Position numbers and translations under genes: made by a program | DNA from: Armatimonadota bacterium | Lineage (GTDB): Bacteria; Armatimonadota; HRBIN16 | Length of the DNA stretch: 64,000 bases | Direction: 5' to 3' | Assembly (NCBI GenBank): GCA_026003175.1 | Contig: BPGT01000001.1 | Span: 1,340,839 to 1,404,838 of the forward strand | The notes under the pieces: generated by a model | The model's database searches: none | Told to the model about the DNA's origin: nothing | The model's input: the letters and a program-made list of their open reading frames with translations, nothing else | Shown: positions 1 through 64,000 of the stretch, piece by piece | How the letters are laid out: the number at the start of each line of letters is the position of its first letter | Numbering within the stretch: position 1 is the first letter of the stretch

Positions 1-39
1 GGTCACCGTCAGCCATAGACACATCACCCACAGCCTCAT
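1..39 (-). CDS. N-terminal start of a downstream gene, cut by the window edge
   Basis: An ATG at 39-37 on the minus strand opens a frame that stays open to base 1, giving 13 residues beginning MRLWVMCLW. It lies 8 bases after the stop of the ABC ATPase gene, with a purine-rich stretch (GTGGCAGTGAGAG) between as possible ribosome-binding sequence. The hydrophobic start and the position behind an ABC ATPase suggest a permease or other membrane component of the same transporter, but too little is visible to assign it. Confidence 0.4.
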   Translation of the reverse strand, partial: MRLWVMCLWLTVT

Positions 40-47
40 GAACGCTC

Positions 48-881
48 TCACTGCCACCCTCCCTGGCGTAACAGAGCAATCAACACGTCCTCCATCGTGG
101 GCATGCGTTGGAGGGTGAGTTTCCTTGCTATGCTATTACCTTGCATCATCATACCCTCTTCGCTTTGCTGGACGTGTACCCTCGGTTGCTGTTTGTCGTA
201 ATCTTGCACCGGCTGTAAATGGACTACACCGGGTGTCGTCCGGGCACGCAATCGCTCCGGCGTATCTATCGCCAGCAGCCGCCCCTCATGAAGCAGCAAC
301 ACATAGTCTGCCATCTCCGCCTCGCGGGCAGAGTGGGTGGCGTAAATCAACGCGAGCTCGCGCCGGGCGCAACGGGCGTCCACTTCTTCCCAGAACTTTG
401 CTCGCATGGCTTCGTCCAATGCGTCCAGCAAGCCATCCACTACCAGCAGGCGCGACGCCACCGCCATCGCACAACACAGCTCCAGTTTTACCTGCTCGCC
501 TGGCGATAAGCGGCTTACAACCTTCTGCCGGTGCTTGCTCAGGTCAAACTGCTCGAGCAGTTCATGGATGCGACTGCCGTGCGAGGAGAGAAAGACGCCG
601 TGTAGCTGCGCGCTCCAGAGAATCTGCTGTACGGTGGTAGCGCGCGGGATGAGACGTGGTCGTTGCGCGGCGTAGCCCGCACTGGAGTGGGAGGTGTGCC
701 AGACCACTTCCCCCCGACAGGGCGTCAGCCCCAGCAGGGCGCGTAGCAGAGTGGTCTTGCCTGCACCGCTACGTCCATACATACACAGCCGTTCCCCCTC
801 ACGCAGGGTGAACGAAATCTCCGAGCGCACGTGGGGTGGCACCTTCAGGTTGCGGGTTTCCAGAACAATTGGCGTCGCCAT
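48..881 (-). CDS. ABC transporter ATP-binding protein lacking the catalytic Glu
   Basis: A 277-residue ABC-type nucleotide-binding subunit. The Walker A motif GRSGAGKTT is at about residues 36-44, an LSPGEQ signature at 125-130, the Walker B strand LLVVD ends at D149 and the H-loop His is H183. The residue after the Walker B Asp, normally the catalytic Glu, is Gly150 (VVDG instead of VVDE), so ATP hydrolysis may be weak or may need a partner subunit. The gene follows the NHL/HExxH protein by 6 bases and precedes another gene by 8 bases, so all three are probably one operon. The substrate cannot be inferred; the short 75-residue C-terminal tail after the H-loop region is variable in this family. 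Confidence 0.85.
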   Translation of the reverse strand: MATPIVLETRNLKVPPHVRSEISFTLREGERLCMYGRSGAGKTTLLRALLGLTPCRGEVVWHTSHSSAGYAAQRPRLIPRATTVQQILWSAQLHGVFLSSHGSRIHELLEQFDLSKHRQKVVSRLSPGEQVKLELCCAMAVASRLLVVDGLLDALDEAMRAKFWEEVDARCARRELALIYATHSAREAEMADYVLLLHEGRLLAIDTPERLRARTTPGVVHLQPVQDYDKQQPRVHVQQSEEGMMMQGNSIARKLTLQRMPTMEDVLIALLRQGGWQ

Positions 882-887
882 CGTGCT

Positions 888-3401
888 TCACCACGCTCGA
901 GGCACGAAGCGCGTCTGCATCAACACCCAGGGTTCAAAAGCAGAACACCATCCTCTATCGCCGGTGAGTGCGATGCGCACACCAGCCAGCGCGTTTGCCT
1001 GCCAGCGAATTGCCCCACGCGGGATGCCGATGCGATAAAGCGTCCGCCCATCGGGTAGCGCGCTGACCTCCAGCGAAGGAGCGGGCGCCTCCACCCATGC
1101 GCCGATGGCGCCGTCCCAGACACGGGCAGTGATATCCGGTTTCTGCACGCCTCGTCCCCGCAAGCGCACGTTGAGGTTGTCGTTGCCGGAGAACCAGCCG
1201 TTGTTGTCGGCGTCGATATCTATCTCTACATCACACGCTTCACGGCAAGCGATGCCAAACTGCAGCTCGCGCTCGCTCCATGCGGCGAAGATGTCGGCAG
1301 ACAGAAAGCGGTTCTGTGCATGGGCGTAGCGAAACCATCTGTTCACTTCTCCTTGCAGGCTTCCATACGGGATAGGCAGCACTGCCTCGCGCGGTAATCG
1401 CCATGTTGCCCCTTCCTCACGGTAGCCGATACCATCGGGCAAGCCGCTATCCAGCCGGTATCCAAAGAAGATACCAGCCATTGCTTTGCGCATGTCGTCG
1501 GAGCGCGCATTGCCGGGTCGCGCGTTCCTGCCGAGCCGTCTCTCATCCAGTGGCAGGCGAGGGTCTTCATCAGGAATGCCGTTGCCGTTGACGTCGTCTA
1601 CTTCCCATACCTTGCCAAAGCGCATCTGGAACCAGTCGTTGGAGTTCCACTGGCGGCAGATGAAAGCGTTCACATCCCAGTGCTGTCCGTATCTGCCGGG
1701 ATGGATGGTAGGGTCAGGGTGGTTTAGCCAGAACTTCTGCACGCCGCTGCGGTCAAAAAAGAAGTCCAGCTGGTGGCTGTATTCGTGGCAGAGCAACCAG
1801 GCCAGCTTGCCGCCGATGGCAAAGGTGGAGTAACCGAAGGTGGTCAGTCCTCCACCCCCTACATCCCCTAGCTGGTCGGGTTTGCTGGCATCGTAGCCCG
1901 GCGAAGGCCATATCGCGATAAGACTGTCATAGTCTTCCAGCCGCTTGCCCTGTGCCTCCAGGAGCGGACGTATATGCTCGCGCACGTTTTCCGGCGCAAC
2001 CCAGCCGCGGCGCACGCGGACGGTCGGTTCCTCAAGAAACAAGTAGTCCTTCAGGTTGAGGTTCAGGCGAAAATGGGTGTTGCGGAAGTACCACTCGCGC
2101 GCCTTCTCGAACTCCTTCTGCACCTTGTCGCCCACCTGCTCGCGGGTGAGGGTATACGCTGTGCCGTCCACGTCCGCTTTTAGGTAGAGCACCGTCAACA
2201 CGTCCAGAGTGAGCACGTGCATCTTGCTTCTTGGCGGTGCGCTCAGGAAAGAATACACCTTCGAGACGTTGTTCTCTTCTCTGCCAATGGTGAGCAGAGC
2301 GGGAGAGAAGCGGTAGAAGATGCGTGTGGAGGTGGGCAGTCCTCGCAGCCTGACCAGCATCTCGCGTCGTGCCCCCTGCCAGCGAACAACCTGCTTGTGC
2401 CAGGAGGCAGGATTGTTTTCGTCCGTGCCGTACCAAACCACCGCTTCGGTGGCAGGGACGGGGCTTCGCCAGCGGATACTTGCCTCGCCTGGCTGCAGGG
2501 TCACTACCGGGTCAGGTTCGCTCAGGTCGGGCGGCAGGATGACCAGGCGTCCGTTCACCTCATCCGCCAGCACCACGCGGTCATCCGGCAGAAGGGCGAT
2601 GCCCCCTGCACGCCCTATCCCGCCCAGCGAGAAAAGCCCAGTATGTGCTACGCGGTCGCCCCGTTCCGTGATGATACGCAATGCGCCGCCGTCCTCGTAA
2701 TAGCCCAGCGCGCCCAGTGTCACCAGCTGCCTACGTGAGTTGACGCATACCTGCAAGGGATCTAGCCAGGCGGGCACGTCCTTCACCAGCTCCGGCTCGT
2801 CACGCAGGGTGGAATAGCGGTAAATCTTGATGCGGTGGCGATTGACGCGCCGATCGGTATCAGTTATCAGTATGCGTCCGCGACGGTCTACGGTAATGCT
2901 GGTGGGGTTCACCAGCTGCTCCGCTCCAGCGAAGGTAGTAATCGTCTTGCCGTCAGGGGTGAGCATATGGACGCGGTTATCGGGGCGCGTCAGCAGGAAC
3001 AGTCGCCCAGCAGGGTCCGCCGCCAGGTCCACCACCTCTTGGGATTCGTCTACGGGTAGGTTTATCGTGCGCAGGTAGCCATAGGGTGGGCGCGATTCGA
3101 AGATTTGTACCCGCCGCGCAGGGGCGTCCAGTATCCACACTTCCCCGCGAACCAGCAACACCCGCTGGGGGAACTGTACCTCCTGCTCGCCGGTGCCGCG
3201 TGGGGCAGACTGAGCGATGACGCTCCCCGAAGGAGAAATTACCTTGAGCGCCGTGTCGTCTACTGTGGCAACAAAAAGCGTACCATCCGCTGCCACTGCC
3301 ACACTATGTGGTTGCTTCAACGTCTGCGCGAATGATGGTAAGGGCAGGTTCAGAAACTGCCCTACCACACACACCAGGAGGGCAACCACGTTTTTCCGCA
3401 T
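888..3401 (-). CDS. Secreted NHL beta-propeller protein with a HExxH metallopeptidase-like domain
   Basis: An 837-residue exported protein. A signal peptide ends near FAQ (residues 24-26). Residues about 30-300 carry repeated blades of the form 'VAVAADGTLFVA...', typical of NHL/SMP-30 propellers. A fibronectin-like stretch follows (about 305-380). The C-terminal half has LLCHEYSHQLDFF with H539, E540 and H543, a zinc-peptidase signature, then DVNGNGIPDEDP, which resembles a calcium-binding dockerin or EF-hand loop. No known peptidase family is recognised beyond the HExxH. The start follows a strong GGGAGGAGGTGGGG Shine-Dalgarno. It is the first gene of a likely operon with an ABC ATPase. The role is unknown; extracellular proteolysis is an inference from the motif. 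Confidence 0.75.
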   Translation of the reverse strand: MRKNVVALLVCVVGQFLNLPLPSFAQTLKQPHSVAVAADGTLFVATVDDTALKVISPSGSVIAQSAPRGTGEQEVQFPQRVLLVRGEVWILDAPARRVQIFESRPPYGYLRTINLPVDESQEVVDLAADPAGRLFLLTRPDNRVHMLTPDGKTITTFAGAEQLVNPTSITVDRRGRILITDTDRRVNRHRIKIYRYSTLRDEPELVKDVPAWLDPLQVCVNSRRQLVTLGALGYYEDGGALRIITERGDRVAHTGLFSLGGIGRAGGIALLPDDRVVLADEVNGRLVILPPDLSEPDPVVTLQPGEASIRWRSPVPATEAVVWYGTDENNPASWHKQVVRWQGARREMLVRLRGLPTSTRIFYRFSPALLTIGREENNVSKVYSFLSAPPRSKMHVLTLDVLTVLYLKADVDGTAYTLTREQVGDKVQKEFEKAREWYFRNTHFRLNLNLKDYLFLEEPTVRVRRGWVAPENVREHIRPLLEAQGKRLEDYDSLIAIWPSPGYDASKPDQLGDVGGGGLTTFGYSTFAIGGKLAWLLCHEYSHQLDFFFDRSGVQKFWLNHPDPTIHPGRYGQHWDVNAFICRQWNSNDWFQMRFGKVWEVDDVNGNGIPDEDPRLPLDERRLGRNARPGNARSDDMRKAMAGIFFGYRLDSGLPDGIGYREEGATWRLPREAVLPIPYGSLQGEVNRWFRYAHAQNRFLSADIFAAWSERELQFGIACREACDVEIDIDADNNGWFSGNDNLNVRLRGRGVQKPDITARVWDGAIGAWVEAPAPSLEVSALPDGRTLYRIGIPRGAIRWQANALAGVRIALTGDRGWCSAFEPWVLMQTRFVPRAW

Positions 3402-3418
3402 TCCCCACCTCCTCCCTT

Positions 3419-3447
3419 ATGTTACGGCAGGGAAGAAGAGGTGTCAA
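3419..3447 (-). promoter_or_regulatory. Sigma-70-type promoter for the NHL/HExxH-ABC operon
   Basis: On the minus strand TTGACA (3447-3442) is separated by 17 bases from TAACAT (3424-3419), just upstream of the gene starting at 3401. It sits in the short gap after pntB, so the two transcription units are separate. Confidence 0.6.
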
Positions 3448-3462
3448 GGGTTTGCCGAAAGC

Positions 3463-4857
3463 TCACTTCTCCTGCCCAATCACCTTCACCAGCTCGCTCA
3501 GGTATGCTTTCGCGTCGCCGAAGAGCATCAGCGTCTTGTCCATGTAGTACAGTTCGTTTTCGATGCCTGCGAAGCCCGGGTTCATACTGCGTTTGATGAC
3601 CATCACCGTGCGCGCTTTGTCCGCTTCGATGATGGGCATGCCGTAGATGGGGCTGTTCTTATCGTGCTTGGCGGCAGGGTTCACCACATCGTTCGCACCG
3701 ATGACCAGCGCCACGTCGGTATGAGGCAGCTCGGAGTTGATGTCTTCCATCTCGAACAAACGGTCGTAGGGGATGTCTGCCTCCGCCAGCAGCACATTCA
3801 TGTGTCCGGGCATACGTCCTGCCACCGGGTGGATGCCAAACTTCACGTCGATACCGCGTCGGGTGAGCAGGTCAAACAGCTCGCGCACCTTATGCTGCGC
3901 CTGTGCCACCGCCATACCATAGCCCGGGATAATCACCACCGACGAGGCTGCCAGCAGGATATCCGCTGCCTCTTCTGGCGTTGCGCTGCGTACCGTGCGT
4001 TCCTCCGCCTTCAATGCTTGAGGCGATACCTGCCCGAACGCGCCGAACAGCACGTTTGTGAAAGAACGGTTCATCGCCTTGCACATGATGACCGAGAGGA
4101 TAAAGCCCGACGAGCCATCCAGCGCGCCCGCTACCACCAGCAGTTTGTTCTGCAGCACGAAGCCCATCGCCGACGCCGAGATGCCCGCGTAGGAGTTCAA
4201 CAGCGCAATGACCGTCGGCATGTCCGCACCGCCGATAGGCAGAATCAGCATCACGCCAAACGCCAGCGCGAGGGCGATGAAAATGGGGAACAGCCCAATC
4301 TGCGTGGGGTTGATGGTCAGGTATACGCCGATGGCTACCGCTATTGCCAGCACGGAGAGGTTCACGAAGTTCTGCCCACGATACACGATAGGGCGAGTAG
4401 GGATAATCTCCTGCAGTTTGCCGAACGCCATGAGGCTACCCGTGAAAGTCAGGAAGCCCAGCAGCACCTCGAAGCAAAGCACCGCCATGATGAAGGGAGA
4501 TAGCCGCTCGGGGTCATGCTGGTTCCACAGATAGTACTTGGCGGTTCCCACCAGACCCACCGCCAGACCGCCAAAGGAGTGCGAGAGAGCAGTTCGCTGG
4601 GGCACGTGGGTCATCGGCATCAGGTAAGCGATAGGGATGCCCACAGCTGTGCCGATAAGCAGGGTTACGATAATCCATTTGTAACTCACGATTTCCGGCA
4701 ACAGCAGGGTAGCGGCAATGGCGACCACCATGCCCACTTCGCCTGCGATAACCCCCCGGCGGGCGGTCGGCACCGCACTCAACCATTTCAGCGACAGAAT
4801 AAACAGCGCTGCGGCGACGATGTAGCTGGATTGCGCGATAATCTCCTGGGTGTTCAT
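3463..4857 (-). CDS. pntB: NAD(P) transhydrogenase subunit beta
   Basis: A 464-residue beta subunit of the proton-translocating transhydrogenase, which transfers hydride between NADH and NADP+ using the proton gradient. The N-terminal half has about eight to nine hydrophobic segments (domain II). The C-terminal half is the NADP(H)-binding domain III with VVIIPGYGMAVAQAQHKVREL, the HPVAGRMPGHMNVLLAEA region, and the VIGANDVVNP and SMNPGFAGIEN motifs. The start ATG overlaps the stop of the preceding pntA2 by 4 bases, indicating translational coupling. Length and motif order are those of a complete, normal subunit. Confidence 0.97.
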   Translation of the reverse strand: MNTQEIIAQSSYIVAAALFILSLKWLSAVPTARRGVIAGEVGMVVAIAATLLLPEIVSYKWIIVTLLIGTAVGIPIAYLMPMTHVPQRTALSHSFGGLAVGLVGTAKYYLWNQHDPERLSPFIMAVLCFEVLLGFLTFTGSLMAFGKLQEIIPTRPIVYRGQNFVNLSVLAIAVAIGVYLTINPTQIGLFPIFIALALAFGVMLILPIGGADMPTVIALLNSYAGISASAMGFVLQNKLLVVAGALDGSSGFILSVIMCKAMNRSFTNVLFGAFGQVSPQALKAEERTVRSATPEEAADILLAASSVVIIPGYGMAVAQAQHKVRELFDLLTRRGIDVKFGIHPVAGRMPGHMNVLLAEADIPYDRLFEMEDINSELPHTDVALVIGANDVVNPAAKHDKNSPIYGMPIIEADKARTVMVIKRSMNPGFAGIENELYYMDKTLMLFGDAKAYLSELVKVIGQEK

Positions 4858-5165
4858 GATGACCTCCCTCGCTCGCCTGGCTCACGCTTCTTGAACATCT
4901 TTAACATGCGGTCGGTGATGAGGAATCCGCTCACTACGTTGATGGAGGCGGCGGTAACCGCTATCCCCGCTAGCACCATCGAGAGGGTGTCATGCTCTGC
5001 GCCCAGCACCAGCAATGCGCCCACCAGACTGATGGCGGAAATCGCGTTGGTGAGCGACATCAAGGGCGTATGCAGCAGCGGCGACACACGACGTATCACC
5101 TCGAAGCCGATGAATGTCGCCAGCACGAATACGAAGAGGTAACTCAGGACGTCCTCGATACCCAT
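4854..5165 (-). CDS. pntA2: NAD(P) transhydrogenase subunit alpha part 2 (membrane domain)
   Basis: A 103-residue protein with three hydrophobic segments (about residues 5-25, 32-55 and 60-85). It is the membrane part of the alpha subunit encoded separately, as in the Rhodospirillum and Thermus type split enzyme. An AGGAGGAACAGAT ribosome-binding site precedes the ATG. It lies 12 bases after pntA1 and overlaps pntB by 4 bases. Confidence 0.93.
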   Translation of the reverse strand: MGIEDVLSYLFVFVLATFIGFEVIRRVSPLLHTPLMSLTNAISAISLVGALLVLGAEHDTLSMVLAGIAVTAASINVVSGFLITDRMLKMFKKREPGERGRSS

Positions 5166-5177
5166 ATCTGTTCCTCC

Positions 5178-6335
5178 TCAAGCATTTAAGCCGAGCTTCT
5201 CCCGCACGCGTGGGTGAACTACTTGTCCGTCACGCGTCAACAGCGTGTCGCGGATAATCTGGTCTTCCATGTCCAGATTCAGCTCGCCGTCCTTAAGCAG
5301 GTTAGCGGCGAAACTGCTGATGTTCTTGGCGTAAAGCTGGCTGGCATGGTAGGGCATGGTAGCGGGCAGGTTCAGGGGACCGATAATGGTTACTCCCTGA
5401 TGCACTATCGTTTGCCCGGGCTGGGTCAGCTCGCAGTTGCCCCCACGCTCCGCCGCGAGGTCCACAATCACTGAGCCGGGGCGCATTCCCTCCACCATCT
5501 CGCGCGTGATGAGCACCGGCGCACGCTGCCCAGGCACAGCAGCAGTGGTAATCACCACGTCGTTTTCAGGCAGCACATCTTTCATCATCTCCGCCTGCCG
5601 GCGGTAGAAATCCTCACCCAGCGCCTTTGCGTAGCCGCCTGCATCCTGTGCATCCTGTACTTCTAACGGCAGTTCCACAAAGCGTGCTCCGAGGCTCTCC
5701 ACCTGCTCGCGCACGGCAGGACGTACGTCGTATGCGCTCACCACCGCCCCCAACCGCCTGGCGGTTGCTATCGCCTGCAACCCCGCCACTCCCGCGCCGA
5801 TGACGAACACGCGAGCAGGAGTGATGGTGCCCGCCGCCGTCATCATCATCGGGAAGATTTTGGAGAGCGAGTTGGCAGCAAGAAGCACTGCCTTGTAGCC
5901 CGCCAGGTTGGACTGCGAGGAGAGCACGTCCATCGGCTGTGCGCGTGTGATGCGAGGAACCAGCTCCAGCGCGAAAGCGATGATGCCTTTTTGTGCCGCC
6001 TCAGCGATGGGTTCGGGCACCCACAGCGGGTCCATCATCGCTATCCACACTTGCCCCTCGCGCGCCAGCGAGATATCTGCCTTCCAGCCATCGGGATTTG
6101 CTCCCAATGCTCGCACCTGCAGCATGATGTCTGCGTTGGTGATTACTTCCTCCCGCGTAGGTAGGACGGTGGCGCCCGCATCGGCGTACTCCAGGTCCGA
6201 AAATCCTGCCGCTTTACCCGCCCCTGCCTGCACCAGCACTTCCGCTTTCGCTTTCTTCAGCGCGGCGATCGCTGCCGGAACCAGCGCGACTCGCGTCTCG
6301 CCCGGAAAGGTTTCTTGCGTGACTCCGATACGCAT
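5178..6335 (-). CDS. pntA1: NAD(P) transhydrogenase subunit alpha part 1 (NAD-binding)
   Basis: A 385-residue soluble domain I of transhydrogenase, related to alanine dehydrogenase. It carries the RITRAQPMDVLSSQ loop (about 128-141) that contacts domain III, and the Rossmann motif GAGVAG at residues 180-185 for NAD(H). The ATG start fits the family N-terminus (MRIGVTQET), but no good Shine-Dalgarno is visible before it. It is the first gene of the pntA1-pntA2-pntB operon. The upstream region to about 6525 shows no promoter that could be called confidently. Confidence 0.95.
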   Translation of the reverse strand: MRIGVTQETFPGETRVALVPAAIAALKKAKAEVLVQAGAGKAAGFSDLEYADAGATVLPTREEVITNADIMLQVRALGANPDGWKADISLAREGQVWIAMMDPLWVPEPIAEAAQKGIIAFALELVPRITRAQPMDVLSSQSNLAGYKAVLLAANSLSKIFPMMMTAAGTITPARVFVIGAGVAGLQAIATARRLGAVVSAYDVRPAVREQVESLGARFVELPLEVQDAQDAGGYAKALGEDFYRRQAEMMKDVLPENDVVITTAAVPGQRAPVLITREMVEGMRPGSVIVDLAAERGGNCELTQPGQTIVHQGVTIIGPLNLPATMPYHASQLYAKNISSFAANLLKDGELNLDMEDQIIRDTLLTRDGQVVHPRVREKLGLNA

Positions 6336-6525
6336 GGCTGTAACCCGTGATACCAGAATGAATGAACTCGCTGTACTTTATTCACGAAAAAAACCGCTTC
6401 CTCCTGCTTGCAAAACGCCTGGATTGTGAAATTCTTACAAATTGGGAGCAAAGGCGCAGGAGTATAAACGGTGTTACAGGCAGGCTCCGCTACCCGAGCG
6501 CGTGTGGGTACAGCAGGTACAGCCT

Positions 6526-6711
6526 GAGGGTGTTCGAAATTGCTGGTTGAATGGATAGATAACCTAACCCCCTTGCCCCCTTCCCTGCAAGGGAAGGGGG
6601 AACGCCCCTCTCCTCGTAGGAGAGGGGACGGGGGTGAGGTAAGGCAGGGATAGCAAGAACGCCTCTCTCCTTGCGCTACAACCAACTTCTCAACAATTCT
6701 CGAACACCCTC
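6526..6711. mobile_element. MITE copy 1 (186 bp, terminal inverted repeats, 9-bp target duplication)
   Basis: A 186-bp non-coding element bounded by inverted ends GAGGGTGTTCGAAATTG (left) and, read inward from the right, GAGGGTGTTCGAGAATTG. It is flanked on both sides by the direct repeat GTACAGCCT, a 9-bp target-site duplication. The interior holds two strong hairpins built from CCCCCTTCCC/GGGAAGGGGG and CCCCTCTCCT/AGGAGAGGGG. A second copy in the opposite orientation lies at 49072-49257 and appears to differ at only one position, so transposition was recent. It contains no transposase; a full-length relative elsewhere in the genome must supply it. The last T of the right-hand duplication is the first T of a TTGACA box. 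Confidence 0.9.
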
Positions 6712-6719
6712 GTACAGCC

Positions 6720-6749
6720 TTGACACCAGATGCCCATATGGCATAAGAT
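6720..6749 (+). promoter_or_regulatory. Sigma-70-type promoter of the subtilase gene, abutting a MITE
   Basis: TTGACA (6720-6725), an 18-base spacer and TAAGAT (6744-6749) precede the subtilase start at 6797. The first T of the -35 box is also the last base of the 9-bp target duplication of the adjacent MITE, so the insertion left the hexamer intact but replaced everything upstream of it. Confidence 0.65.
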
Positions 6750-6796
6750 AGGTTCCAGTGTTTGCATCCTGTGTTTTGGAAAAAGGAGAGGCTACT

Positions 6797-8854
6797 ATGA
6801 GGCGTCTTTTGGGGCTGATTCTATTTATTCTGTTGTGCATCCCGTTATGGGCTGAACAGTCACTGGAACCGATTTTGACTTCACAAAGCCGTGTGCTTGC
6901 CGCGCCGGACCGCATCATTGTGCGTTTCCCCCATACCATAGCAAGGCGTGCCGCAGAGCAACTCGGCTGTAAGCTAGTGCGTGACATCCCCCAGCTGGGT
7001 TACGCTGTGCTGAAGGTACCGTACGGGCAGGTAGACGAAACCATCACACGGCTGAAAGCGAAAGGACTGGTGCAAGAGGCTTTTCCCGACCGCGCCTATC
7101 GCATCGCGTACGTTCCTAACGACCCGCTCGTGCCCAGCCAGTGGAATCTGTTCAAGATGAACGTGCTCGCCGCGTGGGACATCACGCAGGGCAGTCCAGA
7201 AGTAGTGGTGGCGGTGCTGGATACTGGCGTAGATTATAACCACCCTGAACTGGCTCCCAATATCTGGCACAACCCGGGCGAAGTGCCTGACAACGGCATC
7301 GATGACGATAGCAACGGCTTCGTGGACGACAATATCGGTTGGGACTTCGCTTATGGCGACCGCGACCCGATGGACGATCATGGGCACGGAACCGCCTGCG
7401 CGGGCATCATCGCGGCGGTCGCAGACAACGCAGAGCAGATGGCAGGTATTGCCTACCGATGTCGGGTGATGTGCGTCAAAATCGGGCTGTCCAATGGCTA
7501 CTCCTACGATTCGATGTTTGCGCCGGGCGTGGTATACGCAGCCGATATGGGCGCGAAGGTACAAAGCATCAGCTACTTCAGCGACGACCTCACACCGCTC
7601 CTGCGGGCTGCTGTGGACTACGCCTGGAGCAAAGGCTGTTTGGTTGTCGCAGCGGCAGGTAACTTCGACGAGCCGTTCCCTATCTACCCCGCCGGTTATG
7701 ATAAGGCAGTGGCTGTGGCGGCGACTACCTCCTCCGACCGCAAAGCGAGTTTCTCCAATCTCGGCACGTGGGTGGATGTGAGCGCGCCCGGTGTGGGTAT
7801 CGTGGCGACCACGTGGGGCGGGGGATATACCGACCGTTTCGCAGGCACTTCCGCCGCCACTCCCAACGCCGCTGGGGTTGCCGCCCTGCTGTGGTCGCTT
7901 CAGCCTAACGCACCGATCGAACACGTCCGCGCTGCGCTGGAGTACTCCTCCGTACCGCTCAACGACCCGGTGGTGGGGACCTTCACCAATTACGGCAGGG
8001 TAGACGCCTGGCGGGCGTTGAACCTGTTGCCTTTGCTGGAGCCCTGGTACCCTGCTATACCACACATCCACTGGATTAGCCCGTATCGCATCCCTGCCAC
8101 CGGAGGCACGGTGACCATCTTCGGGCGGGGCTTTGGCTGGGATGCTGGTGCAGGCAAGGTGCTGCTGCAAGCGAGGCAGGTTGTCGCCCTGTCGCAAACG
8201 GGTCCCTCCTCCCTCCGCCCTGTTCCCCGCCCGCAACCCACGCTGCAGATACTGGAGTGGGGCGACTCGCGCATTGTGGTGCGCGTTCCTGCTGGTATGG
8301 CGTCTGGCTGGCTGCAGGTGCGGGTGCATGGCAGAACATCCAATCGCCACTGGCTGACGGTTGCCTCGCCCGGCACGCCCTTTGCCACCGCGCCGACCGA
8401 CGTGGGCATCGTGGGGCGATATGGGCAGGGAGCGCAGCTCAGCGGGGGATATACGGAGTTACTGGAAGCGGACGGCAAGGCGCTGGTTGCTCGCCCGCGC
8501 ACCGACAACAGCAAGGCGATAGATTTGAAGCTGCTGGTGCGTGGTCTGCCCAAAGATACCGTCTCCACCATCGCCTGTGAATACTTGCGCCGCTATGAAG
8601 GGGTGGTGAACTCCCCCGTGGAGAGCATCCAGCTGTACGATTTCAGCTCCGGCAGTTACCCCTATGGCAACTGGGTAGAGGTGTTCAGCACCCAAGCGGA
8701 TGCTCACGCTGGCGAAACGCTTCAGTTCAGCCTGCCTGTGCCCGCGAGCCGGTGGGTTTCCTATGAAGGCGACCTGTTCGTGCGCATCGTGGTCAATACC
8801 GGCAGCGCGGACGCGCGGCTACTCATCGACAAACTATGGTTTCTGTGGCAATAG
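6797..8854 (+). CDS. Secreted subtilisin-like serine protease (S8) with IPT/TIG domain
   Basis: A 685-residue exported subtilase. The ATG at 6797 follows AAAAGGAG and begins MRRLLGLILF, a signal peptide ending near WAEQ; a longer reading frame from 6758 starts between the promoter and the ribosome-binding site and is unlikely. After a propeptide of about 90 residues comes the catalytic domain with D142 (AVLDTGVDYNHPE), H197 (HGHGTACAG) and S352 (GTSAATPNAAG). Residues about 425-510 look like an IPT/TIG immunoglobulin-like fold (IPATGGTVTIFGRGFG), followed by a beta-rich C-terminal domain. The 3' end overlaps the convergent metallopeptidase gene by 21 bases. Role: extracellular proteolysis. 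Confidence 0.93.
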   Translation: MRRLLGLILFILLCIPLWAEQSLEPILTSQSRVLAAPDRIIVRFPHTIARRAAEQLGCKLVRDIPQLGYAVLKVPYGQVDETITRLKAKGLVQEAFPDRAYRIAYVPNDPLVPSQWNLFKMNVLAAWDITQGSPEVVVAVLDTGVDYNHPELAPNIWHNPGEVPDNGIDDDSNGFVDDNIGWDFAYGDRDPMDDHGHGTACAGIIAAVADNAEQMAGIAYRCRVMCVKIGLSNGYSYDSMFAPGVVYAADMGAKVQSISYFSDDLTPLLRAAVDYAWSKGCLVVAAAGNFDEPFPIYPAGYDKAVAVAATTSSDRKASFSNLGTWVDVSAPGVGIVATTWGGGYTDRFAGTSAATPNAAGVAALLWSLQPNAPIEHVRAALEYSSVPLNDPVVGTFTNYGRVDAWRALNLLPLLEPWYPAIPHIHWISPYRIPATGGTVTIFGRGFGWDAGAGKVLLQARQVVALSQTGPSSLRPVPRPQPTLQILEWGDSRIVVRVPAGMASGWLQVRVHGRTSNRHWLTVASPGTPFATAPTDVGIVGRYGQGAQLSGGYTELLEADGKALVARPRTDNSKAIDLKLLVRGLPKDTVSTIACEYLRRYEGVVNSPVESIQLYDFSSGSYPYGNWVEVFSTQADAHAGETLQFSLPVPASRWVSYEGDLFVRIVVNTGSADARLLIDKLWFLWQ

Positions 8855-10894
8855 CGTTTCTGCCAGTTCGCTCTCTACCGATAGATCGCCGATGGTGGAG
8901 ACGGCGAAACGGTTGACCTGCGAGAACCAGTACACATCTTCGGGACGCTGGCGCAGGTCAACAATGCACTCGAAGGTGTCGGGACCGACGGTGGCGACGG
9001 GGAACCAGGGGCGATCGTTCAGTCCATCGCTGGAGATGCGACGATACACCCGATAGCCGATGGCGCGGTGCAGATATTGCTGTTCGTGTATTACCGCCGG
9101 TTTCTCCCACGTTACCTTCACATGGTGTTCGTCGATGCGCTCCACCTTCACGTTGCGCGGGGGCAAGGGAGAGTCTACCGAGCCGTAGGGCGTCTTCAGC
9201 GTGATGGTGAAGCGGTCCTTCTGCCCCCGGAACCACGCGGTGATGAAGTCGGCAATCTCCAGCCAGTAGTAGCAGGGACGCCCGTATTTGGTCACCTTCG
9301 CCAGCATCAATCCTCGCCCGCCGACCACGTTGATGTTGCCGAAGGGATTCGGGCGGCGATGGAAGCCGTTGAGCGTGCGCACCTCTTTCACCGGTCGGTT
9401 GGGCAGGCGCAGGATGCCCTCCGCGTCGGTCTCGCCCACGATGACCGGCTCTTTGGAAACGGGGTGGTCGAAGTTGCCGTCCTCTATCACAGGGAAATAT
9501 TTCACGCCCGCCTCCTCACCCGGCGTGCCGTTCGGGTCTACCACGCAACCGCGCTGGAAAATCTCTACCTTCGCGCCGGGCACGGGCTTGCCGTTCACGT
9601 CCACCACGCGCAGGAAGTTCTCGGCGGGGATAGCGAAGTAGTGGTCGCCGAAGTGTCCGCGCGGCTTGTCCCACGTCATGTTCAAGTAGCCCGCGTCTGC
9701 CTCCGAGTACACCTGTGGTCCGTGCCAGTGCATCATAGTCACCGGGTGGGTCATGAAATGCGCCACCGGGTCGCCGTTGTCGGGCATCTTGTGGTACTCG
9801 TGCCCCGCATAGTCCAGCGCGTACCAGTCGGTTAAGCCCAGCTGGTGCCCCAGCTCATGAGGCAACGACCATTCGGTATTCTGCCGCCACTCCCTGGTGG
9901 GCGGTTCCCACTTGCCCGCCTTCTCCTCCGGGCTATCGTTCCATATCCACCCACCTTGATGGTAGGCAATGCCATCCTGCGCGACGAGGCTCTGTACCGC
10001 TTTGTCCACGTCATCGGTGTAAATGATGCGGTCCAGACGCACGCGCGCTTTGATGCCTTCGGGTGCGGCGGGGAAGATGCTGTGCGCAAAGAGCAGGTTC
10101 ATGATGTCGATATGCCACCGGTAATAATCTTCGAAGCAGAAGGTCCCCACCGCGCTGCGAAAAGTGTGCCACATCTGCACCCGCTTGTTGCTGACGATGT
10201 AGAAGAACCCCCAGCCCCACAGCGGGTCGGTGGCTTCGTTGTTGATAGTGGCAATCTCCTTCTGGTTCGTAACGATGCGGAAGGTGACGTGGTGGAACCC
10301 CTCCTGCCAGTTCCACTTGAGGGTAAAGGTGGCTTCCTGCATCTCGCGCAGCCTGCCGCGATGTCTGCCCCGGCTGATCTCTTTGCCGTCTATCAGCCAG
10401 ATGTAGTCAAAAGGTTGTGCGGTGGCGAAGCCGACGTTCTTCACATGCGCGGTGAGGGTCACTGGTTCCCCAGGCTGGTATTTCAGCTTCAGCCCTTTGA
10501 CAATCTCTTCGGGCTTCAAGTAGCTGTCTTCGCCCAGGTCGGGCAGCACCGGCGCGCCTGCGATTTTGGGGCGCCCCCACTGGTCGTAGTGTACCCTACC
10601 GTGCAATCCCGCCAGCTTGGGATTCAGCTCGATGAAGGTGACGCTCAGGTCGGGCAGGTTAGGATGGGTGTCCCACGAGTCGTCACGCTCCACCTTGAAG
10701 CTCTTGACCATACTGCGGGGATAGACCTTCGCCGGTCCTCCCACCTGTTCCATGTTCTCCCAGACTAGCAGTCGCACACCCTCATCTCGCACAAAGCATC
10801 CTGAAATGACCGTGCCGTCGGTCAGCTCCAGCGTATCCGCGCTGGCGATGAGAGCAAAAACCAGCAGCGCAAAGGCTGAGAAGAGATGTTTCAT
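8834..10894 (-). CDS. Secreted snapalysin-like HExxHxxGxxD metallopeptidase with CARDB and FN3-like domains
   Basis: A 686-residue exported protein with a signal peptide (MKHLFSAFALLVFALIASA). Residues about 120-215 resemble a CARDB adhesion module (YQPGEPVTLTAHVKNVG). The central region has HELGHQLGLTD with H346, E347, H350 and D356, the HExxHxxGxxD zinc pattern known from snapalysins. A carboxypeptidase-regulatory-like stretch (VVDVNGKPVPGAKVEIF) and a C-terminal fibronectin type III-like domain (SPLPPRNVKVERIDEHHVKVTW) follow. An AAGGAGTAACCTACC site precedes the ATG. It converges with, and overlaps by 21 bases, the subtilase gene, suggesting a protease locus. The family assignment rests on the motif alone. 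Confidence 0.8.
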   Translation of the reverse strand: MKHLFSAFALLVFALIASADTLELTDGTVISGCFVRDEGVRLLVWENMEQVGGPAKVYPRSMVKSFKVERDDSWDTHPNLPDLSVTFIELNPKLAGLHGRVHYDQWGRPKIAGAPVLPDLGEDSYLKPEEIVKGLKLKYQPGEPVTLTAHVKNVGFATAQPFDYIWLIDGKEISRGRHRGRLREMQEATFTLKWNWQEGFHHVTFRIVTNQKEIATINNEATDPLWGWGFFYIVSNKRVQMWHTFRSAVGTFCFEDYYRWHIDIMNLLFAHSIFPAAPEGIKARVRLDRIIYTDDVDKAVQSLVAQDGIAYHQGGWIWNDSPEEKAGKWEPPTREWRQNTEWSLPHELGHQLGLTDWYALDYAGHEYHKMPDNGDPVAHFMTHPVTMMHWHGPQVYSEADAGYLNMTWDKPRGHFGDHYFAIPAENFLRVVDVNGKPVPGAKVEIFQRGCVVDPNGTPGEEAGVKYFPVIEDGNFDHPVSKEPVIVGETDAEGILRLPNRPVKEVRTLNGFHRRPNPFGNINVVGGRGLMLAKVTKYGRPCYYWLEIADFITAWFRGQKDRFTITLKTPYGSVDSPLPPRNVKVERIDEHHVKVTWEKPAVIHEQQYLHRAIGYRVYRRISSDGLNDRPWFPVATVGPDTFECIVDLRQRPEDVYWFSQVNRFAVSTIGDLSVESELAETLLPQKP

Positions 10895-10976
10895 GGTAGG
10901 TTACTCCTTCAGGGATGGTATGTAGAGCTTTTCTCGATGGAGAAGGGGGTTCCTGCAGAGCCGATGTGAACGACGG

Positions 10977-10996
10977 AGTATACCTTCAGGTATACT
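10977..10996. other. Short perfect inverted repeat in an intergenic gap
   Basis: AGTATACC, a 4-base loop TTCA and GGTATACT form an 8-bp stem between the metallopeptidase gene start and the 3' end of the PepSY gene. It could be an operator or a small hairpin. It has no T-run, so it is not a convincing terminator. Confidence 0.3.
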
Positions 10997-11066
10997 GCCT
11001 TCCGAGACCGTTGATTGCCGCACCGTGAAAGGCGCGCCAACCAACGAGTGCGGTATCACTGCTTCA

Positions 11067-11954
11067 TCACTTCAATAGCAACCCGCCCAGCACCGAGCCA
11101 TCCGCAGCGTCAATCCATACTGCCTCCTCCCCAAAGTACACCGCATACGCGAGACGGGCACGATAGGGCACCTGCGGTGGATACCTTTTACCTCCGAACA
11201 CACCGTTGGGATAGACGTAGCCTATCTCCACGCGCCCGGTATACTTACCCTGATGTGGACTTCGGTGTGTCCGGTACCAGTCTGCGTAAATCTGCTTTGC
11301 CTTACTCACTGCCTCGGTCTGTGAAATGCGCACGTCATGAGACTCAATCACCGTGGGAGCACGGGCACTGAAAAACATCAGCGTCCCATCCAAAGGGTCT
11401 ACAGAGAATGCTACCTCTCCGCCCTCGCTGAGAAAGGTGTAGCCGAAGTAGCGTACCTCGAAGTTCGCAGAGACCGAACCTGCGCGGTTGGCATCACCCG
11501 CTTCTCCTTCCGCCACTATCCGCAACCGCTTAAGATAGGCATCTTTGGGCAAACCGAGGCGCTGAGCCAGCTGCCAACAGTATTGTTCCGCTACCTCGCG
11601 CGAAGCAATTTTCGGTTGGCGGTCGCGTCCTATTCGTTTCACCTGCTCGTATTCGCGCCCGTAGTTTGCAAACCAGTACACCTGTCCAGTGCGTGCATCG
11701 ATCTCCATGCTGTACCGGTTTGTCCATTCCACCTGCCAGACGCGCCATCCATCTCGCTTCGTGCGTAGCTGTGCGCGAGGGGCTGTAGAAGGCAGCTGTA
11801 GCCCGGCATTCTGCAAAAAGCGGTGAGCGATGTTGACAGCCTGCTGCTCGGTGAGTTCTCCAGAGGAAGTGTTTCTCTGCGCCAGCACCCATACCGTAGC
11901 AAACCCTGCTACTATCAGCAGGCAAAGCATCAGCCAGAAGGCTTTCGTTTTCAT
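11067..11954 (-). CDS. Secreted PepSY/YcdB-like domain protein
   Basis: A 295-residue protein with an N-terminal signal anchor (MKTKAFWLMLCLLIVAGFATVWVLA). Two repeats have the form 'AVNIAHRFLQNAG...WRVWQVEWTNRYSMEIDARTGQVYWFAN' and 'EAVSKAKQIYADWYR', which resemble tandem PepSY-type domains like those in YcdB/YcdC. Such domains occur as propeptides or inhibitors of extracellular peptidases, which fits the two secreted proteases encoded just beside it. A strong TAAGGAGGT site overlaps the stop of the small upstream frame at 11968-12183, so the two were probably cotranscribed. The specific function is unknown. Confidence 0.65.
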   Translation of the reverse strand: MKTKAFWLMLCLLIVAGFATVWVLAQRNTSSGELTEQQAVNIAHRFLQNAGLQLPSTAPRAQLRTKRDGWRVWQVEWTNRYSMEIDARTGQVYWFANYGREYEQVKRIGRDRQPKIASREVAEQYCWQLAQRLGLPKDAYLKRLRIVAEGEAGDANRAGSVSANFEVRYFGYTFLSEGGEVAFSVDPLDGTLMFFSARAPTVIESHDVRISQTEAVSKAKQIYADWYRTHRSPHQGKYTGRVEIGYVYPNGVFGGKRYPPQVPYRARLAYAVYFGEEAVWIDAADGSVLGGLLLK

Positions 11955-11967
11955 TCCGAATACCTCC

Positions 11968-12183
11968 TTACCACCGGAAGTGTGGCGCGTAATCGTCGGA
12001 GCCGGTGTATGCTCCGTTCAAACGGGTGTAGTGGTCTCCCCAGACGCTGGTGCAGTTGCTGCATGGACCAGGCACAGGTTCTGGATAGAAATACTCTGCC
12101 ACTATCCTCCATCCGACCAGCGCCTGGTTCTCGCACCAGTTGGTATCGTAGCCGTTGTAGTTTGTCGCACTACGGGAGCTGCG
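11968..12183 (-). pseudogene. Remnant or 5'-broken reading frame of a small secreted protein
   Basis: The minus strand holds a 71-residue open frame with natural-looking protein composition (for example GYDTNWCENQALVGWR and YFYPEPVPGPCSNC) that ends in TAA one base before the AGGAGGT of the PepSY gene. It begins at a TAG (12186-12184) and has no ATG, GTG or TTG start in frame, and no signal peptide. It is probably the tail of a gene whose 5' end was lost or frameshifted. It lies directly under a perfect sigma-70-type promoter, so the region is likely still transcribed as the leader of the PepSY gene. Confidence 0.45.
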
Positions 12184-12194
12184 CTACTGATGAC

Positions 12195-12223
12195 ACTGTA
12201 TCACGTGTTTGCGAGTTTGTCAA
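12195..12223 (-). promoter_or_regulatory. Near-consensus sigma-70-type promoter
   Basis: TTGACA (12223-12218), a 17-base spacer and TACAGT (12200-12195) on the minus strand. It would drive the start-less frame at 11968-12183 and the PepSY-type gene behind it. Confidence 0.65.
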
Positions 12224-12319
12224 GCATTTTTGCGGGGCGTGGGGTATTGAAAGAAGTTACAACTACACCCCTGCGAGGGCAGGTGTTCGTTTGGGAAGGT
12301 GCGGCGTCAGCCGTAATCC

Positions 12320-12350
12320 AAAACCCCCTTCTCCTGTGGGGAGAAGGGGG
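12320..12350 (-). terminator. Probable Rho-independent terminator of the Spy/CpxP-like gene
   Basis: An 11-bp stem (CCCCCTTCTCC with GGAGAAGGGGG, loop of 5) followed on the minus strand by TTTT lies 23 bases past the stop of the gene at 12373. The sequence also resembles the C/G-rich hairpins inside the MITEs, so it could instead be a degenerate repeat serving as a terminator. Confidence 0.55.
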
Positions 12351-12372
12351 CTGGGGGATGAGGGGTACTCAT

Positions 12373-12861
12373 CTACCGCGTGTTCAGGAAGGGGCAATTC
12401 GGGTTGCCACCGCGCATCTGCGCCCGCTGGCGCATGCCCTGACCGTTGCCTCCATCTCTGCGTCCCTGCTGCATGATATCCCGTTTCAGGTCGCGGTTGC
12501 TGATTTGCAGCTGGTGCAGCTGCTCGCGCAGGGCGTTGATCTCCGCCTGCTTCGCCTCGATCGCCGATGCGTCCGCCTTGTTCGCCTGCATCTGCACCAG
12601 TTCCCATTGCTTCTGCCGAATCTGTTCATGCAACGCCTTCACCTGCTCCACAAACTGCTTCTGTTGCGGGTCGGTGGGGGTCACGCGCGTCCACCATCCA
12701 CCTGCGTTCGGGTTGGGCTGGGTGTATCCGTACGGACAGGGCAGACCCTTCGCCCCGTAGGCGTTTCCTCTACCCGCACCGCGCCCCTGTGCGAAGACGG
12801 GGCTCACTACCAGCGCGGCAACCAGTGTGGTCGCTGCGACTACCGTCCATGCTCGTTTCAT
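12373..12861 (-). CDS. Small periplasmic Spy/CpxP/ZraP-like protein
   Basis: A 162-residue protein starting at the ATG at 12861, eight bases after GAGGAGGTG; a longer GTG start lies inside that ribosome-binding site and is rejected. The signal peptide ends at FAQ. The mature part is Gly/Arg-rich, then carries a long amphipathic helical region (about residues 70-140: QQKQFVEQVKALHEQIRQKQ, then EINALREQLHQLQISNRDLKRDI) typical of the LTXXQ/Spy chaperone superfamily. The C-terminal tail has a Cys-containing NPNCPFLN motif. A role in metal or envelope-stress protection is possible; assignment rests on architecture. Confidence 0.6.
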   Translation of the reverse strand: MKRAWTVVAATTLVAALVVSPVFAQGRGAGRGNAYGAKGLPCPYGYTQPNPNAGGWWTRVTPTDPQQKQFVEQVKALHEQIRQKQWELVQMQANKADASAIEAKQAEINALREQLHQLQISNRDLKRDIMQQGRRDGGNGQGMRQRAQMRGGNPNCPFLNTR

Positions 12862-12923
12862 CGTTGGCACCTCCTCGTTGGGCTTTCAGGAGATAAGACG
12901 AAGCGAACTGTAAGCCGATTCCC

Positions 12924-12952
12924 TTGTTTTTCGCAAAAAACTATCATAGAAT
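12924..12952 (+). promoter_or_regulatory. Sigma-70-type promoter of glmS
   Basis: TTGTTT (12924-12929), a 17-base spacer and TAGAAT (12947-12952) lie 58 bases before the glmS start codon. The leader is too short for a glmS ribozyme. Confidence 0.55.
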
Positions 12953-13010
12953 AGGCTGGCATTTGCCGAAAATAGAAAGGGAGAGAGTTCACGAGGAGGT
13001 GCACACCTTT

Positions 13011-14840
13011 ATGTGTGGCATTACGGGGTATATTGGTCCGCGCAATGGTATCGAACTGGCGATAGACCAGCTGCATCGGCTGGAGTATCGTGGTTATGAC
13101 AGCGCGGGCATCGCCTTCCCGCAGAACGGCGGACTGCGCGTCATCAAGAGCGAGGGCAAAATCGCGCGGCTGGAGAGCCTGTTAGAAGGTGAGAAAACCG
13201 CCGCCTTTACCGCCGTCGCACACACCCGCTGGGCAACACATGGCAAACCGTCGCACGACAACGCCCATCCCCACACCGATTGCACGGGCAGGGTAGCAGT
13301 GGTACATAACGGCATCATCGAGAACTATCTGGAGCTGCGTCATGCACTGCAGTCGCGTGGACATGCCTTTTCCTCCGAAACCGATACGGAGGTCATTGCC
13401 CATCTCATTGAGGAGCAGTTGGAGCACGACCTGCCCGAAGCGGTGCGAAAGGTGCTGCCGCAGCTACGCGGCTCCTACGCCATCGCGGTACTCTCTACAG
13501 TAGACCGCGACAAGATTGTGGTAGCACGCAAGGACTCGCCACTCATTATCGGGCTGGGTGAGGGCGAGAACTTTGTGGCATCGGACATCCCGGCGGTCAT
13601 GCGCTACACCCGCCGCGTGATTGTGCTGGAAGATGGCGAGATGGCGGTGGTCACGCGCGACAGCGTGCGGGTGATGCGGATGGATGGCACGCCTGTCACC
13701 CGCGAGCTGATGGAGGTGACCTGGGACGAATCGTCGGCGGAGAAGGGCGGATACCCGCACTTCATGCTGAAGGAAATCCACGAGGAACCGCGCACCCTGC
13801 GCGATACCCTGCGCGGAAGGATTTCGCAGGACGGTCTGGTGGCGTTTTCCGACCTGAGCCTGTCGCCAGAGGAGCTGCGCGGCTTCAGGCGCATCCTGAT
13901 TACCGCCTGCGGAACCGCTCTGCACGCGGGCATGGTGGGTAAGATTTTCTATGAGCGGCTGCTGCGCCGACCCGTGGACATCTGGTTTGCTTCCGAGTTC
14001 CGCTACGGCGACCCCATCGTGGACGAGGAGACGCTGGCTATCATCATCAGTCAGTCGGGAGAGACGGCAGATACCCTCGCCGCCCTGCGGGCGTGCAAGG
14101 AACACGGTGCAACCACACTGGGCATTGTGAACGTGGTGGGCAGTAGCATCGCCCGCGAAGCGCACCATGTGCTTTACACCTACGCGGGACCCGAAATCTG
14201 CGTGGCGTCCACCAAAGCGTACATCACCCAGCTGGCAGTGCTGTATCTGCTGGGCATCTACCTGGCGCAGCTGGAAGGGCGAGTCAGCGACGATGAAGCG
14301 CGCGAGATGGTGCGCGAAGTGCAATCGCTCTCCGACAAGGTGGAACAGGTGCTGCAGGGCGAGGAGCAGATTATCGAACTGGCGAGGCGGCTGGCTCCGT
14401 CCACCTGTTTCTTCTATTTAGGGCGCGGTTACGACTACGCGGTGTCGCTGGAGGCTGCGCTGAAACTGAAGGAAATCAGCTACATCCACGCCGAGGCGTA
14501 TCCCGCCGGCGAGATGAAGCACGGACCGCTGGCTCTGGTGGAGCCGGGCGTGACCGTGGTTGCCTTCGCGACCCAGCCGAACACCTTCGAGAAGATGGTG
14601 AGTAACATGAAGGAGGTGAAGGCACGCGAGGGGTTCGTGCTGGCGGTCGCGCCGGAAGGGACAGAGCATATCCTGCATCAGGTGGCGGATGAGGTGATCA
14701 GCATCCCGCCTGTGCACCCTGCCTTCGCTCCGGTGGTCAGCATCGTGCCCATGCAGTTGCTGGCGTATTACATCGCGCGCGAACGGGGCTGCGAGATAGA
14801 CCAGCCACGCAACCTGGCGAAGAGCGTGACGGTGGAGTAG
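13011..14840 (+). CDS. glmS: Glutamine--fructose-6-phosphate aminotransferase (isomerizing)
   Basis: A 609-residue enzyme making glucosamine-6-phosphate from fructose-6-phosphate and glutamine, the first step to UDP-GlcNAc for peptidoglycan. The start at 13011 follows ACGAGGAGGTG and gives MCGITGYIG, so Cys2 is the N-terminal nucleophile of the glutaminase domain (residues 1-240). Two SIS isomerase domains follow (about 280-420 and 455-590), with ISQSGETADTLAALR and the C-terminal QPRNLAKSVTVE tail. The length equals the E. coli enzyme. A frame extending upstream to 12924 begins inside the promoter and is not used. Confidence 0.97.
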   Translation: MCGITGYIGPRNGIELAIDQLHRLEYRGYDSAGIAFPQNGGLRVIKSEGKIARLESLLEGEKTAAFTAVAHTRWATHGKPSHDNAHPHTDCTGRVAVVHNGIIENYLELRHALQSRGHAFSSETDTEVIAHLIEEQLEHDLPEAVRKVLPQLRGSYAIAVLSTVDRDKIVVARKDSPLIIGLGEGENFVASDIPAVMRYTRRVIVLEDGEMAVVTRDSVRVMRMDGTPVTRELMEVTWDESSAEKGGYPHFMLKEIHEEPRTLRDTLRGRISQDGLVAFSDLSLSPEELRGFRRILITACGTALHAGMVGKIFYERLLRRPVDIWFASEFRYGDPIVDEETLAIIISQSGETADTLAALRACKEHGATTLGIVNVVGSSIAREAHHVLYTYAGPEICVASTKAYITQLAVLYLLGIYLAQLEGRVSDDEAREMVREVQSLSDKVEQVLQGEEQIIELARRLAPSTCFFYLGRGYDYAVSLEAALKLKEISYIHAEAYPAGEMKHGPLALVEPGVTVVAFATQPNTFEKMVSNMKEVKAREGFVLAVAPEGTEHILHQVADEVISIPPVHPAFAPVVSIVPMQLLAYYIARERGCEIDQPRNLAKSVTVE

Positions 14841-14845
14841 TGGTG

Positions 14846-14851
14846 TATAAT
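14846..14851 (+). promoter_or_regulatory. Possible -10 box of the hicBA module
   Basis: TATAAT lies 5 bases after the glmS stop and 25 bases before the hicB start. No good -35 sequence at the right distance is visible, so this may be a weak or regulated promoter; HicB-type antitoxins usually autoregulate. Confidence 0.35.
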
Positions 14852-14876
14852 AAGGGGGCGGGAGGAGGGGAGAAGG

Positions 14877-15122
14877 ATGTTACTCACGGACTATATTCGC
14901 GCAGCAATGCATCGCGCCCGGTATGAGATTCTGCCTGACGGCACGTATTATGGGGAGATACCGGGCTTTCAAGGGGTATACGCTAACGAACCCACCCTGG
15001 AAGCATGTCGGGATACCCTTCAAGAGGTGCTGGAGGGTTGGATCATTTTAGGGCTGCGTCTGGGACACACACTGCCTGAGGTGGACGGAATCTCTCTGGC
15101 TGTCGAGAAGGAGGCTGTGTAA
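14877..15122 (+). CDS. hicB: HicB-like antitoxin
   Basis: An 81-residue protein with the HicB partial RNase H-like fold (YEILPDGTYYGEIPGFQGVYANEPTLE...ACRDTLQEVLEGWIILGL). It lacks a separate C-terminal DNA-binding domain, as in short HicB forms. Its stop overlaps the toxin start by one base (TAATG). A GGAGGGGAGAAGG site precedes the ATG. The family neutralises HicA and represses the operon. Confidence 0.85.
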   Translation: MLLTDYIRAAMHRARYEILPDGTYYGEIPGFQGVYANEPTLEACRDTLQEVLEGWIILGLRLGHTLPEVDGISLAVEKEAV

Positions 15123-15340
15123 TGCCTCCTGTTGGGCCGGTGAAGCGCCAGGACCTGATCCGCTACCTCAGACAGCTGGGTTTTGAGGGACCGTATGTGG
15201 GCGGGAAGCATCAGTATATGGTTCGCGGCGAGGTCAGGTTAGTGCTGCCCAACCCCCACCGTGGAGACGTTGGTACGGATCTACTCATACGTATCCTCAA
15301 GCAAGCGGGCATCAACCGAGAAGAGTGGGAGAAGTTGTAG
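15122..15340 (+). CDS. hicA: HicA-like mRNA interferase toxin
   Basis: A 72-residue protein with the HicA double-stranded RNA-binding-like fold: KRQDLIRYLRQLGF, then GGKHQYM with the catalytic-type H30, and the C-terminal GTDLLIRILKQAGINREEW helix. HicA toxins cleave mRNA when freed from HicB. The gene order antitoxin-toxin is the reverse of the classical hicA-hicB order but common for this short form. No neighbouring phage or plasmid genes are visible. Confidence 0.87.
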   Translation: MPPVGPVKRQDLIRYLRQLGFEGPYVGGKHQYMVRGEVRLVLPNPHRGDVGTDLLIRILKQAGINREEWEKL

Positions 15341-15390
15341 TCCGCTTGCTCGTTGGGTAAGGCGGCGGAAGATTGCCCGCTGGCAATCTC

Positions 15391-17385
15391 CTATAACCCA
15401 ACCGCATGCTCCACCTTCACCTGCTTCGCCCCGCCTGCCTGCACCTTCAGCGGCACGCGCCACCGCAGCTCCTTGAAATAGCACAGCGCCTCCTTCCCGC
15501 TCTGGCAGTAGTATATTTCAGCGGTCATCTGCAGTTCACCGTCGGAGTGCACCTTCAACGGAACACGCACGGGCAAGTTGTTCAGAGCAAAACCCTCCGG
15601 AGGCAGGTTGCTGACCGATGCAGTGGGTACAGCCTGTACCTTCAGGCGTGAGTTCGCCAGCGGGTTGAGTTTGTAGCCTGCAGGCAGGGCAAGATTCAGA
15701 AGCAACTCTACCTCGCCGGCGGAGACGGACTGCGGGGGCAGTTGTATCACACTGGGGCGAATCAACGCCTGTGGCGGACGTAACTTTTCCAGTCCGCGAA
15801 TGGTCAGCGTCTCCACGCGTTTCGTCTTTAGGTCCGCCACGCGGATGGCATGGTTGTTGGTATCAGCGATATACAGTTTGCCCCCTGCGATGCTCAGCCC
15901 GCCCGGCTCGTCGAAGGTGGGGCGGTCGCCGTCGCGCAAGCCTGCTGTGCCGTCACCGAGGAAGGTCTCGATGCGCCCGGTAGCCAGGTCGTAGCGTTTC
16001 ACCTTGTTGTTGTAGGTATCGGCGACGTAGATGGAGCCGCTATGGTACACCACGCCGAGTGGATGCTGCAAGCGAGCACGTCTGCCCTCGCCGTCGATAT
16101 CGCCGAAGTCGAACAGGTCGCCACCCACCAGAGTCTCCACCATCCCGTTTGGGTTCAGGTCGGCAGCACGCAGGGAGCTGCTTTCACTATCGGCAAAATA
16201 GAGGCGTTTGCCGTCGGTGGTAATGCCTGAGGGTTGCGCCAGCGCTGCCTGCGGGAGATAGCTGTCGAATCGCGCCTCGCGCCCACTGCCTGCATAGGGT
16301 TCCACCACGTTCTTTCGCATATCCAGCTTCCACAGCTGGTGGATGCCCGCCATCGCGATATACAGGGTATCGTCAACCAGCACCACGTCCCACGGCGAGC
16401 TGAGGTCGGTCTCCCGCGCGTTGCCGCCCTCGGGCCAGAAGCGAGCCTGCCTGCCCGTGCCCGCGATGGTGCTCACCGTGCGTTTCGCAAAATCTATCAC
16501 CCGAACAGCATGGTTCTCGGTGTCGGCGACGTACAGCCTTTTGCCGTCGTATGCCATGCCCTGCGGATGGCGGAACCGCGCCTCCTCGAACTTGCCGTCC
16601 TGGAAACCTTCCTCGCCGCTGCCGATGACCTCTTGCAGGGTGTTATCCTTCAACGACACCACGACGATGCGGTTATTGCCCGAGTCGGCGATGAACAGTT
16701 GCCCGCTACGCTCGTCCGCCAGCACCTTGCCGGGGAACTCGAGGATACCGCGCGGCGCTTTTTCCCGCTCCAGCTTGAGGTTCAGGGGCGTGCGGTCTAT
16801 CTCACCGCGCGGGTCGTGTTTGGCAATCAGCTCTTGAATGGCGCGGTCAAAGGGTTCATAGATGCCCTCGCCCGACATCGCGCCCACCACCTTGCCGTTG
16901 GGGTCTATCAGCACCACCGTGGGCCACGCGCTCGCGCCGTACAGTGTCCAGACCACCATATCGCGGTCGTTCACCACAGGGTGCTCGATGCGATAGCGCA
17001 GGATAGCCTGACGGATATTCTCGCTCTCCTTCTCGGTGGTGAACTTGGCGGAGTGTACACCGATCACCACCAGCTCGTTGGGATATTTCTTCTCCAGCCG
17101 TTTCAGGTCGGGGATGATGTGCATACAGTTGATGCAGCAGTAGGTCCAGAAGTCCAGCATCACGATTTTGCCCCGCAGGTCTTTCAGGCGCAGGGGGCGG
17201 TCGGTGTTCAACCATTCGAGCCCTTCGGGGAACTCCGGGGCGTGGACGGACGGCTGATAGACGGGCATCGATGCGTTCTCCTGTGGCGTCTGATGGTGTC
17301 GTTGTGTGAGTGCCAGCAGGCTCAAGCCTGCAGCAACGGATAGCCAGAACAGCGGCTTGTAGCTGATCGCGCTGACGCGGTTCAT
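15391..17385 (-). CDS. Membrane-anchored thioredoxin-like/NHL-repeat protein (NHLRC2-like)
   Basis: A 664-residue protein with one N-terminal membrane anchor (FWLSVAAGLSLLALT). A thioredoxin-fold domain follows (about 45-195) with WTYCCINCMH, giving a C84-I-N-C87 redox pair preceded by C83, and a cis-Pro-type ASAWPTVVLID. An NHL beta-propeller covers about residues 215-530 (repeats such as GKVLADERSGQLFIADSGNNRI). The C-terminal about 130 residues are a beta domain. This order is that of human NHLRC2 and its bacterial homologues. It would act outside the cytoplasmic membrane; the substrate is unknown. Confidence 0.88.
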   Translation of the reverse strand: MNRVSAISYKPLFWLSVAAGLSLLALTQRHHQTPQENASMPVYQPSVHAPEFPEGLEWLNTDRPLRLKDLRGKIVMLDFWTYCCINCMHIIPDLKRLEKKYPNELVVIGVHSAKFTTEKESENIRQAILRYRIEHPVVNDRDMVVWTLYGASAWPTVVLIDPNGKVVGAMSGEGIYEPFDRAIQELIAKHDPRGEIDRTPLNLKLEREKAPRGILEFPGKVLADERSGQLFIADSGNNRIVVVSLKDNTLQEVIGSGEEGFQDGKFEEARFRHPQGMAYDGKRLYVADTENHAVRVIDFAKRTVSTIAGTGRQARFWPEGGNARETDLSSPWDVVLVDDTLYIAMAGIHQLWKLDMRKNVVEPYAGSGREARFDSYLPQAALAQPSGITTDGKRLYFADSESSSLRAADLNPNGMVETLVGGDLFDFGDIDGEGRRARLQHPLGVVYHSGSIYVADTYNNKVKRYDLATGRIETFLGDGTAGLRDGDRPTFDEPGGLSIAGGKLYIADTNNHAIRVADLKTKRVETLTIRGLEKLRPPQALIRPSVIQLPPQSVSAGEVELLLNLALPAGYKLNPLANSRLKVQAVPTASVSNLPPEGFALNNLPVRVPLKVHSDGELQMTAEIYYCQSGKEALCYFKELRWRVPLKVQAGGAKQVKVEHAVGL

Positions 17386-17450
17386 GCTTCTAGTAACGAT
17401 AAATGCGGGTCAGAAAGTTCCCGTACAGGTACCGTGACGGTCTGGGATGC

Positions 17451-17627
17451 TTACTCTTCGGGGCACGTCAGGTGGTTGAAGTCTACCAGTTGATAGAAAT
17501 CGTCCGGCAGGCAACTTCGGGATAGTTTCGCAACCGACGCAATGCGCACTGCCACTCCAGGTTGACAGGGGCAATCCAGATGCATCAACGAAGCAGTAAC
17601 GACCAGACGCTTGCCTTCAAAGCACAT
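17451..17627 (-). CDS. Possible small protein starting inside a duplicated gene fragment
   Basis: A 58-residue frame (MCFEGKRLVVTASLMHLD start, HLTCPEE end) opens with an ATG just before the stop of the truncated duplicate at 17617-17750. A GGAGAGGAG stretch immediately precedes it. Four cysteines lie in the frame and codon choice looks normal. It is downstream of a terminator, so its expression is doubtful. No family is recognised. Confidence 0.3.
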   Translation of the reverse strand: MCFEGKRLVVTASLMHLDCPCQPGVAVRIASVAKLSRSCLPDDFYQLVDFNHLTCPEE

Positions 17628-17750
17628 ACTCCTCTCCACTGGAAGGATTTCTGAGACGGATACCCAGGTTACTCCGCTGCGGCGTAGGTAGCAGGAGTAC
17701 GGGTTCGCATTCACGCAGATGCTCTCTCACGAATATCTCTCCCGACTAAC
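17617..17750 (-). pseudogene. Truncated duplicate of the C-terminus of the STN-like gene at 21918
   Basis: Bases 17612-17749 match 21914-22051 with about nine mismatches over 138 bases. The minus-strand frame encodes the same C-terminal residues (VREHLRECEPVLLLPTPQRS, then NPSSGEEYVL and stop) as the intact 353-residue protein, but the similarity ends abruptly at 17749 in a terminator-like hairpin and the N-terminal 300 or more residues are absent. It is a relic of a tandem duplication in this island. Confidence 0.8.
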
Positions 17751-17751
17751 G

Positions 17752-17805
17752 AAAAAGCGTTTGGAAGCGCACATCGGGATTTTCCATTCGCTGGCTTCCA
17801 AACGC
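17752..17805 (-). terminator. Rho-independent terminator of the pilin/Cys-rich operon
   Basis: A perfect 12-bp inverted repeat (GCGTTTGGAAGC at 17757-17768 with GCTTCCAAACGC at 17794-17805) is followed on the minus strand by TTTTT. The 25-base loop is long but can pair further internally (AGCG/CGCT). It lies 24 bases past the stop of the Cys-rich protein gene. Confidence 0.65.
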
Positions 17806-17829
17806 ACCACGTGCCGGGTCAAACCAATA

Positions 17830-18120
17830 TCAGCAACATACATCATCCTGCGGCTCGCAGCTGGGGCCGGTGTCTTCAATTCCACCACTCAGATAGTGTG
17901 TGTAGCCCTGACTGTCTCGGTATTGCTTACAGAGGCAAGGTCCATAATTGTAGTGGTTGCTCAATATCTGGCAACACCGAATACGAACCGTACCGATGTA
18001 CTGACACGTTGGCCGAATGGTATCCCTACAGGTGTTGCCCGCCCAGACAGCAGGGACTACAGTCAGGGTGAACAGCCCGGCTGCTACGAGACGCACTTTT
18101 CGCCATGCGATCCGATACAC
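17830..18120 (-). CDS. Small Cys-rich exported protein
   Basis: A 96-residue protein. I prefer the GTG at 18120, 6-8 bases after AAGGAGG, over a GTG at 18129 that lies within that site. A signal peptide (RLVAAGLFTLTVVPAVWA) is followed by a 66-70-residue mature chain with nine cysteines, including RCC, PCLC and a terminal VCC, suggesting a disulfide-bonded structure. It follows the pseudopilin gene by 29 bases and is the last gene before a terminator. No family is recognised. A thioredoxin-fold protein encoded in the same block could act on its disulfides, but that is speculation. Confidence 0.65.
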   Translation of the reverse strand: MYRIAWRKVRLVAAGLFTLTVVPAVWAGNTCRDTIRPTCQYIGTVRIRCCQILSNHYNYGPCLCKQYRDSQGYTHYLSGGIEDTGPSCEPQDDVCC

Positions 18121-18149
18121 TGGCTTCACCTCCTTTCCGGTCAGGGTCT

Positions 18150-18743
18150 CTACCGTGGTGGGGGAAATAGCACTCCTCTTCCATCCGCAGGTTCATATCG
18201 AATCTCTTCGTACCTGCTTAAGGGGGCGTTCTCTACAGAGCCGTCATACCTGGCGATGAGAACAATGCGAACGCTCATGTGGTGCATGTCCAAAATAAGA
18301 GGCGAGCGCACTGTTGGCTCACGGTACTCACCGTGTTCGCCTAGATACGGACATGTCAAAGTATAATCATAGCTAACCGGAGGACCTCCTCCCGTACTTC
18401 CAGGAAACAGCCCTCTTTCCGGGTCTAAGGGACAGAGATAGATGTCTCTGTTGCGCACGTAAGGGAATGTGGTCTGTTGCCACCATCCTTCCCCGAAGTC
18501 TATGCCCTGATATACCCCGTGACAATGTACGGGCAGCTGACCGTAATCGCTCTCGTACATCTTGCACGCCTGGAGCAGTTGGCGCAGGTTGGAGATGCAG
18601 TTGGCACGGTACGCCTTTTCCCGTGCCTGCATAGAGACCGACACGAGATACTGCGCCAGTATGGCAATAATCACCAGTACGGTGAGCATCTCTATCAGCG
18701 TGAACCCTTGAGTGAAGCACCTGCTATGGTGTTGCGATGACAT
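18150..18743 (-). CDS. Type II pseudopilin/type IV pilin-like protein (DUF1559 type)
   Basis: A 197-residue protein with a prepilin N-terminus: a short leader, the G/FTLIEM cleavage-methylation motif and a hydrophobic helix (LTVLVIIAILAQYLVSVSM) followed by QAREKAYRANCISNLRQLLQ, the usual Armatimonadota/Planctomycetes pattern. The C-terminal part contains YLCPLDPERG and a beta-rich domain. A GAGGAGGGAAAAAGCC site precedes the ATG. It lies 14 bases after the glycosyltransferase and before the Cys-rich protein. It probably forms part of a pseudopilus or is an exported cell-surface protein. Confidence 0.82.
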   Translation of the reverse strand: MSSQHHSRCFTQGFTLIEMLTVLVIIAILAQYLVSVSMQAREKAYRANCISNLRQLLQACKMYESDYGQLPVHCHGVYQGIDFGEGWWQQTTFPYVRNRDIYLCPLDPERGLFPGSTGGGPPVSYDYTLTCPYLGEHGEYREPTVRSPLILDMHHMSVRIVLIARYDGSVENAPLSRYEEIRYEPADGRGVLFPPPR

Positions 18744-18757
18744 GGCTTTTTCCCTCC

Positions 18758-19816
18758 TCAGGATGGTAGGTATGAGGCAATCGCTTCAGCAGCTTTGCGT
18801 GTACCGACACGTTCTCGATACGTTAAACCCGCCTGAGACATCGATTGGTATATCGCCTTATTTTGCAGCAAGTTTTCACACTTAGCTAATAGCATTTCTA
18901 CGTTCAACTCTCGCTCCGGGAGGACTATGGTAGTGCCACGCCTCTGCATGGTGAAAGCGTAGTATTCGTTCAGTGGGTCGACGAGACGAGGATGCGGAAT
19001 GCAAATCGATGGGATGCCATGCAGGGCGAGCTCCCAAAGCGTGGAGTGTCCTCCGCGTGTCAGCACGAAATCGCTCGCAGCGATATATCGCGTGAGTTGA
19101 GGAATATAATCAGTAAACTGAATGGACGTTGTCCAAGCGTACTGCATGGGCTCAAGCATCTTGTACCAAGGCCCCGCAACGGCAATGACCTGTAATGGTT
19201 CCTTGATGCGAGCGAGCGCATATGCGCACATTCCAAAATACACCACATCGGAGACATCGCTACCACCTGCGGTAATGAGCACAAGCCTTCTATTCGGGTC
19301 AAGGCCAAGCTGTTGGCGCAGGGAGCGTTTGTCTTCTGTAATCGCCTCTAAGCGACAAACAGGTCCCACGAACTCTACCAACTTTTCAAGCCATACTGGA
19401 GGCATGAAAGAGTCTTCTATGTCGGTAACGATGATGCGCTCTGCGTTCAGTAGTAATGAGATGTACGAAACGGTTTCCTCTGTGGCGAGCCAGTTTGTGA
19501 TAAAAACAGCTGGGATATCGAATACATGGCAGAGCGGTAGGGCAAACAGCTCCTCGTCCGATACTACCAGAGCAGGAGCATGCTCACGCAACAGTTTGCC
19601 TATGCGCGGGATGCGCTCGTGAATATTGCCCATCGGGGGAAGCATCAGGTCAATAGCATCTATGCCATGCATCCGTAAAGCCTTCGCGCCGTCGGCATAA
19701 GACGCAAAGCGTATCTCTGCTTCGGGACACAATCTTTTTAACTCCTGCGCTATCAACATGTCTCGCGCAGCATGTCCCATCCCTGAACCACGTGTTAGAA
19801 ACAACACCGTGAACAT
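18758..19816 (-). CDS. GT-B glycosyltransferase (family 28/MurG-like)
   Basis: A 352-residue GT-B fold enzyme. The N-terminus has the glycine-rich TRGSGMGHAARD motif. The C-terminal domain has VLITAGGSDVSDVVYFG, FTDYIPQLTRYIAASDFVLT and RGGHSTLWELALHGIPSICIPHP, the nucleotide-sugar-binding signature shared with MurG and UDP-glycosyltransferases, ending with an acidic/Asn region (PLNEYYAFTMQRRG). The acceptor is unknown. Placed between membrane and pilin-like genes, it may glycosylate a surface protein or lipid. Confidence 0.82.
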   Translation of the reverse strand: MFTVLFLTRGSGMGHAARDMLIAQELKRLCPEAEIRFASYADGAKALRMHGIDAIDLMLPPMGNIHERIPRIGKLLREHAPALVVSDEELFALPLCHVFDIPAVFITNWLATEETVSYISLLLNAERIIVTDIEDSFMPPVWLEKLVEFVGPVCRLEAITEDKRSLRQQLGLDPNRRLVLITAGGSDVSDVVYFGMCAYALARIKEPLQVIAVAGPWYKMLEPMQYAWTTSIQFTDYIPQLTRYIAASDFVLTRGGHSTLWELALHGIPSICIPHPRLVDPLNEYYAFTMQRRGTTIVLPERELNVEMLLAKCENLLQNKAIYQSMSQAGLTYRERVGTRKAAEAIASYLPS

Positions 19817-19823
19817 AGTAGCC

Positions 19824-20261
19824 TCACGAGATTTGCAGGATTACAGGGGAGAACCCACCACGAAACGTTAGCTGAGCGACCAGCTCCGCCGTATACGGCT
19901 CAATATGGCGCACGATCCACTGCCAGTTGTGAGGAAGAATCACCTGTTCCTTGCTTACGCTGTCCGCGAAACACAGCGACATTTGCCACTCTGCGATGAC
20001 TTCAAACACTGGCAAGGCGCGCACCGTATCTCGTACGGAGACCACAACGGTTTTGTCGAACAGGTCCACCAGGCGGGCATTGCGGTCTCTACTAACAAGG
20101 GGGGTTAACTGCGCCGGCGAACCGTTCCCCGTTTGAGTTACCAGAGAAAGTGCGCTTAAGCGGATAGCTAACGAGTCAAGCGGCGGCAAGGATGTCTCCG
20201 GACCCCCTTGCGTAGTCGCTGGAACATTGCCTCTTGCCATGACACGTCGTAGAAGACTCAT
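19824..20261 (-). CDS. Hypothetical protein of the accessory island
   Basis: A 145-residue protein starting at the ATG at 20261, which overlaps the stop of the preceding membrane-protein gene by 4 bases (ATGA). A longer frame to 20522 reads across that gene and is rejected. It has no membrane segment or signal peptide. The sequence contains a beta-strand-rich C-terminal half (DKTVVVSVRDTVRALPVFEV, then IEPYTAELVAQLTFRGGFSPV). No family is recognised. Translational coupling on both sides suggests work with the adjacent membrane protein and glycosyltransferase. Confidence 0.55.
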   Translation of the reverse strand: MSLLRRVMARGNVPATTQGGPETSLPPLDSLAIRLSALSLVTQTGNGSPAQLTPLVSRDRNARLVDLFDKTVVVSVRDTVRALPVFEVIAEWQMSLCFADSVSKEQVILPHNWQWIVRHIEPYTAELVAQLTFRGGFSPVILQIS

Positions 20262-20677
20262 TGCGCTGTCTCCTCCCCACGCGGTTTTCCCATCGCATGA
20301 CGTACCAGCCAGCCAGAAACAGTACCAACCAATAAGCCGTTCAGCGCAAAGTTGATCGCTACACGCATGTCCAGGGCATACCGCAAGTATGTACCCATAC
20401 TGACCAGCGATACCAGATGTATGCCTGCAAGCAATACTCCTGCAGCCACAGATGCCACAAGCAGGGTAAGACGCTTCATTCCCCACCATCCTGCAACCGC
20501 TCCTACGAGAGCTCCTCGCCATAGAAGGGTCTCGACGCTACCTGTCCACACAATGCCCAGCGGATGGCTGAAGTAGCGAAACTGCCAGGTGACAAGGTCT
20601 ACCAGAGAACACAAACCGACGTTCCACACCGCCCCTGCAACCGCCGACCACAATAGGTATTCCCAACGTCTCCTCAT
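20258..20677 (-). CDS. Small integral membrane protein
   Basis: A 139-residue protein starting at the ATG at 20677, five bases after the upstream stop, preceded by AGGGAGTAGTGGTG. Four hydrophobic segments are visible (YLLWSAVAGAVWNVGLCSLV, TLLWRGALVGAVAGWWG, LTLLVASVAAGVLLAGIHLV and a final FALNGLLVGTVSGWLV). No family is recognised. It is coupled to its downstream neighbour by an ATGA overlap. Confidence 0.6.
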   Translation of the reverse strand: MRRRWEYLLWSAVAGAVWNVGLCSLVDLVTWQFRYFSHPLGIVWTGSVETLLWRGALVGAVAGWWGMKRLTLLVASVAAGVLLAGIHLVSLVSMGTYLRYALDMRVAINFALNGLLVGTVSGWLVRHAMGKPRGEETAQ

Positions 20678-20682
20678 CACCA

Positions 20683-21177
20683 CTACTCCCTGTGGAGAGT
20701 GCCGTCCGACCACACAGCGTGCCGGTGGTAGGGACAGACAGCAACCGTGTGCAGGTCAGGGAACAGACGATAACTGCTCTCAAAACCCAGCGCGGGGGAA
20801 CGGCTCAACATTGCCTTGACGGCAAAGTCGGGGTCGGAAGGACACACTAGGGCAGTTTGTGCGCCCATCAAGAGCGTGCCTCTTGCATGTTGGTCATCCG
20901 AAGCTTCGGGCGATCCGGCTATATAAGCCTCTAATTTCGGTGAGAGGCGTATACCATCGCGCAGGGCAATGGCTATTTGTTCCACCGTGACATCCCGTAT
21001 GTTCCCCTGCTGGGCAAGTGTCTGCACTGTCGCGTACAAGATGCGCAGGTTGACTTCACAGGCTTGTCTGGCAGAGTCGCGCGCCTGCCACCATTGCTGC
21101 AAGGAGACGCTTGTCCATCCCCCAAGGAAAGCAACGGTCATCACCCACATCTTCTGGCGCATGGTACTGTTCCTCAT
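20683..21177 (-). CDS. Pilin-like exported protein with an atypical N-terminus
   Basis: A 164-residue protein with one N-terminal hydrophobic helix (MWVMTVAFLGGWTSVSL) followed by ARDSARQACEVNLRILYATV, then ALVCPSDPDF, a GFESSYRLFPD segment and a terminal VAVCPYHRHAVWSDGTLH. The order of the NLR helix, the CPSDP motif and a final strand with a DG turn resembles DUF1559-type pseudopilins, but the FTLIE cleavage motif is absent. The start overlaps the upstream stop (ATGA at 21177-21174). It is possibly a minor pilin or a degenerate paralogue. Confidence 0.5.
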   Translation of the reverse strand: MRNSTMRQKMWVMTVAFLGGWTSVSLQQWWQARDSARQACEVNLRILYATVQTLAQQGNIRDVTVEQIAIALRDGIRLSPKLEAYIAGSPEASDDQHARGTLLMGAQTALVCPSDPDFAVKAMLSRSPALGFESSYRLFPDLHTVAVCPYHRHAVWSDGTLHRE

Positions 21178-21815
21178 CGCTCTCCGATGATACGCAAGAC
21201 GTCTCGCTCAATCTCTTCGCCCTTCTGTAAGTAGTTCGTGCGATAGAGCAGTCTGCTCTGTGGGTCAAAGAGATATGCCCGATTTTCAAACACCACGTTG
21301 AGCTTTCTTGTTAATCGGGCTTCGGGATCCAGCAGCACAGGGAAATCTACTTTCCACGCCTGCCACAGTTGCCTTGCCTGAGCAGGACGAAAAGTGGGAA
21401 CAACGATAAATAGATGGAGGTTCCGAAAACGTCCTGTGGCTTGACGCTCGCGGATACCCCGCAACGTGCTGTTCGCCTGGCAGCTGCGTGGGTCAGTCAT
21501 AAATATCAGGGCAGTGTATCCCTGCGGCAGAGGTAACGACATCTGTTTGCCATCGATACTTTGGAGCGGCGGTAGGCCGATACGCTCACCGATGGGCGGG
21601 TCGGCACGCAGAGCCTTTTGTCTCCACGGTTCCACGCCGGAGGCAAGTTGCCAGCGCGTCCATAAGGAGTATGCGCTCAGTCCGTAGCGCGACGCCAGCA
21701 GATAGCCCAGAATAAAAGCAAGGAATGCGATAGCAACCAACTCCCGCCGCTCCGGGTCGCGAACCCACTCGTACCACTTGCTGGATTTTCCTTGACGCAA
21801 CGAGGTTTGGGACAT
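21174..21815 (-). CDS. Membrane-anchored thioredoxin-fold (peroxiredoxin/TlpA-like) protein
   Basis: A 213-residue protein starting at the ATG at 21815 after AAGGTGGTGTT; a longer frame to 21878 begins inside the conserved upstream element. One membrane anchor (LVAIAFLAFILGYLLASRYG) is followed by an exported thioredoxin-like domain: LPPLQSIDGKQMSLPLPQGYTALIFMTDPRSCQANS, then FPVLLDPEARLTRKLNVVFENRAYLFDPQ. There is only one cysteine (in DPRSC) and no CxxC, so it is either a peroxiredoxin-like one-Cys protein or a non-catalytic member. Confidence 0.6.
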   Translation of the reverse strand: MSQTSLRQGKSSKWYEWVRDPERRELVAIAFLAFILGYLLASRYGLSAYSLWTRWQLASGVEPWRQKALRADPPIGERIGLPPLQSIDGKQMSLPLPQGYTALIFMTDPRSCQANSTLRGIRERQATGRFRNLHLFIVVPTFRPAQARQLWQAWKVDFPVLLDPEARLTRKLNVVFENRAYLFDPQSRLLYRTNYLQKGEEIERDVLRIIGER

Positions 21816-21849
21816 AACACCACCTTGCCGATTGCCTTCCATATATAAA

Positions 21850-21878
21850 AGACGCTTGAACGAGCCAAAACAGGACAT
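21850..21878 (-). promoter_or_regulatory. Conserved 29-bp upstream element, copy 1
   Basis: Read on the minus strand as ATGTCCTGTTTTGGCTCGTT followed by CAAGCGTCT, this matches 23648-23620 at 27 of 29 positions. It sits about 35-60 bases before the start of the thioredoxin-fold gene, followed by a TTTTATAT stretch. It could be an alternative-sigma promoter or an operator shared by two transcription units of the island. Confidence 0.5.
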
Positions 21879-21917
21879 CCATCGGCTTTCATGATAGAGA
21901 AGCCCGGATACTTGCCT

Positions 21918-22979
21918 TCACAGCACATATTCCTCCCCACTAGAAGGGTTCCTGAAACGAATACCCAGGTTACTCCGCTGCAGCGTAGGTAGCAGGAGTA
22001 CGGGTTCGCATTCACGCAGATGCTCTCTCACGAATATCTCTCCCGACTGAGGTTCCATTGTCGCAAACAGCGCATCCCATAAGTCTGCTGCGAAACGCAG
22101 AGCGCGATCTTGCAGACCTGACGACAAACGCGAAACGGGCACCTCTACCTCTTGTCCCTGCTGAAACCGCTCCAGTTCTTCTGGCGTCAGCTCGCTCAGC
22201 AACTCTGGTAGCAGCTGTTCCGTATACTTTGCACGTGTGTATGTCGCCTTTGCCTGTTCTGCCAAAGATGCCTCTTCTTCCAGGGCACGTTGTTCTGCCT
22301 GCTTCTGTTCCGCACTGCGCGAGAAAGATACCTGTACCTCACTGCGCAGCAACAGCGAGATAGCTTCTACTACCTCCCCTGGCGACACAGATTGCCATTT
22401 GGCAAAGATGCGCACTGCCTGCAACTCTGGCTCCACTTGCAGTTGCCAACCCGTCTCTTTGGAGAACCGTTCGCAGAATGTGGACAGAGGTACTGCTATC
22501 GCTTTGACGAAAACCCGCACTACGCCCTCTTCACTCTTCCTCGCGCGAATTTCCATCTGGTCGTATCCTGTTCCCCTCCACCACGCTGACGGAAATAGCG
22601 AGGCGTTCCTTTGCTCCTGCTTTCGCTTGAAGGTTGTACCGAATGTTGGGGGTGCCTGTGGACTGGGACGCACGATATATGTGTTGCCTGTGCGTACAAT
22701 CTCGCGATGGTAAGCTGCGGCAACGCTTTGGATGTCCACACTGCTGCGTAGAGCCGTTGCATTCGGGGGCATCAGTAGTTCGTCAGAGTAGTAACATTCC
22801 GCAAGCAAGCCATCCGACATCTTGCTACTCAGTTGCTGAAGTATCTGTACAAAGCGAACAGGCACGGAGGCATCTTGAGATGAGGAGTTGCCGTTCCTCT
22901 GAGTCCAGCCATTCGTGATGAGCATCAGCATAATAACCGAAGCCAAGATGCATAGCAAGCCGTATCGCCGTGTGAACAT
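21918..22979 (-). CDS. Exported STN/secretin-like domain protein
   Basis: A 353-residue protein starting at the ATG at 22979 after AGGAGGTTCACA; a longer frame to 23063 lacks such a site. A signal anchor (LLCILASVIMLMLITNG) is followed by a central region FVKAIAVPLSTFCERFSKETGWQLQVEPELQAVRI with VSPGEVVEAISLLLRSEVQVSF, like the STN fold found at the N-terminus of secretins and TonB receptors. A long charged helix with repeated Glu/Gln follows (about 225-260). No secretin barrel is present. The last 40 residues are duplicated at 17617-17750. The role is unknown; it could be an adaptor for a surface appendage. Confidence 0.55.
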   Translation of the reverse strand: MFTRRYGLLCILASVIMLMLITNGWTQRNGNSSSQDASVPVRFVQILQQLSSKMSDGLLAECYYSDELLMPPNATALRSSVDIQSVAAAYHREIVRTGNTYIVRPSPQAPPTFGTTFKRKQEQRNASLFPSAWWRGTGYDQMEIRARKSEEGVVRVFVKAIAVPLSTFCERFSKETGWQLQVEPELQAVRIFAKWQSVSPGEVVEAISLLLRSEVQVSFSRSAEQKQAEQRALEEEASLAEQAKATYTRAKYTEQLLPELLSELTPEELERFQQGQEVEVPVSRLSSGLQDRALRFAADLWDALFATMEPQSGEIFVREHLRECEPVLLLPTLQRSNLGIRFRNPSSGEEYVL

Positions 22980-23120
22980 TGTGAACCTCCTTAGAGTGCT
23001 TATTGGTGCATCAATGCTCAAAATCGTGTGAATGACGAACCCACAACCTAGCGAGAAGAGCAACTTGGCAACCCACAGCAGCAGGTCAGCATCAAGGCTC
23101 TATAATACCCAAAGTAATAG

Positions 23121-23582
23121 CTAGGGCTCTACTACTACCCTTTGACTAACTTCAAGCCAGGGATCCTTATATACGTCGGTGTTGAGCCGCGCGTTGTATA
23201 ATACGAAAGTATCGTAGAACGTTGTGCGGGTACTCACGTTTTTAGCACGTGTCTCAACTTGCCATCGTATAGTGTTGTCTTGCGTCACCTCAGAAAGCGT
23301 GATTTCAATACGTTGCCTACCGCTCTGCCAGGCGGTACACTCGATAGCACAGGTAGGATCTGCAGCTTGCATTTGCTGGGGGGGATAACCGACTAACACA
23401 GTATCCATATCGCGCTGGCGGATTATGTAGGTAAACCAACTTCCGCTTCGGACAGTAACCGTCGTCTGTTCGCAACCTCCTGTCTGCAAAGGTAGGTAGC
23501 CAGAGTACTGCGCCTCCGCTTTGAGAGATGTCCAGATTACCAATCCCGCTAGTATGGATAGCGTTGCCATTCTTGCTAACAT
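23121..23582 (-). CDS. Exported hypothetical protein
   Basis: A 153-residue protein with a signal peptide (MLARMATLSILAGLVIWTSLKAEA) and a beta-rich mature chain containing three cysteines (GGCEQ, TCAIECTAW). A CGGAGGCGTACA site precedes the ATG. It is the first gene behind the conserved 29-bp element at 23620-23648 and heads the minus-strand island. No family is recognised. Confidence 0.6.
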   Translation of the reverse strand: MLARMATLSILAGLVIWTSLKAEAQYSGYLPLQTGGCEQTTVTVRSGSWFTYIIRQRDMDTVLVGYPPQQMQAADPTCAIECTAWQSGRQRIEITLSEVTQDNTIRWQVETRAKNVSTRTTFYDTFVLYNARLNTDVYKDPWLEVSQRVVVEP

Positions 23583-23619
23583 TGTACGCCTCCGTGGTGT
23601 GCTGTTCTACTGCTATTAT

Positions 23620-23648
23620 AGACGTTCGAACGAGCCAAAACAGGACAT
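23620..23648 (-). promoter_or_regulatory. Conserved 29-bp upstream element, copy 2, with TATAAT
   Basis: Read on the minus strand as ATGTCCTGTTTTGGCTCGTT followed by CGAACGTCT and then ATAATAGC, so TATAAT overlaps its downstream end. It precedes the exported protein gene starting at 23582. The partner copy is at 21850-21878. The CGTC just before TATAAT is reminiscent of ECF-sigma -10 motifs, and an ECF sigma gene lies directly upstream, but the link is an inference. Confidence 0.5.
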
Positions 23649-23709
23649 GTTCTATACTGTTGCACAAAAAATCTCTTGGCTTATTATCCCAACCACAAGA
23701 TAAGCGGTT

Positions 23710-24172
23710 CTACCCCCCCCCATTGTCTGGCAAATCAAAGTATTTCCTTAACTTCTGGATGGCGCGCTGATACTGCTTCTGCACCGCGCAGGGCGTTTTG
23801 CCCAGTTCGACGGCAATCTGTTCGAAGGTCATCCCCTCCACAACGTGCAGGTGTACGATCGTTCGTTGTGTATCTGGAAGAAGGGACAGGCTCTCGTGTA
23901 TGCAGATGACGAGGTCGTTGTCCTGAGCGGGGGCGGGGTGATCGATAGCCGTTTCCAGCGGCACGAGCAGCTGTCGTTCCCTACGCAGGCGACGCAGATG
24001 GTCGCACAACACCGAGCGACACGTACAACGCCACAGCACCTCGCTGGGGTTCCGTGCCTCGCTGTTGTGTCAGCCAGAGGCGTATCTGTACCTCTTGCGT
24101 CAGGTCCTCCGCCTCGCGCAGGGCAAAGCCGCGCCGAAGGAAGTATCGTATAGTCGCCTCACGACGATACAT
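23710..24172 (-). pseudogene. ECF-type RNA polymerase sigma factor, frameshifted
   Basis: The upstream frame starts MYRREATIRYFLRRGF (ATG at 24172, 6-7 bases after GAGGAGAG) and encodes sigma region 2 up to EVQIRLWLTQ. The downstream frame encodes NSEARNPSEVLWRCTCRSVL, then region 4 (LSLLPDTQRTIVHLHVVEGM, TFEQIAVELGKTPCAVQKQY) to the stop at 23710. The two frames differ by one base near 24068-24074, where a +1 shift would restore a full protein of about 150 residues. No known slippery signal is visible. It is either a recent inactivating mutation or a sequencing error. Confidence 0.75.
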
Positions 24173-24232
24173 GATCATCTCTCCTCGGGACATACTGGCA
24201 CACTGCGCATCCAAGGGAACACCTGTGCGCTC

Positions 24233-24262
24233 ATTATATTGTCAGCAAAAGAGGTATGTCAA
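24233..24262 (-). promoter_or_regulatory. Consensus sigma-70-type promoter of the ECF sigma gene
   Basis: TTGACA (24262-24257), an 18-base spacer and TATAAT (24238-24233) on the minus strand, about 60 bases before the sigma-factor start. Both hexamers match consensus perfectly, so the broken gene is probably still transcribed strongly. Confidence 0.75.
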
Positions 24263-24304
24263 GCGGGCAAGCGAAGGGGTTGTCTCTATCGAACTTGGCT
24301 GCAG

Positions 24305-24326
24305 TGACAGGTGGATGCACCTGTCA
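24305..24326. other. Perfect stem-loop after pheT
   Basis: TGACAGGTG and CACCTGTCA form a 9-bp stem with a GATG loop, 15 bases past the pheT stop. It lacks a T-run on the minus strand, so it could protect the 3' end of the infC-pheT transcript or be a weak terminator. Confidence 0.4.
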
Positions 24327-24340
24327 TCACCCAGGAGGGG

Positions 24341-26383
24341 CTACGCCCTGAGCCGTGCCCCAATCTCCTCCAGCGCGCGAACGATGTGCGCCACTACCGC
24401 GTCCACCTCCTCATCGGTGAGGGTGCGTTCGGGGCTGCGGAAGGTGAGCGAAAGCGCCAGACTGCGCGTGCCTTCGGGGATGCGCTCGCCGCGATACACG
24501 TCGAACAGTTTCACGCTCTCCAGCAGGGTGCCTCCCGCCTGCTTCACCGTCCGTTCCACCGTCTGGTAGGGCACATCTTCGGGCGTGATGATGGACAGAT
24601 CGCGCAACACCGCCGGGTACTTCGGCAGGGGCACATAGCGCACGCGCCGCGTTGCCAGCGACCACAGAGTGTGCACATCGAACTCGCCAGCCAGCACCGT
24701 GCGCCGCGTGATGTCCAGCTGCTCTAACACGTCGGGATGCAGCTCACCGAAAATGCCCGCCTCCCGCCCGCCAGCCAGCACGCGCGCGCTGCGTCCGGGG
24801 TGGAAGCGAGGGTCAGTAAGGAGTTGGTATTCTGCCTCTGCCACACCCACCGCCTCCAGCAGGGTCTGCACCACGCCCTTTGCGCTGAAGAAATCGGCGG
24901 CGGGGTAGCGGGCATCCCAGCCGGGAGGGAACACGGAGCCGGTGAGGGCGAAGCCCGCTTTCAGCGTCTCCTCATACTCCCCGTTGGGCAACTGGGCAAA
25001 CACCGCGCCCACTTCGAACAGGAATATCTCTGTCTGCCGCCGTGCCAGGTTGTGTACCACCACATCCACCAGCGAGGGGATGAGCGAGTTGCGCAGGGTG
25101 CTGAGTTCCTCGCTGGCAGCGTTGCGCACGCGCACTGGGGTGCGATGAGGGTCGTCTAAGGGACCGGGCGCGCGGAGGGTGTGCGTGTGCACCTCGATCA
25201 GCCCTGCCCGCACGAACGCCTCCTGCAGGGGACGAATCAGCCGGGTGTTGGGGCTGTCGCCGCCGCGATGGGTGTGTCCGAAGGGAAGACGTTCCGGGAT
25301 GTTCTCGTATCCGTAAACGCGCCCCACCTCTTCCGCCAGGTCCTCCTCGATGTTCAGGTCGGGGCGGAAGGTGGGCACGGTGACGTGAATCACCCCATCA
25401 TGCAGCTCCGCCTTCAGCTGCAGGCGACGCAGACAGTCCACCATCGTCGGTACGTCCAGATTCAGCCCCAGCAGCAGGTTACACCGCTCCGGGCGTAGAG
25501 TCACGATGCGCTCACTGGCAGGGCGCGGATACACATCCACTACACCCGAAAGGGGTTCGCCCGCGCCAATTTGCGACAGCAATTCGCACGCCCTGTCCAG
25601 CGCGGCGACGACGCCACTCGGGTCCACCACGCGCTCGAAGCGGTAGGAGGCTTCGGTGGACAGTTGCAGCCGTTGCGAGGTGCGCCGGATGGAGGTCGGG
25701 TTGAAGTGCGCCGATTCGAGCAGTACGTTACGTGTGCCGGGGGTCACTTCGGTTTCGCTACCGCCCATCACCCCTGCCACCGCTACCGGATGGGTCGCAT
25801 CACAAATCATCAGCATGTCCGGTTGCAGGTCGCGCTCGATGCCGTCCAGCGTGGTGATCTTTTCGCCCGGCTTTGCCCGCCGTACCACGATGTGCCCATT
25901 GGGCAGCAGGTCCAGGTCGAAGGCGTGCAGGGGTTGCCCCATCTCCAGCATCACGTAGTTGGTCACATCCACCACGTTATTGATAGGACGCATCCCCGCG
26001 GCAAGCAGGCGTCGCTGCATCCAGTCGGGCGAGGGGGCAATGCGGACGTTGCGCACCACCCGCGCGGCATAGCGTGGGCACAGGTCTTCGTCCAAAATCT
26101 CCACTTTAGCCACCTGCGCCGCTTCACCGGGTTCTGCGGTGCGGGCAGCGGGCATCGGGTGACGCAGGGGCAGGTTGTAGATGGCTGCGACCTCTCGCGC
26201 CACGCCCACCATCGACAGGCAGTCGCCGCGGTTGGGCGTGACTTTGACGTTGAGTACCGGCTCGCCTTCCTCATGCTCGACGGCTTCCACTTCCAGCCCC
26301 GCCATCGTCAGGCGATGCGCCAGCGCCTCCGGCGATGCCGTCACGTCCACATATTCTCTTAACCACTCTATCGGCACACGCAT
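24341..26383 (-). CDS. pheT: Phenylalanine--tRNA ligase beta subunit, short form
   Basis: A 680-residue beta chain of the heterotetrameric PheRS. It has the N-terminal MRVPIEWLREYVD start, then passes directly from VLNVKVTPNRGDCLS to the B3/B4 editing region (RYAARVVRNVRIAPSPDWMQ), the B5 domain and a C-terminal FDX-ACB anticodon-binding domain (LPKYPAVLRDLSIITPEDVP to the end). The about 110-residue OB-fold tRNA-binding insertion near residue 40 of full-length (about 800 residue) bacterial PheT is absent. It is the last gene of the infC operon, 44 bases after pheS. Confidence 0.96.
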   Translation of the reverse strand: MRVPIEWLREYVDVTASPEALAHRLTMAGLEVEAVEHEEGEPVLNVKVTPNRGDCLSMVGVAREVAAIYNLPLRHPMPAARTAEPGEAAQVAKVEILDEDLCPRYAARVVRNVRIAPSPDWMQRRLLAAGMRPINNVVDVTNYVMLEMGQPLHAFDLDLLPNGHIVVRRAKPGEKITTLDGIERDLQPDMLMICDATHPVAVAGVMGGSETEVTPGTRNVLLESAHFNPTSIRRTSQRLQLSTEASYRFERVVDPSGVVAALDRACELLSQIGAGEPLSGVVDVYPRPASERIVTLRPERCNLLLGLNLDVPTMVDCLRRLQLKAELHDGVIHVTVPTFRPDLNIEEDLAEEVGRVYGYENIPERLPFGHTHRGGDSPNTRLIRPLQEAFVRAGLIEVHTHTLRAPGPLDDPHRTPVRVRNAASEELSTLRNSLIPSLVDVVVHNLARRQTEIFLFEVGAVFAQLPNGEYEETLKAGFALTGSVFPPGWDARYPAADFFSAKGVVQTLLEAVGVAEAEYQLLTDPRFHPGRSARVLAGGREAGIFGELHPDVLEQLDITRRTVLAGEFDVHTLWSLATRRVRYVPLPKYPAVLRDLSIITPEDVPYQTVERTVKQAGGTLLESVKLFDVYRGERIPEGTRSLALSLTFRSPERTLTDEEVDAVVAHIVRALEEIGARLRA

Positions 26384-26427
26384 GGCTCGAATGCTCTCTC
26401 ACTCATGACGGTTTCAGGATAACAAGC

Positions 26428-27417
26428 TTACGCGCCGTACTTTTGCAGGAAGCGCAAATCGTTTTCCAGGAACAGCCTCAGGTCGTCGATTTGATATTGA
26501 ATCATCGGGATACGCTCGATGCCCAATCCGAAAGCGAAGCCTGTCCATTCCTCAGGATCAATACCGTGCGCACGCAGGATGTTGGGATGGATCAACCCTG
26601 CGCCGCCCAGCTCCAGCCATCCGCCCTGCCAGTAGATGGCGTAGTCCACGCCCGGCTCCACAAAGGGGAAGAAGTCGGGACGAAAGCGCACCTGCACATC
26701 CTCGCCGAACATCTGCCGCGCGAACGCCGCCAGCACACCCTTCAAATCCGCCATGCTGATGCCCCTGTCCACCATGAAGGCGTCTACCTGATGGAAGGTA
26801 TGGTGGTGGGTGGCGTCTACCGTTTCGTTGCGGAAGCACCGCCCGATGACCGCGATGCGGAACGGTGGCTTACGCTTCTCCATAATGCGTCCCTGCACGC
26901 TGGTGGTCTGCGTGCGCAGCAGGCGTGTGTCGGAGATGTAGAAGGACATCTGCTCATCCATTGCAGGGTGGTCATCGGGATAGTTGAGCGCGGCGAAGTT
27001 GTAGCGGTAGTCGTCCAGTTCGGGACTATCGACGAATTCGAAGCCTAGCCCGATAAGTGCGGCGCGCACGCGCTCCATCGTTTGCGTGAGCGGATGCTTC
27101 AACCCCACGCGCAACGGGCGAGGGGGGAGGGTGATGTCTACACGCTCCGCACGCAGGCGTTGCTCGCGCTCCTTTCGCTGCAGCTCCGCGCGACGCTGGT
27201 CTATCTGCGTCTGCAGCTGCGCCTTGACCGAATTGAGCAGCTGCCCAAAGCGCGGACGCTCCTCTGGAGACAGGGTAGGCAGGGCGCGTAGCAGTTCGGT
27301 CACCTGTCCTTTGCGCCCCAGGTAGCGGATTTCCACTGTTTCCAGCTCCGCCGTATTGCTGGCGGAGAGGATAGCTTGTGTTGCTTCCTCCAGAAGCGTG
27401 CGGATGCGCTCTTCCAA
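26428..27417 (-). CDS. pheS: Phenylalanine--tRNA ligase alpha subunit
   Basis: A 329-residue catalytic alpha chain of PheRS, which charges tRNA-Phe. An N-terminal coiled coil (about 1-90) is followed by the class II core with HPLTQTMERVRAALIGLGFE (motif 1), FRNETVDATHHHTFHQVDAF (motif 2) and GFAFGLGIERIPMIQYQIDDLR (motif 3). It begins two bases after the rplT stop and is followed by pheT. Confidence 0.97.
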   Translation of the reverse strand: MEERIRTLLEEATQAILSASNTAELETVEIRYLGRKGQVTELLRALPTLSPEERPRFGQLLNSVKAQLQTQIDQRRAELQRKEREQRLRAERVDITLPPRPLRVGLKHPLTQTMERVRAALIGLGFEFVDSPELDDYRYNFAALNYPDDHPAMDEQMSFYISDTRLLRTQTTSVQGRIMEKRKPPFRIAVIGRCFRNETVDATHHHTFHQVDAFMVDRGISMADLKGVLAAFARQMFGEDVQVRFRPDFFPFVEPGVDYAIYWQGGWLELGGAGLIHPNILRAHGIDPEEWTGFAFGLGIERIPMIQYQIDDLRLFLENDLRFLQKYGA

Positions 27418-27419
27418 GG

Positions 27420-27791
27420 CTACCCCACCGTGGCTAATGTAGCATGTTGTCGAGCTATGGATACCAGTTCTCGGAAGGCGTCCGGCTGGTTCACCGCCAT
27501 ATCCGCCATCACCTTGCGGTCCAGCGCAATGCCTGCCTTCGTCAACCCTTCGATAAAGCGGTTATAAGGCAAGCCCTCGGCACGGCAGGCGGCGGAGATG
27601 CGCGTAATCCACAGCCTGCGGAACTGCCGTTTGCGCGCGCGCCGATCGCGGTAGGCGTATTGCAGGCTCTTCATCACCTGTTCGTTGGCGCGGCGGAACA
27701 CGTTCTTCTTGCGTCCCCAGTAGCCTTCTGCCCGCTCGATAATCTTCTTGTGTCGCTTATGGGTTATCGTGCCACGTTTGACACGAGGCAT
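27420..27791 (-). CDS. rplT: Ribosomal protein L20
   Basis: A 123-residue L20, with [20 protein letters not shown] at the N-terminus and the conserved central helices ([20 protein letters not shown]) and [10 protein letters not shown]. It binds 23S rRNA early in 50S assembly and in many bacteria represses this operon. It lies 19 bases after rpmI and two bases before pheS. Confidence 0.98.
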
Positions 27792-27810
27792 GGTTCGTTA
27801 CCCCCTTCGG

Positions 27811-28011
27811 TTAAATTCCCAGCAAGCGCTTCATGCGCCAGCGGTTGCCTTTGTCGACCTCTTTTTCAATCTCCAGTCGACGTTTGCGAGAGCCACTCTT
27901 GTGCAAGAACATGTGACTGTTCGCCGCGTTACGGCATATCAGTCGTCCTTTACCACTGATGGCAAAGCGTTTCGCTGCCGTTTTGTGTGTTTTCATCTTC
28001 TGTTTGGGCAT
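27811..28011 (-). CDS. rpmI: Ribosomal protein L35
   Basis: A 66-residue L35 starting MPKQKMKTHKTAAKRF at 28011; a longer frame to 28059 extends into untranslated sequence and is rejected. The C-terminal RWRMKRLLGI is family-typical. Gene order infC-rpmI-rplT is the standard one. Confidence 0.97.
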   Translation of the reverse strand: MPKQKMKTHKTAAKRFAISGKGRLICRNAANSHMFLHKSGSRKRRLEIEKEVDKGNRWRMKRLLGI

Positions 28012-28096
28012 ATTTACTCGTCTCCTTACCAGAGTGCTGCGTGAAAAATGGGGGAACACTCCCCCATTCGCATTTTTACAGCAATCGGTCTGCTCG

Positions 28097-28615
28097 CTAC
28101 TTGCCTTTCGGTTTCGGAGCCAGCACCATCGTCATGGTACGCCCTTCCATGGTGGGAGGTTTTTCCACCACACCCACCTCTGCGCAGCCGTTGGAGAAGA
28201 ACTCCATCACCCTTTGCCCCATTTCAGGGCGGGTGATTTCCCGGCTGCGGAAGAGCACCGTGATTTTCACCTTGTCGCCCTCTTTTAAGAACCTGATGCA
28301 ATTATTCAGCTTGAAGTCCAGGTCGTGATCGTCCGTTCCGGGGCGTACCCGGATGGCTTTCACTTCCGTGACATGCTGCTTTTTCTGGGCTTCCTTCTCC
28401 CGTTTCGCCTGCTGGTACTTGAACTTCCCGTAGTCCATGATGCGACACACGGGAGGGTTAGCCTGAGGGGCGACCTCGATCAGGTCAAGTCCGCGTTCCT
28501 GCGCGATTTGCAGTGCCTCGCGGGTGGGCAGAATGCCCAGTTGCACGCCGTTCTCGTCCACGACGCGCACCTCGCGTGCTCGGATGCGCTCGTTGATCCG
28601 CAGATCCGTTCTGAT
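28097..28615 (-). CDS. infC: Translation initiation factor IF-3 with probable AUC start
   Basis: A 172-residue IF-3, which blocks premature 50S joining and checks initiator tRNA. The first conserved residues (LRINERIRAREVRVVDENG) lie upstream of the first ATG or GTG possibility at 28570, so a start there would remove the N-terminal domain beginning. An in-frame ATC at 28615-28613 lies seven bases after GAGGTG and gives xRTDLRINERIRARE; the frame is closed by TGA nine bases further up. A rare AUU/AUC start is the known basis of infC autoregulation in E. coli and relatives. First gene of infC-rpmI-rplT-pheS-pheT. Confidence 0.9.
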   Translation of the reverse strand: MRTDLRINERIRAREVRVVDENGVQLGILPTREALQIAQERGLDLIEVAPQANPPVCRIMDYGKFKYQQAKREKEAQKKQHVTEVKAIRVRPGTDDHDLDFKLNNCIRFLKEGDKVKITVLFRSREITRPEMGQRVMEFFSNGCAEVGVVEKPPTMEGRTMTMVLAPKPKGK

Positions 28616-28659
28616 GTTTGCTCACCTCAGACCAAGTTTTGCGCAAACCAACGCGATTT

Positions 28660-28689
28660 ATTCTATCCGAGAACAGGGTCAATTGTCAA
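28660..28689 (-). promoter_or_regulatory. Sigma-70-type promoter of the infC operon
   Basis: TTGACA (28689-28684), an 18-base spacer and TAGAAT (28665-28660) on the minus strand. The predicted leader is only about 35-40 bases, too short for the long L20-leader RNA found in some Firmicutes. Confidence 0.65.
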
Positions 28690-28741
28690 TAGTGTGAGCG
28701 CCCTGATTAGGAGGTATCTCCTGACGACTCGCAGCGTACGG

Positions 28742-28747
28742 TATAAT
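28742..28747 (+). promoter_or_regulatory. -10 box of the NFACT gene
   Basis: TATAAT ends 13 bases before the ATG at 28761, so the transcript would have a leader of only about 5-8 bases and no Shine-Dalgarno. The -35 is weak (CTGACG at 28721-28726, 15-base spacing). Near-leaderless translation of the NFACT gene is suggested. Confidence 0.45.
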
Positions 28748-28760
28748 ACACACGACGACG

Positions 28761-30497
28761 ATGCCCAGTATCCCTTATGATAGCCTCACGTTGGCAGCAG
28801 TGGTACACACCCTGCGCTCCCTGCAGGGCGGGCGTATCCAACACATCGCACAGCCTGCCGAACACGACATCCTGTTAACTGTGTACGTGCGCGGTGTGGG
28901 CGAGGTGTACTGGCTCGTCAGCTGCTCGCCGCAGTGGGCGCGTACCTATCTGCTCTCGCATCGCCTGCCCAACCCGCCTCAACCTCCGCCCTTCTGCATG
29001 GCGTTGCGCAAATACCTGCAGGGCGGCACCGTCCTGACCATCGCCCAGCGACGATTCGATCGCATACTGGATGTGGAAGTCAAAGGGCATGAAGGGCATA
29101 CCTACCTGCTCAGCACGGAGCTGATGGGCAGGCACAGCAACATCATCCTTATCGCCTCCGATGAGCGTATCCTGCACGCCGCCAAGATGGTCTCTTCGCG
29201 CATCAGCCGCGTGCGTGAGGTACTGCCGGGTAAGCCGTACACGCCACCGCCTGCTGAAGAGCGTCCCGACCCGCGTACGGTGAACGAGGGGCAGTTTCTG
29301 GGGTGGTTCCAGCAAGACAACCCTCAAAACCTTACCGAATGGCTGCGCACGCGCTTCGAGGGTATCAGTGGTTTTCTGGCAGGTGAGATAGTAGCACGAG
29401 CACAAAGGCTGGCTGGACGAGAAGGTCCGCAAACCCTTTGGAGCGCGTTTCGCTCGGTGTTCGAAGCAGCGCAAGAAGGCGGCTGGGAACCGGTGCTGGT
29501 GCGTGACGAGGCACATCAACCCATCGGCGCATACCCGATTCCACTGGCATCTTTCCCCGAGGAGCAACAATATCCGCGTAGCAACATCCATGTCGCGTTA
29601 GAAAACTACTACGCGGTCGCTATCCCCCGTGCGGAGATGGAACAGCAAAAGCGCAGCTTGCAAGGCATCCTGCAGCGAGTGCTTCAGGCACGGCGCAACG
29701 CCTTGCAGCAGCTGGAGCAAGGGGTGCAGGAGCGGGCTAAAGCGGAGCAATACCGCCGATGGGGCGAGACCCTGCTGGCTTTTCTGTCACAGGTGCCAAA
29801 GGGGGCGCAACAGGTCGCACTGCCTGACCTGTACAGCGCGGAGGGAGCCACCATGACCATCCCTTTAGACCCCACGCTGACCCCCCAGCAGAACGCGGAA
29901 CGGTACTTTGCACGCGCCCGCCACGTAGAGCAAAACGCTCAGAGGCTGGAAGCGATGCGCCACCGCCTGCAAACCGAGGAGATGCAGGTGCAGGATGCGC
30001 TACAGCGACTGGAATCGGTGCGCGAACTGTCGGAGTTGGCGGCTCTACGCAAGGAGATAGCTGAACGCGGTTGGTTGAATCCCACTGCAGGCGTCTCCGG
30101 TGAGGCAACACCAAGACCTCAGGAAGAGTTTGAGGGCAAACGCATTCGCATCCACCTCGCGCCGGGGGGATGGCAGGTGCTGGTGGGCGAAAACGCTGAA
30201 GCGAACGATTATCTGGTGACGCGCGTGGCACAACCGAACGACTGGTGGTTGCACGTTCGGGCGGGCACGGGTGCGCATGTGGTGATACGCACAAACAATA
30301 ATCCCCAGGCGGTTCCCCGGCAGGTGATAGAGTTCGCAGCCCGGCTTGCCGCCGCCAACAGCCCACAACGCCACTCTTCCATCGTGCCGGTGGACTACAC
30401 CCTGCGCAAGTATGTACGCCGTCCGCGTGGCGCACAGCCGGGCTTCGTCACCTACACCCACGAGAAAACACTGCATGTGTCGCCGCAGGACGGGTAG
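28761..30497 (+). CDS. rqcH: NFACT family ribosome quality-control protein (RqcH-like)
   Basis: A 578-residue member of the NEMF/Tae2/RqcH family, which binds stalled 50S-peptidyl-tRNA complexes and directs C-terminal Ala tailing. The NFACT-N domain (about 1-190; MPSIPYDSLTLAAVVHTLRS, ELMGRHSNIILIA) is followed by HhH-like and coiled-coil segments (about 290-440, many Gln/Arg/Glu) and a C-terminal NFACT-R RNA-binding domain (about 460-565; YLVTRVAQPNDWWLHVRAGT, then GAHVVIRTN). Length matches the family. It is divergent from the infC operon. Confidence 0.9.
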   Translation: MPSIPYDSLTLAAVVHTLRSLQGGRIQHIAQPAEHDILLTVYVRGVGEVYWLVSCSPQWARTYLLSHRLPNPPQPPPFCMALRKYLQGGTVLTIAQRRFDRILDVEVKGHEGHTYLLSTELMGRHSNIILIASDERILHAAKMVSSRISRVREVLPGKPYTPPPAEERPDPRTVNEGQFLGWFQQDNPQNLTEWLRTRFEGISGFLAGEIVARAQRLAGREGPQTLWSAFRSVFEAAQEGGWEPVLVRDEAHQPIGAYPIPLASFPEEQQYPRSNIHVALENYYAVAIPRAEMEQQKRSLQGILQRVLQARRNALQQLEQGVQERAKAEQYRRWGETLLAFLSQVPKGAQQVALPDLYSAEGATMTIPLDPTLTPQQNAERYFARARHVEQNAQRLEAMRHRLQTEEMQVQDALQRLESVRELSELAALRKEIAERGWLNPTAGVSGEATPRPQEEFEGKRIRIHLAPGGWQVLVGENAEANDYLVTRVAQPNDWWLHVRAGTGAHVVIRTNNNPQAVPRQVIEFAARLAAANSPQRHSSIVPVDYTLRKYVRRPRGAQPGFVTYTHEKTLHVSPQDG

Positions 30498-30579
30498 CCT
30501 TTTCTTCTGTTTATGTAGGAGAAAAAGATTTCACTCGGTGAAGAAACATTTCGGAAGATATGGTCAGGAGGAGACTCTT

Positions 30580-30675
30580 ATGGGCAAGAAATATGCAAAT
30601 CCTCCGGTTGAGGAGGCGGGTTGGCTGCAACTGACAACGGATTTTCAACCGCCGGCGACGGAAAATGCCCTTTGA
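30580..30675 (+). pseudogene. Probable remnant of a TIGR04255-like gene
   Basis: A 31-residue frame beginning MGKKYANPPVEEAGWLQL after GGTCAGGAGGAGAC. The KYANPPVxEA start resembles the N-terminus of TIGR04255-family proteins, which are normally about 250 residues. Here the frame ends after 31 residues and overlaps the HEPN start (30665) by 11 bases in another frame, as coupled genes do. The middle of the gene may have been deleted. The assignment is tentative. Confidence 0.35.
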
Positions 30676-31030
30676 TTGGCGAGACTTCTTGAATCTGGCA
30701 AAGGAGCTCAGCAACTACCCGCAAACAAACTCACTGCAAGAGGCTGCGGTACGATCTGCAGTCAGCCGCGCATAATACGCCGCCTTCTGCTGGGCACGCG
30801 AGTACGCAACGAAGGAGCTGAATTTTCAGCCAAGTGGTAGGGCGGAAGACCACAGCGCTCTGAGAAACCGTTTGCAGCAATCCAAACAAATGAAAACTGC
30901 TTCCATGCTCAACAATTTGCGTCAATGGCGCAATCTCTGCGACTATGGTGCCAATGTTTCCAACCTCTCTTCCCTCGCGCAAAACGCTCTTAACTATGCC
31001 GAAAAGGTGATAAAAGCCTGCAAGGGATAG
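30665..31030 (+). pseudogene. HEPN-domain protein gene inactivated by one in-frame stop
   Basis: The frame MPFDWRDFLNLAKELSN... AAVRSAVSRA is interrupted by TAA at 30773-30775 and resumes in the same frame as YAAFCWAREYATKELNFQ ... LNNLRQWRNLCDYGANVSNL, ending at TAG (31028-31030). HEPN proteins of this type have SRAYYAAF at that point, so a single TAC/TAT to TAA change explains the break. The intact protein would be 121 residues, with the R-N-x-x-D-Y motif of HEPN folds. Many HEPN proteins are RNases or toxin partners. The stop makes it non-functional unless suppressed. Confidence 0.75.
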
Positions 31031-31123
31031 TTCTCCTATTTGCCCGTGACTTCCGGTCGCCGGGTGGTCTACAACAACATTGAGCCTTGACAGAGTACTA
31101 CTCTATCCCTACTCCAGCTCATA

Positions 31124-31153
31124 TTGACTCATGCCCTATGTTGGGGCTACAAT
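31124..31153 (+). promoter_or_regulatory. Sigma-70-type promoter of purH
   Basis: TTGACT (31124-31129), an 18-base spacer and TACAAT (31148-31153). It lies inside the longest open frame, which shows that purH must start downstream, at 31187. Confidence 0.6.
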
Positions 31154-31186
31154 GAAGAGCAACACTTTCGCGGGAGGACCTTCGCC

Positions 31187-32818
<1,632 letters not shown>

Positions 32819-32819
32819 G

Positions 32820-33641
32820 ATGGAACCACTGAGCCTGCTGACCGTTTTTGCAGCTTCGGTGTTGGCGGGGGTACTGGGCGCGCTGTTGGGGCTGGGCGGA
32901 GGCATTATTCTGGTGCCCGCGCTGGTGCTATTGCTACACGTGCCAGAAAAAGCGGCAGTGGCTACCAGCTTGCTGGGCGTTATCGCCACATCGGTCACCG
33001 CCAGCACCTCGCACCTGCGCCACCGTTACACCAACATCCCGCTGGCGATGTGGCTGGAAAGCGCCACGATACTGGGAGCGCTGGTGGGCAGTATGCTCTT
33101 CCGGCTCCTAAGCGCGCGGTGGCTTGCCCTGCTGTTCGGGTTGCTGCAGGGGTATGTGGCGTGGACATTGAGCAGGCGACCGCCCGAACCGGGTGCACAA
33201 GAAGTGGCTGTAGAAGATGCCAACGGCGCAAGCGCATGTTATGTAGACCATGCCACGGGTAAAACAGTTTGCTACACGCCCACGCGTATGGCGGTTGGAT
33301 GGGGGTTCAGCTTGCTAGCGGGCATCATTTCTGCTCTGCTGGGGGTTGGCGGAGGGTTGATTAAAGTGCCAGTGATGAACCTGCTGATGAACGTACCGCT
33401 TAAAGCGGCAGCAGCCACCAGCTCGTTCATGATCGGTATCACCGGTAGCGTGAGCGCAGCCATTTATCTGCTGCACGGCTACGTAGACCCCACGCTGGCA
33501 GCTCCTTCCGTGCTGGGGGTGATGGCAGGAGCGCATCTGGGCGCAGTGTTATCTAGAAGGATGCGCTCGCGCGTGTTGCGCAACGTACTGATTGTATTAT
33601 TGGTAGTTAGCGCTGTGCGTATGGTGTGGCGCGCACTATAG
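32820..33641 (+). CDS. TSUP-family (TauE/SafE) anion permease
   Basis: A 273-residue membrane protein starting at the ATG at 32820, two bases after the purH stop. It has about eight hydrophobic segments arranged as two halves, each with the TSUP glycine motif (GALLGLGGGIILVPALV near residues 18-35 and ALLGVGGGLIKVPVM near 170-185). Between the halves is a short cytoplasmic loop with ASACYVDHATGKTVCYTPTR. TSUP proteins export or import sulfite, sulfoacetate or similar anions. A cotranscribed purH and a downstream sulfur-assimilation gene hint at a sulfur role, but the substrate is not determinable. Confidence 0.85.
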   Translation: MEPLSLLTVFAASVLAGVLGALLGLGGGIILVPALVLLLHVPEKAAVATSLLGVIATSVTASTSHLRHRYTNIPLAMWLESATILGALVGSMLFRLLSARWLALLFGLLQGYVAWTLSRRPPEPGAQEVAVEDANGASACYVDHATGKTVCYTPTRMAVGWGFSLLAGIISALLGVGGGLIKVPVMNLLMNVPLKAAAATSSFMIGITGSVSAAIYLLHGYVDPTLAAPSVLGVMAGAHLGAVLSRRMRSRVLRNVLIVLLVVSAVRMVWRAL

Positions 33642-33645
33642 ACCG

Positions 33646-35017
<1,372 letters not shown>

Positions 35018-35080
35018 ACTTTCGCCATGCGGTCGCGTCTATGAATCGGGCAAACTCCAGAACACAAGGAGGAAGGTAAG

Positions 35081-35539
35081 ATGCGAACCGCATGGCAAAA
35101 CCGACTGGTGTGGGTGCTGGGTGTTGTAGTTGCTCTGGGGGCAGTGCTTGCGCTGTGGCAGAGCACGCAAGCGCAGTTAGAGGTTCCTCCCGCGCCGAAC
35201 GACATGGTGGCGATGCAACCGGGGCAACCGCTGCCCCCGCCGCCCGGCCCTGGTGTGCCGCCAGGGCAGCCCCCTGTAGGACAGCCGTTCCCGGGCTTTG
35301 GCGAGCGACTTGCACTGGGACAGGTCGCGATTGCGGCAAACAGCGAATACGTGTACGTGGTGCGAGGCAATATGCTATATCAATTCTCGGCGAAGACTCT
35401 GGAGCTGGTAAAATCCGCCGAGTTGCCTCGCCCGCAGATTCGCCGCCCGGCGGCTGGTGCAGAGACACAGCCCCAAAATCCACAACGCCTGCGCCGTCGG
35501 CTACAGGATCAAGCACAGCCGCCAGCGGGGCAACCGTAG
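35081..35539 (+). CDS. Exported Pro-rich hypothetical protein
   Basis: A 152-residue protein with a signal peptide (LVWVLGVVVALGAVLALWQSTQAQ), a Pro/Gly-rich linker (about 45-80) and one beta-hairpin-like segment ALGQVAIAANSEYVYVVRGN, then LYQFSAKTLEL, that looks like a single propeller blade. The C-terminal part is Gln/Arg/Pro-rich. An AAGGAGGAAGGTAAG site precedes the ATG. Similar short proteins occur in Armatimonadota, but the function is unknown. Confidence 0.6.
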   Translation: MRTAWQNRLVWVLGVVVALGAVLALWQSTQAQLEVPPAPNDMVAMQPGQPLPPPPGPGVPPGQPPVGQPFPGFGERLALGQVAIAANSEYVYVVRGNMLYQFSAKTLELVKSAELPRPQIRRPAAGAETQPQNPQRLRRRLQDQAQPPAGQP

Positions 35540-35583
35540 TAGGCAAAGCGTTTGGAGGGATGCGCTCCGTCGTATCCCGGAGC

Positions 35584-35656
35584 ACGTCATTCTGAGCGTT
35601 AGCGAAGCATCTCAAGGTATCGCAAGACAAGATTCTTCGCTCCGCTCAGAATGACA
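35584..35656. repeat. Interspersed inverted repeat (GTCATTCTGAGCG type)
   Basis: GTCATTCTGAGCG (35586-35598) pairs perfectly with CGCTCAGAATGAC (35643-35655), with a 44-base interior containing TTCTTCGCTC. A diverged relative lies at 60734-60787 (GTCATGCTGAGC and GCTCAAGGTGAC). Elements of this type are scattered in many bacterial genomes as non-coding repeats. Confidence 0.6.
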
Positions 35657-35681
35657 CACAGAGTGACATATACCCGTATGA

Positions 35682-36857
35682 CTACTTCAGCGACCCGTAA
35701 AAGCTCCCTTCGCCCCACCTCGGCGCCAAAGCAAATATCTCGGCAATGGTAGCGGCGAGGTCAGCAAAGGTGGAACGAATGCCCAGATTCACTCCGCCCT
35801 TTAGAGCAGGGCTATAACACAGCAACGGCACGACCTCGCGCGAATGGTCGGTGCTGGGAGTAGTGGGGTCGTTACCATGGTCGGCGGTGAGGATAAGCAG
35901 GTCGTCAGGGCGCATCCGCGCCATCAACCGCTCTAGACCCGCGTCGAAATCCTCCAGCGCCCTTGCGAAGCCCTGTGGGTCGTTACGGTGACCGTAGAGC
36001 ATATCGAAGTCTTCGAAATTGGCGAAAATAAAATCCGCAGGTGCATCCATCGCTGCCAGCGTGGCTTGCAAGTGCTCTGTGTTATTGCCCGTACGCACCG
36101 AGTGGGCAAATCCCCGCTCGGCGAATACCTGCCCGATGACACCAATGCCGTACACCCTTCGCCCGGCTTCCGCAAGCTGGTCTATCAGGTTGTAAGGTGG
36201 CGGCAGGGGAAAATCACGGCGGTTCTCCGTGCGCCTGAAAGAAGAGGCATCCTTGCCGATAAAGGGGCGAGCAATCACTCGTTGCACATGGTGAGGCGGC
36301 TGCAGCATCTCTCTGGCGATTCGGCACATCTCGTATAGCCTTTCCAGTGGGATGACCTCTTCATGCGCGGCGATCTGGAACACGCTGTCCGCCGAGGTGT
36401 ACACAATGGGATAACCGGTGCGCAAGTGTTCCTCACCCAGTTGCTTGATGATTTCAGTGCCGGAGGCGGGATAGTTGCCCAGTATCCTCGTACCGATGGC
36501 GCGTTCAAACGGCTCGATAACCTCCGGTGGGAAGCCCCGAGGATAGGTAGGGAAAGGCTGTTCGGTGATGACGCCCATCATTTCCCAGTGCCCGGTGACC
36601 GTATCCTTACCCGCCGAACGCTCCTGCATCCTGCCGAAGGCGGCAAGAGGCTGTTGTGCAGGAGGCACACCTTTGAGCGGAAGAATGTTTCCCAACCCCA
36701 GCCGTTGCAGGTTGGGCAGATGCAAGCCCCCAACCGCCTCTGCCAGATGCCCTAGTGTGTTGGGTTCATTCACACCGAAATCGCCGTAATAGGCAGCATC
36801 GGGGGCGGCACCAACCCCGCAGCCATCCATCACCACAAGGACAACCCGTCGTATCAT
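35682..36857 (-). CDS. deoB: Phosphopentomutase
   Basis: A 391-residue alkaline-phosphatase-superfamily mutase interconverting ribose-1-phosphate and ribose-5-phosphate (and the deoxy forms) in nucleoside catabolism. Metal-binding motifs are visible: [13 protein letters not shown] at the start, the [13 protein letters not shown] loop with the phosphorylated Thr, and [20 protein letters not shown] near the C-terminus. Length matches the family. It is divergent from the sugar-nucleotide gene and lies near a nucleoside permease gene, consistent with nucleoside salvage. Confidence 0.95.
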
Positions 36858-36883
36858 CTACCTCGCCTCATCCTTTGTATTTG

Positions 36884-36913
36884 ACTATACCCTGCGACTT
36901 GCTCTCCGCGCAA
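36884..36913 (-). promoter_or_regulatory. Sigma-70-type promoter of deoB
   Basis: TTGCGC (36913-36908), an 18-base spacer and TATAGT (36889-36884), about 30 bases before the deoB start. Confidence 0.5.
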
Positions 36914-37082
36914 GCAACTGTTGCAGGTAAAGACGCAGAGCGTGAAGAAGTAAAACAACGAGAACATCTTCGCGCTGATGCAAGAGCCAAGCCTTGCCCC
37001 CGGTAAGTTGACCGGCAAGGAAGCCGGGAAGCGCCTCGAAGTGCGCAAGTCTTCTATCTCGCAAACGGAAGGAGGCATAGCG

Positions 37083-39605
37083 ATGAAAGCGGTCGTAATG
37101 GCAGGTGGAGAGGGAACTCGGTTGCGCCCTCTGACCTCTCGTCGCCCCAAGCCACTGGTGCCGATTATGAACCGCCCGATAATGGAGCACATTATCCTGC
37201 TGCTCAAACAGCATGGGATCACGGATATCGTGGTCACCCTGTACTACCTCGCCGACGAGATTTCCGGATATTTCGGCAGGGGAGAGGATTGGGGTGTGAA
37301 CATCGATTACGTCATCGAGGAAACGCCTCTGGGCACAGCGGGCGCGGTGCGCCAGGCAGCGGACATGCTGCGCGATGAAGCCTTCCTCATCGTTTCAGGG
37401 GATGCGTTGACCGATATCGACCTGGGCAAACTGGTTCGCTATCACCGCTCGAAGAATGCGGTCGCTACGCTCGCGCTGGCGCATGTTCCCAACCCGCGTG
37501 AGTTCGGCGTAGTGATTACCGACGAGGGTGGACGTATCCAGCGATTCCTGGAAAAACCCGACTGGAGCAACGTGTTCTCCGATACGGTGAACACAGGCAT
37601 GTACGTAATCGAGCCGGAGATTTTCGATATGATGGAGCCCGGGCGGGCGTATGACTGGAGCCAGGATATTTTCCCGCGATTGCTCAATGACGGCAAGCCT
37701 CTGTACGGATACATCATGGGAGCAGACGAATACTGGTGCGACGTAGGCACCATCGAGCAGTATCGCGAGGCGCACGAGCAGGTTCTGGACCGTAAGGTAC
37801 ATCTGCAACTGCCAGCGATAGAGTATGCACCGGGCATCTGGGTGGAACCGGGCGCACAAATCAGCCCGGAAGCAGAGGTACATCAGCCCGTGTACATCGG
37901 CAAGCACGTGACGATTAAACGTTTTGCGCGGGTGGGTCCGTATAGCGTCATTGGTGACAACTCCATCATCGAGGAGGGCGCGGTCGTCGAACGCAGCGTG
38001 CTATGGGATTCGGTATACGTGGGCATTGACAGCCACATTGCGTCCGCTGTCGTAGGCAGCCATAGCACCATCAAGCGCGATGTGAATGTGCTGGAAGGCG
38101 CGGTAGTCGGCGACCGGGTGAGCATCGGTGAAGGCAGCACCGTTCGCCCGAACCTCAAAATCTGGCCCGATAAGTTCATCGAGCCCGGCTCCATCGTCAC
38201 AATGAGCCTGGTATGGGGCAAGAAATGGCAGGGGTCGCTGTTCCGCAACCTGGGCGTGGCGGGCATTGTTAACGTAGAAATCACTCCCGAATTCGCCACC
38301 AAGCTGGCGGCGGCGTACGGCGTGCTGTTGCGCAAGGGGGCGGCGGTGCTGCTCTCGCGCGACTCGCACAAATCCTCGCGTGCCATCAAGCACGCGGTGA
38401 TGAGCGGGCTGTTGTCTGTGGGGGTGAACGTATTCGACCTACGCTCGATGCCCGTGCCCATTGCCCGTCACCACATCCGCGCCAGCGGTGCAGCAGGAGG
38501 CATGAACGTACGCATCGCCCCCTACAATCCACGCCTGACGCTCATCGAGTTCTTCGACAAAAACGGCATTTACGTCTCCAAAGCGATGGAGCGTAAGATA
38601 GAGAGTGTCTTTTTCCGCGAGGACATCGTGCGCACTGACATCGAAGAGGTGGGCGAGATTGAGTTCGCTTCACGCGCGATTGAACAGTACCAATCTGACT
38701 TCTTCCAGCATGTGGACTCGCGGTGCTTGGGAGAGGCACGCTATCGCGTGGTGCTGGACTTTGCGTTCCACCGCATGGCGGCTATCTTCCCCACTATCTT
38801 GGGCAAGATGAACTGCGAGGTCATCGCGTTGAATGCCTACGCCGACCCCGAGCGCGCTCCGCATACCGAGCAGCAGGTACAGGAGCACCTGCACAACCTG
38901 CAGCAGATTGTGCAGAGCCTGCGGGCGGATGTGGGCGTGCTGTTCGAAAGCGACGGCGAGCGCATGCGCATTGTGGATGCACAGGGCAATACCCTGTCCG
39001 ACCAGCGTTTGCTCATCCTGTATGCGCTAGCAGCGGCACGCGCCTACCGACGAGCGCGAATTGCCGTGCCGGTCACCGCATCCAGTGTGATAGAACCGCT
39101 GGTTACACAGCACGGGGGAACGGTCATCCGCACCAAAACCGACGTGCGCACGTTGATGGGTATCGCCGCTTCCGAGAGCGAACCGGTGTTCATGGCGGGC
39201 GACGGCGAGGGTGGATTTATTCTTCCCCAGTTCCAGCCTTCATTCGACGCGCTGTACGCCTTCGTGAAGCTTCTGGAGCTGCTCTCGCGGTCGAAAACCA
39301 CCCTGCACGACCTGACCAGACAGATCCCACCGTTCTTCCTGGTGCGGCGGAGTGTGCAGTGCCCCTGGGAGCTGAAAGGCACGGTGATGCGGGTGATGAC
39401 CAGAGAGTGCCGCGACGACGGCAAAGTGGAGCTCATCGACGGTATCAAGGTATACCAGGACGGGCGATGGGCGCTCATCTTGCCCGATGCCTCCGAACCG
39501 CTGTTCCATCTGTACGCAGAAGCGGAAAGCCTGGAAGCGGCACAGGGGCTGCTGGAGCGGTACGAGAAGCGCATTGAGCAGATGAGAAACAATCCAGGCA
39601 GGTAA
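37083..39605 (+). CDS. Nucleotidyltransferase/phosphomannomutase fusion (GMPP-like) with degenerate mutase site
   Basis: An 840-residue fusion starting at the ATG at 37083 after GGAGGCATAGCG. Residues 1-235 are a sugar-phosphate nucleotidyltransferase (MAGGEGTRLRPLTSRRPKPL, with GDALTDIDL). About 250-360 is a left-handed hexapeptide helix (repeats such as IGDNSIIEEGAVV). The rest resembles phosphomannomutase domains I-III. Where active mutases have TASHNP, this protein has VRIAPYNPRLTLIEFF near residue 475, lacking the phosphoserine, and the DGDGD metal loop reads ESDGERM. The mutase half is probably structural or regulatory. Likely role: GDP-mannose or related sugar nucleotide supply. Confidence 0.88.
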   Translation: MKAVVMAGGEGTRLRPLTSRRPKPLVPIMNRPIMEHIILLLKQHGITDIVVTLYYLADEISGYFGRGEDWGVNIDYVIEETPLGTAGAVRQAADMLRDEAFLIVSGDALTDIDLGKLVRYHRSKNAVATLALAHVPNPREFGVVITDEGGRIQRFLEKPDWSNVFSDTVNTGMYVIEPEIFDMMEPGRAYDWSQDIFPRLLNDGKPLYGYIMGADEYWCDVGTIEQYREAHEQVLDRKVHLQLPAIEYAPGIWVEPGAQISPEAEVHQPVYIGKHVTIKRFARVGPYSVIGDNSIIEEGAVVERSVLWDSVYVGIDSHIASAVVGSHSTIKRDVNVLEGAVVGDRVSIGEGSTVRPNLKIWPDKFIEPGSIVTMSLVWGKKWQGSLFRNLGVAGIVNVEITPEFATKLAAAYGVLLRKGAAVLLSRDSHKSSRAIKHAVMSGLLSVGVNVFDLRSMPVPIARHHIRASGAAGGMNVRIAPYNPRLTLIEFFDKNGIYVSKAMERKIESVFFREDIVRTDIEEVGEIEFASRAIEQYQSDFFQHVDSRCLGEARYRVVLDFAFHRMAAIFPTILGKMNCEVIALNAYADPERAPHTEQQVQEHLHNLQQIVQSLRADVGVLFESDGERMRIVDAQGNTLSDQRLLILYALAAARAYRRARIAVPVTASSVIEPLVTQHGGTVIRTKTDVRTLMGIAASESEPVFMAGDGEGGFILPQFQPSFDALYAFVKLLELLSRSKTTLHDLTRQIPPFFLVRRSVQCPWELKGTVMRVMTRECRDDGKVELIDGIKVYQDGRWALILPDASEPLFHLYAEAESLEAAQGLLERYEKRIEQMRNNPGR

Positions 39606-39655
39606 ATCGCTCCGGTTGCACGAATAGGAGAGGAAAAACATGTGGAGGAGGAGCG

Positions 39656-41005
39656 ATGGAACGAAGCACAGGCAACGGCGTACTGTACGTGCGGCTCTCG
39701 CTGATGATGTTTTTGCAATTCGCCGTGTGGGGCGCATGGGCTGTTGTGATTGCCAAGCACATGGAAAACCTGGGGTTCTCCGGCGCCCAGATTAGCTATG
39801 TGTTCGGTACAACCGCCTTCGGGTCCCTGGTCTCACCGATTATTGCAGGGTGGATCGCCGACCGGCTGATGCCTGCCCAGATTTTTACCGCCATCTCACA
39901 CTTCGTCGGAGCGGTTCTACTCTTTATCGCATGGCGACAGACAGAGTTCTGGCCTCTCTGGACATCCATCCTGCTTTACGCGATCCTGTACATGCCCACT
40001 ATCGCCTTAACCAATGCCATAGCGTTCTACCACATGCGCGACGCCCAGCGGTTCGGCAACATCCGCGTGTGGGGCACCATCGGCTGGATTTTTGTGCAAT
40101 GGTTCATGGCTGCGTACCTGCGCTTTTGGGAACAGCGGATGCCGGGTATTAGTCGCGTGGGAGACTGCTTGCTGATAGCGAGCATAGTTTCGGTGCTGAT
40201 GGGGCTGTACTGCCTGTTCTTGCCCAACACGCCTCCGGCTAAAGAAGCCAAGAACCCTTATGCTTTTCTGGAAGCGTTGCAGCTGCGCATTAACCGCAAC
40301 TTTACGGTGCTGTTGACCATTTCATTTGTGGTAGCCATTGAACTGCCGTTCTACTACAATCTGACGTATCTCTTTCTCACAGAGCCGCGCCACCCAAGCC
40401 TCCATCTCGGAGGAGTGGGCTTGCCAGAAAGCACCGGGCAATTTGCGATGACGCTAGGGCAGGTTGGTGAGGTACTGCTCATGCTGTTGCTGTATCCCTC
40501 TATTCGCTACCTAGGGATGCGTACCACCATCTTTCTGGGCATTCTGGCGTGGCCGGTTCGTTACGCCATTTTTGCCATTGGACAACCAGCATGGCTGGTT
40601 GTGGCTGCGCAAACCCTGCACGGCATCTGCTACTCGTTCTTCTTTGCGGGGGGGATGATCGCTGTCGAGCGGTTGAGCCCCAAGGATGTCCGGGCGAGCG
40701 CTCAGGGGCTACTGGTGTTCGCCACCAATGGCTTGGGAATGCTTATAGGACACTTCCTTTCGGGCAGGGTACATGACTTTTTCAAGACGAGTATCCAGTA
40801 TGGTACCACCCCGCAAGGAGACCCTTTGTTCTATCATAACTGGGCTATGGTCTTCACCGTGCCCATCGTCATCACCGTACTGGCGGGTCTGGCATTTATG
40901 GCCCTGTTCAATGAACAGCGATTCCGCGAGGATGCTGAGAGCATCGAGCGAGGCGAGGTAGAGAAGGTGTATCCGAACATAGCGGGGTCTGTGGCGCAGG
41001 CGTAG
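39656..41005 (+). CDS. Nucleoside:proton symporter family MFS permease
   Basis: A 449-residue integral membrane protein with about twelve hydrophobic segments and the NupG/XapB-type features: LSLMMFLQFAVWGAWAVVI at the N-terminus, FGSLVSPIIAGWIADRLM, and AQRFGNIRVWGTIGWIF. A short hydrophilic C-terminal tail (EQRFREDAESIERGEVEKVY) is typical. A GGAGGAGCG site precedes the ATG. It probably imports nucleosides, fitting the nearby deoB. Confidence 0.85.
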   Translation: MERSTGNGVLYVRLSLMMFLQFAVWGAWAVVIAKHMENLGFSGAQISYVFGTTAFGSLVSPIIAGWIADRLMPAQIFTAISHFVGAVLLFIAWRQTEFWPLWTSILLYAILYMPTIALTNAIAFYHMRDAQRFGNIRVWGTIGWIFVQWFMAAYLRFWEQRMPGISRVGDCLLIASIVSVLMGLYCLFLPNTPPAKEAKNPYAFLEALQLRINRNFTVLLTISFVVAIELPFYYNLTYLFLTEPRHPSLHLGGVGLPESTGQFAMTLGQVGEVLLMLLLYPSIRYLGMRTTIFLGILAWPVRYAIFAIGQPAWLVVAAQTLHGICYSFFFAGGMIAVERLSPKDVRASAQGLLVFATNGLGMLIGHFLSGRVHDFFKTSIQYGTTPQGDPLFYHNWAMVFTVPIVITVLAGLAFMALFNEQRFREDAESIERGEVEKVYPNIAGSVAQA

Positions 41006-41298
41006 TGCTTTGTCCAAGATATGATTTGCGGCGCCCGTGTCGCTACGTGACCAGTATTTTGTGATAGAGGTGTGTGGCAGGTCGGGAAATCGGCTTCCAA
41101 GCTGGCTGTGGTGTGATTACATCGCCGAGGTGCGGGAGAAGTTGAGCAGTTCCGCCGTGCACGAAGAGACGTCTGCACTGGCGTATTCGCCACACAGGAT
41201 ACGTGTTTGTCGTTCTGTTGCTGCGTTAAGCCTGTCGAGGTAATACACCCGAGCCAATCAACGGGCAACACACTACAGGCGGAGCTGGACAATAAAAA
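41006..41298. other. Intergenic region without recognised features
   Basis: About 290 bases between the permease stop and the tRNA 3' end. No open frame with a ribosome-binding site, hairpin terminator or repeat could be recognised. Confidence 0.5.
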
Positions 41299-41374
<76 letters not shown>

Positions 41375-41386
41375 ACACCGCCACAT

Positions 41387-41415
41387 AGTATACACTATTT
41401 CGGAAGCGGTTGCAA
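41387..41415 (-). promoter_or_regulatory. Sigma-70-type promoter of tRNA-Ala
   Basis: TTGCAA (41415-41410), a 17-base spacer and TATACT (41392-41387), 12 bases before the mature tRNA 5' end. It lies between recN and the tRNA, and the very short leader suits a tRNA gene. Confidence 0.6.
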
Positions 41416-41419
41416 GCCC

Positions 41420-43081
41420 TCAGCGCACCGTTTCCAGCATTTCCCGGGCGTGGCGCAGTGCCCCCTCGCCGGTATCGCCTAACATACGGGCGATTTCGTG
41501 GACACGCGCCTCGCCCTCTACAGGGGTGACCGCGGTCACCGTGCGTCCTTCCGCTTCACGCTTTTCGATGAGCAAGTGCCACCGGGCGCGACTGGCAATC
41601 TGGGGCAGGTGGGTAATGCACAGTATCTGCCTCTGTCGGCTCAGAGATTGCAGTTTCTCGCCCACAACGCCCGCCGTGCGTCCGCCGATACCGATGTCGA
41701 TCTCGTCAAACACCAGGGTGGGAACGTCTTCCACCCCTGCCAGCACGCTTTTGATGGCGAGCATCACGCGCGATAGCTCCCCGCCGGAGGCGATTCTGGA
41801 CAGCGGTCGTGGCGGTTCACCCGGGTTGGGCGCGATCAGGAACTCCACCGCGTCCGCGCCATCGGTTTCCAGGGGTTTCGGCGCGAGCTTCACCTCGAAG
41901 CGAGCGCGAGGCATGGCTAGCTCACTCAGCTCCTGTGCCACCGCCTGCTCGAAGCGTCGCGCCCCTTCACGGCGTAGCCTGCTCAACTCCGCCGCCAGCT
42001 GCTGTGCTTTCTCCTCCTTCTGCCTCAGCGCGCTTGCCAGCTCCTCCGCTCGCTCCTCCCCGCCCTGCAGACGTTCCATCTTCTCCGTTACCTCGCGCAG
42101 GTAGTCCAGTACCGCCTCCACGGTATCACCATATTTGCGTTTCAGCGTGCGAATGAGGTGTAGGCGGTCCTGTACCTCGCTCAGGCGTTCAGGATTGAAC
42201 TCTACGCGGTCGCGATAGGCACGCAGCTCGGCAGAGGCATCCTGCGCCGTGTACAGAGCGTTTTGCAGGTTTTCCACCAGCGGCTGCAGGTCGGCATCGA
42301 TAGGCAGAATCTCTTCCAAGGTGCGCACTGCCTGTGCCAGCAGGTCTATCGCTGCCGGTTCGCCCGCCGTCAGCAGTTCGTATGCGGTCTCGGCAGTGGC
42401 GAACAGCTTCTCGGCGTGCGCAAGGCGACGCTCCTCTGCCAGCAGTTCCTCCTCCTCGCCGGGCGTCAGGCGCGCCTGCTCAATCTCCTGCTTTTGGAAA
42501 GTGTAAAGGTCCAGCAGATGTGCCCTTTCGCGGGCATCTGCTTGCAAAGTGCTGAGCTCGCGTTGCAGGGAACGCATCTCACGCACGCACTCGCCTACTT
42601 CCGCCTTCAGCGACAGCACTTTTTGCCCGCACCATTCGTCCAGAAAGCGCATCTGTTCGCTCGCATTGAACAGCGACTGGTGCTGGTGCTGCCCGTGCAA
42701 ATCCACCAGCAGGTCGCCTACCGCTTTGAGAGTGGCGATAGGCACGGGGCGCCCATTTATTCTCGCCTGCGAGCGGCCGCCTGCGAACAGCTCGCGCGTG
42801 AGGTAGAGTAGCCCGTCCTCCGGGGTGACCCCAAGTGCCTGCAGGCGTTCCTGCAAGCGCACGGAACCCGATATATCGAACACCGCTGTCACCTGCGCAT
42901 GTTCTGCGCCCGCACGTAGCATCTCCGCCTCTGCTCGCTCGCCCAGCGCAAGGCTGAGCGCGTCAATCAGGATGGACTTGCCCGCGCCTGTCTCACCGGT
43001 GAGCACGTTCAAGCCCGGCTCGAAGCGCAGGTTCAACCGGTCGATGATGGCAATCTGTTCAACAGCAAGCTCAACGAGCAT
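41420..43081 (-). CDS. recN: DNA repair protein RecN
   Basis: A 553-residue SMC-like ATPase for double-strand break repair. The ATG at 43081, two bases after the nadK stop, gives MLVELAVEQIAIIDRLNLRF. Walker A GETGAGKS is at residues 29-36; a long coiled coil covers about 150-380; the C-terminal half has SRIASGGELSRVMLAIKSVL (signature) and TLVFDEIDIGIGGRTAGVVG (Walker B). Complete. Third gene of the TPR-nadK-recN operon. Confidence 0.95.
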   Translation of the reverse strand: MLVELAVEQIAIIDRLNLRFEPGLNVLTGETGAGKSILIDALSLALGERAEAEMLRAGAEHAQVTAVFDISGSVRLQERLQALGVTPEDGLLYLTRELFAGGRSQARINGRPVPIATLKAVGDLLVDLHGQHQHQSLFNASEQMRFLDEWCGQKVLSLKAEVGECVREMRSLQRELSTLQADARERAHLLDLYTFQKQEIEQARLTPGEEEELLAEERRLAHAEKLFATAETAYELLTAGEPAAIDLLAQAVRTLEEILPIDADLQPLVENLQNALYTAQDASAELRAYRDRVEFNPERLSEVQDRLHLIRTLKRKYGDTVEAVLDYLREVTEKMERLQGGEERAEELASALRQKEEKAQQLAAELSRLRREGARRFEQAVAQELSELAMPRARFEVKLAPKPLETDGADAVEFLIAPNPGEPPRPLSRIASGGELSRVMLAIKSVLAGVEDVPTLVFDEIDIGIGGRTAGVVGEKLQSLSRQRQILCITHLPQIASRARWHLLIEKREAEGRTVTAVTPVEGEARVHEIARMLGDTGEGALRHAREMLETVR

Positions 43082-43083
43082 GG

Positions 43084-43953
43084 CTACACGTTGACCCTTT
43101 CTCCCCACAGCAGGCGGTCACGCAGTTTGGTGTAGAACTCGTCGGGGTCGAACACAATCAGATGGGTGTGCTCCTGAGCGCGGAACACATGCACCGCATC
43201 GCCGGAGCGCAGGCGCACGGTCTCTCCACCATCGGCTTGCAGATGGAAATCGCCATCGTCGGCGGTCACCACCACCTTCACCCGTTTCTCTGCAGGCAGT
43301 ATCAGTGGGCGTGCGCTAAGCGTATGGGCGCATATCGGCGTCAACAGTAGCACCTCGCAAGCGGGGTCTACGATCGCCCCTCCTGCCGAGAGCGAGTAAG
43401 CGGTGGACCCCGTCGGCGTCGCCACCACCAGCCCATCAGCGGAATAGGTGGCAAGGAACGTATCGTTGACGAATGTCTGAAGTGTAATCATCCGGGCTAC
43501 TGCGCCTTTGGTCACCACCACATCGTTGAGTGCAAGGGCGTCGCATATCGGCTCGTCGTTGCGGTAGGCAACTGCGCGCACCATCAGGCGTTTCTCGATA
43601 GTGTAATCTCCCGCCTGCACCCGGGCGATGGCGGTATGCAGGTCATGCGGTTTAATCTGTGCGATGAAACCGAACCGTCCCAGGTGCACGCCGAGGATGG
43701 GGATTTCACGTGGCGCGGCGAGGTGGCTGGCGCGCAAGATGGTGCCATCGCCCCCCACTGCGATGAGCAAGTCGCTCTCACAGAGGGTCGCCTCATCGCA
43801 CTGGCAGTCGGGCATGTTCAGGGCGCGGGCGATGTCCGGTTCGAGGTTCACCTGCAGCCCGCGCTCCTGTAGCCACTCTACCGCCTCGCGGGTGAAGCGC
43901 AGAGCATCGGGCTTATCGGTATGCACTATTAAGCCAACGCGCTGTATCATCAT
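43084..43953 (-). CDS. nadK: NAD kinase
   Basis: A 289-residue kinase converting NAD to NADP. The start at 43953 (MMIQRVGLIVHTDKP) lies 5 bases after the TPR gene stop; an upstream-extended frame reads through that gene. The GGDGTILRA motif is at residues 67-75 (G67-G68-D69-G70), followed by GVHLGRFGFI, an NDVVVTKGAVARM region and the TGSTAYSLSAGG loop. Two bases separate it from recN. NADP supply and the transhydrogenase encoded in this window act on the same cofactor pool. Confidence 0.95.
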   Translation of the reverse strand: MMIQRVGLIVHTDKPDALRFTREAVEWLQERGLQVNLEPDIARALNMPDCQCDEATLCESDLLIAVGGDGTILRASHLAAPREIPILGVHLGRFGFIAQIKPHDLHTAIARVQAGDYTIEKRLMVRAVAYRNDEPICDALALNDVVVTKGAVARMITLQTFVNDTFLATYSADGLVVATPTGSTAYSLSAGGAIVDPACEVLLLTPICAHTLSARPLILPAEKRVKVVVTADDGDFHLQADGGETVRLRSGDAVHVFRAQEHTHLIVFDPDEFYTKLRDRLLWGERVNV

Positions 43954-43958
43954 CTGGC

Positions 43959-45404
43959 TCACGGGGTGGTGGTTCGGGTAAAGCGTTGCAGGTTGTTCCG
44001 GGCGTCGGTGTAGTTCGGGTTGATGCGCAACGCTCGCCGGTAGCACTCAATGGCTTCGTTCCTTTTCCCCATTTTTTCGTATACCACGCCCAGATTGTTG
44101 TGGGCGTAGGCGTAGTTCGGATTCACGGCGATGGCTTGCTTCAGATAGGTTACTGCCTCTTCCAACCTTCCCTGCCGGTCACACACCAGCCCCAGTCCGT
44201 TGAGAGCTTCCACGTTACGCGGCTCTTGCTTGAGCGCGAGCTTGTAGTGCTCCTCCGCTTCCGAGTCGCGGTTCAGGCGGTACAACAGGTTCGCCAGCGC
44301 GATGCGCCCCCTCAGGTGCTGCGGAGCCAGCGCGAGCAGCTTCTCCCATGCCTGCACCGCATCCTCGTTCTTATTCTGCAGTACCTGCACCGCACCAAGC
44401 TGCCACCAGCCTTCGGTGTCTTTGGGATACGCCTCTACCAGTGCGCGGTAAGCAGCCTCCGCCTCCGGCAGGCGTTTGTCTTTTTGATAGAGCGTAGCAA
44501 GCGCCAGCAGGGCGTCGTGGTGGCTTGGCTGCAGCTCCAGCGCACGGCGGAACGCTTTTTCCGCCTCAGCCGAGTTGTTCGAGCGAGCATAAAGCACCCC
44601 CAGGTTATAATGCGCCACGAACGAATCGGGCTGCATTGAAACGGCGCGCTGGAAGAGTTGAATGGCTTTAGCATCCTGCCCTTGCGAGGTATACGTTTGC
44701 GCCAGACCAAGTATAGCGGAGAAAGATCGGGCCTCTATCGCCAGCGCTTTGATAAATGCCGCTTCTGCATCGCGCAGGTTGCCTGTTGCGTGCAGCGCCA
44801 ACCCGAGATTCGTCCACATCTGCGCGTTTTGGGGTTCCAGTGCGGTAGCTTTGCGATACGCCTCTACCGCCTCTTTGGGGCGGTTCGCCTGCATCAGCAC
44901 GACGCCGAGGTTGTTCCACGTGTATGGGTCCTGAGGAGCCAATCGGGCAGCTGTCTGGAAGGCGGCTATCGCTTCACTCAGCCTCCCCTGCTTCATCAGG
45001 ATGTTTGCCAGGTTATAGTGGGCGTCGGCGAAATCGGGTTTGAGCTTGATCACCGTACGGTACTCGGCGAGCGCCTTGTCAGGCTGTCCCGTATGCAGGT
45101 AGGCGTTGCCCAGGTTGTTGTGCGCCTGCACATCGTTCGGGGCAATCTGCACCAGCTGTTCCAGCACCGGCACGGCGTCCGCCGCCCTACCTACGCGCAG
45201 GTACAAGAAGCCAAGCCACTGCAGCACCCCTTTATGGTTGGGAGCTTTCTGCCTTGCTCCCTCCAGGGTCTCTATCGCCTGCGTTGCATTGCCCGCCTGG
45301 TACTGCTTCACCGCAGCAGCAAGCAGGTCGTCCGCCTCATCCGCGAACGCAGCAAGAGCGATAAACAGAATACAGAACCATACACCTGTACGCCGAAGCA
45401 TCAC
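43959..45404 (-). CDS. Exported TPR-repeat protein
   Basis: A 481-residue protein with a signal peptide (GVWFCILFIALAAFADE) and about thirteen tetratricopeptide repeats of the pattern 'AHNNLGNAYLHTGQPDKALAEYRTVIKLKP'. Such proteins scaffold protein complexes, often in the periplasm. No catalytic domain is present. First gene of an operon with nadK and recN, separated by 5 bases from nadK. Its client is unknown. Confidence 0.9.
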   Translation of the reverse strand: MMLRRTGVWFCILFIALAAFADEADDLLAAAVKQYQAGNATQAIETLEGARQKAPNHKGVLQWLGFLYLRVGRAADAVPVLEQLVQIAPNDVQAHNNLGNAYLHTGQPDKALAEYRTVIKLKPDFADAHYNLANILMKQGRLSEAIAAFQTAARLAPQDPYTWNNLGVVLMQANRPKEAVEAYRKATALEPQNAQMWTNLGLALHATGNLRDAEAAFIKALAIEARSFSAILGLAQTYTSQGQDAKAIQLFQRAVSMQPDSFVAHYNLGVLYARSNNSAEAEKAFRRALELQPSHHDALLALATLYQKDKRLPEAEAAYRALVEAYPKDTEGWWQLGAVQVLQNKNEDAVQAWEKLLALAPQHLRGRIALANLLYRLNRDSEAEEHYKLALKQEPRNVEALNGLGLVCDRQGRLEEAVTYLKQAIAVNPNYAYAHNNLGVVYEKMGKRNEAIECYRRALRINPNYTDARNNLQRFTRTTTP

Positions 45405-45438
45405 TTTACTTCTCCTCCTCGGCTAGCGGTACGCTCTG

Positions 45439-45468
45439 ATTATATCAGCAGGGGTGACACCGTTGCAA
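45439..45468 (-). promoter_or_regulatory. Sigma-70-type promoter of the TPR-nadK-recN operon
   Basis: TTGCAA (45468-45463), an 18-base spacer and TATAAT (45444-45439), about 35 bases before the TPR gene start. Confidence 0.6.
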
Positions 45469-45580
45469 GCATATCGGTTTGCCAGAACCTTTCTGCCACC
45501 CATAGCGATATGCAGGAAATCCGTCTGCTCACGGGTAAAATGAGAAGGCGACATACAGGGGGAAGGACTGTCTATCACCA

Positions 45581-46837
45581 ATGCCCAAACGCAAGAACGA
45601 GGTCATCGCTACACCATCCGAGGCAACCATTAGTCTGCTGGAGCAGGTGCGAGGCGTTTCCGATGTGCGCGACGAGCGCATTGTGGAGGCAGCGGGGCGG
45701 TTACTCGCGCTTCCGCAAACCGAGCAGATTGCTGCGGCCCAGTGGATGGGCGCACACCCCGAGTACGCAAGCATGTTGGCGTATCTGGTCGCCAAAGCAG
45801 GGGTAACGGGCGCGCTCCGGCGTGCGGTGAAGCAGGCGCTGTTCGAACTGCGCCGTCGCGGGGTGCAGGTTACGCTGACCCAAGAACAAAAAGATGAGCA
45901 CTCGGTAGAATCCCCAGCCCTTTCCCGCGCATGGGTAGTCGATGAGGTTTTTGCGGCATCTCCTTATTCAGGAGCAAACCAAGTAGCAATGGTGCATATC
46001 CGCTTCTTCATGCGCCACGCTTCCGGTCAGAGAGCCGCTTTCCTTTTGAACATCGATCCGGAGGGCTATTTGAGCGGCGCCAGGCTGGCAGATGAGGGGG
46101 TGGACCAGCTGTATCGCGAGTGCCTAGACTATCCGTTTGCGCCCAAACAGCAGGTGCGACCCGCTGACATTCGCAACGAGTTCGTGCGTGTACCTGTAGA
46201 TTGGGCAGTACGGGTCGTCCACGCCACCCGCGAGCGTAATTTGCGCGATCATGTACACATGCCTGCCCACGCTGCGTTTTACTGGGGAAGACTTCCTGCA
46301 CCACCCGAAGAGCCAATTCCCCATCCCATCGATTCCATCCCTGACGCCGAGACAGGATGGCTGGTCAGCTCCCTGGTAACCGCTGATCGCGTTGACAGGG
46401 TAACGCCCCGGATGGTGTTTTTGCTCGCGCCTTATGTCCCACATCCGGACCGCTTTGGTCTGGCAGTTCAACAGGTGACGAAGGAGCTCGATACGCGCAT
46501 TGTGCTTACCCCACAAACGGAAGAGGAGCGCAGAAAGCAGGCTATTGAGAAAATACGGCAACTGCTGTTCCCCGATGAGAGGTTACGCGATACATTACTG
46601 TATATGCTGCCCCTCTGCGGCAGTATCGCACTGCTTGGAGGCGACCGCGAGAGTGCAGTATGGCTAAAGGCGTTATGGCGTGAATTGAAGGAGAGGCCAG
46701 ACCGCCCCTTCTACAACACCGAGGTCGCGAACTTCCTCGTAAGCATCGCTTTGCACCTGTTTATGACACAAGAAGGCATCGAAATCCCAAGGGAAGGGAA
46801 AGAACAGACAAATGAACCTCCCACACTGCAAACCTGA
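45581..46837 (+). CDS. Conserved-looking hypothetical protein
   Basis: A 418-residue cytoplasmic protein with no signal peptide or membrane segment. The N-terminal 115 residues are predicted helical (TISLLEQVRGVSDVRDERIV...AAQWMGAHPEYASMLAYLV), resembling HEAT-like helices. The middle is beta-rich (VVDEVFAASPYSGANQVAMV, then HIRFFMRHASGQRAAFLLNI). The C-terminal part is helical. No family is recognised. Its stop lies 26 bases inside the next gene, so the esterase gene is translationally coupled to it. Confidence 0.7.
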   Translation: MPKRKNEVIATPSEATISLLEQVRGVSDVRDERIVEAAGRLLALPQTEQIAAAQWMGAHPEYASMLAYLVAKAGVTGALRRAVKQALFELRRRGVQVTLTQEQKDEHSVESPALSRAWVVDEVFAASPYSGANQVAMVHIRFFMRHASGQRAAFLLNIDPEGYLSGARLADEGVDQLYRECLDYPFAPKQQVRPADIRNEFVRVPVDWAVRVVHATRERNLRDHVHMPAHAAFYWGRLPAPPEEPIPHPIDSIPDAETGWLVSSLVTADRVDRVTPRMVFLLAPYVPHPDRFGLAVQQVTKELDTRIVLTPQTEEERRKQAIEKIRQLLFPDERLRDTLLYMLPLCGSIALLGGDRESAVWLKALWRELKERPDRPFYNTEVANFLVSIALHLFMTQEGIEIPREGKEQTNEPPTLQT

Positions 46838-47807
46838 GCATCTGTGGCAGTCTCTGGTCCACTGCTTGAGAGTGCTTACGTTGCTGGCGATTGCTAGCGG
46901 GTGTGCTCGCACCCAAAACGCGGAGCCAGCCCGAATGTTGCCGTATGAACAGCTGTACGCCTACGACCGCGACCTGCCTCTCAACGCGGAGGTCAAGGAA
47001 CAACAACGCGGCAACGGCTACGTGATATACCGCGTGCAGTACAGCAGCGTGCACGACAAGCGCGTGCCCGCCTGGTGGTGCGTGCCCACAACCGGAACGC
47101 CCCCTTACCCCTGTGTGATTATCATGCACGGATACGGCGGCGATAAGAACGGCTTGCAGATTCTGGCACCTGCCTTCGCGATGCGCGGTATTTCCACACT
47201 GGCCATCGACGCCGAGTACCATGGCGACCGCAAACAGCCGGACAGCGACATCCTCAGCCCATACATCTACCGCAACCGCGACGCTTTTATCCAAACGGTG
47301 ATTGATCTGCGTCGTGCCATCGACTTCCTGCAAAGCCGACAGGAGATAGATGGCAAGCGCATCGGCTATATCGGGCTGAGCATGGGCGGCATTCTTGGCG
47401 GTATCCTGGCGGGGGTGGATGAGCGCATCCAAGCGCCCATCCTCGTCGTGGCAGGAGGTGACTGGGGTTATCTCTTCAGCAACAGCCAGCACCCTAATGC
47501 CGTGCAACTGCGCGAGAAGAACCCCGAACTGTTCAAAAACCCACAGAAAATCAACGAAGTGGTCGGTCCGATTGACCCGGTGAACTGGGTAGCACGTATC
47601 TCTCCGCGCCCGCTGCTAATGATTAACGGCAAGGATGACCGCATTGTGCCCAAAGAGTGCACCGAACGCCTCTTCGCCGCCGCGAAGGAGCCGAAGGAGA
47701 TCGTGTGGCTGGAAGGTGGACACATGCCGCAACCCGATGCGGTGCTGCGTAAGGTAGACGAGTGGCTGGCAAAACACCTGCTGTCAGTATCTAACAACGG
47801 TCCATAG
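46812..47807 (+). CDS. Alpha/beta-hydrolase (esterase-like) lipoprotein
   Basis: A 331-residue lipoprotein: a hydrophobic stretch ends in a lipobox (LAIASGC, lipidated C31). The alpha/beta-hydrolase core has the oxyanion-type MHGYGG (about 105-110), nucleophile S190 in GLSMGG, an acid in NGKDDR (D275/D276) and H304 in EGGHMP. This resembles dienelactone-hydrolase or acyl-esterase-like enzymes. The ATG overlaps the 3' end of the hypothetical gene by 26 bases; GGGAAAG precedes it. The substrate is unknown. Confidence 0.85.
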   Translation: MNLPHCKPEHLWQSLVHCLRVLTLLAIASGCARTQNAEPARMLPYEQLYAYDRDLPLNAEVKEQQRGNGYVIYRVQYSSVHDKRVPAWWCVPTTGTPPYPCVIIMHGYGGDKNGLQILAPAFAMRGISTLAIDAEYHGDRKQPDSDILSPYIYRNRDAFIQTVIDLRRAIDFLQSRQEIDGKRIGYIGLSMGGILGGILAGVDERIQAPILVVAGGDWGYLFSNSQHPNAVQLREKNPELFKNPQKINEVVGPIDPVNWVARISPRPLLMINGKDDRIVPKECTERLFAAAKEPKEIVWLEGGHMPQPDAVLRKVDEWLAKHLLSVSNNGP

Positions 47808-47839
47808 AAGGCCATAGAGGGGAGTATAATAAAGGTGGG

Positions 47840-47956
47840 GTGAGCCACCATGTCTATCTCGCGGGCGCTGCGTGTGGTGGAATTCCTCACCCGGATGGTA
47901 AACCGGCGCAGTGGAAACGCCTGAAGGGAAAGGACAGCTCGCCAAAGCCTGAGTAA
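47840..47956 (+). CDS. Candidate small protein (38 residues)
   Basis: A GTG at 47840, preceded by AAAGGTGG, opens a 38-residue frame (SHHVYLAGAACGGIPHPDGK, then AQWKRLKGKDSSPKPE) ending at TAA 47954-47956. TATAAT stands at 47825-47830. A shorter alternative is the ATG frame at 47850, of 24 residues. The amino-acid composition of the GTG frame is protein-like. There is no family match that I can name, so it is only a candidate. Confidence 0.3.
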   Translation: MSHHVYLAGAACGGIPHPDGKPAQWKRLKGKDSSPKPE

Positions 47957-47974
47957 GAGGTGTCTGTCCTCTGT

Positions 47975-49000
47975 TTACCCCGCAACCTTCGCAAAGGCAT
48001 CTATGGCGTGAGTGATACCCGTGTCGTCCACGTCTTTATGGGTAACCAACCGAATGGTATGCGGAAACACGTCCAGACAGAGTACGCCCAGCATCTCCAG
48101 TTGCTGCACAATACGTCGCGCTGGCTGTTTCGTATGCACATATACCATATTAGTCTGCACAGTCTGTAAATCCACCGAGAAGCCGGGCATGTTTGCTATC
48201 GCCTCTGCCAGCCTTCGGGCGCGGGCATGGTCGTGAGCGAGGCGGTCTATCATCGTATCCAGCGCAACCAATCCTGCCGCTGCCAGGATGCCTGCCTGTC
48301 GCATGGCACCGCCCAGTATCTTGCGCACTCGCCTCGATTCCTCGATGAAAGCCCGCGAACCGCATAACATGGAGCCCACTGGGCACGCCAGCCCTTTGGA
48401 CAGGCAGAACATCACCGAGTCAGCGCACGCTGCCAGCTCCTTCGCGGCAACGCCCAGCGCGATGGCTGCATTGAAGATGCGTGCGCCGTCCAGATGTACT
48501 GCTACACTGTGACGCTGAGCAAGCTGCCATATCTCGCGCATGTATTCCAGCGGCAGCACCACACCGCCAGCCGCATTGTGGGTGTTCTCCAGACAAATCA
48601 GGCGGGTAGGGGGGACGTGGTCATCGCCGGGGTGTATGCGTTTGGTGTACTCTTCTACGGGCACGATGCCGCGATGGTTGGGCAACGTGTGCAGCTGCAC
48701 GTTACTGATGAACGCCGCCGCTCCCAGCTCCCACTTGACGATGTGACAATCCTCGTCGATGAGCACTTCATCGCCGGGGCGCGTGTGTACTTTGATGGCA
48801 ATTTCGTTTCCCATCGTACCAGACGCTACGAACAGCGCGGCTTCCTTGCCGAGTAGTTCCGCAGCCCGTTCCTGCAGGCGATTGATGGTGGGGTCTTCCC
48901 CATATACGTCATCGCCCACCTCGGCGTTCGCCATCGCGCGGCGCATCTCGGGTGTGGGCACGGTCACCGTGTCGCTGCGCAAATCTACTAGACGATGCAT
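47975..49000 (-). CDS. ltaE: Low-specificity L-threonine aldolase
   Basis: A 341-residue fold-type I PLP enzyme that cleaves L-threonine or L-allo-threonine to glycine and acetaldehyde. The start at 49000 ([16 protein letters not shown]) follows GGAGGTTCTC. Visible motifs are [40 protein letters not shown] and the Schiff-base K202 in [12 protein letters not shown]. Its first 17 bases and RBS leader are duplicated about 1.1 kb away at 50060-50143. Confidence 0.94.
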
Positions 49001-49068
49001 GAGAACCTCCAGCAAACAGAGAATATCCTCCTACAGCATACACGCCACAGTGCTGAAAATCAACCCTG
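48984..49068. repeat. Direct repeat, left copy (85 bp), includes the ltaE start
   Basis: Bases 48984-49068 recur at 50060-50143 with one substitution and one single-base gap. This copy contains the ltaE start codon and ribosome-binding site. The two copies bracket the second MITE and the toxin-antitoxin genes, so the segment between looks like an inserted or duplicated block. Confidence 0.85.
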
Positions 49069-49071
49069 CGT

Positions 49072-49257
49072 GAGGGTGTTCGAGAATTGTTGAGAAGTTG
49101 GTTGTAGCGCAAGGAGAGAGGCGTTCTTGCTATCCCTGCCTTACCTCACCCCCGTCCCCTCTCCTACGAGGAGAGGGGCGTTCCCCCTTCCCTTGCAGGG
49201 AAAGGGGCAAGGGGGTTAGGTTATCTATCCATTCAACCAGCAATTTCGAACACCCTC
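49072..49257. mobile_element. MITE copy 2 (186 bp), inverted relative to copy 1
   Basis: The same 186-bp element as at 6526-6711, in opposite orientation, with the same inverted ends GAGGGTGTTCGA and the same two internal G/C-rich hairpins. It is flanked by the direct repeat ACCCTGCGT on both sides (9-bp target duplication). The last T of the right-hand duplication is the first T of TTGACA at 49266, exactly as in copy 1. It has no coding capacity; mobilisation in trans is implied. Confidence 0.92.
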
Positions 49258-49265
49258 ACCCTGCG

Positions 49266-49294
49266 TTGACAAGCCCTGCTGAAGATGGTATTAT
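49266..49294 (+). promoter_or_regulatory. Sigma-70-type promoter of the toxin-antitoxin genes, abutting a MITE
   Basis: TTGACA (49266-49271), a 17-base spacer and TATTAT (49289-49294), about 45 bases before the antitoxin start. Its first T is the last base of the MITE target duplication. Confidence 0.65.
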
Positions 49295-49340
49295 CACCGA
49301 TAGATGCAGAATATTTTGCACCTTTGAGAAAGGTATCGCC

Positions 49341-49592
49341 ATGAGGTCGGAACACTTAGAGAAAATCATGAAGGAAGTAGACAACCTGACCATTGAGGAA
49401 ATTGGTAACCTCATCGCTCGCTTGCAAATGAAGATGAAAACTGCTACGCCTCGTCGCAGATGGGCGGAGATTGCAGGCAAGGCTCCCTATCCTCTGACTG
49501 GCGAGGATGCACAGCAATGGGTCTCCCGAACACGTTGCGATGCCGACGAGCAACGACAAAGCTGCTTGGGAACAACGCATGAACGTTCGTGA
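49341..49592 (+). CDS. Probable antitoxin of a PIN-domain toxin
   Basis: An 83-residue protein starting at the ATG at 49341 (MRSEHLEKIMKEVDNLTIEE). A helical N-terminal half with IGNLIARLQMKMKT is followed by a basic segment (PRRRWAEIAGKAPYPLTGED) as in many antitoxins that pair with PIN toxins. The 3' end overlaps the toxin start by 14 bases. A reading frame extending upstream runs through the MITE and is not real. The family is not certain; role inferred from position. Confidence 0.6.
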   Translation: MRSEHLEKIMKEVDNLTIEEIGNLIARLQMKMKTATPRRRWAEIAGKAPYPLTGEDAQQWVSRTRCDADEQRQSCLGTTHERS

Positions 49593-50025
49593 GTTACTGC
49601 GAGACTGCCGGTCCGTTTTCCTGGACACTGCTCCTATCATTTTCTATACCGAACAACATCCTGTGTATTATAGACTGGTAGAACCCGTGTTTGCAGCCAT
49701 TGACGCCGGGGAGGTTCAGGCGGTCACCTCGATAGTTACCCTCTCAGAATGCCTGGTACATCCCCTCATGAAAGGGCTGACGCAGCTACAGCAAGACTAC
49801 TACGATCTCATCACGGCGGGGAATAATGTATACTTCGCGCTACAGGACGCAGAAACCGGCAGAATAGCTGCGGAGCTCCGTGCGCGCTATCGCCTCTCTC
49901 TCCTTGATGCGCTTCAGGTAGCGACCGCACTTCAAACACGTTGCGACGCATTCCTGACCAATGACCGCGAACTAAGGCGCATACAAGATCTTCTGGTAGT
50001 GATTGTGGAAGAAATCTCCTCGTAG
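49579..50025 (+). CDS. PIN-domain toxin (VapC-like RNase)
   Basis: A 148-residue PIN-domain protein from the ATG at 49579; an alternative ATG at 49540 adds 13 residues. The four acidic residues of the active site are present: D16 (VFLDTAPIIFY), E57 (TLSECLV), D110 (LSLLDALQVA) and D129 (LTNDRELRRI). PIN toxins are metal-dependent RNases restrained by a cognate antitoxin, here the overlapping upstream gene. The module lies between two near-identical direct repeats, consistent with horizontal mobility. Confidence 0.85.
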   Translation: MNVRELLRDCRSVFLDTAPIIFYTEQHPVYYRLVEPVFAAIDAGEVQAVTSIVTLSECLVHPLMKGLTQLQQDYYDLITAGNNVYFALQDAETGRIAAELRARYRLSLLDALQVATALQTRCDAFLTNDRELRRIQDLLVVIVEEISS

Positions 50026-50059
50026 CCCTGGGGTGTCATCAACCGCGCCGCCACACAGG

Positions 50060-50143
50060 TCTACCAGACGATGCATGAGAACCTCCAGCAAACAGAGAAT
50101 ATCCTCCTACAGATACACGCCACAGTGCTGAAAATCAACCCTG
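50060..50143. repeat. Direct repeat, right copy (84 bp)
   Basis: The partner of 48984-49068. It contains a duplicate of the ltaE start region without the rest of that gene and runs to within 13 bases of the start of the beta-lactamase-fold gene. Confidence 0.85.
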
Positions 50144-50155
50144 AGGAGAACAACG

Positions 50156-51190
50156 ATGCACAAGCTGGATGCACTCCTTGAACCTGTCCATGCTGAGACA
50201 AAGGTGCCTGCGCTGGCGGCAGCAGTGGTGGAAAAGAACAAATTGGTCGCGCTGGGTGCGGTGGGTAAACGCCAGGCAGATAGAGAAGACCCCATACGGC
50301 ACGACGACCGCTTCCATATTGGTTCCTGTACCAAATCCATGACCGCCACTATGGTCGCCCGACTGGTAGAGATGGGCAAGCTGGATTGGAGAAGCATGGT
50401 GGCAGAAGTGCTACCCACTGTCCGCAAGGACATCCGTCGTGAGTACTGGAAGGTTACCATAGAGCAACTGCTCACGCACCGTTCCGGTCTACCTGACGAC
50501 CGAGCCCCTAATCCACAGGTATTCCTCAAACTCTGGGGTCTATCCTCGAAACAGCGCTTGCAGGCTGCAGAGATTATCCTGCAGCAAGAACCTGTAGCCA
50601 GGCCGGGTGAGAGAACCATCTACTCCAACGGCGGTTACGTGGTGGCAGGCGCCATGGCTGAGGCGGTGACAGGCAAAACATGGGAGGAACTGATGAACGA
50701 ACTCCTGTTTCGTCCTTTGGGGATGAAAAGTGCCGGGTTCGGCGCGCCTGCCACCGGAGCATGGGGACATCGCTCTGGTGTAGATGGATACCTTCCTGTG
50801 CCGCCCTCGCCGTTTGCGGACAACCCGCCCGTGCTCGGTCCTGCAGGTACTGTGCACCTGTCACTATCAGACTGGGCGCGCTACGCCATTGTGCACCTGA
50901 GGGGTGCCGTCGAAAGGAATCCTCCTGTGCTTCGCCAGGACACCTTTGCCAAATTACATACTCCTCCCGAAGACGGCACGTACGCAATGGGTTGGGGGAT
51001 AGCACGACCGACCTGGGCTCGTGGGCGTGTACTACAGCACGCGGGAAGCAACACTATGTGGTTTGCCCAGATCCTGCTTGTGCCTGATGCGCAGGTAGGT
51101 TTTCTGATAACCACGAACGCCGCTGATGAAAAGGCTATGAACGCGGTGCGCCGTGTAGTGGACCTCGTCCGTGCGCAATATGTTCGGTAG
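50156..51190 (+). CDS. Serine beta-lactamase-fold hydrolase (class C/esterase type)
   Basis: A 344-residue protein of the beta-lactamase/D-Ala-D-Ala carboxypeptidase-like family. The S57-C-T-K60 SxxK motif follows FHIGSCTKSMT; Y156-S-N158 supplies the second motif; a late HAGS motif replaces KTG. No signal peptide is visible, so it is probably cytosolic and more likely an esterase or peptidase than a resistance enzyme. A GAGGAGAACAACG site precedes the ATG. Confidence 0.85.
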   Translation: MHKLDALLEPVHAETKVPALAAAVVEKNKLVALGAVGKRQADREDPIRHDDRFHIGSCTKSMTATMVARLVEMGKLDWRSMVAEVLPTVRKDIRREYWKVTIEQLLTHRSGLPDDRAPNPQVFLKLWGLSSKQRLQAAEIILQQEPVARPGERTIYSNGGYVVAGAMAEAVTGKTWEELMNELLFRPLGMKSAGFGAPATGAWGHRSGVDGYLPVPPSPFADNPPVLGPAGTVHLSLSDWARYAIVHLRGAVERNPPVLRQDTFAKLHTPPEDGTYAMGWGIARPTWARGRVLQHAGSNTMWFAQILLVPDAQVGFLITTNAADEKAMNAVRRVVDLVRAQYVR

Positions 51191-51248
51191 GGAAAACCGT
51201 ACGCCGTAGCGAAACAAATAGTTAAGCAACCTGCAGGAGGTTAAACAA

Positions 51249-52001
51249 ATGGGCAAGTTTGGTATCGCTTTACAGACCTATACGGTGCGCGACGACATGG
51301 CGCGTGATTTTAAGGGGACGCTGCAAAAAGTGGCCGAAATGGGCTACCCGGCGGTGCAGCTTTCCGGTACCGGCGGGATGAGTGTGCAGGAGGCAAGGCA
51401 GTTTCTGGATAGCCTGGGATTGAGGGTGTTCGGCGGGCACTTCGGCATCGAGCAGCTGGAGAATGACCTGGACAGCGTGCTGGAGCTGGCGCGGGGGCTG
51501 GGCATGGAGTATATTGTAGTGCCCTGGATGCCCGAAGAATTGCGCAAGGATGCGGAAGGCTGGAAGAGTGTCGCCAGGCGCATGAACGCCATCGGGGAGA
51601 AGGTCGTGGCGGCAGGGTTCACTTTCTGCTACCACAACCACTCGTTCGAGTTCCAGAAGTTCGGCGGCAAATACGGTCTGGACATCTTCTACGAGAACAC
51701 CGACCCGAAGCTGGTACAGGCGGAGCTGGACACCTACTGGGTCAAGCACGGTGGAGAAGACCCTGTCGAATACATCCGCAAATACGCCGGGCGTGTGCCC
51801 CTGCTGCACCTGAAGGATATGGCAGAGGACGGCAGCTTCGCCGAGGTGGGATACGGCATTCTGGACTGGGATGCCATCTTCAAGGCGGCGGAAGAGAGCG
51901 GTGTGAAGTGGATGGCGGTAGAGCAAGACGTATGCAAGCGCCCGCCGTTGGAGAGTGCGAAACTCAGTCTCGAGTTCTTAAGGTCTAAGGGATTGCTGTA
52001 G
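51249..52001 (+). CDS. Sugar phosphate isomerase/epimerase (TIM barrel)
   Basis: A 250-residue protein of the xylose-isomerase-like TIM-barrel superfamily: GIALQTYTVRDDMARDFKGT, the strand FCYHNHSFEFQKFGG, QAELDTYWVKHGGEDPVEYI, PLLHLKDMAEDG and a final WMAVEQDVCKRPPLES, giving the usual metal-ligand Glu/Asp/His set. A GCAGGAGGTTAAACAA site precedes the ATG. Substrate unknown; such enzymes commonly act on keto-sugars or inositol derivatives. Confidence 0.87.
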   Translation: MGKFGIALQTYTVRDDMARDFKGTLQKVAEMGYPAVQLSGTGGMSVQEARQFLDSLGLRVFGGHFGIEQLENDLDSVLELARGLGMEYIVVPWMPEELRKDAEGWKSVARRMNAIGEKVVAAGFTFCYHNHSFEFQKFGGKYGLDIFYENTDPKLVQAELDTYWVKHGGEDPVEYIRKYAGRVPLLHLKDMAEDGSFAEVGYGILDWDAIFKAAEESGVKWMAVEQDVCKRPPLESAKLSLEFLRSKGLL

Positions 52002-52082
52002 CTTTATTTGGGGGCAAATCTCAGTGAGTGTGCGCCAAGGTTTCAGCGTGGCAGACACACACGGCTAAAGCCGTTCCCTCAC

Positions 52083-52127
52083 AAACGAAACCCTGCCTGC
52101 GCAGGGTTATCAGCCAGGGCTTCGTTT
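52083..52127. repeat. Nested palindromic repeat before a membrane protein gene
   Basis: AAACGAAACCCTG (52083-52095) pairs with CAGGGCTTCGTTT (52115-52127) with one mismatch; inside is a shorter CCCTG/CAGGG stem. CGGCTAAAGCCG and GGCTTTGGCC palindromes flank it. It resembles scattered REP-type sequences and may form the leader of the downstream transcript. Confidence 0.4.
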
Positions 52128-52227
52128 GAAAGGGCGCGGCTTTGGCCGCACGCTCGATGCGCCGTTCGTTTGCTCAGGCTCAATCCTGTCACGGCTTGCA
52201 AACCAATCCAACGCGGGTAAAAGATGC

Positions 52228-54213
52228 ATGGCAACAACTATCTGGCAGAAGATACGCGCAGAAGCGGAAGTACGTGAAGAGGCGGTTCCTGCGCAACGCG
52301 GTGTGACCCTCCGCGCTGTGGTGGTTGGTATTATCCTCGCTCCTTTGATCGCCTGGTTCAATATCTCCATCGAAGCCATTCGTTATGCAGGACAGCCGAC
52401 TACTATCTCGCTGTTTCCGCACATCCTGTTTGTGCTTCTTTGTTTGATTGCGGTGAACGCAGTGGTTGGACGCATCGCGCCCCGATGGCGTTTCTCCCCC
52501 GCGGAATTGATGACCGTCTACTTCTTTACTCTGATGACCGCGGTGATGGCGTCACATGACCTGATTGAGGTCATCACGCCCATCCTTACTTATCCCTTCA
52601 AATACGCCAATCCCGCCAACCGCTGGGAGAGCGATGTCATCCCCTATCTACCAAAGTGGCTGTTTATCAGCGACCCCGGTGCGGTGGACAAGTACTATAT
52701 CGGCAACGCCAACTTCTGGAACGGGCACGACCTGCGCATCTGGACACCCCCTCTGCTCATCTGGACAGGTTTCTTTACCGTGCTGGCGTTCGGCATGTTC
52801 TGCCTGAACGTGCTGTTACGCAAACAGTGGACCGATCGTGAACGCCTCTCTTATCCTCTGGTGCAGCTGCCGTTAGAGCTGGTGCAACCGCGCGTGCCTG
52901 TGTTCCAGAATCGGCTGTTCTGGATTGCGTTCGCCATCGCCGCCATCAACGACATTTGGTTTGGCTTGAACCGGTTGTTTCCCTCCATCCCGCAGCCCTA
53001 CGTGCGCTGGCAGACGCTGGAGCAGTACATCACCACGCCACCATGGAACGCTATCGGCTGGCTGCCTCTGGCGTTTTTCCCCTGGATTGTGGGCATCGGA
53101 GTGCTGTTGCCCACCGACTTGCTCTTCTCTTGTTGGTTCTTCTTCTGGTTGTGGAAGCTGCAACCCATCATCGCCGCCTACTACGGCTGGAACCAGATAC
53201 CCGGCTTCCCGTACGTCAACGAGCAATCCTTTGGGGCATACATGGGCATTGCGCTCTTTACCCTCTACACCGCCAGAAAGGCACTGGCGCAGGGGTTCTC
53301 GGCGATATGGCGAGGTTCCGACGGTAGCGACAGAAGCGAGGCACTGCCCTACCGCTGGGCAGCGTTGGGGTTCTTAGCGAGCCTGGTGGCAATTTACCTC
53401 TTTTTCTTCTCTACCGGCATGAGCGGCTGGGTAATCGCGCTCTCCTTGCTCATCTATCTTGCCATCTCCCTGGCGGTCACGCGTATGCGAGCCGAGCTCG
53501 GTCCCCCCGCGCACGACCTGCACGATTCGGGACCGCAACGGCTCATCCCCCTGCTGTTCGGGGTGGAGAACCTGAAGCGACAGGACCTGGTGATGTTCGC
53601 ACCGATGCAGGGCTTTAACCGCGCCTATCGCGCCCATCCCATGCCCACGCACATCGAAGGACTGCGTGCAGCGGAGCGAACACGTTCCTCGATGCGGGCG
53701 ATGTTCTGGGTGCTGGTGTTCGCTGTGTTCTGGGGCACGCTCACCGGCTTCTTCGTGAACGTGCACCTGCACTACCAGTGGGGCGCAGCATCCAAAGCGG
53801 ATACCCCTTACGTCAGCACTATTTTCGGCAGAGAACCCTATGACCGCATTACCTCCCTGTTGGCTGGGTCGGTCTCCTCCCTGCAACAGCGTAACGTGAT
53901 ATGGGCAATGATGGTGGGCTTTGGGGTTACCGCGGTGCTGAGTATCTTCCGTATGAACATCGCCAACTTCCCCCTGCACCCGGTAGGCTACGCTATCTCC
54001 AGCAGCTGGAGCCTGAGCGTGCTGTGGTTTTCCCTGCTGGTGGCGTGGGCTTGCAAAGTCACCATCATGAAGATAGGCGGATTGCGCAGCTACCAGCGGG
54101 CGTTGCCTTTCTTCTTAGGGCTGGTGCTGGGCGAGTGCACGATGGGTAGCCTTTGGATGCTGGTGAGCATCTTCACTGGCACCAAAACATTCATCGTATG
54201 GCCGTATGGCTAA
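52228..54213 (+). CDS. Large multi-pass membrane protein (DUF6785-like)
   Basis: A 661-residue protein starting at the ATG at 52228 (MATTIWQKIRAEAEVREEA); a longer frame to 52126 runs through the palindromic leader. About twelve to fourteen hydrophobic segments are visible, including GIILAPLIAWFNISIEAI, FFTLMTAVMASHDLIEVITP and WIVGIGVLLPTDLLFSCWFF. Charged loops separate them (HDLHDSGPQRLIP, GFNRAYRAHPMPTHIEGL). I associate it with DUF6785/6784-type proteins of Armatimonadota and Lentisphaerota, function unknown. The 3' end overlaps the convergent DUF92 gene by 23 bases. Confidence 0.75.
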   Translation: MATTIWQKIRAEAEVREEAVPAQRGVTLRAVVVGIILAPLIAWFNISIEAIRYAGQPTTISLFPHILFVLLCLIAVNAVVGRIAPRWRFSPAELMTVYFFTLMTAVMASHDLIEVITPILTYPFKYANPANRWESDVIPYLPKWLFISDPGAVDKYYIGNANFWNGHDLRIWTPPLLIWTGFFTVLAFGMFCLNVLLRKQWTDRERLSYPLVQLPLELVQPRVPVFQNRLFWIAFAIAAINDIWFGLNRLFPSIPQPYVRWQTLEQYITTPPWNAIGWLPLAFFPWIVGIGVLLPTDLLFSCWFFFWLWKLQPIIAAYYGWNQIPGFPYVNEQSFGAYMGIALFTLYTARKALAQGFSAIWRGSDGSDRSEALPYRWAALGFLASLVAIYLFFFSTGMSGWVIALSLLIYLAISLAVTRMRAELGPPAHDLHDSGPQRLIPLLFGVENLKRQDLVMFAPMQGFNRAYRAHPMPTHIEGLRAAERTRSSMRAMFWVLVFAVFWGTLTGFFVNVHLHYQWGAASKADTPYVSTIFGREPYDRITSLLAGSVSSLQQRNVIWAMMVGFGVTAVLSIFRMNIANFPLHPVGYAISSSWSLSVLWFSLLVAWACKVTIMKIGGLRSYQRALPFFLGLVLGECTMGSLWMLVSIFTGTKTFIVWPYG

Positions 54214-54985
54214 GAAGCGTTATCAAAGCTCCCGCCAGCGTGCAAAGCAGGTTCACCATATCATTGTTTATCCACCGCCAGCCGCTGAGCTGTGTGGCGG
54301 CGAGCCCGCAGTGTTCCCTTTTTTCTACGACCTCGCCGCACCGCTTGCAACGATATCTTGCCTGCAGGGTGGCGCCCAGCAGGCTGTCCAGCAAATTGCC
54401 TGCCATCCCGCCCAGCGCGACCACCAGCGCCTGCGCTAGAGGCATGGGATGTACCAGCCACGCTATCCCGGCTATCACCACACTGCCTGCCCCTCCAGCC
54501 AGGAAGCCCAGCGAGGTAACCCCGCCCGAGTCGCCCGCTCGCAGTATACGCCCTGTCAGGATATGACGCGGCGGTGTGGTGGAAAGCGCACCGATTTCAC
54601 TGCTCCACGTATCGGCGTTAGCGGCAGTGTACGCCCCGACAAATGCCAGCCACCAGCATGCCTCACCGGTCAGAGTATACAACGCGATGCACAAGGACGC
54701 CACACCGCCATTGGCAAGCACCTGCGTTGCGCCGCGTTGCGAACCGCGTGCGGTTAGAAACTCCATGCGCTTTTTGTGTGCAGCACGCCATCGGCTGAGC
54801 ACACTGGAAGTTACGAAGAAGGTGAGCAAAACCGCTGTGCCTTGCCAACCGCCCCCGGCGAGAGTGACCCACCCCACCACAAACGCGGCGGCAGCCCCCG
54901 ACACCGATAGCCAGTGCAGACGAACGGCGCAAAGCACCACGAGCAACACGATTACGGCGGAGTAGATGGGGTTGGCAGCCCACAC
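54191..54985 (-). CDS. DUF92-family membrane protein
   Basis: A 264-residue integral membrane protein of the DUF92/TMEM19 family, related to plant VTE6 phytyl-phosphate kinase. About six hydrophobic segments, the conserved GGVTSLGFLAGGAGSVVI region with preceding ADTWSSEIGAL, and a zinc-like CKRCGEVVEKREHCG loop near residue 215-230 are visible. It ends the convergent pair with the large membrane protein. An exact prokaryotic function is not known to me. Confidence 0.87.
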   Translation of the reverse strand: MWAANPIYSAVIVLLVVLCAVRLHWLSVSGAAAAFVVGWVTLAGGGWQGTAVLLTFFVTSSVLSRWRAAHKKRMEFLTARGSQRGATQVLANGGVASLCIALYTLTGEACWWLAFVGAYTAANADTWSSEIGALSTTPPRHILTGRILRAGDSGGVTSLGFLAGGAGSVVIAGIAWLVHPMPLAQALVVALGGMAGNLLDSLLGATLQARYRCKRCGEVVEKREHCGLAATQLSGWRWINNDMVNLLCTLAGALITLLSHTAIR

Positions 54986-54993
54986 TGCTCATC

Positions 54994-55827
54994 CTAGCGG
55001 CGAATGCCGACCAGCGTGCGCAGGTATTTGGGGTCGGTAATGCGGTCTATTGCTACACGTCCACGGCTGCTGGCTGCATGGATGAAGTAGCCGTTGCCGA
55101 TGTAGATGCCCGTATGGGAGATGGGCTGTTTGCTAGAACGAAAGTACAGTCTGTCGCCCGGCTGCAGCATGGAAAGGTCCGGAATGGGCGTTCCTATCTG
55201 TGCCTGGTGTCTGCCTAAGCGGGGCAGCTTGATGCCGTTGAGCGCAAACACCTTCTGCACGAATCCCGAGCAATCCAACCCGCTGTAGGAAGTGCCTCCC
55301 CAGCGGTAAGGAATGCCCAGAAAGCGCAAAGCGGTCTGCACGATGCGTTCGCCCAGTGCGCCCATCGTTGCCGGGCTGGCAGACACCACCTCATAATCCA
55401 GCAGCCTCACGTGCTGACGGGGTACCCAACCCACACTACCGTCCGCCATCAGCACCCCGTACCATGCCCCCGCTTCGTGCGTGACGGCGAGATACGTCAA
55501 CGTTTCACAACGAGCGTACAACCTGCTGTGTGTACTGCGCATCGCATAGATGGGAGCAGGGTTGACAGTCACTCCTAACCGCCCGATAACCTGGTGGCGT
55601 TTGGGCTTCGTTCTGCTAGGTGGTGGACTATTGCTTTGCGACACAGGACGCGGCGGCTCCGGCGGACGGATGGGCAGTTCGATAGAGAGGGTAGTATCGG
55701 CACGAACGGTACCTACCACCCATAGAGCGAGCACCGCACCCAGTAGGCAGAGGGACAAACGCCTCTTTCCCCACCCTGTTTCCCTTAGGGAGGGGTTCGG
55801 AAGACAGGTATGATTCTTGAACCACAC
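54994..55827 (-). CDS. Secreted NlpC/P60 peptidoglycan hydrolase with SH3-like domain
   Basis: A 277-residue protein. The frame starts at a GTG (55827); an internal TTG near residue 25 is an alternative. A signal anchor (LLGAVLALWVVGTVRA) is followed by a Pro-rich linker, a bacterial SH3-like domain (about 80-145; SRLYARCETLTYLAVTHEAG, WVPRQHVRLL) and a NlpC/P60 domain with catalytic C186 (LDCSGFV), H238 (SHTGIYIG) and H250 (FIHAASS). It probably cleaves peptide stems of peptidoglycan. Confidence 0.9.
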   Translation of the reverse strand: MWFKNHTCLPNPSLRETGWGKRRLSLCLLGAVLALWVVGTVRADTTLSIELPIRPPEPPRPVSQSNSPPPSRTKPKRHQVIGRLGVTVNPAPIYAMRSTHSRLYARCETLTYLAVTHEAGAWYGVLMADGSVGWVPRQHVRLLDYEVVSASPATMGALGERIVQTALRFLGIPYRWGGTSYSGLDCSGFVQKVFALNGIKLPRLGRHQAQIGTPIPDLSMLQPGDRLYFRSSKQPISHTGIYIGNGYFIHAASSRGRVAIDRITDPKYLRTLVGIRR

Positions 55828-55867
55828 GACGGAGCTTACCCCTCCAAAGATTGCACCTGAAAGACTA

Positions 55868-56530
55868 TTACTGCACCAGCCTTAGCCAGTCGCTAAAGAT
55901 AAAGTACATCCGGTCAAACAGCAGTGCCATGCGCGCCATAATGGTTGTTCCAAAAATCGCGCCAAATGCCACCATCATCACCCAACGCCCGAGCTGCGCC
56001 GAGTTGCGGATAGCCTTGCTCTTCTGCTCAAACGAGAAGAAGAAGTAGCTCATCACGGTGACGAGTACTATCATGAAGATGAGATTGTTCAGGCTCTTCG
56101 CGAACTCGAACGAACCGTCTGCCGCCACTACATACAGCGGTCGGAAGGAATCCGACAGCTGCGGCAGATAGGTGTTGGAGAAAATCTGGAAAATCTGTCC
56201 TGCCGAGAAGCCCATCAGGAAGCCTATCGGCAAGCGACTGAGCCAGTTGTGTTTTCGGCTGTGGATAAAGTAGAACAACAGACCAAACATGAACACGAAC
56301 GTCCAGTACCACTCACCCTTCTTAAACACCGGCTGGTACAGGAACGGGTCCAGAACATCCTTGATCAACACCACAATGGAGAACCCGGCGGCTAAGCCGA
56401 TAAAGATGTGCTCGAAGAAGCGATAAACAACGTTCTCACGGTAAATCAGGGTCATCAGTCCAATAGTACAAATCGCACCGACGTACACGCCGGGGCGCGC
56501 CAAAAAGTCTTGCCACACCTGTTCCATCAT
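55868..56530 (-). CDS. Membrane protein F of a six-gene operon
   Basis: A 220-residue protein with about six hydrophobic segments (GVYVGAICTIGLMTLIY, FFEHIFIGLAAGFSIVVLI, FVFMFGLLFYFIHS and a long LIFMIVLVTVMSYFFFS). One extracytoplasmic-looking segment carries YLPQLSDSFRPLYVVAADGS. It overlaps the preceding gene by 4 bases (ATGA) and ends the operon. No family is recognised. The coupling suggests it is a stoichiometric subunit of a complex with the other five. Confidence 0.7.
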   Translation of the reverse strand: MMEQVWQDFLARPGVYVGAICTIGLMTLIYRENVVYRFFEHIFIGLAAGFSIVVLIKDVLDPFLYQPVFKKGEWYWTFVFMFGLLFYFIHSRKHNWLSRLPIGFLMGFSAGQIFQIFSNTYLPQLSDSFRPLYVVAADGSFEFAKSLNNLIFMIVLVTVMSYFFFSFEQKSKAIRNSAQLGRWVMMVAFGAIFGTTIMARMALLFDRMYFIFSDWLRLVQ

Positions 56531-57369
56531 TGCGACCTCCGCGTTCGTGTTGCGAAGTAGCCGATGTTGCCTATCACGATGAGCACCATAATCAGCACGT
56601 GTGCCAGCGAGATGCTGCCCATGCCTACCGAAGCCAGCCCCGGTTTTCTAAGCAGGTTCTCATACTCGGCGGCTCCGCGCATACCTTCCATCGTGCCCAC
56701 AATCTGCCCGGAAGCCAGATAGGGGTACGTCTCGGGTACCATCACGGAGGTGGGGCAGAAACCAAACTTCAGCTTGGGGTTTGCACCCACCACCAGACCA
56801 ATCCAGTCGGCATAGATGCCGGAGGCAGCAATCTCCACAATCGCGTCCACATTCTGGATGTCCTTGATGCCCTGCATCACCGGCATGTCTTTAGTGGGCT
56901 TACCGTCGTAGTCCTTGTCGAAGGTACCGGGGATGTCGCGCACCATCGACTTCATCACTACGCCTATCTGCGGACGATAACCCCAGTGCACCCAGTTTTT
57001 GCCGTATTCGTAGCCATACTCAGCGGCAAGTTTTCGGGCGATGTTCAGCGACAACTGGCTTCCCTGCACGTCAAACGAGAACACCGCCACCCGCAATCCT
57101 CGCTGCATTGCATGGCGCAGGATAGCCACCGTCTGCGGCATGTTCTCCGCGCGAGTGCCTCCGCTCCATGTGGCGCTGATAATCACGAAGCCATTTGGGG
57201 GTATGGATTCTATAGCGTCGTACAACCTCTGAGTAGAAGGCATGGTGACCGTTGGCAGGCGTATAGGCAAAAACAGCGGCGCAATCACCACCGCCAGCAG
57301 CAGCAGATACAGTATCCGACGGTCTATTGCTTGCAGCTTTTCCCAGAGGTTTGCCGATGCACCAGTCAT
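56527..57369 (-). CDS. Membrane-anchored Rossmann-like protein E of a six-gene operon
   Basis: A 280-residue protein with one hydrophobic helix at each end (LYLLLLAVVIAPLFLPIRLP and LAHVLIMVLIVIGNIGYFAT). Between them is a large domain of alternating strands and helices: GFVIISATWSGGTRAENMPQ, LRVAVFSFDVQGSQLSLNIA, GYEYGKNWVHWGYRPQIGVV and ADWIGLVVGANPKLKFGF. The pattern suggests a Rossmann-like or receiver-like fold, with a conserved D/N-rich loop (TFDKDYDGKPTKDMPVM). An AAAAGGAGATTTAGACG site gives the start. Function unknown; no catalytic motif is recognised. Confidence 0.65.
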   Translation of the reverse strand: MTGASANLWEKLQAIDRRILYLLLLAVVIAPLFLPIRLPTVTMPSTQRLYDAIESIPPNGFVIISATWSGGTRAENMPQTVAILRHAMQRGLRVAVFSFDVQGSQLSLNIARKLAAEYGYEYGKNWVHWGYRPQIGVVMKSMVRDIPGTFDKDYDGKPTKDMPVMQGIKDIQNVDAIVEIAASGIYADWIGLVVGANPKLKFGFCPTSVMVPETYPYLASGQIVGTMEGMRGAAEYENLLRKPGLASVGMGSISLAHVLIMVLIVIGNIGYFATRTRRSQ

Positions 57370-57372
57370 CGT

Positions 57373-58185
57373 CTAAATCTCCTTTTCGAAGTAAGCGCCT
57401 CGCTCAAGGCTGAGCCAGATACGTAGCGAGATGGCAAGCCCTCCTACACCCAGACCGAAAGCAATCGCACGCAGCGACGCCGCGTTTAACACAGTGAGCA
57501 GCCACTCTTTTATCACTTCCAGACGCAGCGATGCCAGCGCGCTATCGCGGGGAATCCAGGCGGTCAACGCTAAGCCTACAGGCACCTGCGCCAGCATCAC
57601 CAAAAACGCCGCCGCCATCAGGATAGTGGCTTCGATAGAGCGAATACGGAAGGCACGGTAAGCCGCCGAGACAATATAAAAAGCGATCAGCGAAAACATC
57701 GTGGCGTCCATGTTAATCAACATGCCCTCGAACAGCACGTTGAACACCTTTTTGGCGGTGGAATTGGTCCCGTATTTCTCCATCAAGCCGAATACCACCA
57801 TCGCCACCATCGCGGTGAGCAGAGCCAGGCTGTTGTACCATCCCGCCCGCAACCGCACGATATTGCGCCCATGCACCCTCAGCAGACTGAGGATGCCCAG
57901 CGTCAGGGTCATACCGCCCAGCAGACTGCCCAGCTTGCTGGCAGGAACCAGATAATCGGTGAGGATGTTCTTCTGGGTGGCTTTGTCGAACGGCAGGAAG
58001 AACTCCGTGGCGTAAAACAGCCCTGCGAGGAAGGTGACGATAGCGATAAGTGGCTTGCGTGCCCGGGAAGGCAGGTTAATCAGCAGGATGACCACAAGAA
58101 TGCTAAACACCACCGCTCCCGCTACGTAATACGGCAGTACTGCTGGCGGTTGGGGACTAAAAAAGCGAACTATCGGCTCTAACAC
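57373..58185 (-). CDS. Multi-pass membrane protein D of a six-gene operon
   Basis: A 270-residue protein. I prefer the GTG at 58185, eight bases after GGGGGTAAAC and 17 bases past the upstream stop, to the GTG at 58233 that overlaps the previous gene by 31 bases. About seven hydrophobic segments (VVFSILVVILLINLPSR, LIAIVTFLAGLFYATEFFL, ALLTAMVAMVVFGLMEKYG and others) are visible. No family is recognised. Three bases separate its stop from the next start. Confidence 0.65.
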   Translation of the reverse strand: MLEPIVRFFSPQPPAVLPYYVAGAVVFSILVVILLINLPSRARKPLIAIVTFLAGLFYATEFFLPFDKATQKNILTDYLVPASKLGSLLGGMTLTLGILSLLRVHGRNIVRLRAGWYNSLALLTAMVAMVVFGLMEKYGTNSTAKKVFNVLFEGMLINMDATMFSLIAFYIVSAAYRAFRIRSIEATILMAAAFLVMLAQVPVGLALTAWIPRDSALASLRLEVIKEWLLTVLNAASLRAIAFGLGVGGLAISLRIWLSLERGAYFEKEI

Positions 58186-58202
58186 CGTCCGTTTACCCCC
58201 TG

Positions 58203-59006
58203 TTAACGAATGGTAAATAGTTCTATGAACCACTTGCCTCCATCTGCCAGAATCGGCACCTTGAGCGCGGCAACCGTTGAAGCGATGGATCCCACGACGA
58301 ACAGTGCGGTAATCAACAGCTTCCCAAAATCCTGCCCCACCAGACTACCGAGCATCGTCGGGTTGCGCGAGATGTATGCGCTGGCAGCGTAGTACTCGTC
58401 GCCAATGATAGTGTAGTCGCACGCGGCGATGAAGAACGGAATCTGCGTCGTTTGTGTGGTTCCGGCAACCTGTATCGCCCCTGTCATATTACCCGTCTCA
58501 GCGAAGATAAGCGATTCGGCGAAGAACTCGCCAAACATGAAAGAACTGGCGATCTTCTCGCGCTGAATCAAGCCCGCCACGCCGGAGGCGAAGGCAAACT
58601 GACGGTCGGACAGGAAGCGGATAGAATCGGGGTCAAAGCGTTCAGGATGCCCTTCTGCCTGATAGGCATCGCGAATGACCTCTTCGGCTACAGTGTATAC
58701 GGTTGGGTCTGCGACCGGCATCAGGATACGGTTGCCGAATTTGGCGGTGGACCGCGCAATATAACTGAAGATGCTTAACGCCTGCAGAGCAATAATGCCG
58801 AAACCGCCAATGCCAGGCACCATCAGCACCGGACGCCCCATTTCGGTGGCCCGCCCTATCGCTTCGTCGATAGCATTCAAACCCGGGATGCGCCGAATGA
58901 ACAGCTCCTTGCCCCGCTGGGCGGAGATAATTCGCCAGATAATGATAAGCGCTGGCAGTACTTCCACAATCAACACGGGCCAGGGTTTCTCAAAGGCGTG
59001 TTGCAT
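58203..59006 (-). CDS. DUF6754-like membrane protein C of a six-gene operon
   Basis: A 267-residue protein with hydrophobic segments at about 10-28, 60-85 and 235-250. The central region (RILMPVADPTVYTVAEEVIR, then SDRQFAFASGVAGLIQREKI, and FGEFFAESLIFAETGNMTGA) and the IPFFIAACDYTIIGDEYYAA motif match what I recall as DUF6754 proteins. GGAGCCATCTGGTC precedes the ATG. It overlaps the upstream gene by 17 bases. Biochemical role unknown. Confidence 0.65.
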   Translation of the reverse strand: MQHAFEKPWPVLIVEVLPALIIIWRIISAQRGKELFIRRIPGLNAIDEAIGRATEMGRPVLMVPGIGGFGIIALQALSIFSYIARSTAKFGNRILMPVADPTVYTVAEEVIRDAYQAEGHPERFDPDSIRFLSDRQFAFASGVAGLIQREKIASSFMFGEFFAESLIFAETGNMTGAIQVAGTTQTTQIPFFIAACDYTIIGDEYYAASAYISRNPTMLGSLVGQDFGKLLITALFVVGSIASTVAALKVPILADGGKWFIELFTIR

Positions 59007-59310
59007 GACCAGATGGCTCCTGTCCTTTTTCGTATTCTAACTGTTCAATGCGCTCGATCAGCCTCTCTACGTTCTCCCGCTTCTCCAGCAACCGGCTGTA
59101 ACGATGTACGTTCTCTATTCCCACAAAAGGCGCAAGGAACGGTGTGAGCACAATCAGTGACTGGCTGGCGACAAACGACAGGGGCTTATTCAGTTCCAGA
59201 AACAGCACCGCCGGCGCCGCCATGCCGCGGCGCACAACCCCCTGCGCAATGCGCTCCAGAATGGCGTCGCGCTCCTCATCGCTCAGTTCATCTTCTTGCC
59301 AGCGGTCCAT
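58990..59310 (-). CDS. Small acidic protein B of a six-gene operon
   Basis: A 106-residue protein starting at the ATG at 59310 within the 3' end of the first gene (28-base overlap); a TTG nine bases upstream is an alternative. The N-terminal part is acidic (DELSDEERDAILERIAQGVV), a hydrophobic middle reads APAVLFLELNKPLSFVASQS then LIVLTPFLAPFVG, and a C-terminal helix is highly charged (SRLLEKRENVERLIERIEQL). It may be a peripheral membrane adaptor. No family is recognised with confidence. Confidence 0.6.
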   Translation of the reverse strand: MDRWQEDELSDEERDAILERIAQGVVRRGMAAPAVLFLELNKPLSFVASQSLIVLTPFLAPFVGIENVHRYSRLLEKRENVERLIERIEQLEYEKGQEPSGHATRL

Positions 59311-59729
59311 TCTCTCCAAAAGGCGATCGCCTCCAGCACCTGTTCTCGATTACCTGCAAAGCGCAAATAGACCCCCCGGAATGGCTGCAGGCGCGAACGA
59401 GGGGGCACTGGACTGAGTTTAACCCCACTATCGTTGACTATGACGTACTTCGCTCTCTCCCACGTGATGTCGTACATCGCGCCCAGATAACGTGCCCCTG
59501 CACCTCTCTCACCTATATAGTAACACACAGGGAGCCAGTAGTCGCGCGTTGCCAGCCACAACAGGATGAATGCCAGCAAGCCCATTCCTGCGCTACGAAA
59601 AGCCACACCCACCACTACCGCAGCCAGCAGCATAATCGCACCCGCCTGCCACGCCTGCTGCGGTTGCTCGCGTAGTAGGTGTACCGTCCACTGCAAGGTA
59701 TGCTTGTTTGCCAACCCCTCCTCATCCAT
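59283..59729 (-). CDS. Membrane protein A, first gene of a six-gene operon
   Basis: A 148-residue protein starting at the ATG at 59729 (MDEEGLANKHTLQW). Longer starts lie inside the promoter and are excluded by it. Two hydrophobic segments (GAIMLLAAVVVGVAFRSAG, MGLLAFILLWLATRDYWLP) are followed by a soluble C-terminal domain with VKLSPVPPRSRLQPFRGVYL and NREQVLEAIAFWREW, which looks like a bacterial PH-type domain. No firm family is assigned. Confidence 0.65.
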   Translation of the reverse strand: MDEEGLANKHTLQWTVHLLREQPQQAWQAGAIMLLAAVVVGVAFRSAGMGLLAFILLWLATRDYWLPVCYYIGERGAGARYLGAMYDITWERAKYVIVNDSGVKLSPVPPRSRLQPFRGVYLRFAGNREQVLEAIAFWREWTAGKKMN

Positions 59730-59751
59730 GCGCGGGCAACAGCCCTGCGTC

Positions 59752-59780
59752 ATTATAAGCAGTAGCCCTCCCTGTGTCAA
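59752..59780 (-). promoter_or_regulatory. Consensus sigma-70-type promoter of the six-gene operon
   Basis: TTGACA (59780-59775), a 17-base spacer and TATAAT (59757-59752) on the minus strand. Both hexamers match consensus and the spacing is ideal. It fixes the first start codon at 59729 with a leader of roughly 16 bases and no clear Shine-Dalgarno. Confidence 0.75.
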
Positions 59781-59822
59781 GAGTAACTATTCTGTATACT
59801 GAACATTCATCCCTTCCCCCAA

Positions 59823-59854
59823 CAAAAAGAGGGTCGCGCTCCGCGCGACCCTCT
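59823..59854 (-). terminator. Rho-independent terminator of the PEP-CTERM gene
   Basis: A 12-bp stem (AGAGGGTCGCGC with GCGCGACCCTCT, loop TCC) is followed on the minus strand by TTTT, 19 bases past the stop of the PEP-CTERM gene. A textbook intrinsic terminator. Confidence 0.85.
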
Positions 59855-59872
59855 CGCCGGAAACATCTATGC

Positions 59873-60532
59873 CTACGCGCGTCGCCGGCGCAGAGCCAGC
59901 AGCCCCATCACTCCGCTACCCAGCACCAGCAGGCTGGCGGGCTCGGGCACGGGAACCGTCTCCAGATAGAAGTTCGCCTTTGGGTTGCCCCCAAAATACC
60001 ACAGCCCACTATTGTCCTTCATGAACACATCCTCGCTGGAACCAATGGTAGGCGGGTCGTAGATGAGCAACCCGGCGTTCGCGGCGCTGAACGAGAAGCC
60101 AATCCACAGGTTCGCCGGTGCAGCCAGAGGAGTTGACAGAGAGATAGTGTAAATCCATGCGCCAGAGCCGTTCAGCGTGCCCAGATTGTACGATGCCAAC
60201 AGGGGGGCTGGCAGGTTGTACTCGTTCAAGTCGTAGATGTACATCGTCACGTCAGGAGCCGTGCTCGGTGCATAGTAGGCGAATGAAATCTGCGTGATCG
60301 GCAGGCTGGTGGTGCGATGCACATCGTCCGCCACGATAGCCCCTGCTCCACCAGCATAGTAATAGCCGGTGGAGTTGGTGGTGTTGCTGTAGTCGGGAGC
60401 TGCCTGCGGAATCAATCCATTGTTGACCAGATTCACACCAGCAGGCACAGGCTGCGCCGTCAACTGAAGTTGCGCGCTCGCTAGCGCAGCGATACTCAGC
60501 AACAAAACGGTGACCAGCAAAGTGCGAACCAT
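59873..60532 (-). CDS. PEP-CTERM-sorted exported protein
   Basis: A 219-residue protein starting at the ATG at 60532 after GGAAGGGAGACTCGC; an upstream ATG at 60553 lies at the edge of that site. It has a signal peptide (LLVTVLLLSIAALASAQ), a beta-rich central part and a C-terminal PEP-CTERM sorting signal (VPEPASLLVLGSGVMGLLAL followed by RRRRA). The signal is cleaved by exosortase, implying an exosortase and extracellular polysaccharide system elsewhere in the genome. The function of the mature part is unknown. Confidence 0.85.
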   Translation of the reverse strand: MVRTLLVTVLLLSIAALASAQLQLTAQPVPAGVNLVNNGLIPQAAPDYSNTTNSTGYYYAGGAGAIVADDVHRTTSLPITQISFAYYAPSTAPDVTMYIYDLNEYNLPAPLLASYNLGTLNGSGAWIYTISLSTPLAAPANLWIGFSFSAANAGLLIYDPPTIGSSEDVFMKDNSGLWYFGGNPKANFYLETVPVPEPASLLVLGSGVMGLLALRRRRA

Positions 60533-60573
60533 GCGAGTCTCCCTTCCTTTCACAGAGAAATAGTATTATTTCC

Positions 60574-60603
60574 ATTCTAAACGATTTTGCGAGTACTCGT
60601 CAA
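60574..60603 (-). promoter_or_regulatory. Sigma-70-type promoter of the PEP-CTERM gene
   Basis: TTGACG (60603-60598), an 18-base spacer and TAGAAT (60579-60574), 42 bases before the start codon. Confidence 0.6.
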
Positions 60604-60733
60604 GCAAATGACACAATCGAGGCAAAAACCCGTATTTTTACGGGTATACAGGAGAAGTGATCTGCTAAGGTTCGCTCTTTTGGAGGGCGAGGGCTCCTGC
60701 CGAACCATTTTGGTATGTGGTGCAATCTACCGT

Positions 60734-60787
60734 GTCATGCTGAGCCATGGAGGCATTCCGGAGACCCTTCGCTCCGCTCAAGGTGAC
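60734..60787. repeat. Interspersed inverted repeat, diverged copy (GTCATGCTGAGC type)
   Basis: GTCATGCTGAGC and GCTCAAGGTGAC bracket a 30-base interior with CTTCGCTCCGCTC. It shares the TTCGCTCCGCTCA core with the element at 35584-35656. The rest of the gap from 60604 to 60848 holds one small hairpin (ACCCGTA/TACGGGT at 60628-60645) and nothing else recognised. Confidence 0.5.
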
Positions 60788-60848
60788 AGACCAGCGGAAC
60801 TGCTCCGCTGACCTCTTGTCCAGAGCCATATATAGCAGACAAATCGGT

Positions 60849-61184
60849 TTACTTATCTGGCATCAACCTCAAAGAAGGGTCTTGTTCGAGGTACTCGTGG
60901 AAGTCTATCATCTCGTCGACGGTAATCGGTCCGAGTTTCTCCACGCGCTCTTTTTCAGAGGGTGTCAATTCGTTCGCCTCGCCGCGCAGCAAGCGCTCAT
61001 CCCATTTCTCCTGCCGGATAAACTGTTCACCCAGTCGCTTGCATCGAGGGCATCGGTAGCGGATGTAGACGAAATTGGAGCCAACCCGGCGCAGGTAATA
61101 TCCCCGCTGCACCACGTCCTTTTCATAGATACGCTGCCCACAGGAGCAAAAGATACCGGTTCGCATGTTCTGAGAGTCTTCCAT
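60849..61184 (-). CDS. Small zinc-ribbon protein
   Basis: A 111-residue protein with cysteines at C13, C15 (FCSCGQRIY), C45 and C48 (CPRCKRLG), forming a zinc ribbon in the N-terminal half. The C-terminal half is a charged helix with LTPSEKERVEKLGPITVDEM, IDFHEYLEQ. A GAGGAGATACGACG site gives the start. It sits 15 bases after the dGTPase-like gene, probably cotranscribed. Function unknown; it may bind nucleic acid or a protein partner. Confidence 0.75.
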   Translation of the reverse strand: MEDSQNMRTGIFCSCGQRIYEKDVVQRGYYLRRVGSNFVYIRYRCPRCKRLGEQFIRQEKWDERLLRGEANELTPSEKERVEKLGPITVDEMIDFHEYLEQDPSLRLMPDK

Positions 61185-61199
61185 CGTCGTATCTCCTCA

Positions 61200-62285
61200 T
61201 CAAGAGGTGATATGCCACATCCTCGGTACAAAGTACCGGCTGTATGTGTTCATGGCGAAGCGGTCGGTCATACCCGCCAGGTAGTCGCAAACCGCCTGCG
61301 CCAGGGCTTCCGTACTGGTATTATCGGTTAGTTTGCGCCCGCTCTGTGGTAGCAGTTCGGGCTGCTCCATATACAGCCGGAACAGACCCTTCAAAATACC
61401 CTTTGCCTTCTGCAGTTCTTTCAGTCCGATAGCCTCTTCGTGGTACACCCGTTCAAACAGAAACTCTTTGAGGGTATCGGTCGCCTGCTGTACGGTCTCA
61501 CTCATGCGCACCTGAGCACGGTCCAGGCTGTTTTCAATCACGTCCAGTACCATAGACTCAATGCGCTCGGATGAAGTTTCACCAAGCACTTTGACGCACT
61601 CCGGTGGCAAATCGTTCGGCTGAATGACCTTTGCCCGAATGGCGTCGTCGATATCATGGTTCACGTAGGCGATTCGGTCGGCGATGCGTACCACCTGCGC
61701 TTCCAACGTGCATTCATCAGATAGCGGGTCGGCATCCAGGTCCGCTCTGCCTTTACTATGGTGCAGGATACCCTCGCGTGTTTCATAGGTGAGGTTCAGT
61801 CCTCTACCGTCCCGCTCCAGCACGTCCACCACGCGCAGGCTCTGTTCCCAGTGACGGAAGCGTTTGCCGGGAAGGTATTCTTGCAATACCTCGTCCAGCG
61901 CCTGTTCCCCAGCATGCCCAAAAGGCGGATGTCCCAGGTCGTGTGCCAGCGCGATGGCTTCGGTCAGGTCCTCGTTCAACCGGAGAGCACGGCTGATAGT
62001 GCGGGCAATCTGCGCTACTTCCAGCGTGTGCGTCAAGCGTGTGCGATAGTGGTCTTCCTCAGGGTCGAGGAACACCTGGGTTTTATGTTTCAACCGCCGA
62101 AACGCCTTCGAGTGTAGCACCCTGTCGCGGTCGCGCTGGAAGCAGGTTCTTACCGGGCAAGGCGGTTCGGGGCGCAACCTGCCTCGCGATTGAGCACTTT
62201 TGGCTGCATAGGGCGAGAGGACCTGCAACTCCCACTGCTCAATCCGCTGGCGGATGAAACCGTCCCGAAGTGAAACACTGGTCAT
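61200..62285 (-). CDS. dgt: Deoxyguanosinetriphosphate triphosphohydrolase-like HD protein
   Basis: A 361-residue HD-domain nucleotide triphosphohydrolase, starting at the ATG at 62285; a GTG nine bases upstream is possible. The family N-terminus ends LSPYAAKSAQSRGR; then SKAFRRLKHKTQVFLDPEED, the HD-region RTRLTHTLEVAQIART, and LAHDLGHPPFGHAGE with the catalytic His/Asp pair. The C-terminal part is helical. dGTPases remove triphosphate from dGTP or other dNTPs. The short type without the E. coli insertions is widely found. Confidence 0.93.
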   Translation of the reverse strand: MTSVSLRDGFIRQRIEQWELQVLSPYAAKSAQSRGRLRPEPPCPVRTCFQRDRDRVLHSKAFRRLKHKTQVFLDPEEDHYRTRLTHTLEVAQIARTISRALRLNEDLTEAIALAHDLGHPPFGHAGEQALDEVLQEYLPGKRFRHWEQSLRVVDVLERDGRGLNLTYETREGILHHSKGRADLDADPLSDECTLEAQVVRIADRIAYVNHDIDDAIRAKVIQPNDLPPECVKVLGETSSERIESMVLDVIENSLDRAQVRMSETVQQATDTLKEFLFERVYHEEAIGLKELQKAKGILKGLFRLYMEQPELLPQSGRKLTDNTSTEALAQAVCDYLAGMTDRFAMNTYSRYFVPRMWHITS

Positions 62286-62320
62286 AGAAAACACTCAGCA
62301 CTGGGTTCGGTAACACCCAT

Positions 62321-62349
62321 AGTATACACTATCCCCGAAGAGGGTGCAA
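62321..62349 (-). promoter_or_regulatory. Sigma-70-type promoter of the dgt-zinc-ribbon operon
   Basis: TTGCAC (62349-62344), a 17-base spacer and TATACT (62326-62321), about 35 bases before the dgt start. Confidence 0.6.
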
Positions 62350-62389
62350 CGTTAGCGGTGAATCCCGTAACAGTACAGGCTTACAGAGC

Positions 62390-62419
62390 TTGACACCCTA
62401 TATTTCAGCATACTAAAAT
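62390..62419 (+). promoter_or_regulatory. Sigma-70-type promoter of the DUF1559 pseudopilin gene
   Basis: TTGACA (62390-62395), an 18-base spacer and TAAAAT (62414-62419), about 78 bases before the start codon. Confidence 0.6.
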
Positions 62420-62496
62420 ATCAGCGGTGAGGGAATGCACGCTACCGATATCGCCTATGGAGGCGTTCGGTAAATTATCCAAAAGGAGGGTCTTTG

Positions 62497-63297
62497 ATGC
62501 GAAACCTTATCACCAGAAGGCGAGCGTTCACGCTGATTGAACTGCTCGTTGTCATCGCGATTATCGCGATCCTGGCAGCTATTCTGTTCCCGGTGTTCGC
62601 GCAGGCGCGCGAGAAGGCACGGGCAACCTCGTGTTTAAGCAACACCAAACAGATTGCTCTGGCAGTGCAGATGTACACGCAGGACTATGACGAGACATAC
62701 GCCATGAACCTGTATTTCGTGGCGCCGAACGTGTGGGTGAGTTTCTATGATGCACACGTTCCCTACGTGAAGAACGCCGATATCCTGCGCTGTCCGTCTA
62801 ACCCGACCGAGATCGACTGGCCAGGCATGATCCAGATGCTGACTGGGGGCGCGCTGACCTCGCCTGGCAATTTCCGCTATGCCTCGTACAACGGCAACTA
62901 TGCGCTGTTCGAGGACGGCAACTGGGGCGCGCCTCTGGGCGCGAACACTGCTGTGCCGCCCATTCGCGAGGCGGAGCTGCGATACCCTGCAGAAACCGGT
63001 GCCTTTTATGATGGCTGGCTGGACGTGCAGTTCTACAGCCCGATCGCTCCGCGCCATAACGAGATGGTGAACTGCGCTTATGCGGATGGTCATGCGAAGG
63101 TAGTGCGAGCACGCCGCAACCCGAACCCCACCGCTCCTACTGACCCCATCAAGGGACGCAAGCGCGACGAGTGGCTGGTAGCGGGCGGTCCGTATGGCGG
63201 CTCGTATGAGATATGGGGTATCGTCATTGACCCCAACTGCAACTATGACCTGAGACGCGCTGGGCAGTGCTCCGACACACCGAGAGCGCTTCGCTAA
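62497..63297 (+). CDS. DUF1559-type pseudopilin
   Basis: A 266-residue protein starting at the ATG at 62497, after AAAAGGAGGG; a TTG immediately upstream is rejected. A prepilin leader, the FTLIE cleavage-methylation motif and a long hydrophobic helix ([20 protein letters not shown]) are followed by [20 protein letters not shown], then a beta-rich domain with ILRCPSNP and an [11 protein letters not shown]-terminal strand. Families with this head are greatly expanded in Armatimonadota, Planctomycetes and relatives; individual roles are unknown. Confidence 0.92.
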
Positions 63298-63311
63298 ACC
63301 CGAGATACTGC

Positions 63312-63343
63312 AAAGGGGGTACGGCTTTCGCACCCCCTTTTTA
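63312..63343 (+). terminator. Rho-independent terminator of the pseudopilin gene
   Basis: AAAGGGGGTACGG and a matching CGCACCCCCTTTTT form a stem of 8 or more bp with a small loop, followed by T residues, 15 bases after the stop. It may also slow transcription from the convergent HD-GYP gene. Confidence 0.75.
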
Positions 63344-63353
63344 TCACACACTA

Positions 63354-64000
63354 TTATGCCGCTGCCAGCAGCTCTTCCCCTCCACGCTGCGATAGCATTT
63401 TGCGTCTGTTCACCGCCGCCATAAAAGCGTCCACCATTAAGGGGTCAAACTGCTTCCCTTTCTGCCGTTGAAGTTCAGCCAGTGCGGATTGCCAGTCCAT
63501 ACCCTTACGGTAGGGGCGGTCGGTAGTCATCGCGCTGAAGGCATCAGCAACAGCAAGGAGGCGCGCCAGGAAGGGGATTTGCTCGCCTGCTAAGCCGTCA
63601 GGATAACCTTTCCCATCCCATCGCTCGTGGTGCCAACGCACCACCGGCACAATCGGTTCCATCCCCGGCAGGGCAGCCAGCATCACCGCACCCAGCACAG
63701 CATGTTGCTTCATCGCCTCGTACTCTTCGGTGGTTAGCATATCGGGCTTGAGCAACACCTCGTCAGGGATGCCAATCTTTCCTATATCGTGCACCAGCCC
63801 GGCAAGGCGCAAGGTCTGCTTTTCTGCGTCAGACAAGCCCAGTTCCTCCGCTATCCACTGCGCGTACTCGGTAACCTCTTCGGAATGTCGGCGCGTGTAG
63901 TGGTCCTTGTTGTCGATAGCGATGACCATTGCTTCCAGAGTAGAAAACGCCCCGTTCGCATGGATGCGATAGCGCGTGCGCCAGCTGGAGCGAGTATCGG
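63354..64000 (-). CDS. HD-GYP-domain protein (cyclic di-GMP phosphodiesterase-like), partial
   Basis: The minus-strand frame is open to the window edge, so only the C-terminal 214 residues are seen, and an apparent ATG at 63929 is internal. The HD-GYP core has AIDNKDHYTRRHSEEVTEYA, LVHDIGKIGIPDEVLLKP and the HHERWDGKGYPDGLAGEQ signature, with the C-terminal DAFSAMTTDRPYRKGM. The upstream (N-terminal) part probably carries sensory domains. HD-GYP proteins hydrolyse cyclic di-GMP, linking to motility or biofilm control. Confidence 0.9.
   Translation of the reverse strand, partial: DTRSSWRTRYRIHANGAFSTLEAMVIAIDNKDHYTRRHSEEVTEYAQWIAEELGLSDAEKQTLRLAGLVHDIGKIGIPDEVLLKPDMLTTEEYEAMKQHAVLGAVMLAALPGMEPIVPVVRWHHERWDGKGYPDGLAGEQIPFLARLLAVADAFSAMTTDRPYRKGMDWQSALAELQRQKGKQFDPLMVDAFMAAVNRRKMLSQRGGEELLAAA

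Follow-up and report, generated by a model that had tools for sequence, protein, structure and literature searches.

The six-gene operon on the minus strand of the window (the whole 64,000-nt stretch of DNA analysed) is best read as encoding the membrane part, an adaptor, and an accessory protein of a widespread ATP-fuelled envelope complex that relies on a shared MutL-KLP-E unit, a reading to which we assign a probability of about 0.5. The putative complex is strongly conserved across very different phyla, yet only a minority of its components are covered by Pfam, and for none of these is the function of the family settled. The link to a single ATPase provides a concrete hypothesis, a context for MutL-type ATPases, and a target in culturable hosts.

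All six minus-strand open reading frames claimed in the preliminary description were present, in the order F-E-D-C-B-A, and the recomputed spacings agreed with the overlaps of 4–28 and gaps of 3–17 bases given there. In detail, F and E overlap by 28 bases, E and D by 17, and B and A by 4 (ATGA), while gaps of 17 and 3 bases separate D from C and C from B; these genes are an operon. The perfect TTGACA-17-TATAAT promoter (59752–59780, minus strand, as are all features below) was likewise borne out, being the sole exact match in the window and found in 0/100 dinucleotide-preserving shuffles, and its boxes and spacing are identical in two congeners (loci L065 and L071) despite differing spacers and flanks. 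The end coordinate of the span in the preliminary description, 59780, is that of the −35 box and not of a start codon. Further upstream, a hairpin resembling an intrinsic terminator (59827–59855; a 13-pair stem with 9 G-C pairs, then a T-rich tail) would, judged by its sequence, close the upstream PEP-CTERM gene and set the operon apart from it.

D (58203–59006; 267 aa) proved to be a DUF6754 protein as suggested, matching PF20539 over residues 8–247 (E 1.2e-95, 320 bits vs. a 27-bit cut-off); it is a clear member of a Pfam family that itself has no assigned function, and no papers on DUF6754 were found among the open-access papers searched. It consists of a TM helix (8–30), a soluble domain (41–214) that is Rossmann-like in the structural model (pLDDT 92.2) and would face the cytoplasm, and a long C-terminal TM helix (216–247). 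Its conserved polar residues include E170, Q179, Q188, C196, D197, and E204. For B (56527–57369; 280 aa), the AlphaFold model (pLDDT 94.0) supported the proposed two anchors with an exposed Rossmann-like domain between them, and a positive-inside reading of the termini places this domain outside. D and B were compared with DHS-like NAD/FAD-binding folds, namely Sir2, transhydrogenase dIII, and CODH epsilon. D matched Sir2 (1ma3; Z 11.0, rmsd 3.7, 142 aligned) and CODH epsilon (9c0r; Z 9.8, rmsd 3.1, 136 aligned), and B matched CODH epsilon (9c0q; Z 9.7, rmsd 3.1, 143 aligned), in each case tied with many other Rossmann folds. Foldseek and VIA-align accordingly placed both domains as generic Rossmann-like, with no solved fold emerging as a clear functional relative, and comparing the sequences of D, B, KLP, and MutL with those in the PDB returned nothing usable. 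Profile comparison revealed no homology between D and B, nor between C and A.

The other four subunits matched no Pfam family above the cut-off, and neither did B. F (59283–59729; 148 aa), putatively PH-like in the preliminary description, comprises a hydrophobic hairpin and a small soluble domain; its start is best placed at the ATG at 59729 but is uncertain, as an in-frame ATG is missing from this position in the congener L071. The F family is conserved 5′ of E in Armatimonadota and several other phyla, without being universal. E (58990–59310; 106 aa) is an acidic adaptor with a hydrophobic core (alignment A9; gene order; copy number). C (57373–58185; 270 aa; alignment A6), whose place in the order is conserved, is a polytopic membrane protein of 6–7 spans. 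In a simple hydropathy scan, C showed 6 segments, against the seven spans of the preliminary description, and the polytopic A (55868–56530; 220 aa) only 3 clear ones, against six; the A family shows an invariant E40 plus a YFFF / FGxxFGxTxMxR block (alignment A7). Members of the C and A families had no consistent Pfam match, and matches to HemJ (E 0.005), Anthrone_oxy, and CbiA, each seen in single proteins, were discarded because they did not recur across the families. As the preliminary description held, A–F carry no recognised catalytic motif.

The order D-C-B-A accompanied 37/43 DUF6754 genes in Armatimonadota loci and 78/91 in other phyla, and DUF6754 sequences are ~40–65% identical between phyla; a search for the D-C-B-A genes occurring separately did not find them so. 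The earlier view of these genes as tightly coupled, conserved, and coding for membrane proteins to which no function is assigned was upheld. The window D is a short form that lacks the N-terminal Fn3-like extension present in 82 of the 91 DUF6754 open reading frames from other phyla. The system occurs in at least 16 bacterial phyla, most of which pair it with a single ATPase of the actin/Hsp70 type, its carriers including Nitrospira, anammox planctomycetes, Gemmatimonadota, Armatimonadota, and many candidate phyla; no Chloroflexota sequence was among the best 80 matches. Outside Armatimonadota the usual order is E-MutL-KLP-D-C-B-A, with E-MutL-KLP lying directly 5′ of the module in Nitrospirota, Planctomycetota, Gemmatimonadota, Methylomirabilota, some Latescibacterota, and some Armatimonadota. 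Shikimate genes (Poribacteria) and a MEMO-like gene (Nitrospirota) also lay near MutL or D; being lineage-specific, they were not taken as partners.

The window and most Armatimonadota loci have F-E-D-C-B-A or E-D-C-B-A with no MutL or KLP alongside, as would be expected if the six-gene operon were self-contained and its co-occurrence with MutL and KLP reflected shared phylum ancestry. This explanation seems quite improbable to us and is already disfavoured by the synteny read from the sequences, namely the adjacency and order of E-MutL-KLP-D-C-B-A in many phyla, together with the placement of E beside MutL outside Armatimonadota and a joint loss in several families. Five Armatimonadota genomes, drawn from at least 3 families, lack MutL, KLP, and DUF6754 alike (Fisher p 5e-5, the genomes not being independent). 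MutL was present in 21/21 genomes of other phyla with DUF6754, presence and absence there covering genomes found through DUF6754. Against the shared-ATPase reading, MutL and KLP occurred with no detected DUF6754 in the genomes G030 and G059 and in a bin that is 61% complete (G055), perhaps because these assemblies are incomplete. Also against it, the source genome keeps MutL and KLP at sites linked neither to the operon nor to one another. In some lineages, fusion proteins of the two exist. By synteny and co-occurrence, the system extends beyond the six genes of the preliminary description and includes a MutL-type ATPase and KLP as well.

Copy numbers separated the ATPase unit from the membrane module. 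E is single in 21/22 genomes and KLP in most, and MutL is mostly single too, while DUF6754 genes number 1–6; a complete WOR-3 chromosome carries 6 DUF6754 genes with one each of MutL, KLP, and E, and a ratio of 3 to 1 was found in several other genomes. Because E is a single-copy gene that adjoins MutL in other phyla, it was grouped with the ATPase set. The tight coupling noted in the preliminary description is supported, but the grouping differs in that D-C-B-A is the repeated module and E goes with the ATPase in other phyla. The membership of MutL and KLP follows from gene order, co-occurrence, this copy-number pattern, and the MutL-KLP fusions. Group-II ECF transporters and ABC importers, by analogy only, likewise use one energising unit for several modules. 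However, the ATPase here belongs to the ASKHA superfamily (actin/Hsp70/hexokinase), none of the eight proteins (A–F, MutL, and KLP) showed a Walker A or ABC signature, and what is repeated is the entire membrane module of four genes rather than just a substrate-binding subunit. A bolder and tentative proposal is that the system constitutes an undescribed class of primary active membrane machine, in which an ASKHA ATPase (actin/Hsp70 fold) would drive transport or envelope energisation in place of the ABC, P-type, or rotary ATPases, with one ATPase unit for up to six modules in those 16 or more phyla.

MutL is a GlmL-type ASKHA ATPase, with a full-length match to PF13941 (441.7 bits, E 4e-132, profile positions 1–450) followed by ~100 further C-terminal residues that exceed the Pfam domain. 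Its phosphate-1 and phosphate-2 motifs in the source genome are DCGSTTTK and DIGGATTDV, and the two ASKHA phosphate motifs are intact in 39/41 and 41/41 MutL sequences. PF13941 is named after the accessory proteins of B12-dependent glutamate mutase, and MutL-type ATPases are usually explained only by their position beside this enzyme; a chaperone or reactivase role has been proposed for GlmL and the diol-dehydratase reactivases. MutL could accordingly be a chaperone or reactivase and not a motor, which assembles, repairs, or remodels D-C-B-A or an enzyme on the D Rossmann domain, D-C-B-A then being an envelope-biogenesis or sensory scaffold. Membership in PF13941 speaks for such a role, and one MutL copy for many modules fits a chaperone as well. 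However, the neighbours of MutL here are E, KLP, and DUF6754 genes instead of glutamate mutase subunits, no B12-dependent mutase or dehydratase gene recurs near the MutL or D genes across phyla, and a partnership that is constitutive is suggested both by the existence of a dedicated E-MutL-KLP unit and by how strongly the D domain is conserved. We consider the chaperone role somewhat unlikely. Nothing relevant on MutL/GlmL links was found among the open-access papers searched.

KLP is a barrel-sandwich/KOW-like protein; a lipoyl or biotin-carrier role was dropped, as it has no carrier-lysine motif. Its barrel-sandwich-like N-terminus recalls Rnf and Nqr, which are also multi-subunit inner-membrane machines, and a related KLP weakly matches RnfC_N (E 0.031, 14.7 bits vs. 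a cut-off of 25.6). A redox complex with an RnfC/NqrA-like KLP and with C and A as quinone- or ion-handling subunits would also accommodate Rossmann domains on both membrane sides. Nevertheless, the KLP of the source genome has 0 cysteines, A–F contain neither CxxC nor heme motifs and no more than 1 cysteine each, A and C match no Rnf/Nqr Pfam family, no flavin or Fe-S partner gene recurs nearby, and the PDB sequence search with KLP gave no match to NqrA or RnfC, which makes a redox complex very improbable.

Under the ATP-fuelled reading, the products of F-E-D-C-B-A would form a physical inner-membrane complex to which MutL couples ATP. The cytoplasmic unit of MutL, KLP, and E would serve one or several D-C-B-A modules, E acting as adaptor and F as accessory membrane protein; ATP cycling by MutL would act on the cytoplasmic Rossmann domain of D, and the change would be relayed via the polytopic C and A to the B domain on the outside. 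The complex would most likely serve to transport a solute or a component of the envelope, or to energise an outer-membrane process, although a transport role, its direction, and its cargo are guesses. Envelope transport or energisation is favoured because TonB/ExbBD or receptor genes adjoin the module in several phyla. In 4/21 genomes vs. 0.31 expected, a TonB-dependent receptor gene followed DUF6754 in the same orientation at a distance of no more than 6 kb, a link noticed after the fact. ExbB/ExbD/TonB genes were found beside the module by Pfam (L138) or by sequence (L140 and L168), ExbB, ExbD, TonB, and receptor genes lie directly behind D-C-B-A in WOR-3/Stahlbacteria loci, and CarboxypepD_reg+Plug receptors follow A in L130 and L161 (Pfam).

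These neighbours, above chance in four to five genomes in all, and PorV-like proteins, judged by eye, beside the modules of L189 and L190 are consistent with D-C-B-A being the inner-membrane part of a TonB-dependent or PorV-like outer-membrane transport or surface-secretion route, for example replacing the ABC importer behind a TonB-dependent receptor. Such a route is an unlikely explanation, as the TonB neighbours were seen in a minority of lineages, with none in the loci read from Armatimonadota and Nitrospirota, and a planctomycete (G062) has the full E-MutL-KLP-D-C-B-A set with no Plug domain detected. TonB-ExbBD is also a multi-subunit inner-membrane machine and in some phyla a genetic neighbour, and no MotA_ExbB, ExbD, or TonB_C domain was found in A–F by Pfam.

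Downstream of A, a gene for an NlpC/P60 peptidoglycan hydrolase (54994–55827; PF00877, E 2e-25) begins after 40 bp and is followed after 8 bp by one for a DUF92 integral membrane protein (54191–54985; PF01940, E 1.3e-69). Both are the same neighbours in L065 and L071, a linkage at genus level only, and they are probably co-transcribed with the operon in this genus.

The six minus-strand ORFs, F-E-D-C-B-A from the promoter-proximal to the promoter-distal end, were present as first described; at their likeliest starts, three joins overlap (by 28, 17, and 4 bases) and two leave gaps (17 and 3 bases). The proposed TTGACA-17-TATAAT promoter (59780–59752) was the sole exact match in the window and appeared in 0 of 100 shuffles, and two congeners share both boxes and their spacing, with diverged spacer and flanks. 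Position 59780, previously given as the operon end, belongs to the −35 box and not to the operon start codon, the F start lying most likely at 59729. Upstream, a PEP-CTERM gene is closed by a 13-pair terminator-like hairpin. Since no terminator-like site was found immediately 3′ of A, and codirectional NlpC/P60 (40 bp gap) and DUF92 (8 bp gap) genes follow A here and in two congeners as well, the transcript probably extends past the six genes.

D, formerly called DUF6754-like, was assigned to DUF6754 (PF20539, 320 bits), for which no mention was found in the open-access library searched; A, B, C, E, and F of the window matched no Pfam family above threshold, and scans of many homologues of A, B, and C gave no consistent Pfam match. 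AlphaFold modeled D (pLDDT 92.2) as a TM helix, a Rossmann-like domain (41–214), and a long C-terminal TM helix, and B (pLDDT 94.0) as a Rossmann-like domain set between a TM anchor and a C-terminal TM helix, in agreement with the two-anchor protein of the preliminary description. Structural comparison of D and B returned only generic Rossmann relatives, and their profiles showed no detectable homology. By the positive-inside rule, the D domain would be cytoplasmic, because positive residues come after TM1, which in long homologues is preceded by a leader and an Fn3-like domain (PF00041, E 4.5e-05, slightly under its cut-off), and the B domain would lie outside, because positive charge sits on the B termini. 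Tandem pairs of D alone (loci L043 and L045) or B alone (L035, L183, and L122) suggest heteromeric versions of the membrane module.

Of 61 Armatimonadota genomes, 53 carry DUF6754. Scanning named bacterial genomes yielded at least 578 relatives, of which the best 80 came from Armatimonadota, Nitrospirota, Planctomycetota (Scalindua, Anammoxibacter), Gemmatimonadota, Methylomirabilota, Poribacteria, Latescibacterota, WOR-3, Stahlbacteria, Zixibacteria, Edwardsbacteria, Fermentibacteria, and others. Gene order, whose conservation had been put forward as a check, was kept, with C, B, and A after D in 37/43 Armatimonadota and 78/91 other-phylum DUF6754 genes; nearly all exceptions were contig ends, tandem D or B copies, or split frames. 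The D tree (16 labelled groups, window D inside an Armatimonadota clade at 100/100) is mostly phylum-coherent, and this, together with the distribution of an N-terminal extension of D (82/91 other-phylum vs. 5/43 Armatimonadota ORFs), argues for an old system inherited mostly vertically. The own genome holds a second, diverged DUF6754 set without E (D2-C2/B2-A2; L032 363–8045, G000:C4), in which C2 and B2 are kept apart by ~5 kb holding repeats and genes for Ig-like/secreted proteins; in congener loci L067 and L070 the four genes are contiguous. A MEMO1-like gene, named by eye from sequence, follows A in 21 Nitrospirota loci (e.g., L116 and L160, ~3.7 kb past the D start).

In many phyla, two further genes lie between E and D, giving E-MutL-KLP-D-C-B-A: MutL, a GlmL-type ASKHA ATPase (PF13941), and KLP, a barrel-sandwich/KOW-like protein, both unlinked in the own genome (G000:C7:51695 and G000:C1:555380). 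There, KLP lies downstream of genes resembling, by eye, PrkA, DUF444, and possibly SpoVR (L193, G000:C1:555374–562280, minus strand), and a two-component system lies downstream of it. DUF6754, MutL, and KLP were absent together from five Armatimonadota genomes of at least three families (Fisher p 5e-5, the genomes being non-independent), and MutL occurred in 21/21 sampled other-phylum genomes having DUF6754. Fused MutL-KLP proteins of ~920–970 residues in Fermentibacteria/Aegiribacteria (L172 17375–20191; G066:C105; G071:C13 and C17), some close to DUF6754 modules, indicate that the two probably act together. Nearly every MutL keeps its ATP motifs intact. The main rival reading, in which MutL serves the complex as a chaperone or reactivase, is given a lower probability than the ATP-driven one below.

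E was single-copy in 21/22 genomes examined and KLP in most, while DUF6754 ranged from one to six copies per genome, D-C-B-A also forming tandem doublets and triplets. A complete WOR-3 chromosome carries six DUF6754 and one each of MutL, KLP, and E; a second MutL or the fused form occurs in a few genomes. By analogy of organization, not membership, with group-II ECF transporters, this pattern is that of a shared energizing unit serving several membrane modules. We give the highest probability, about 0.5, to MutL, KLP, and E driving transport or envelope energization by D-C-B-A with ATP: MutL, aided by KLP and E, would bind and hydrolyze ATP at the cytoplasmic domain of D, C and A would relay the change to B outside, and the output would be transport or energization at the envelope. 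The data behind this are the genes and their order, their co-occurrence and copy number, the fusion, the motifs, and the predicted folds; the physical complex, its coupling, and its topology are inferred, and substrate and direction are guessed.

Walker A and ABC signatures are absent from every component, and A–F and KLP contain neither CxxC nor heme nor carrier-lysine motifs. ABC, ECF, Rnf, and Nqr membership was tested and rejected. That the system is a "machine" is a reading from genomes only.

Behind D-C-B-A, WOR-3/Stahlbacteria loci carry DUF4388, ExbB, ExbD, TonB, and a TonB-dependent receptor; other lineages have a CarboxypepD_reg+Plug receptor immediately 3′ of A. A downstream same-strand receptor within 6 kb occurred in 4/21 genomes vs. 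0.31 expected, an association noticed post hoc and missing in most lineages, including the own. Between D-C-B-A and ExbB, WOR-3/Stahlbacteria loci (L138 14891–15647, L140, and L168) encode two small membrane proteins, of 133 and 122 aa, neither of which matches a Pfam family. On the WOR-3 chromosome G068, PorV-family-like and large secreted-protein-like genes adjoin D-C-B-A modules (L189 and L190), a possible link to surface secretion.
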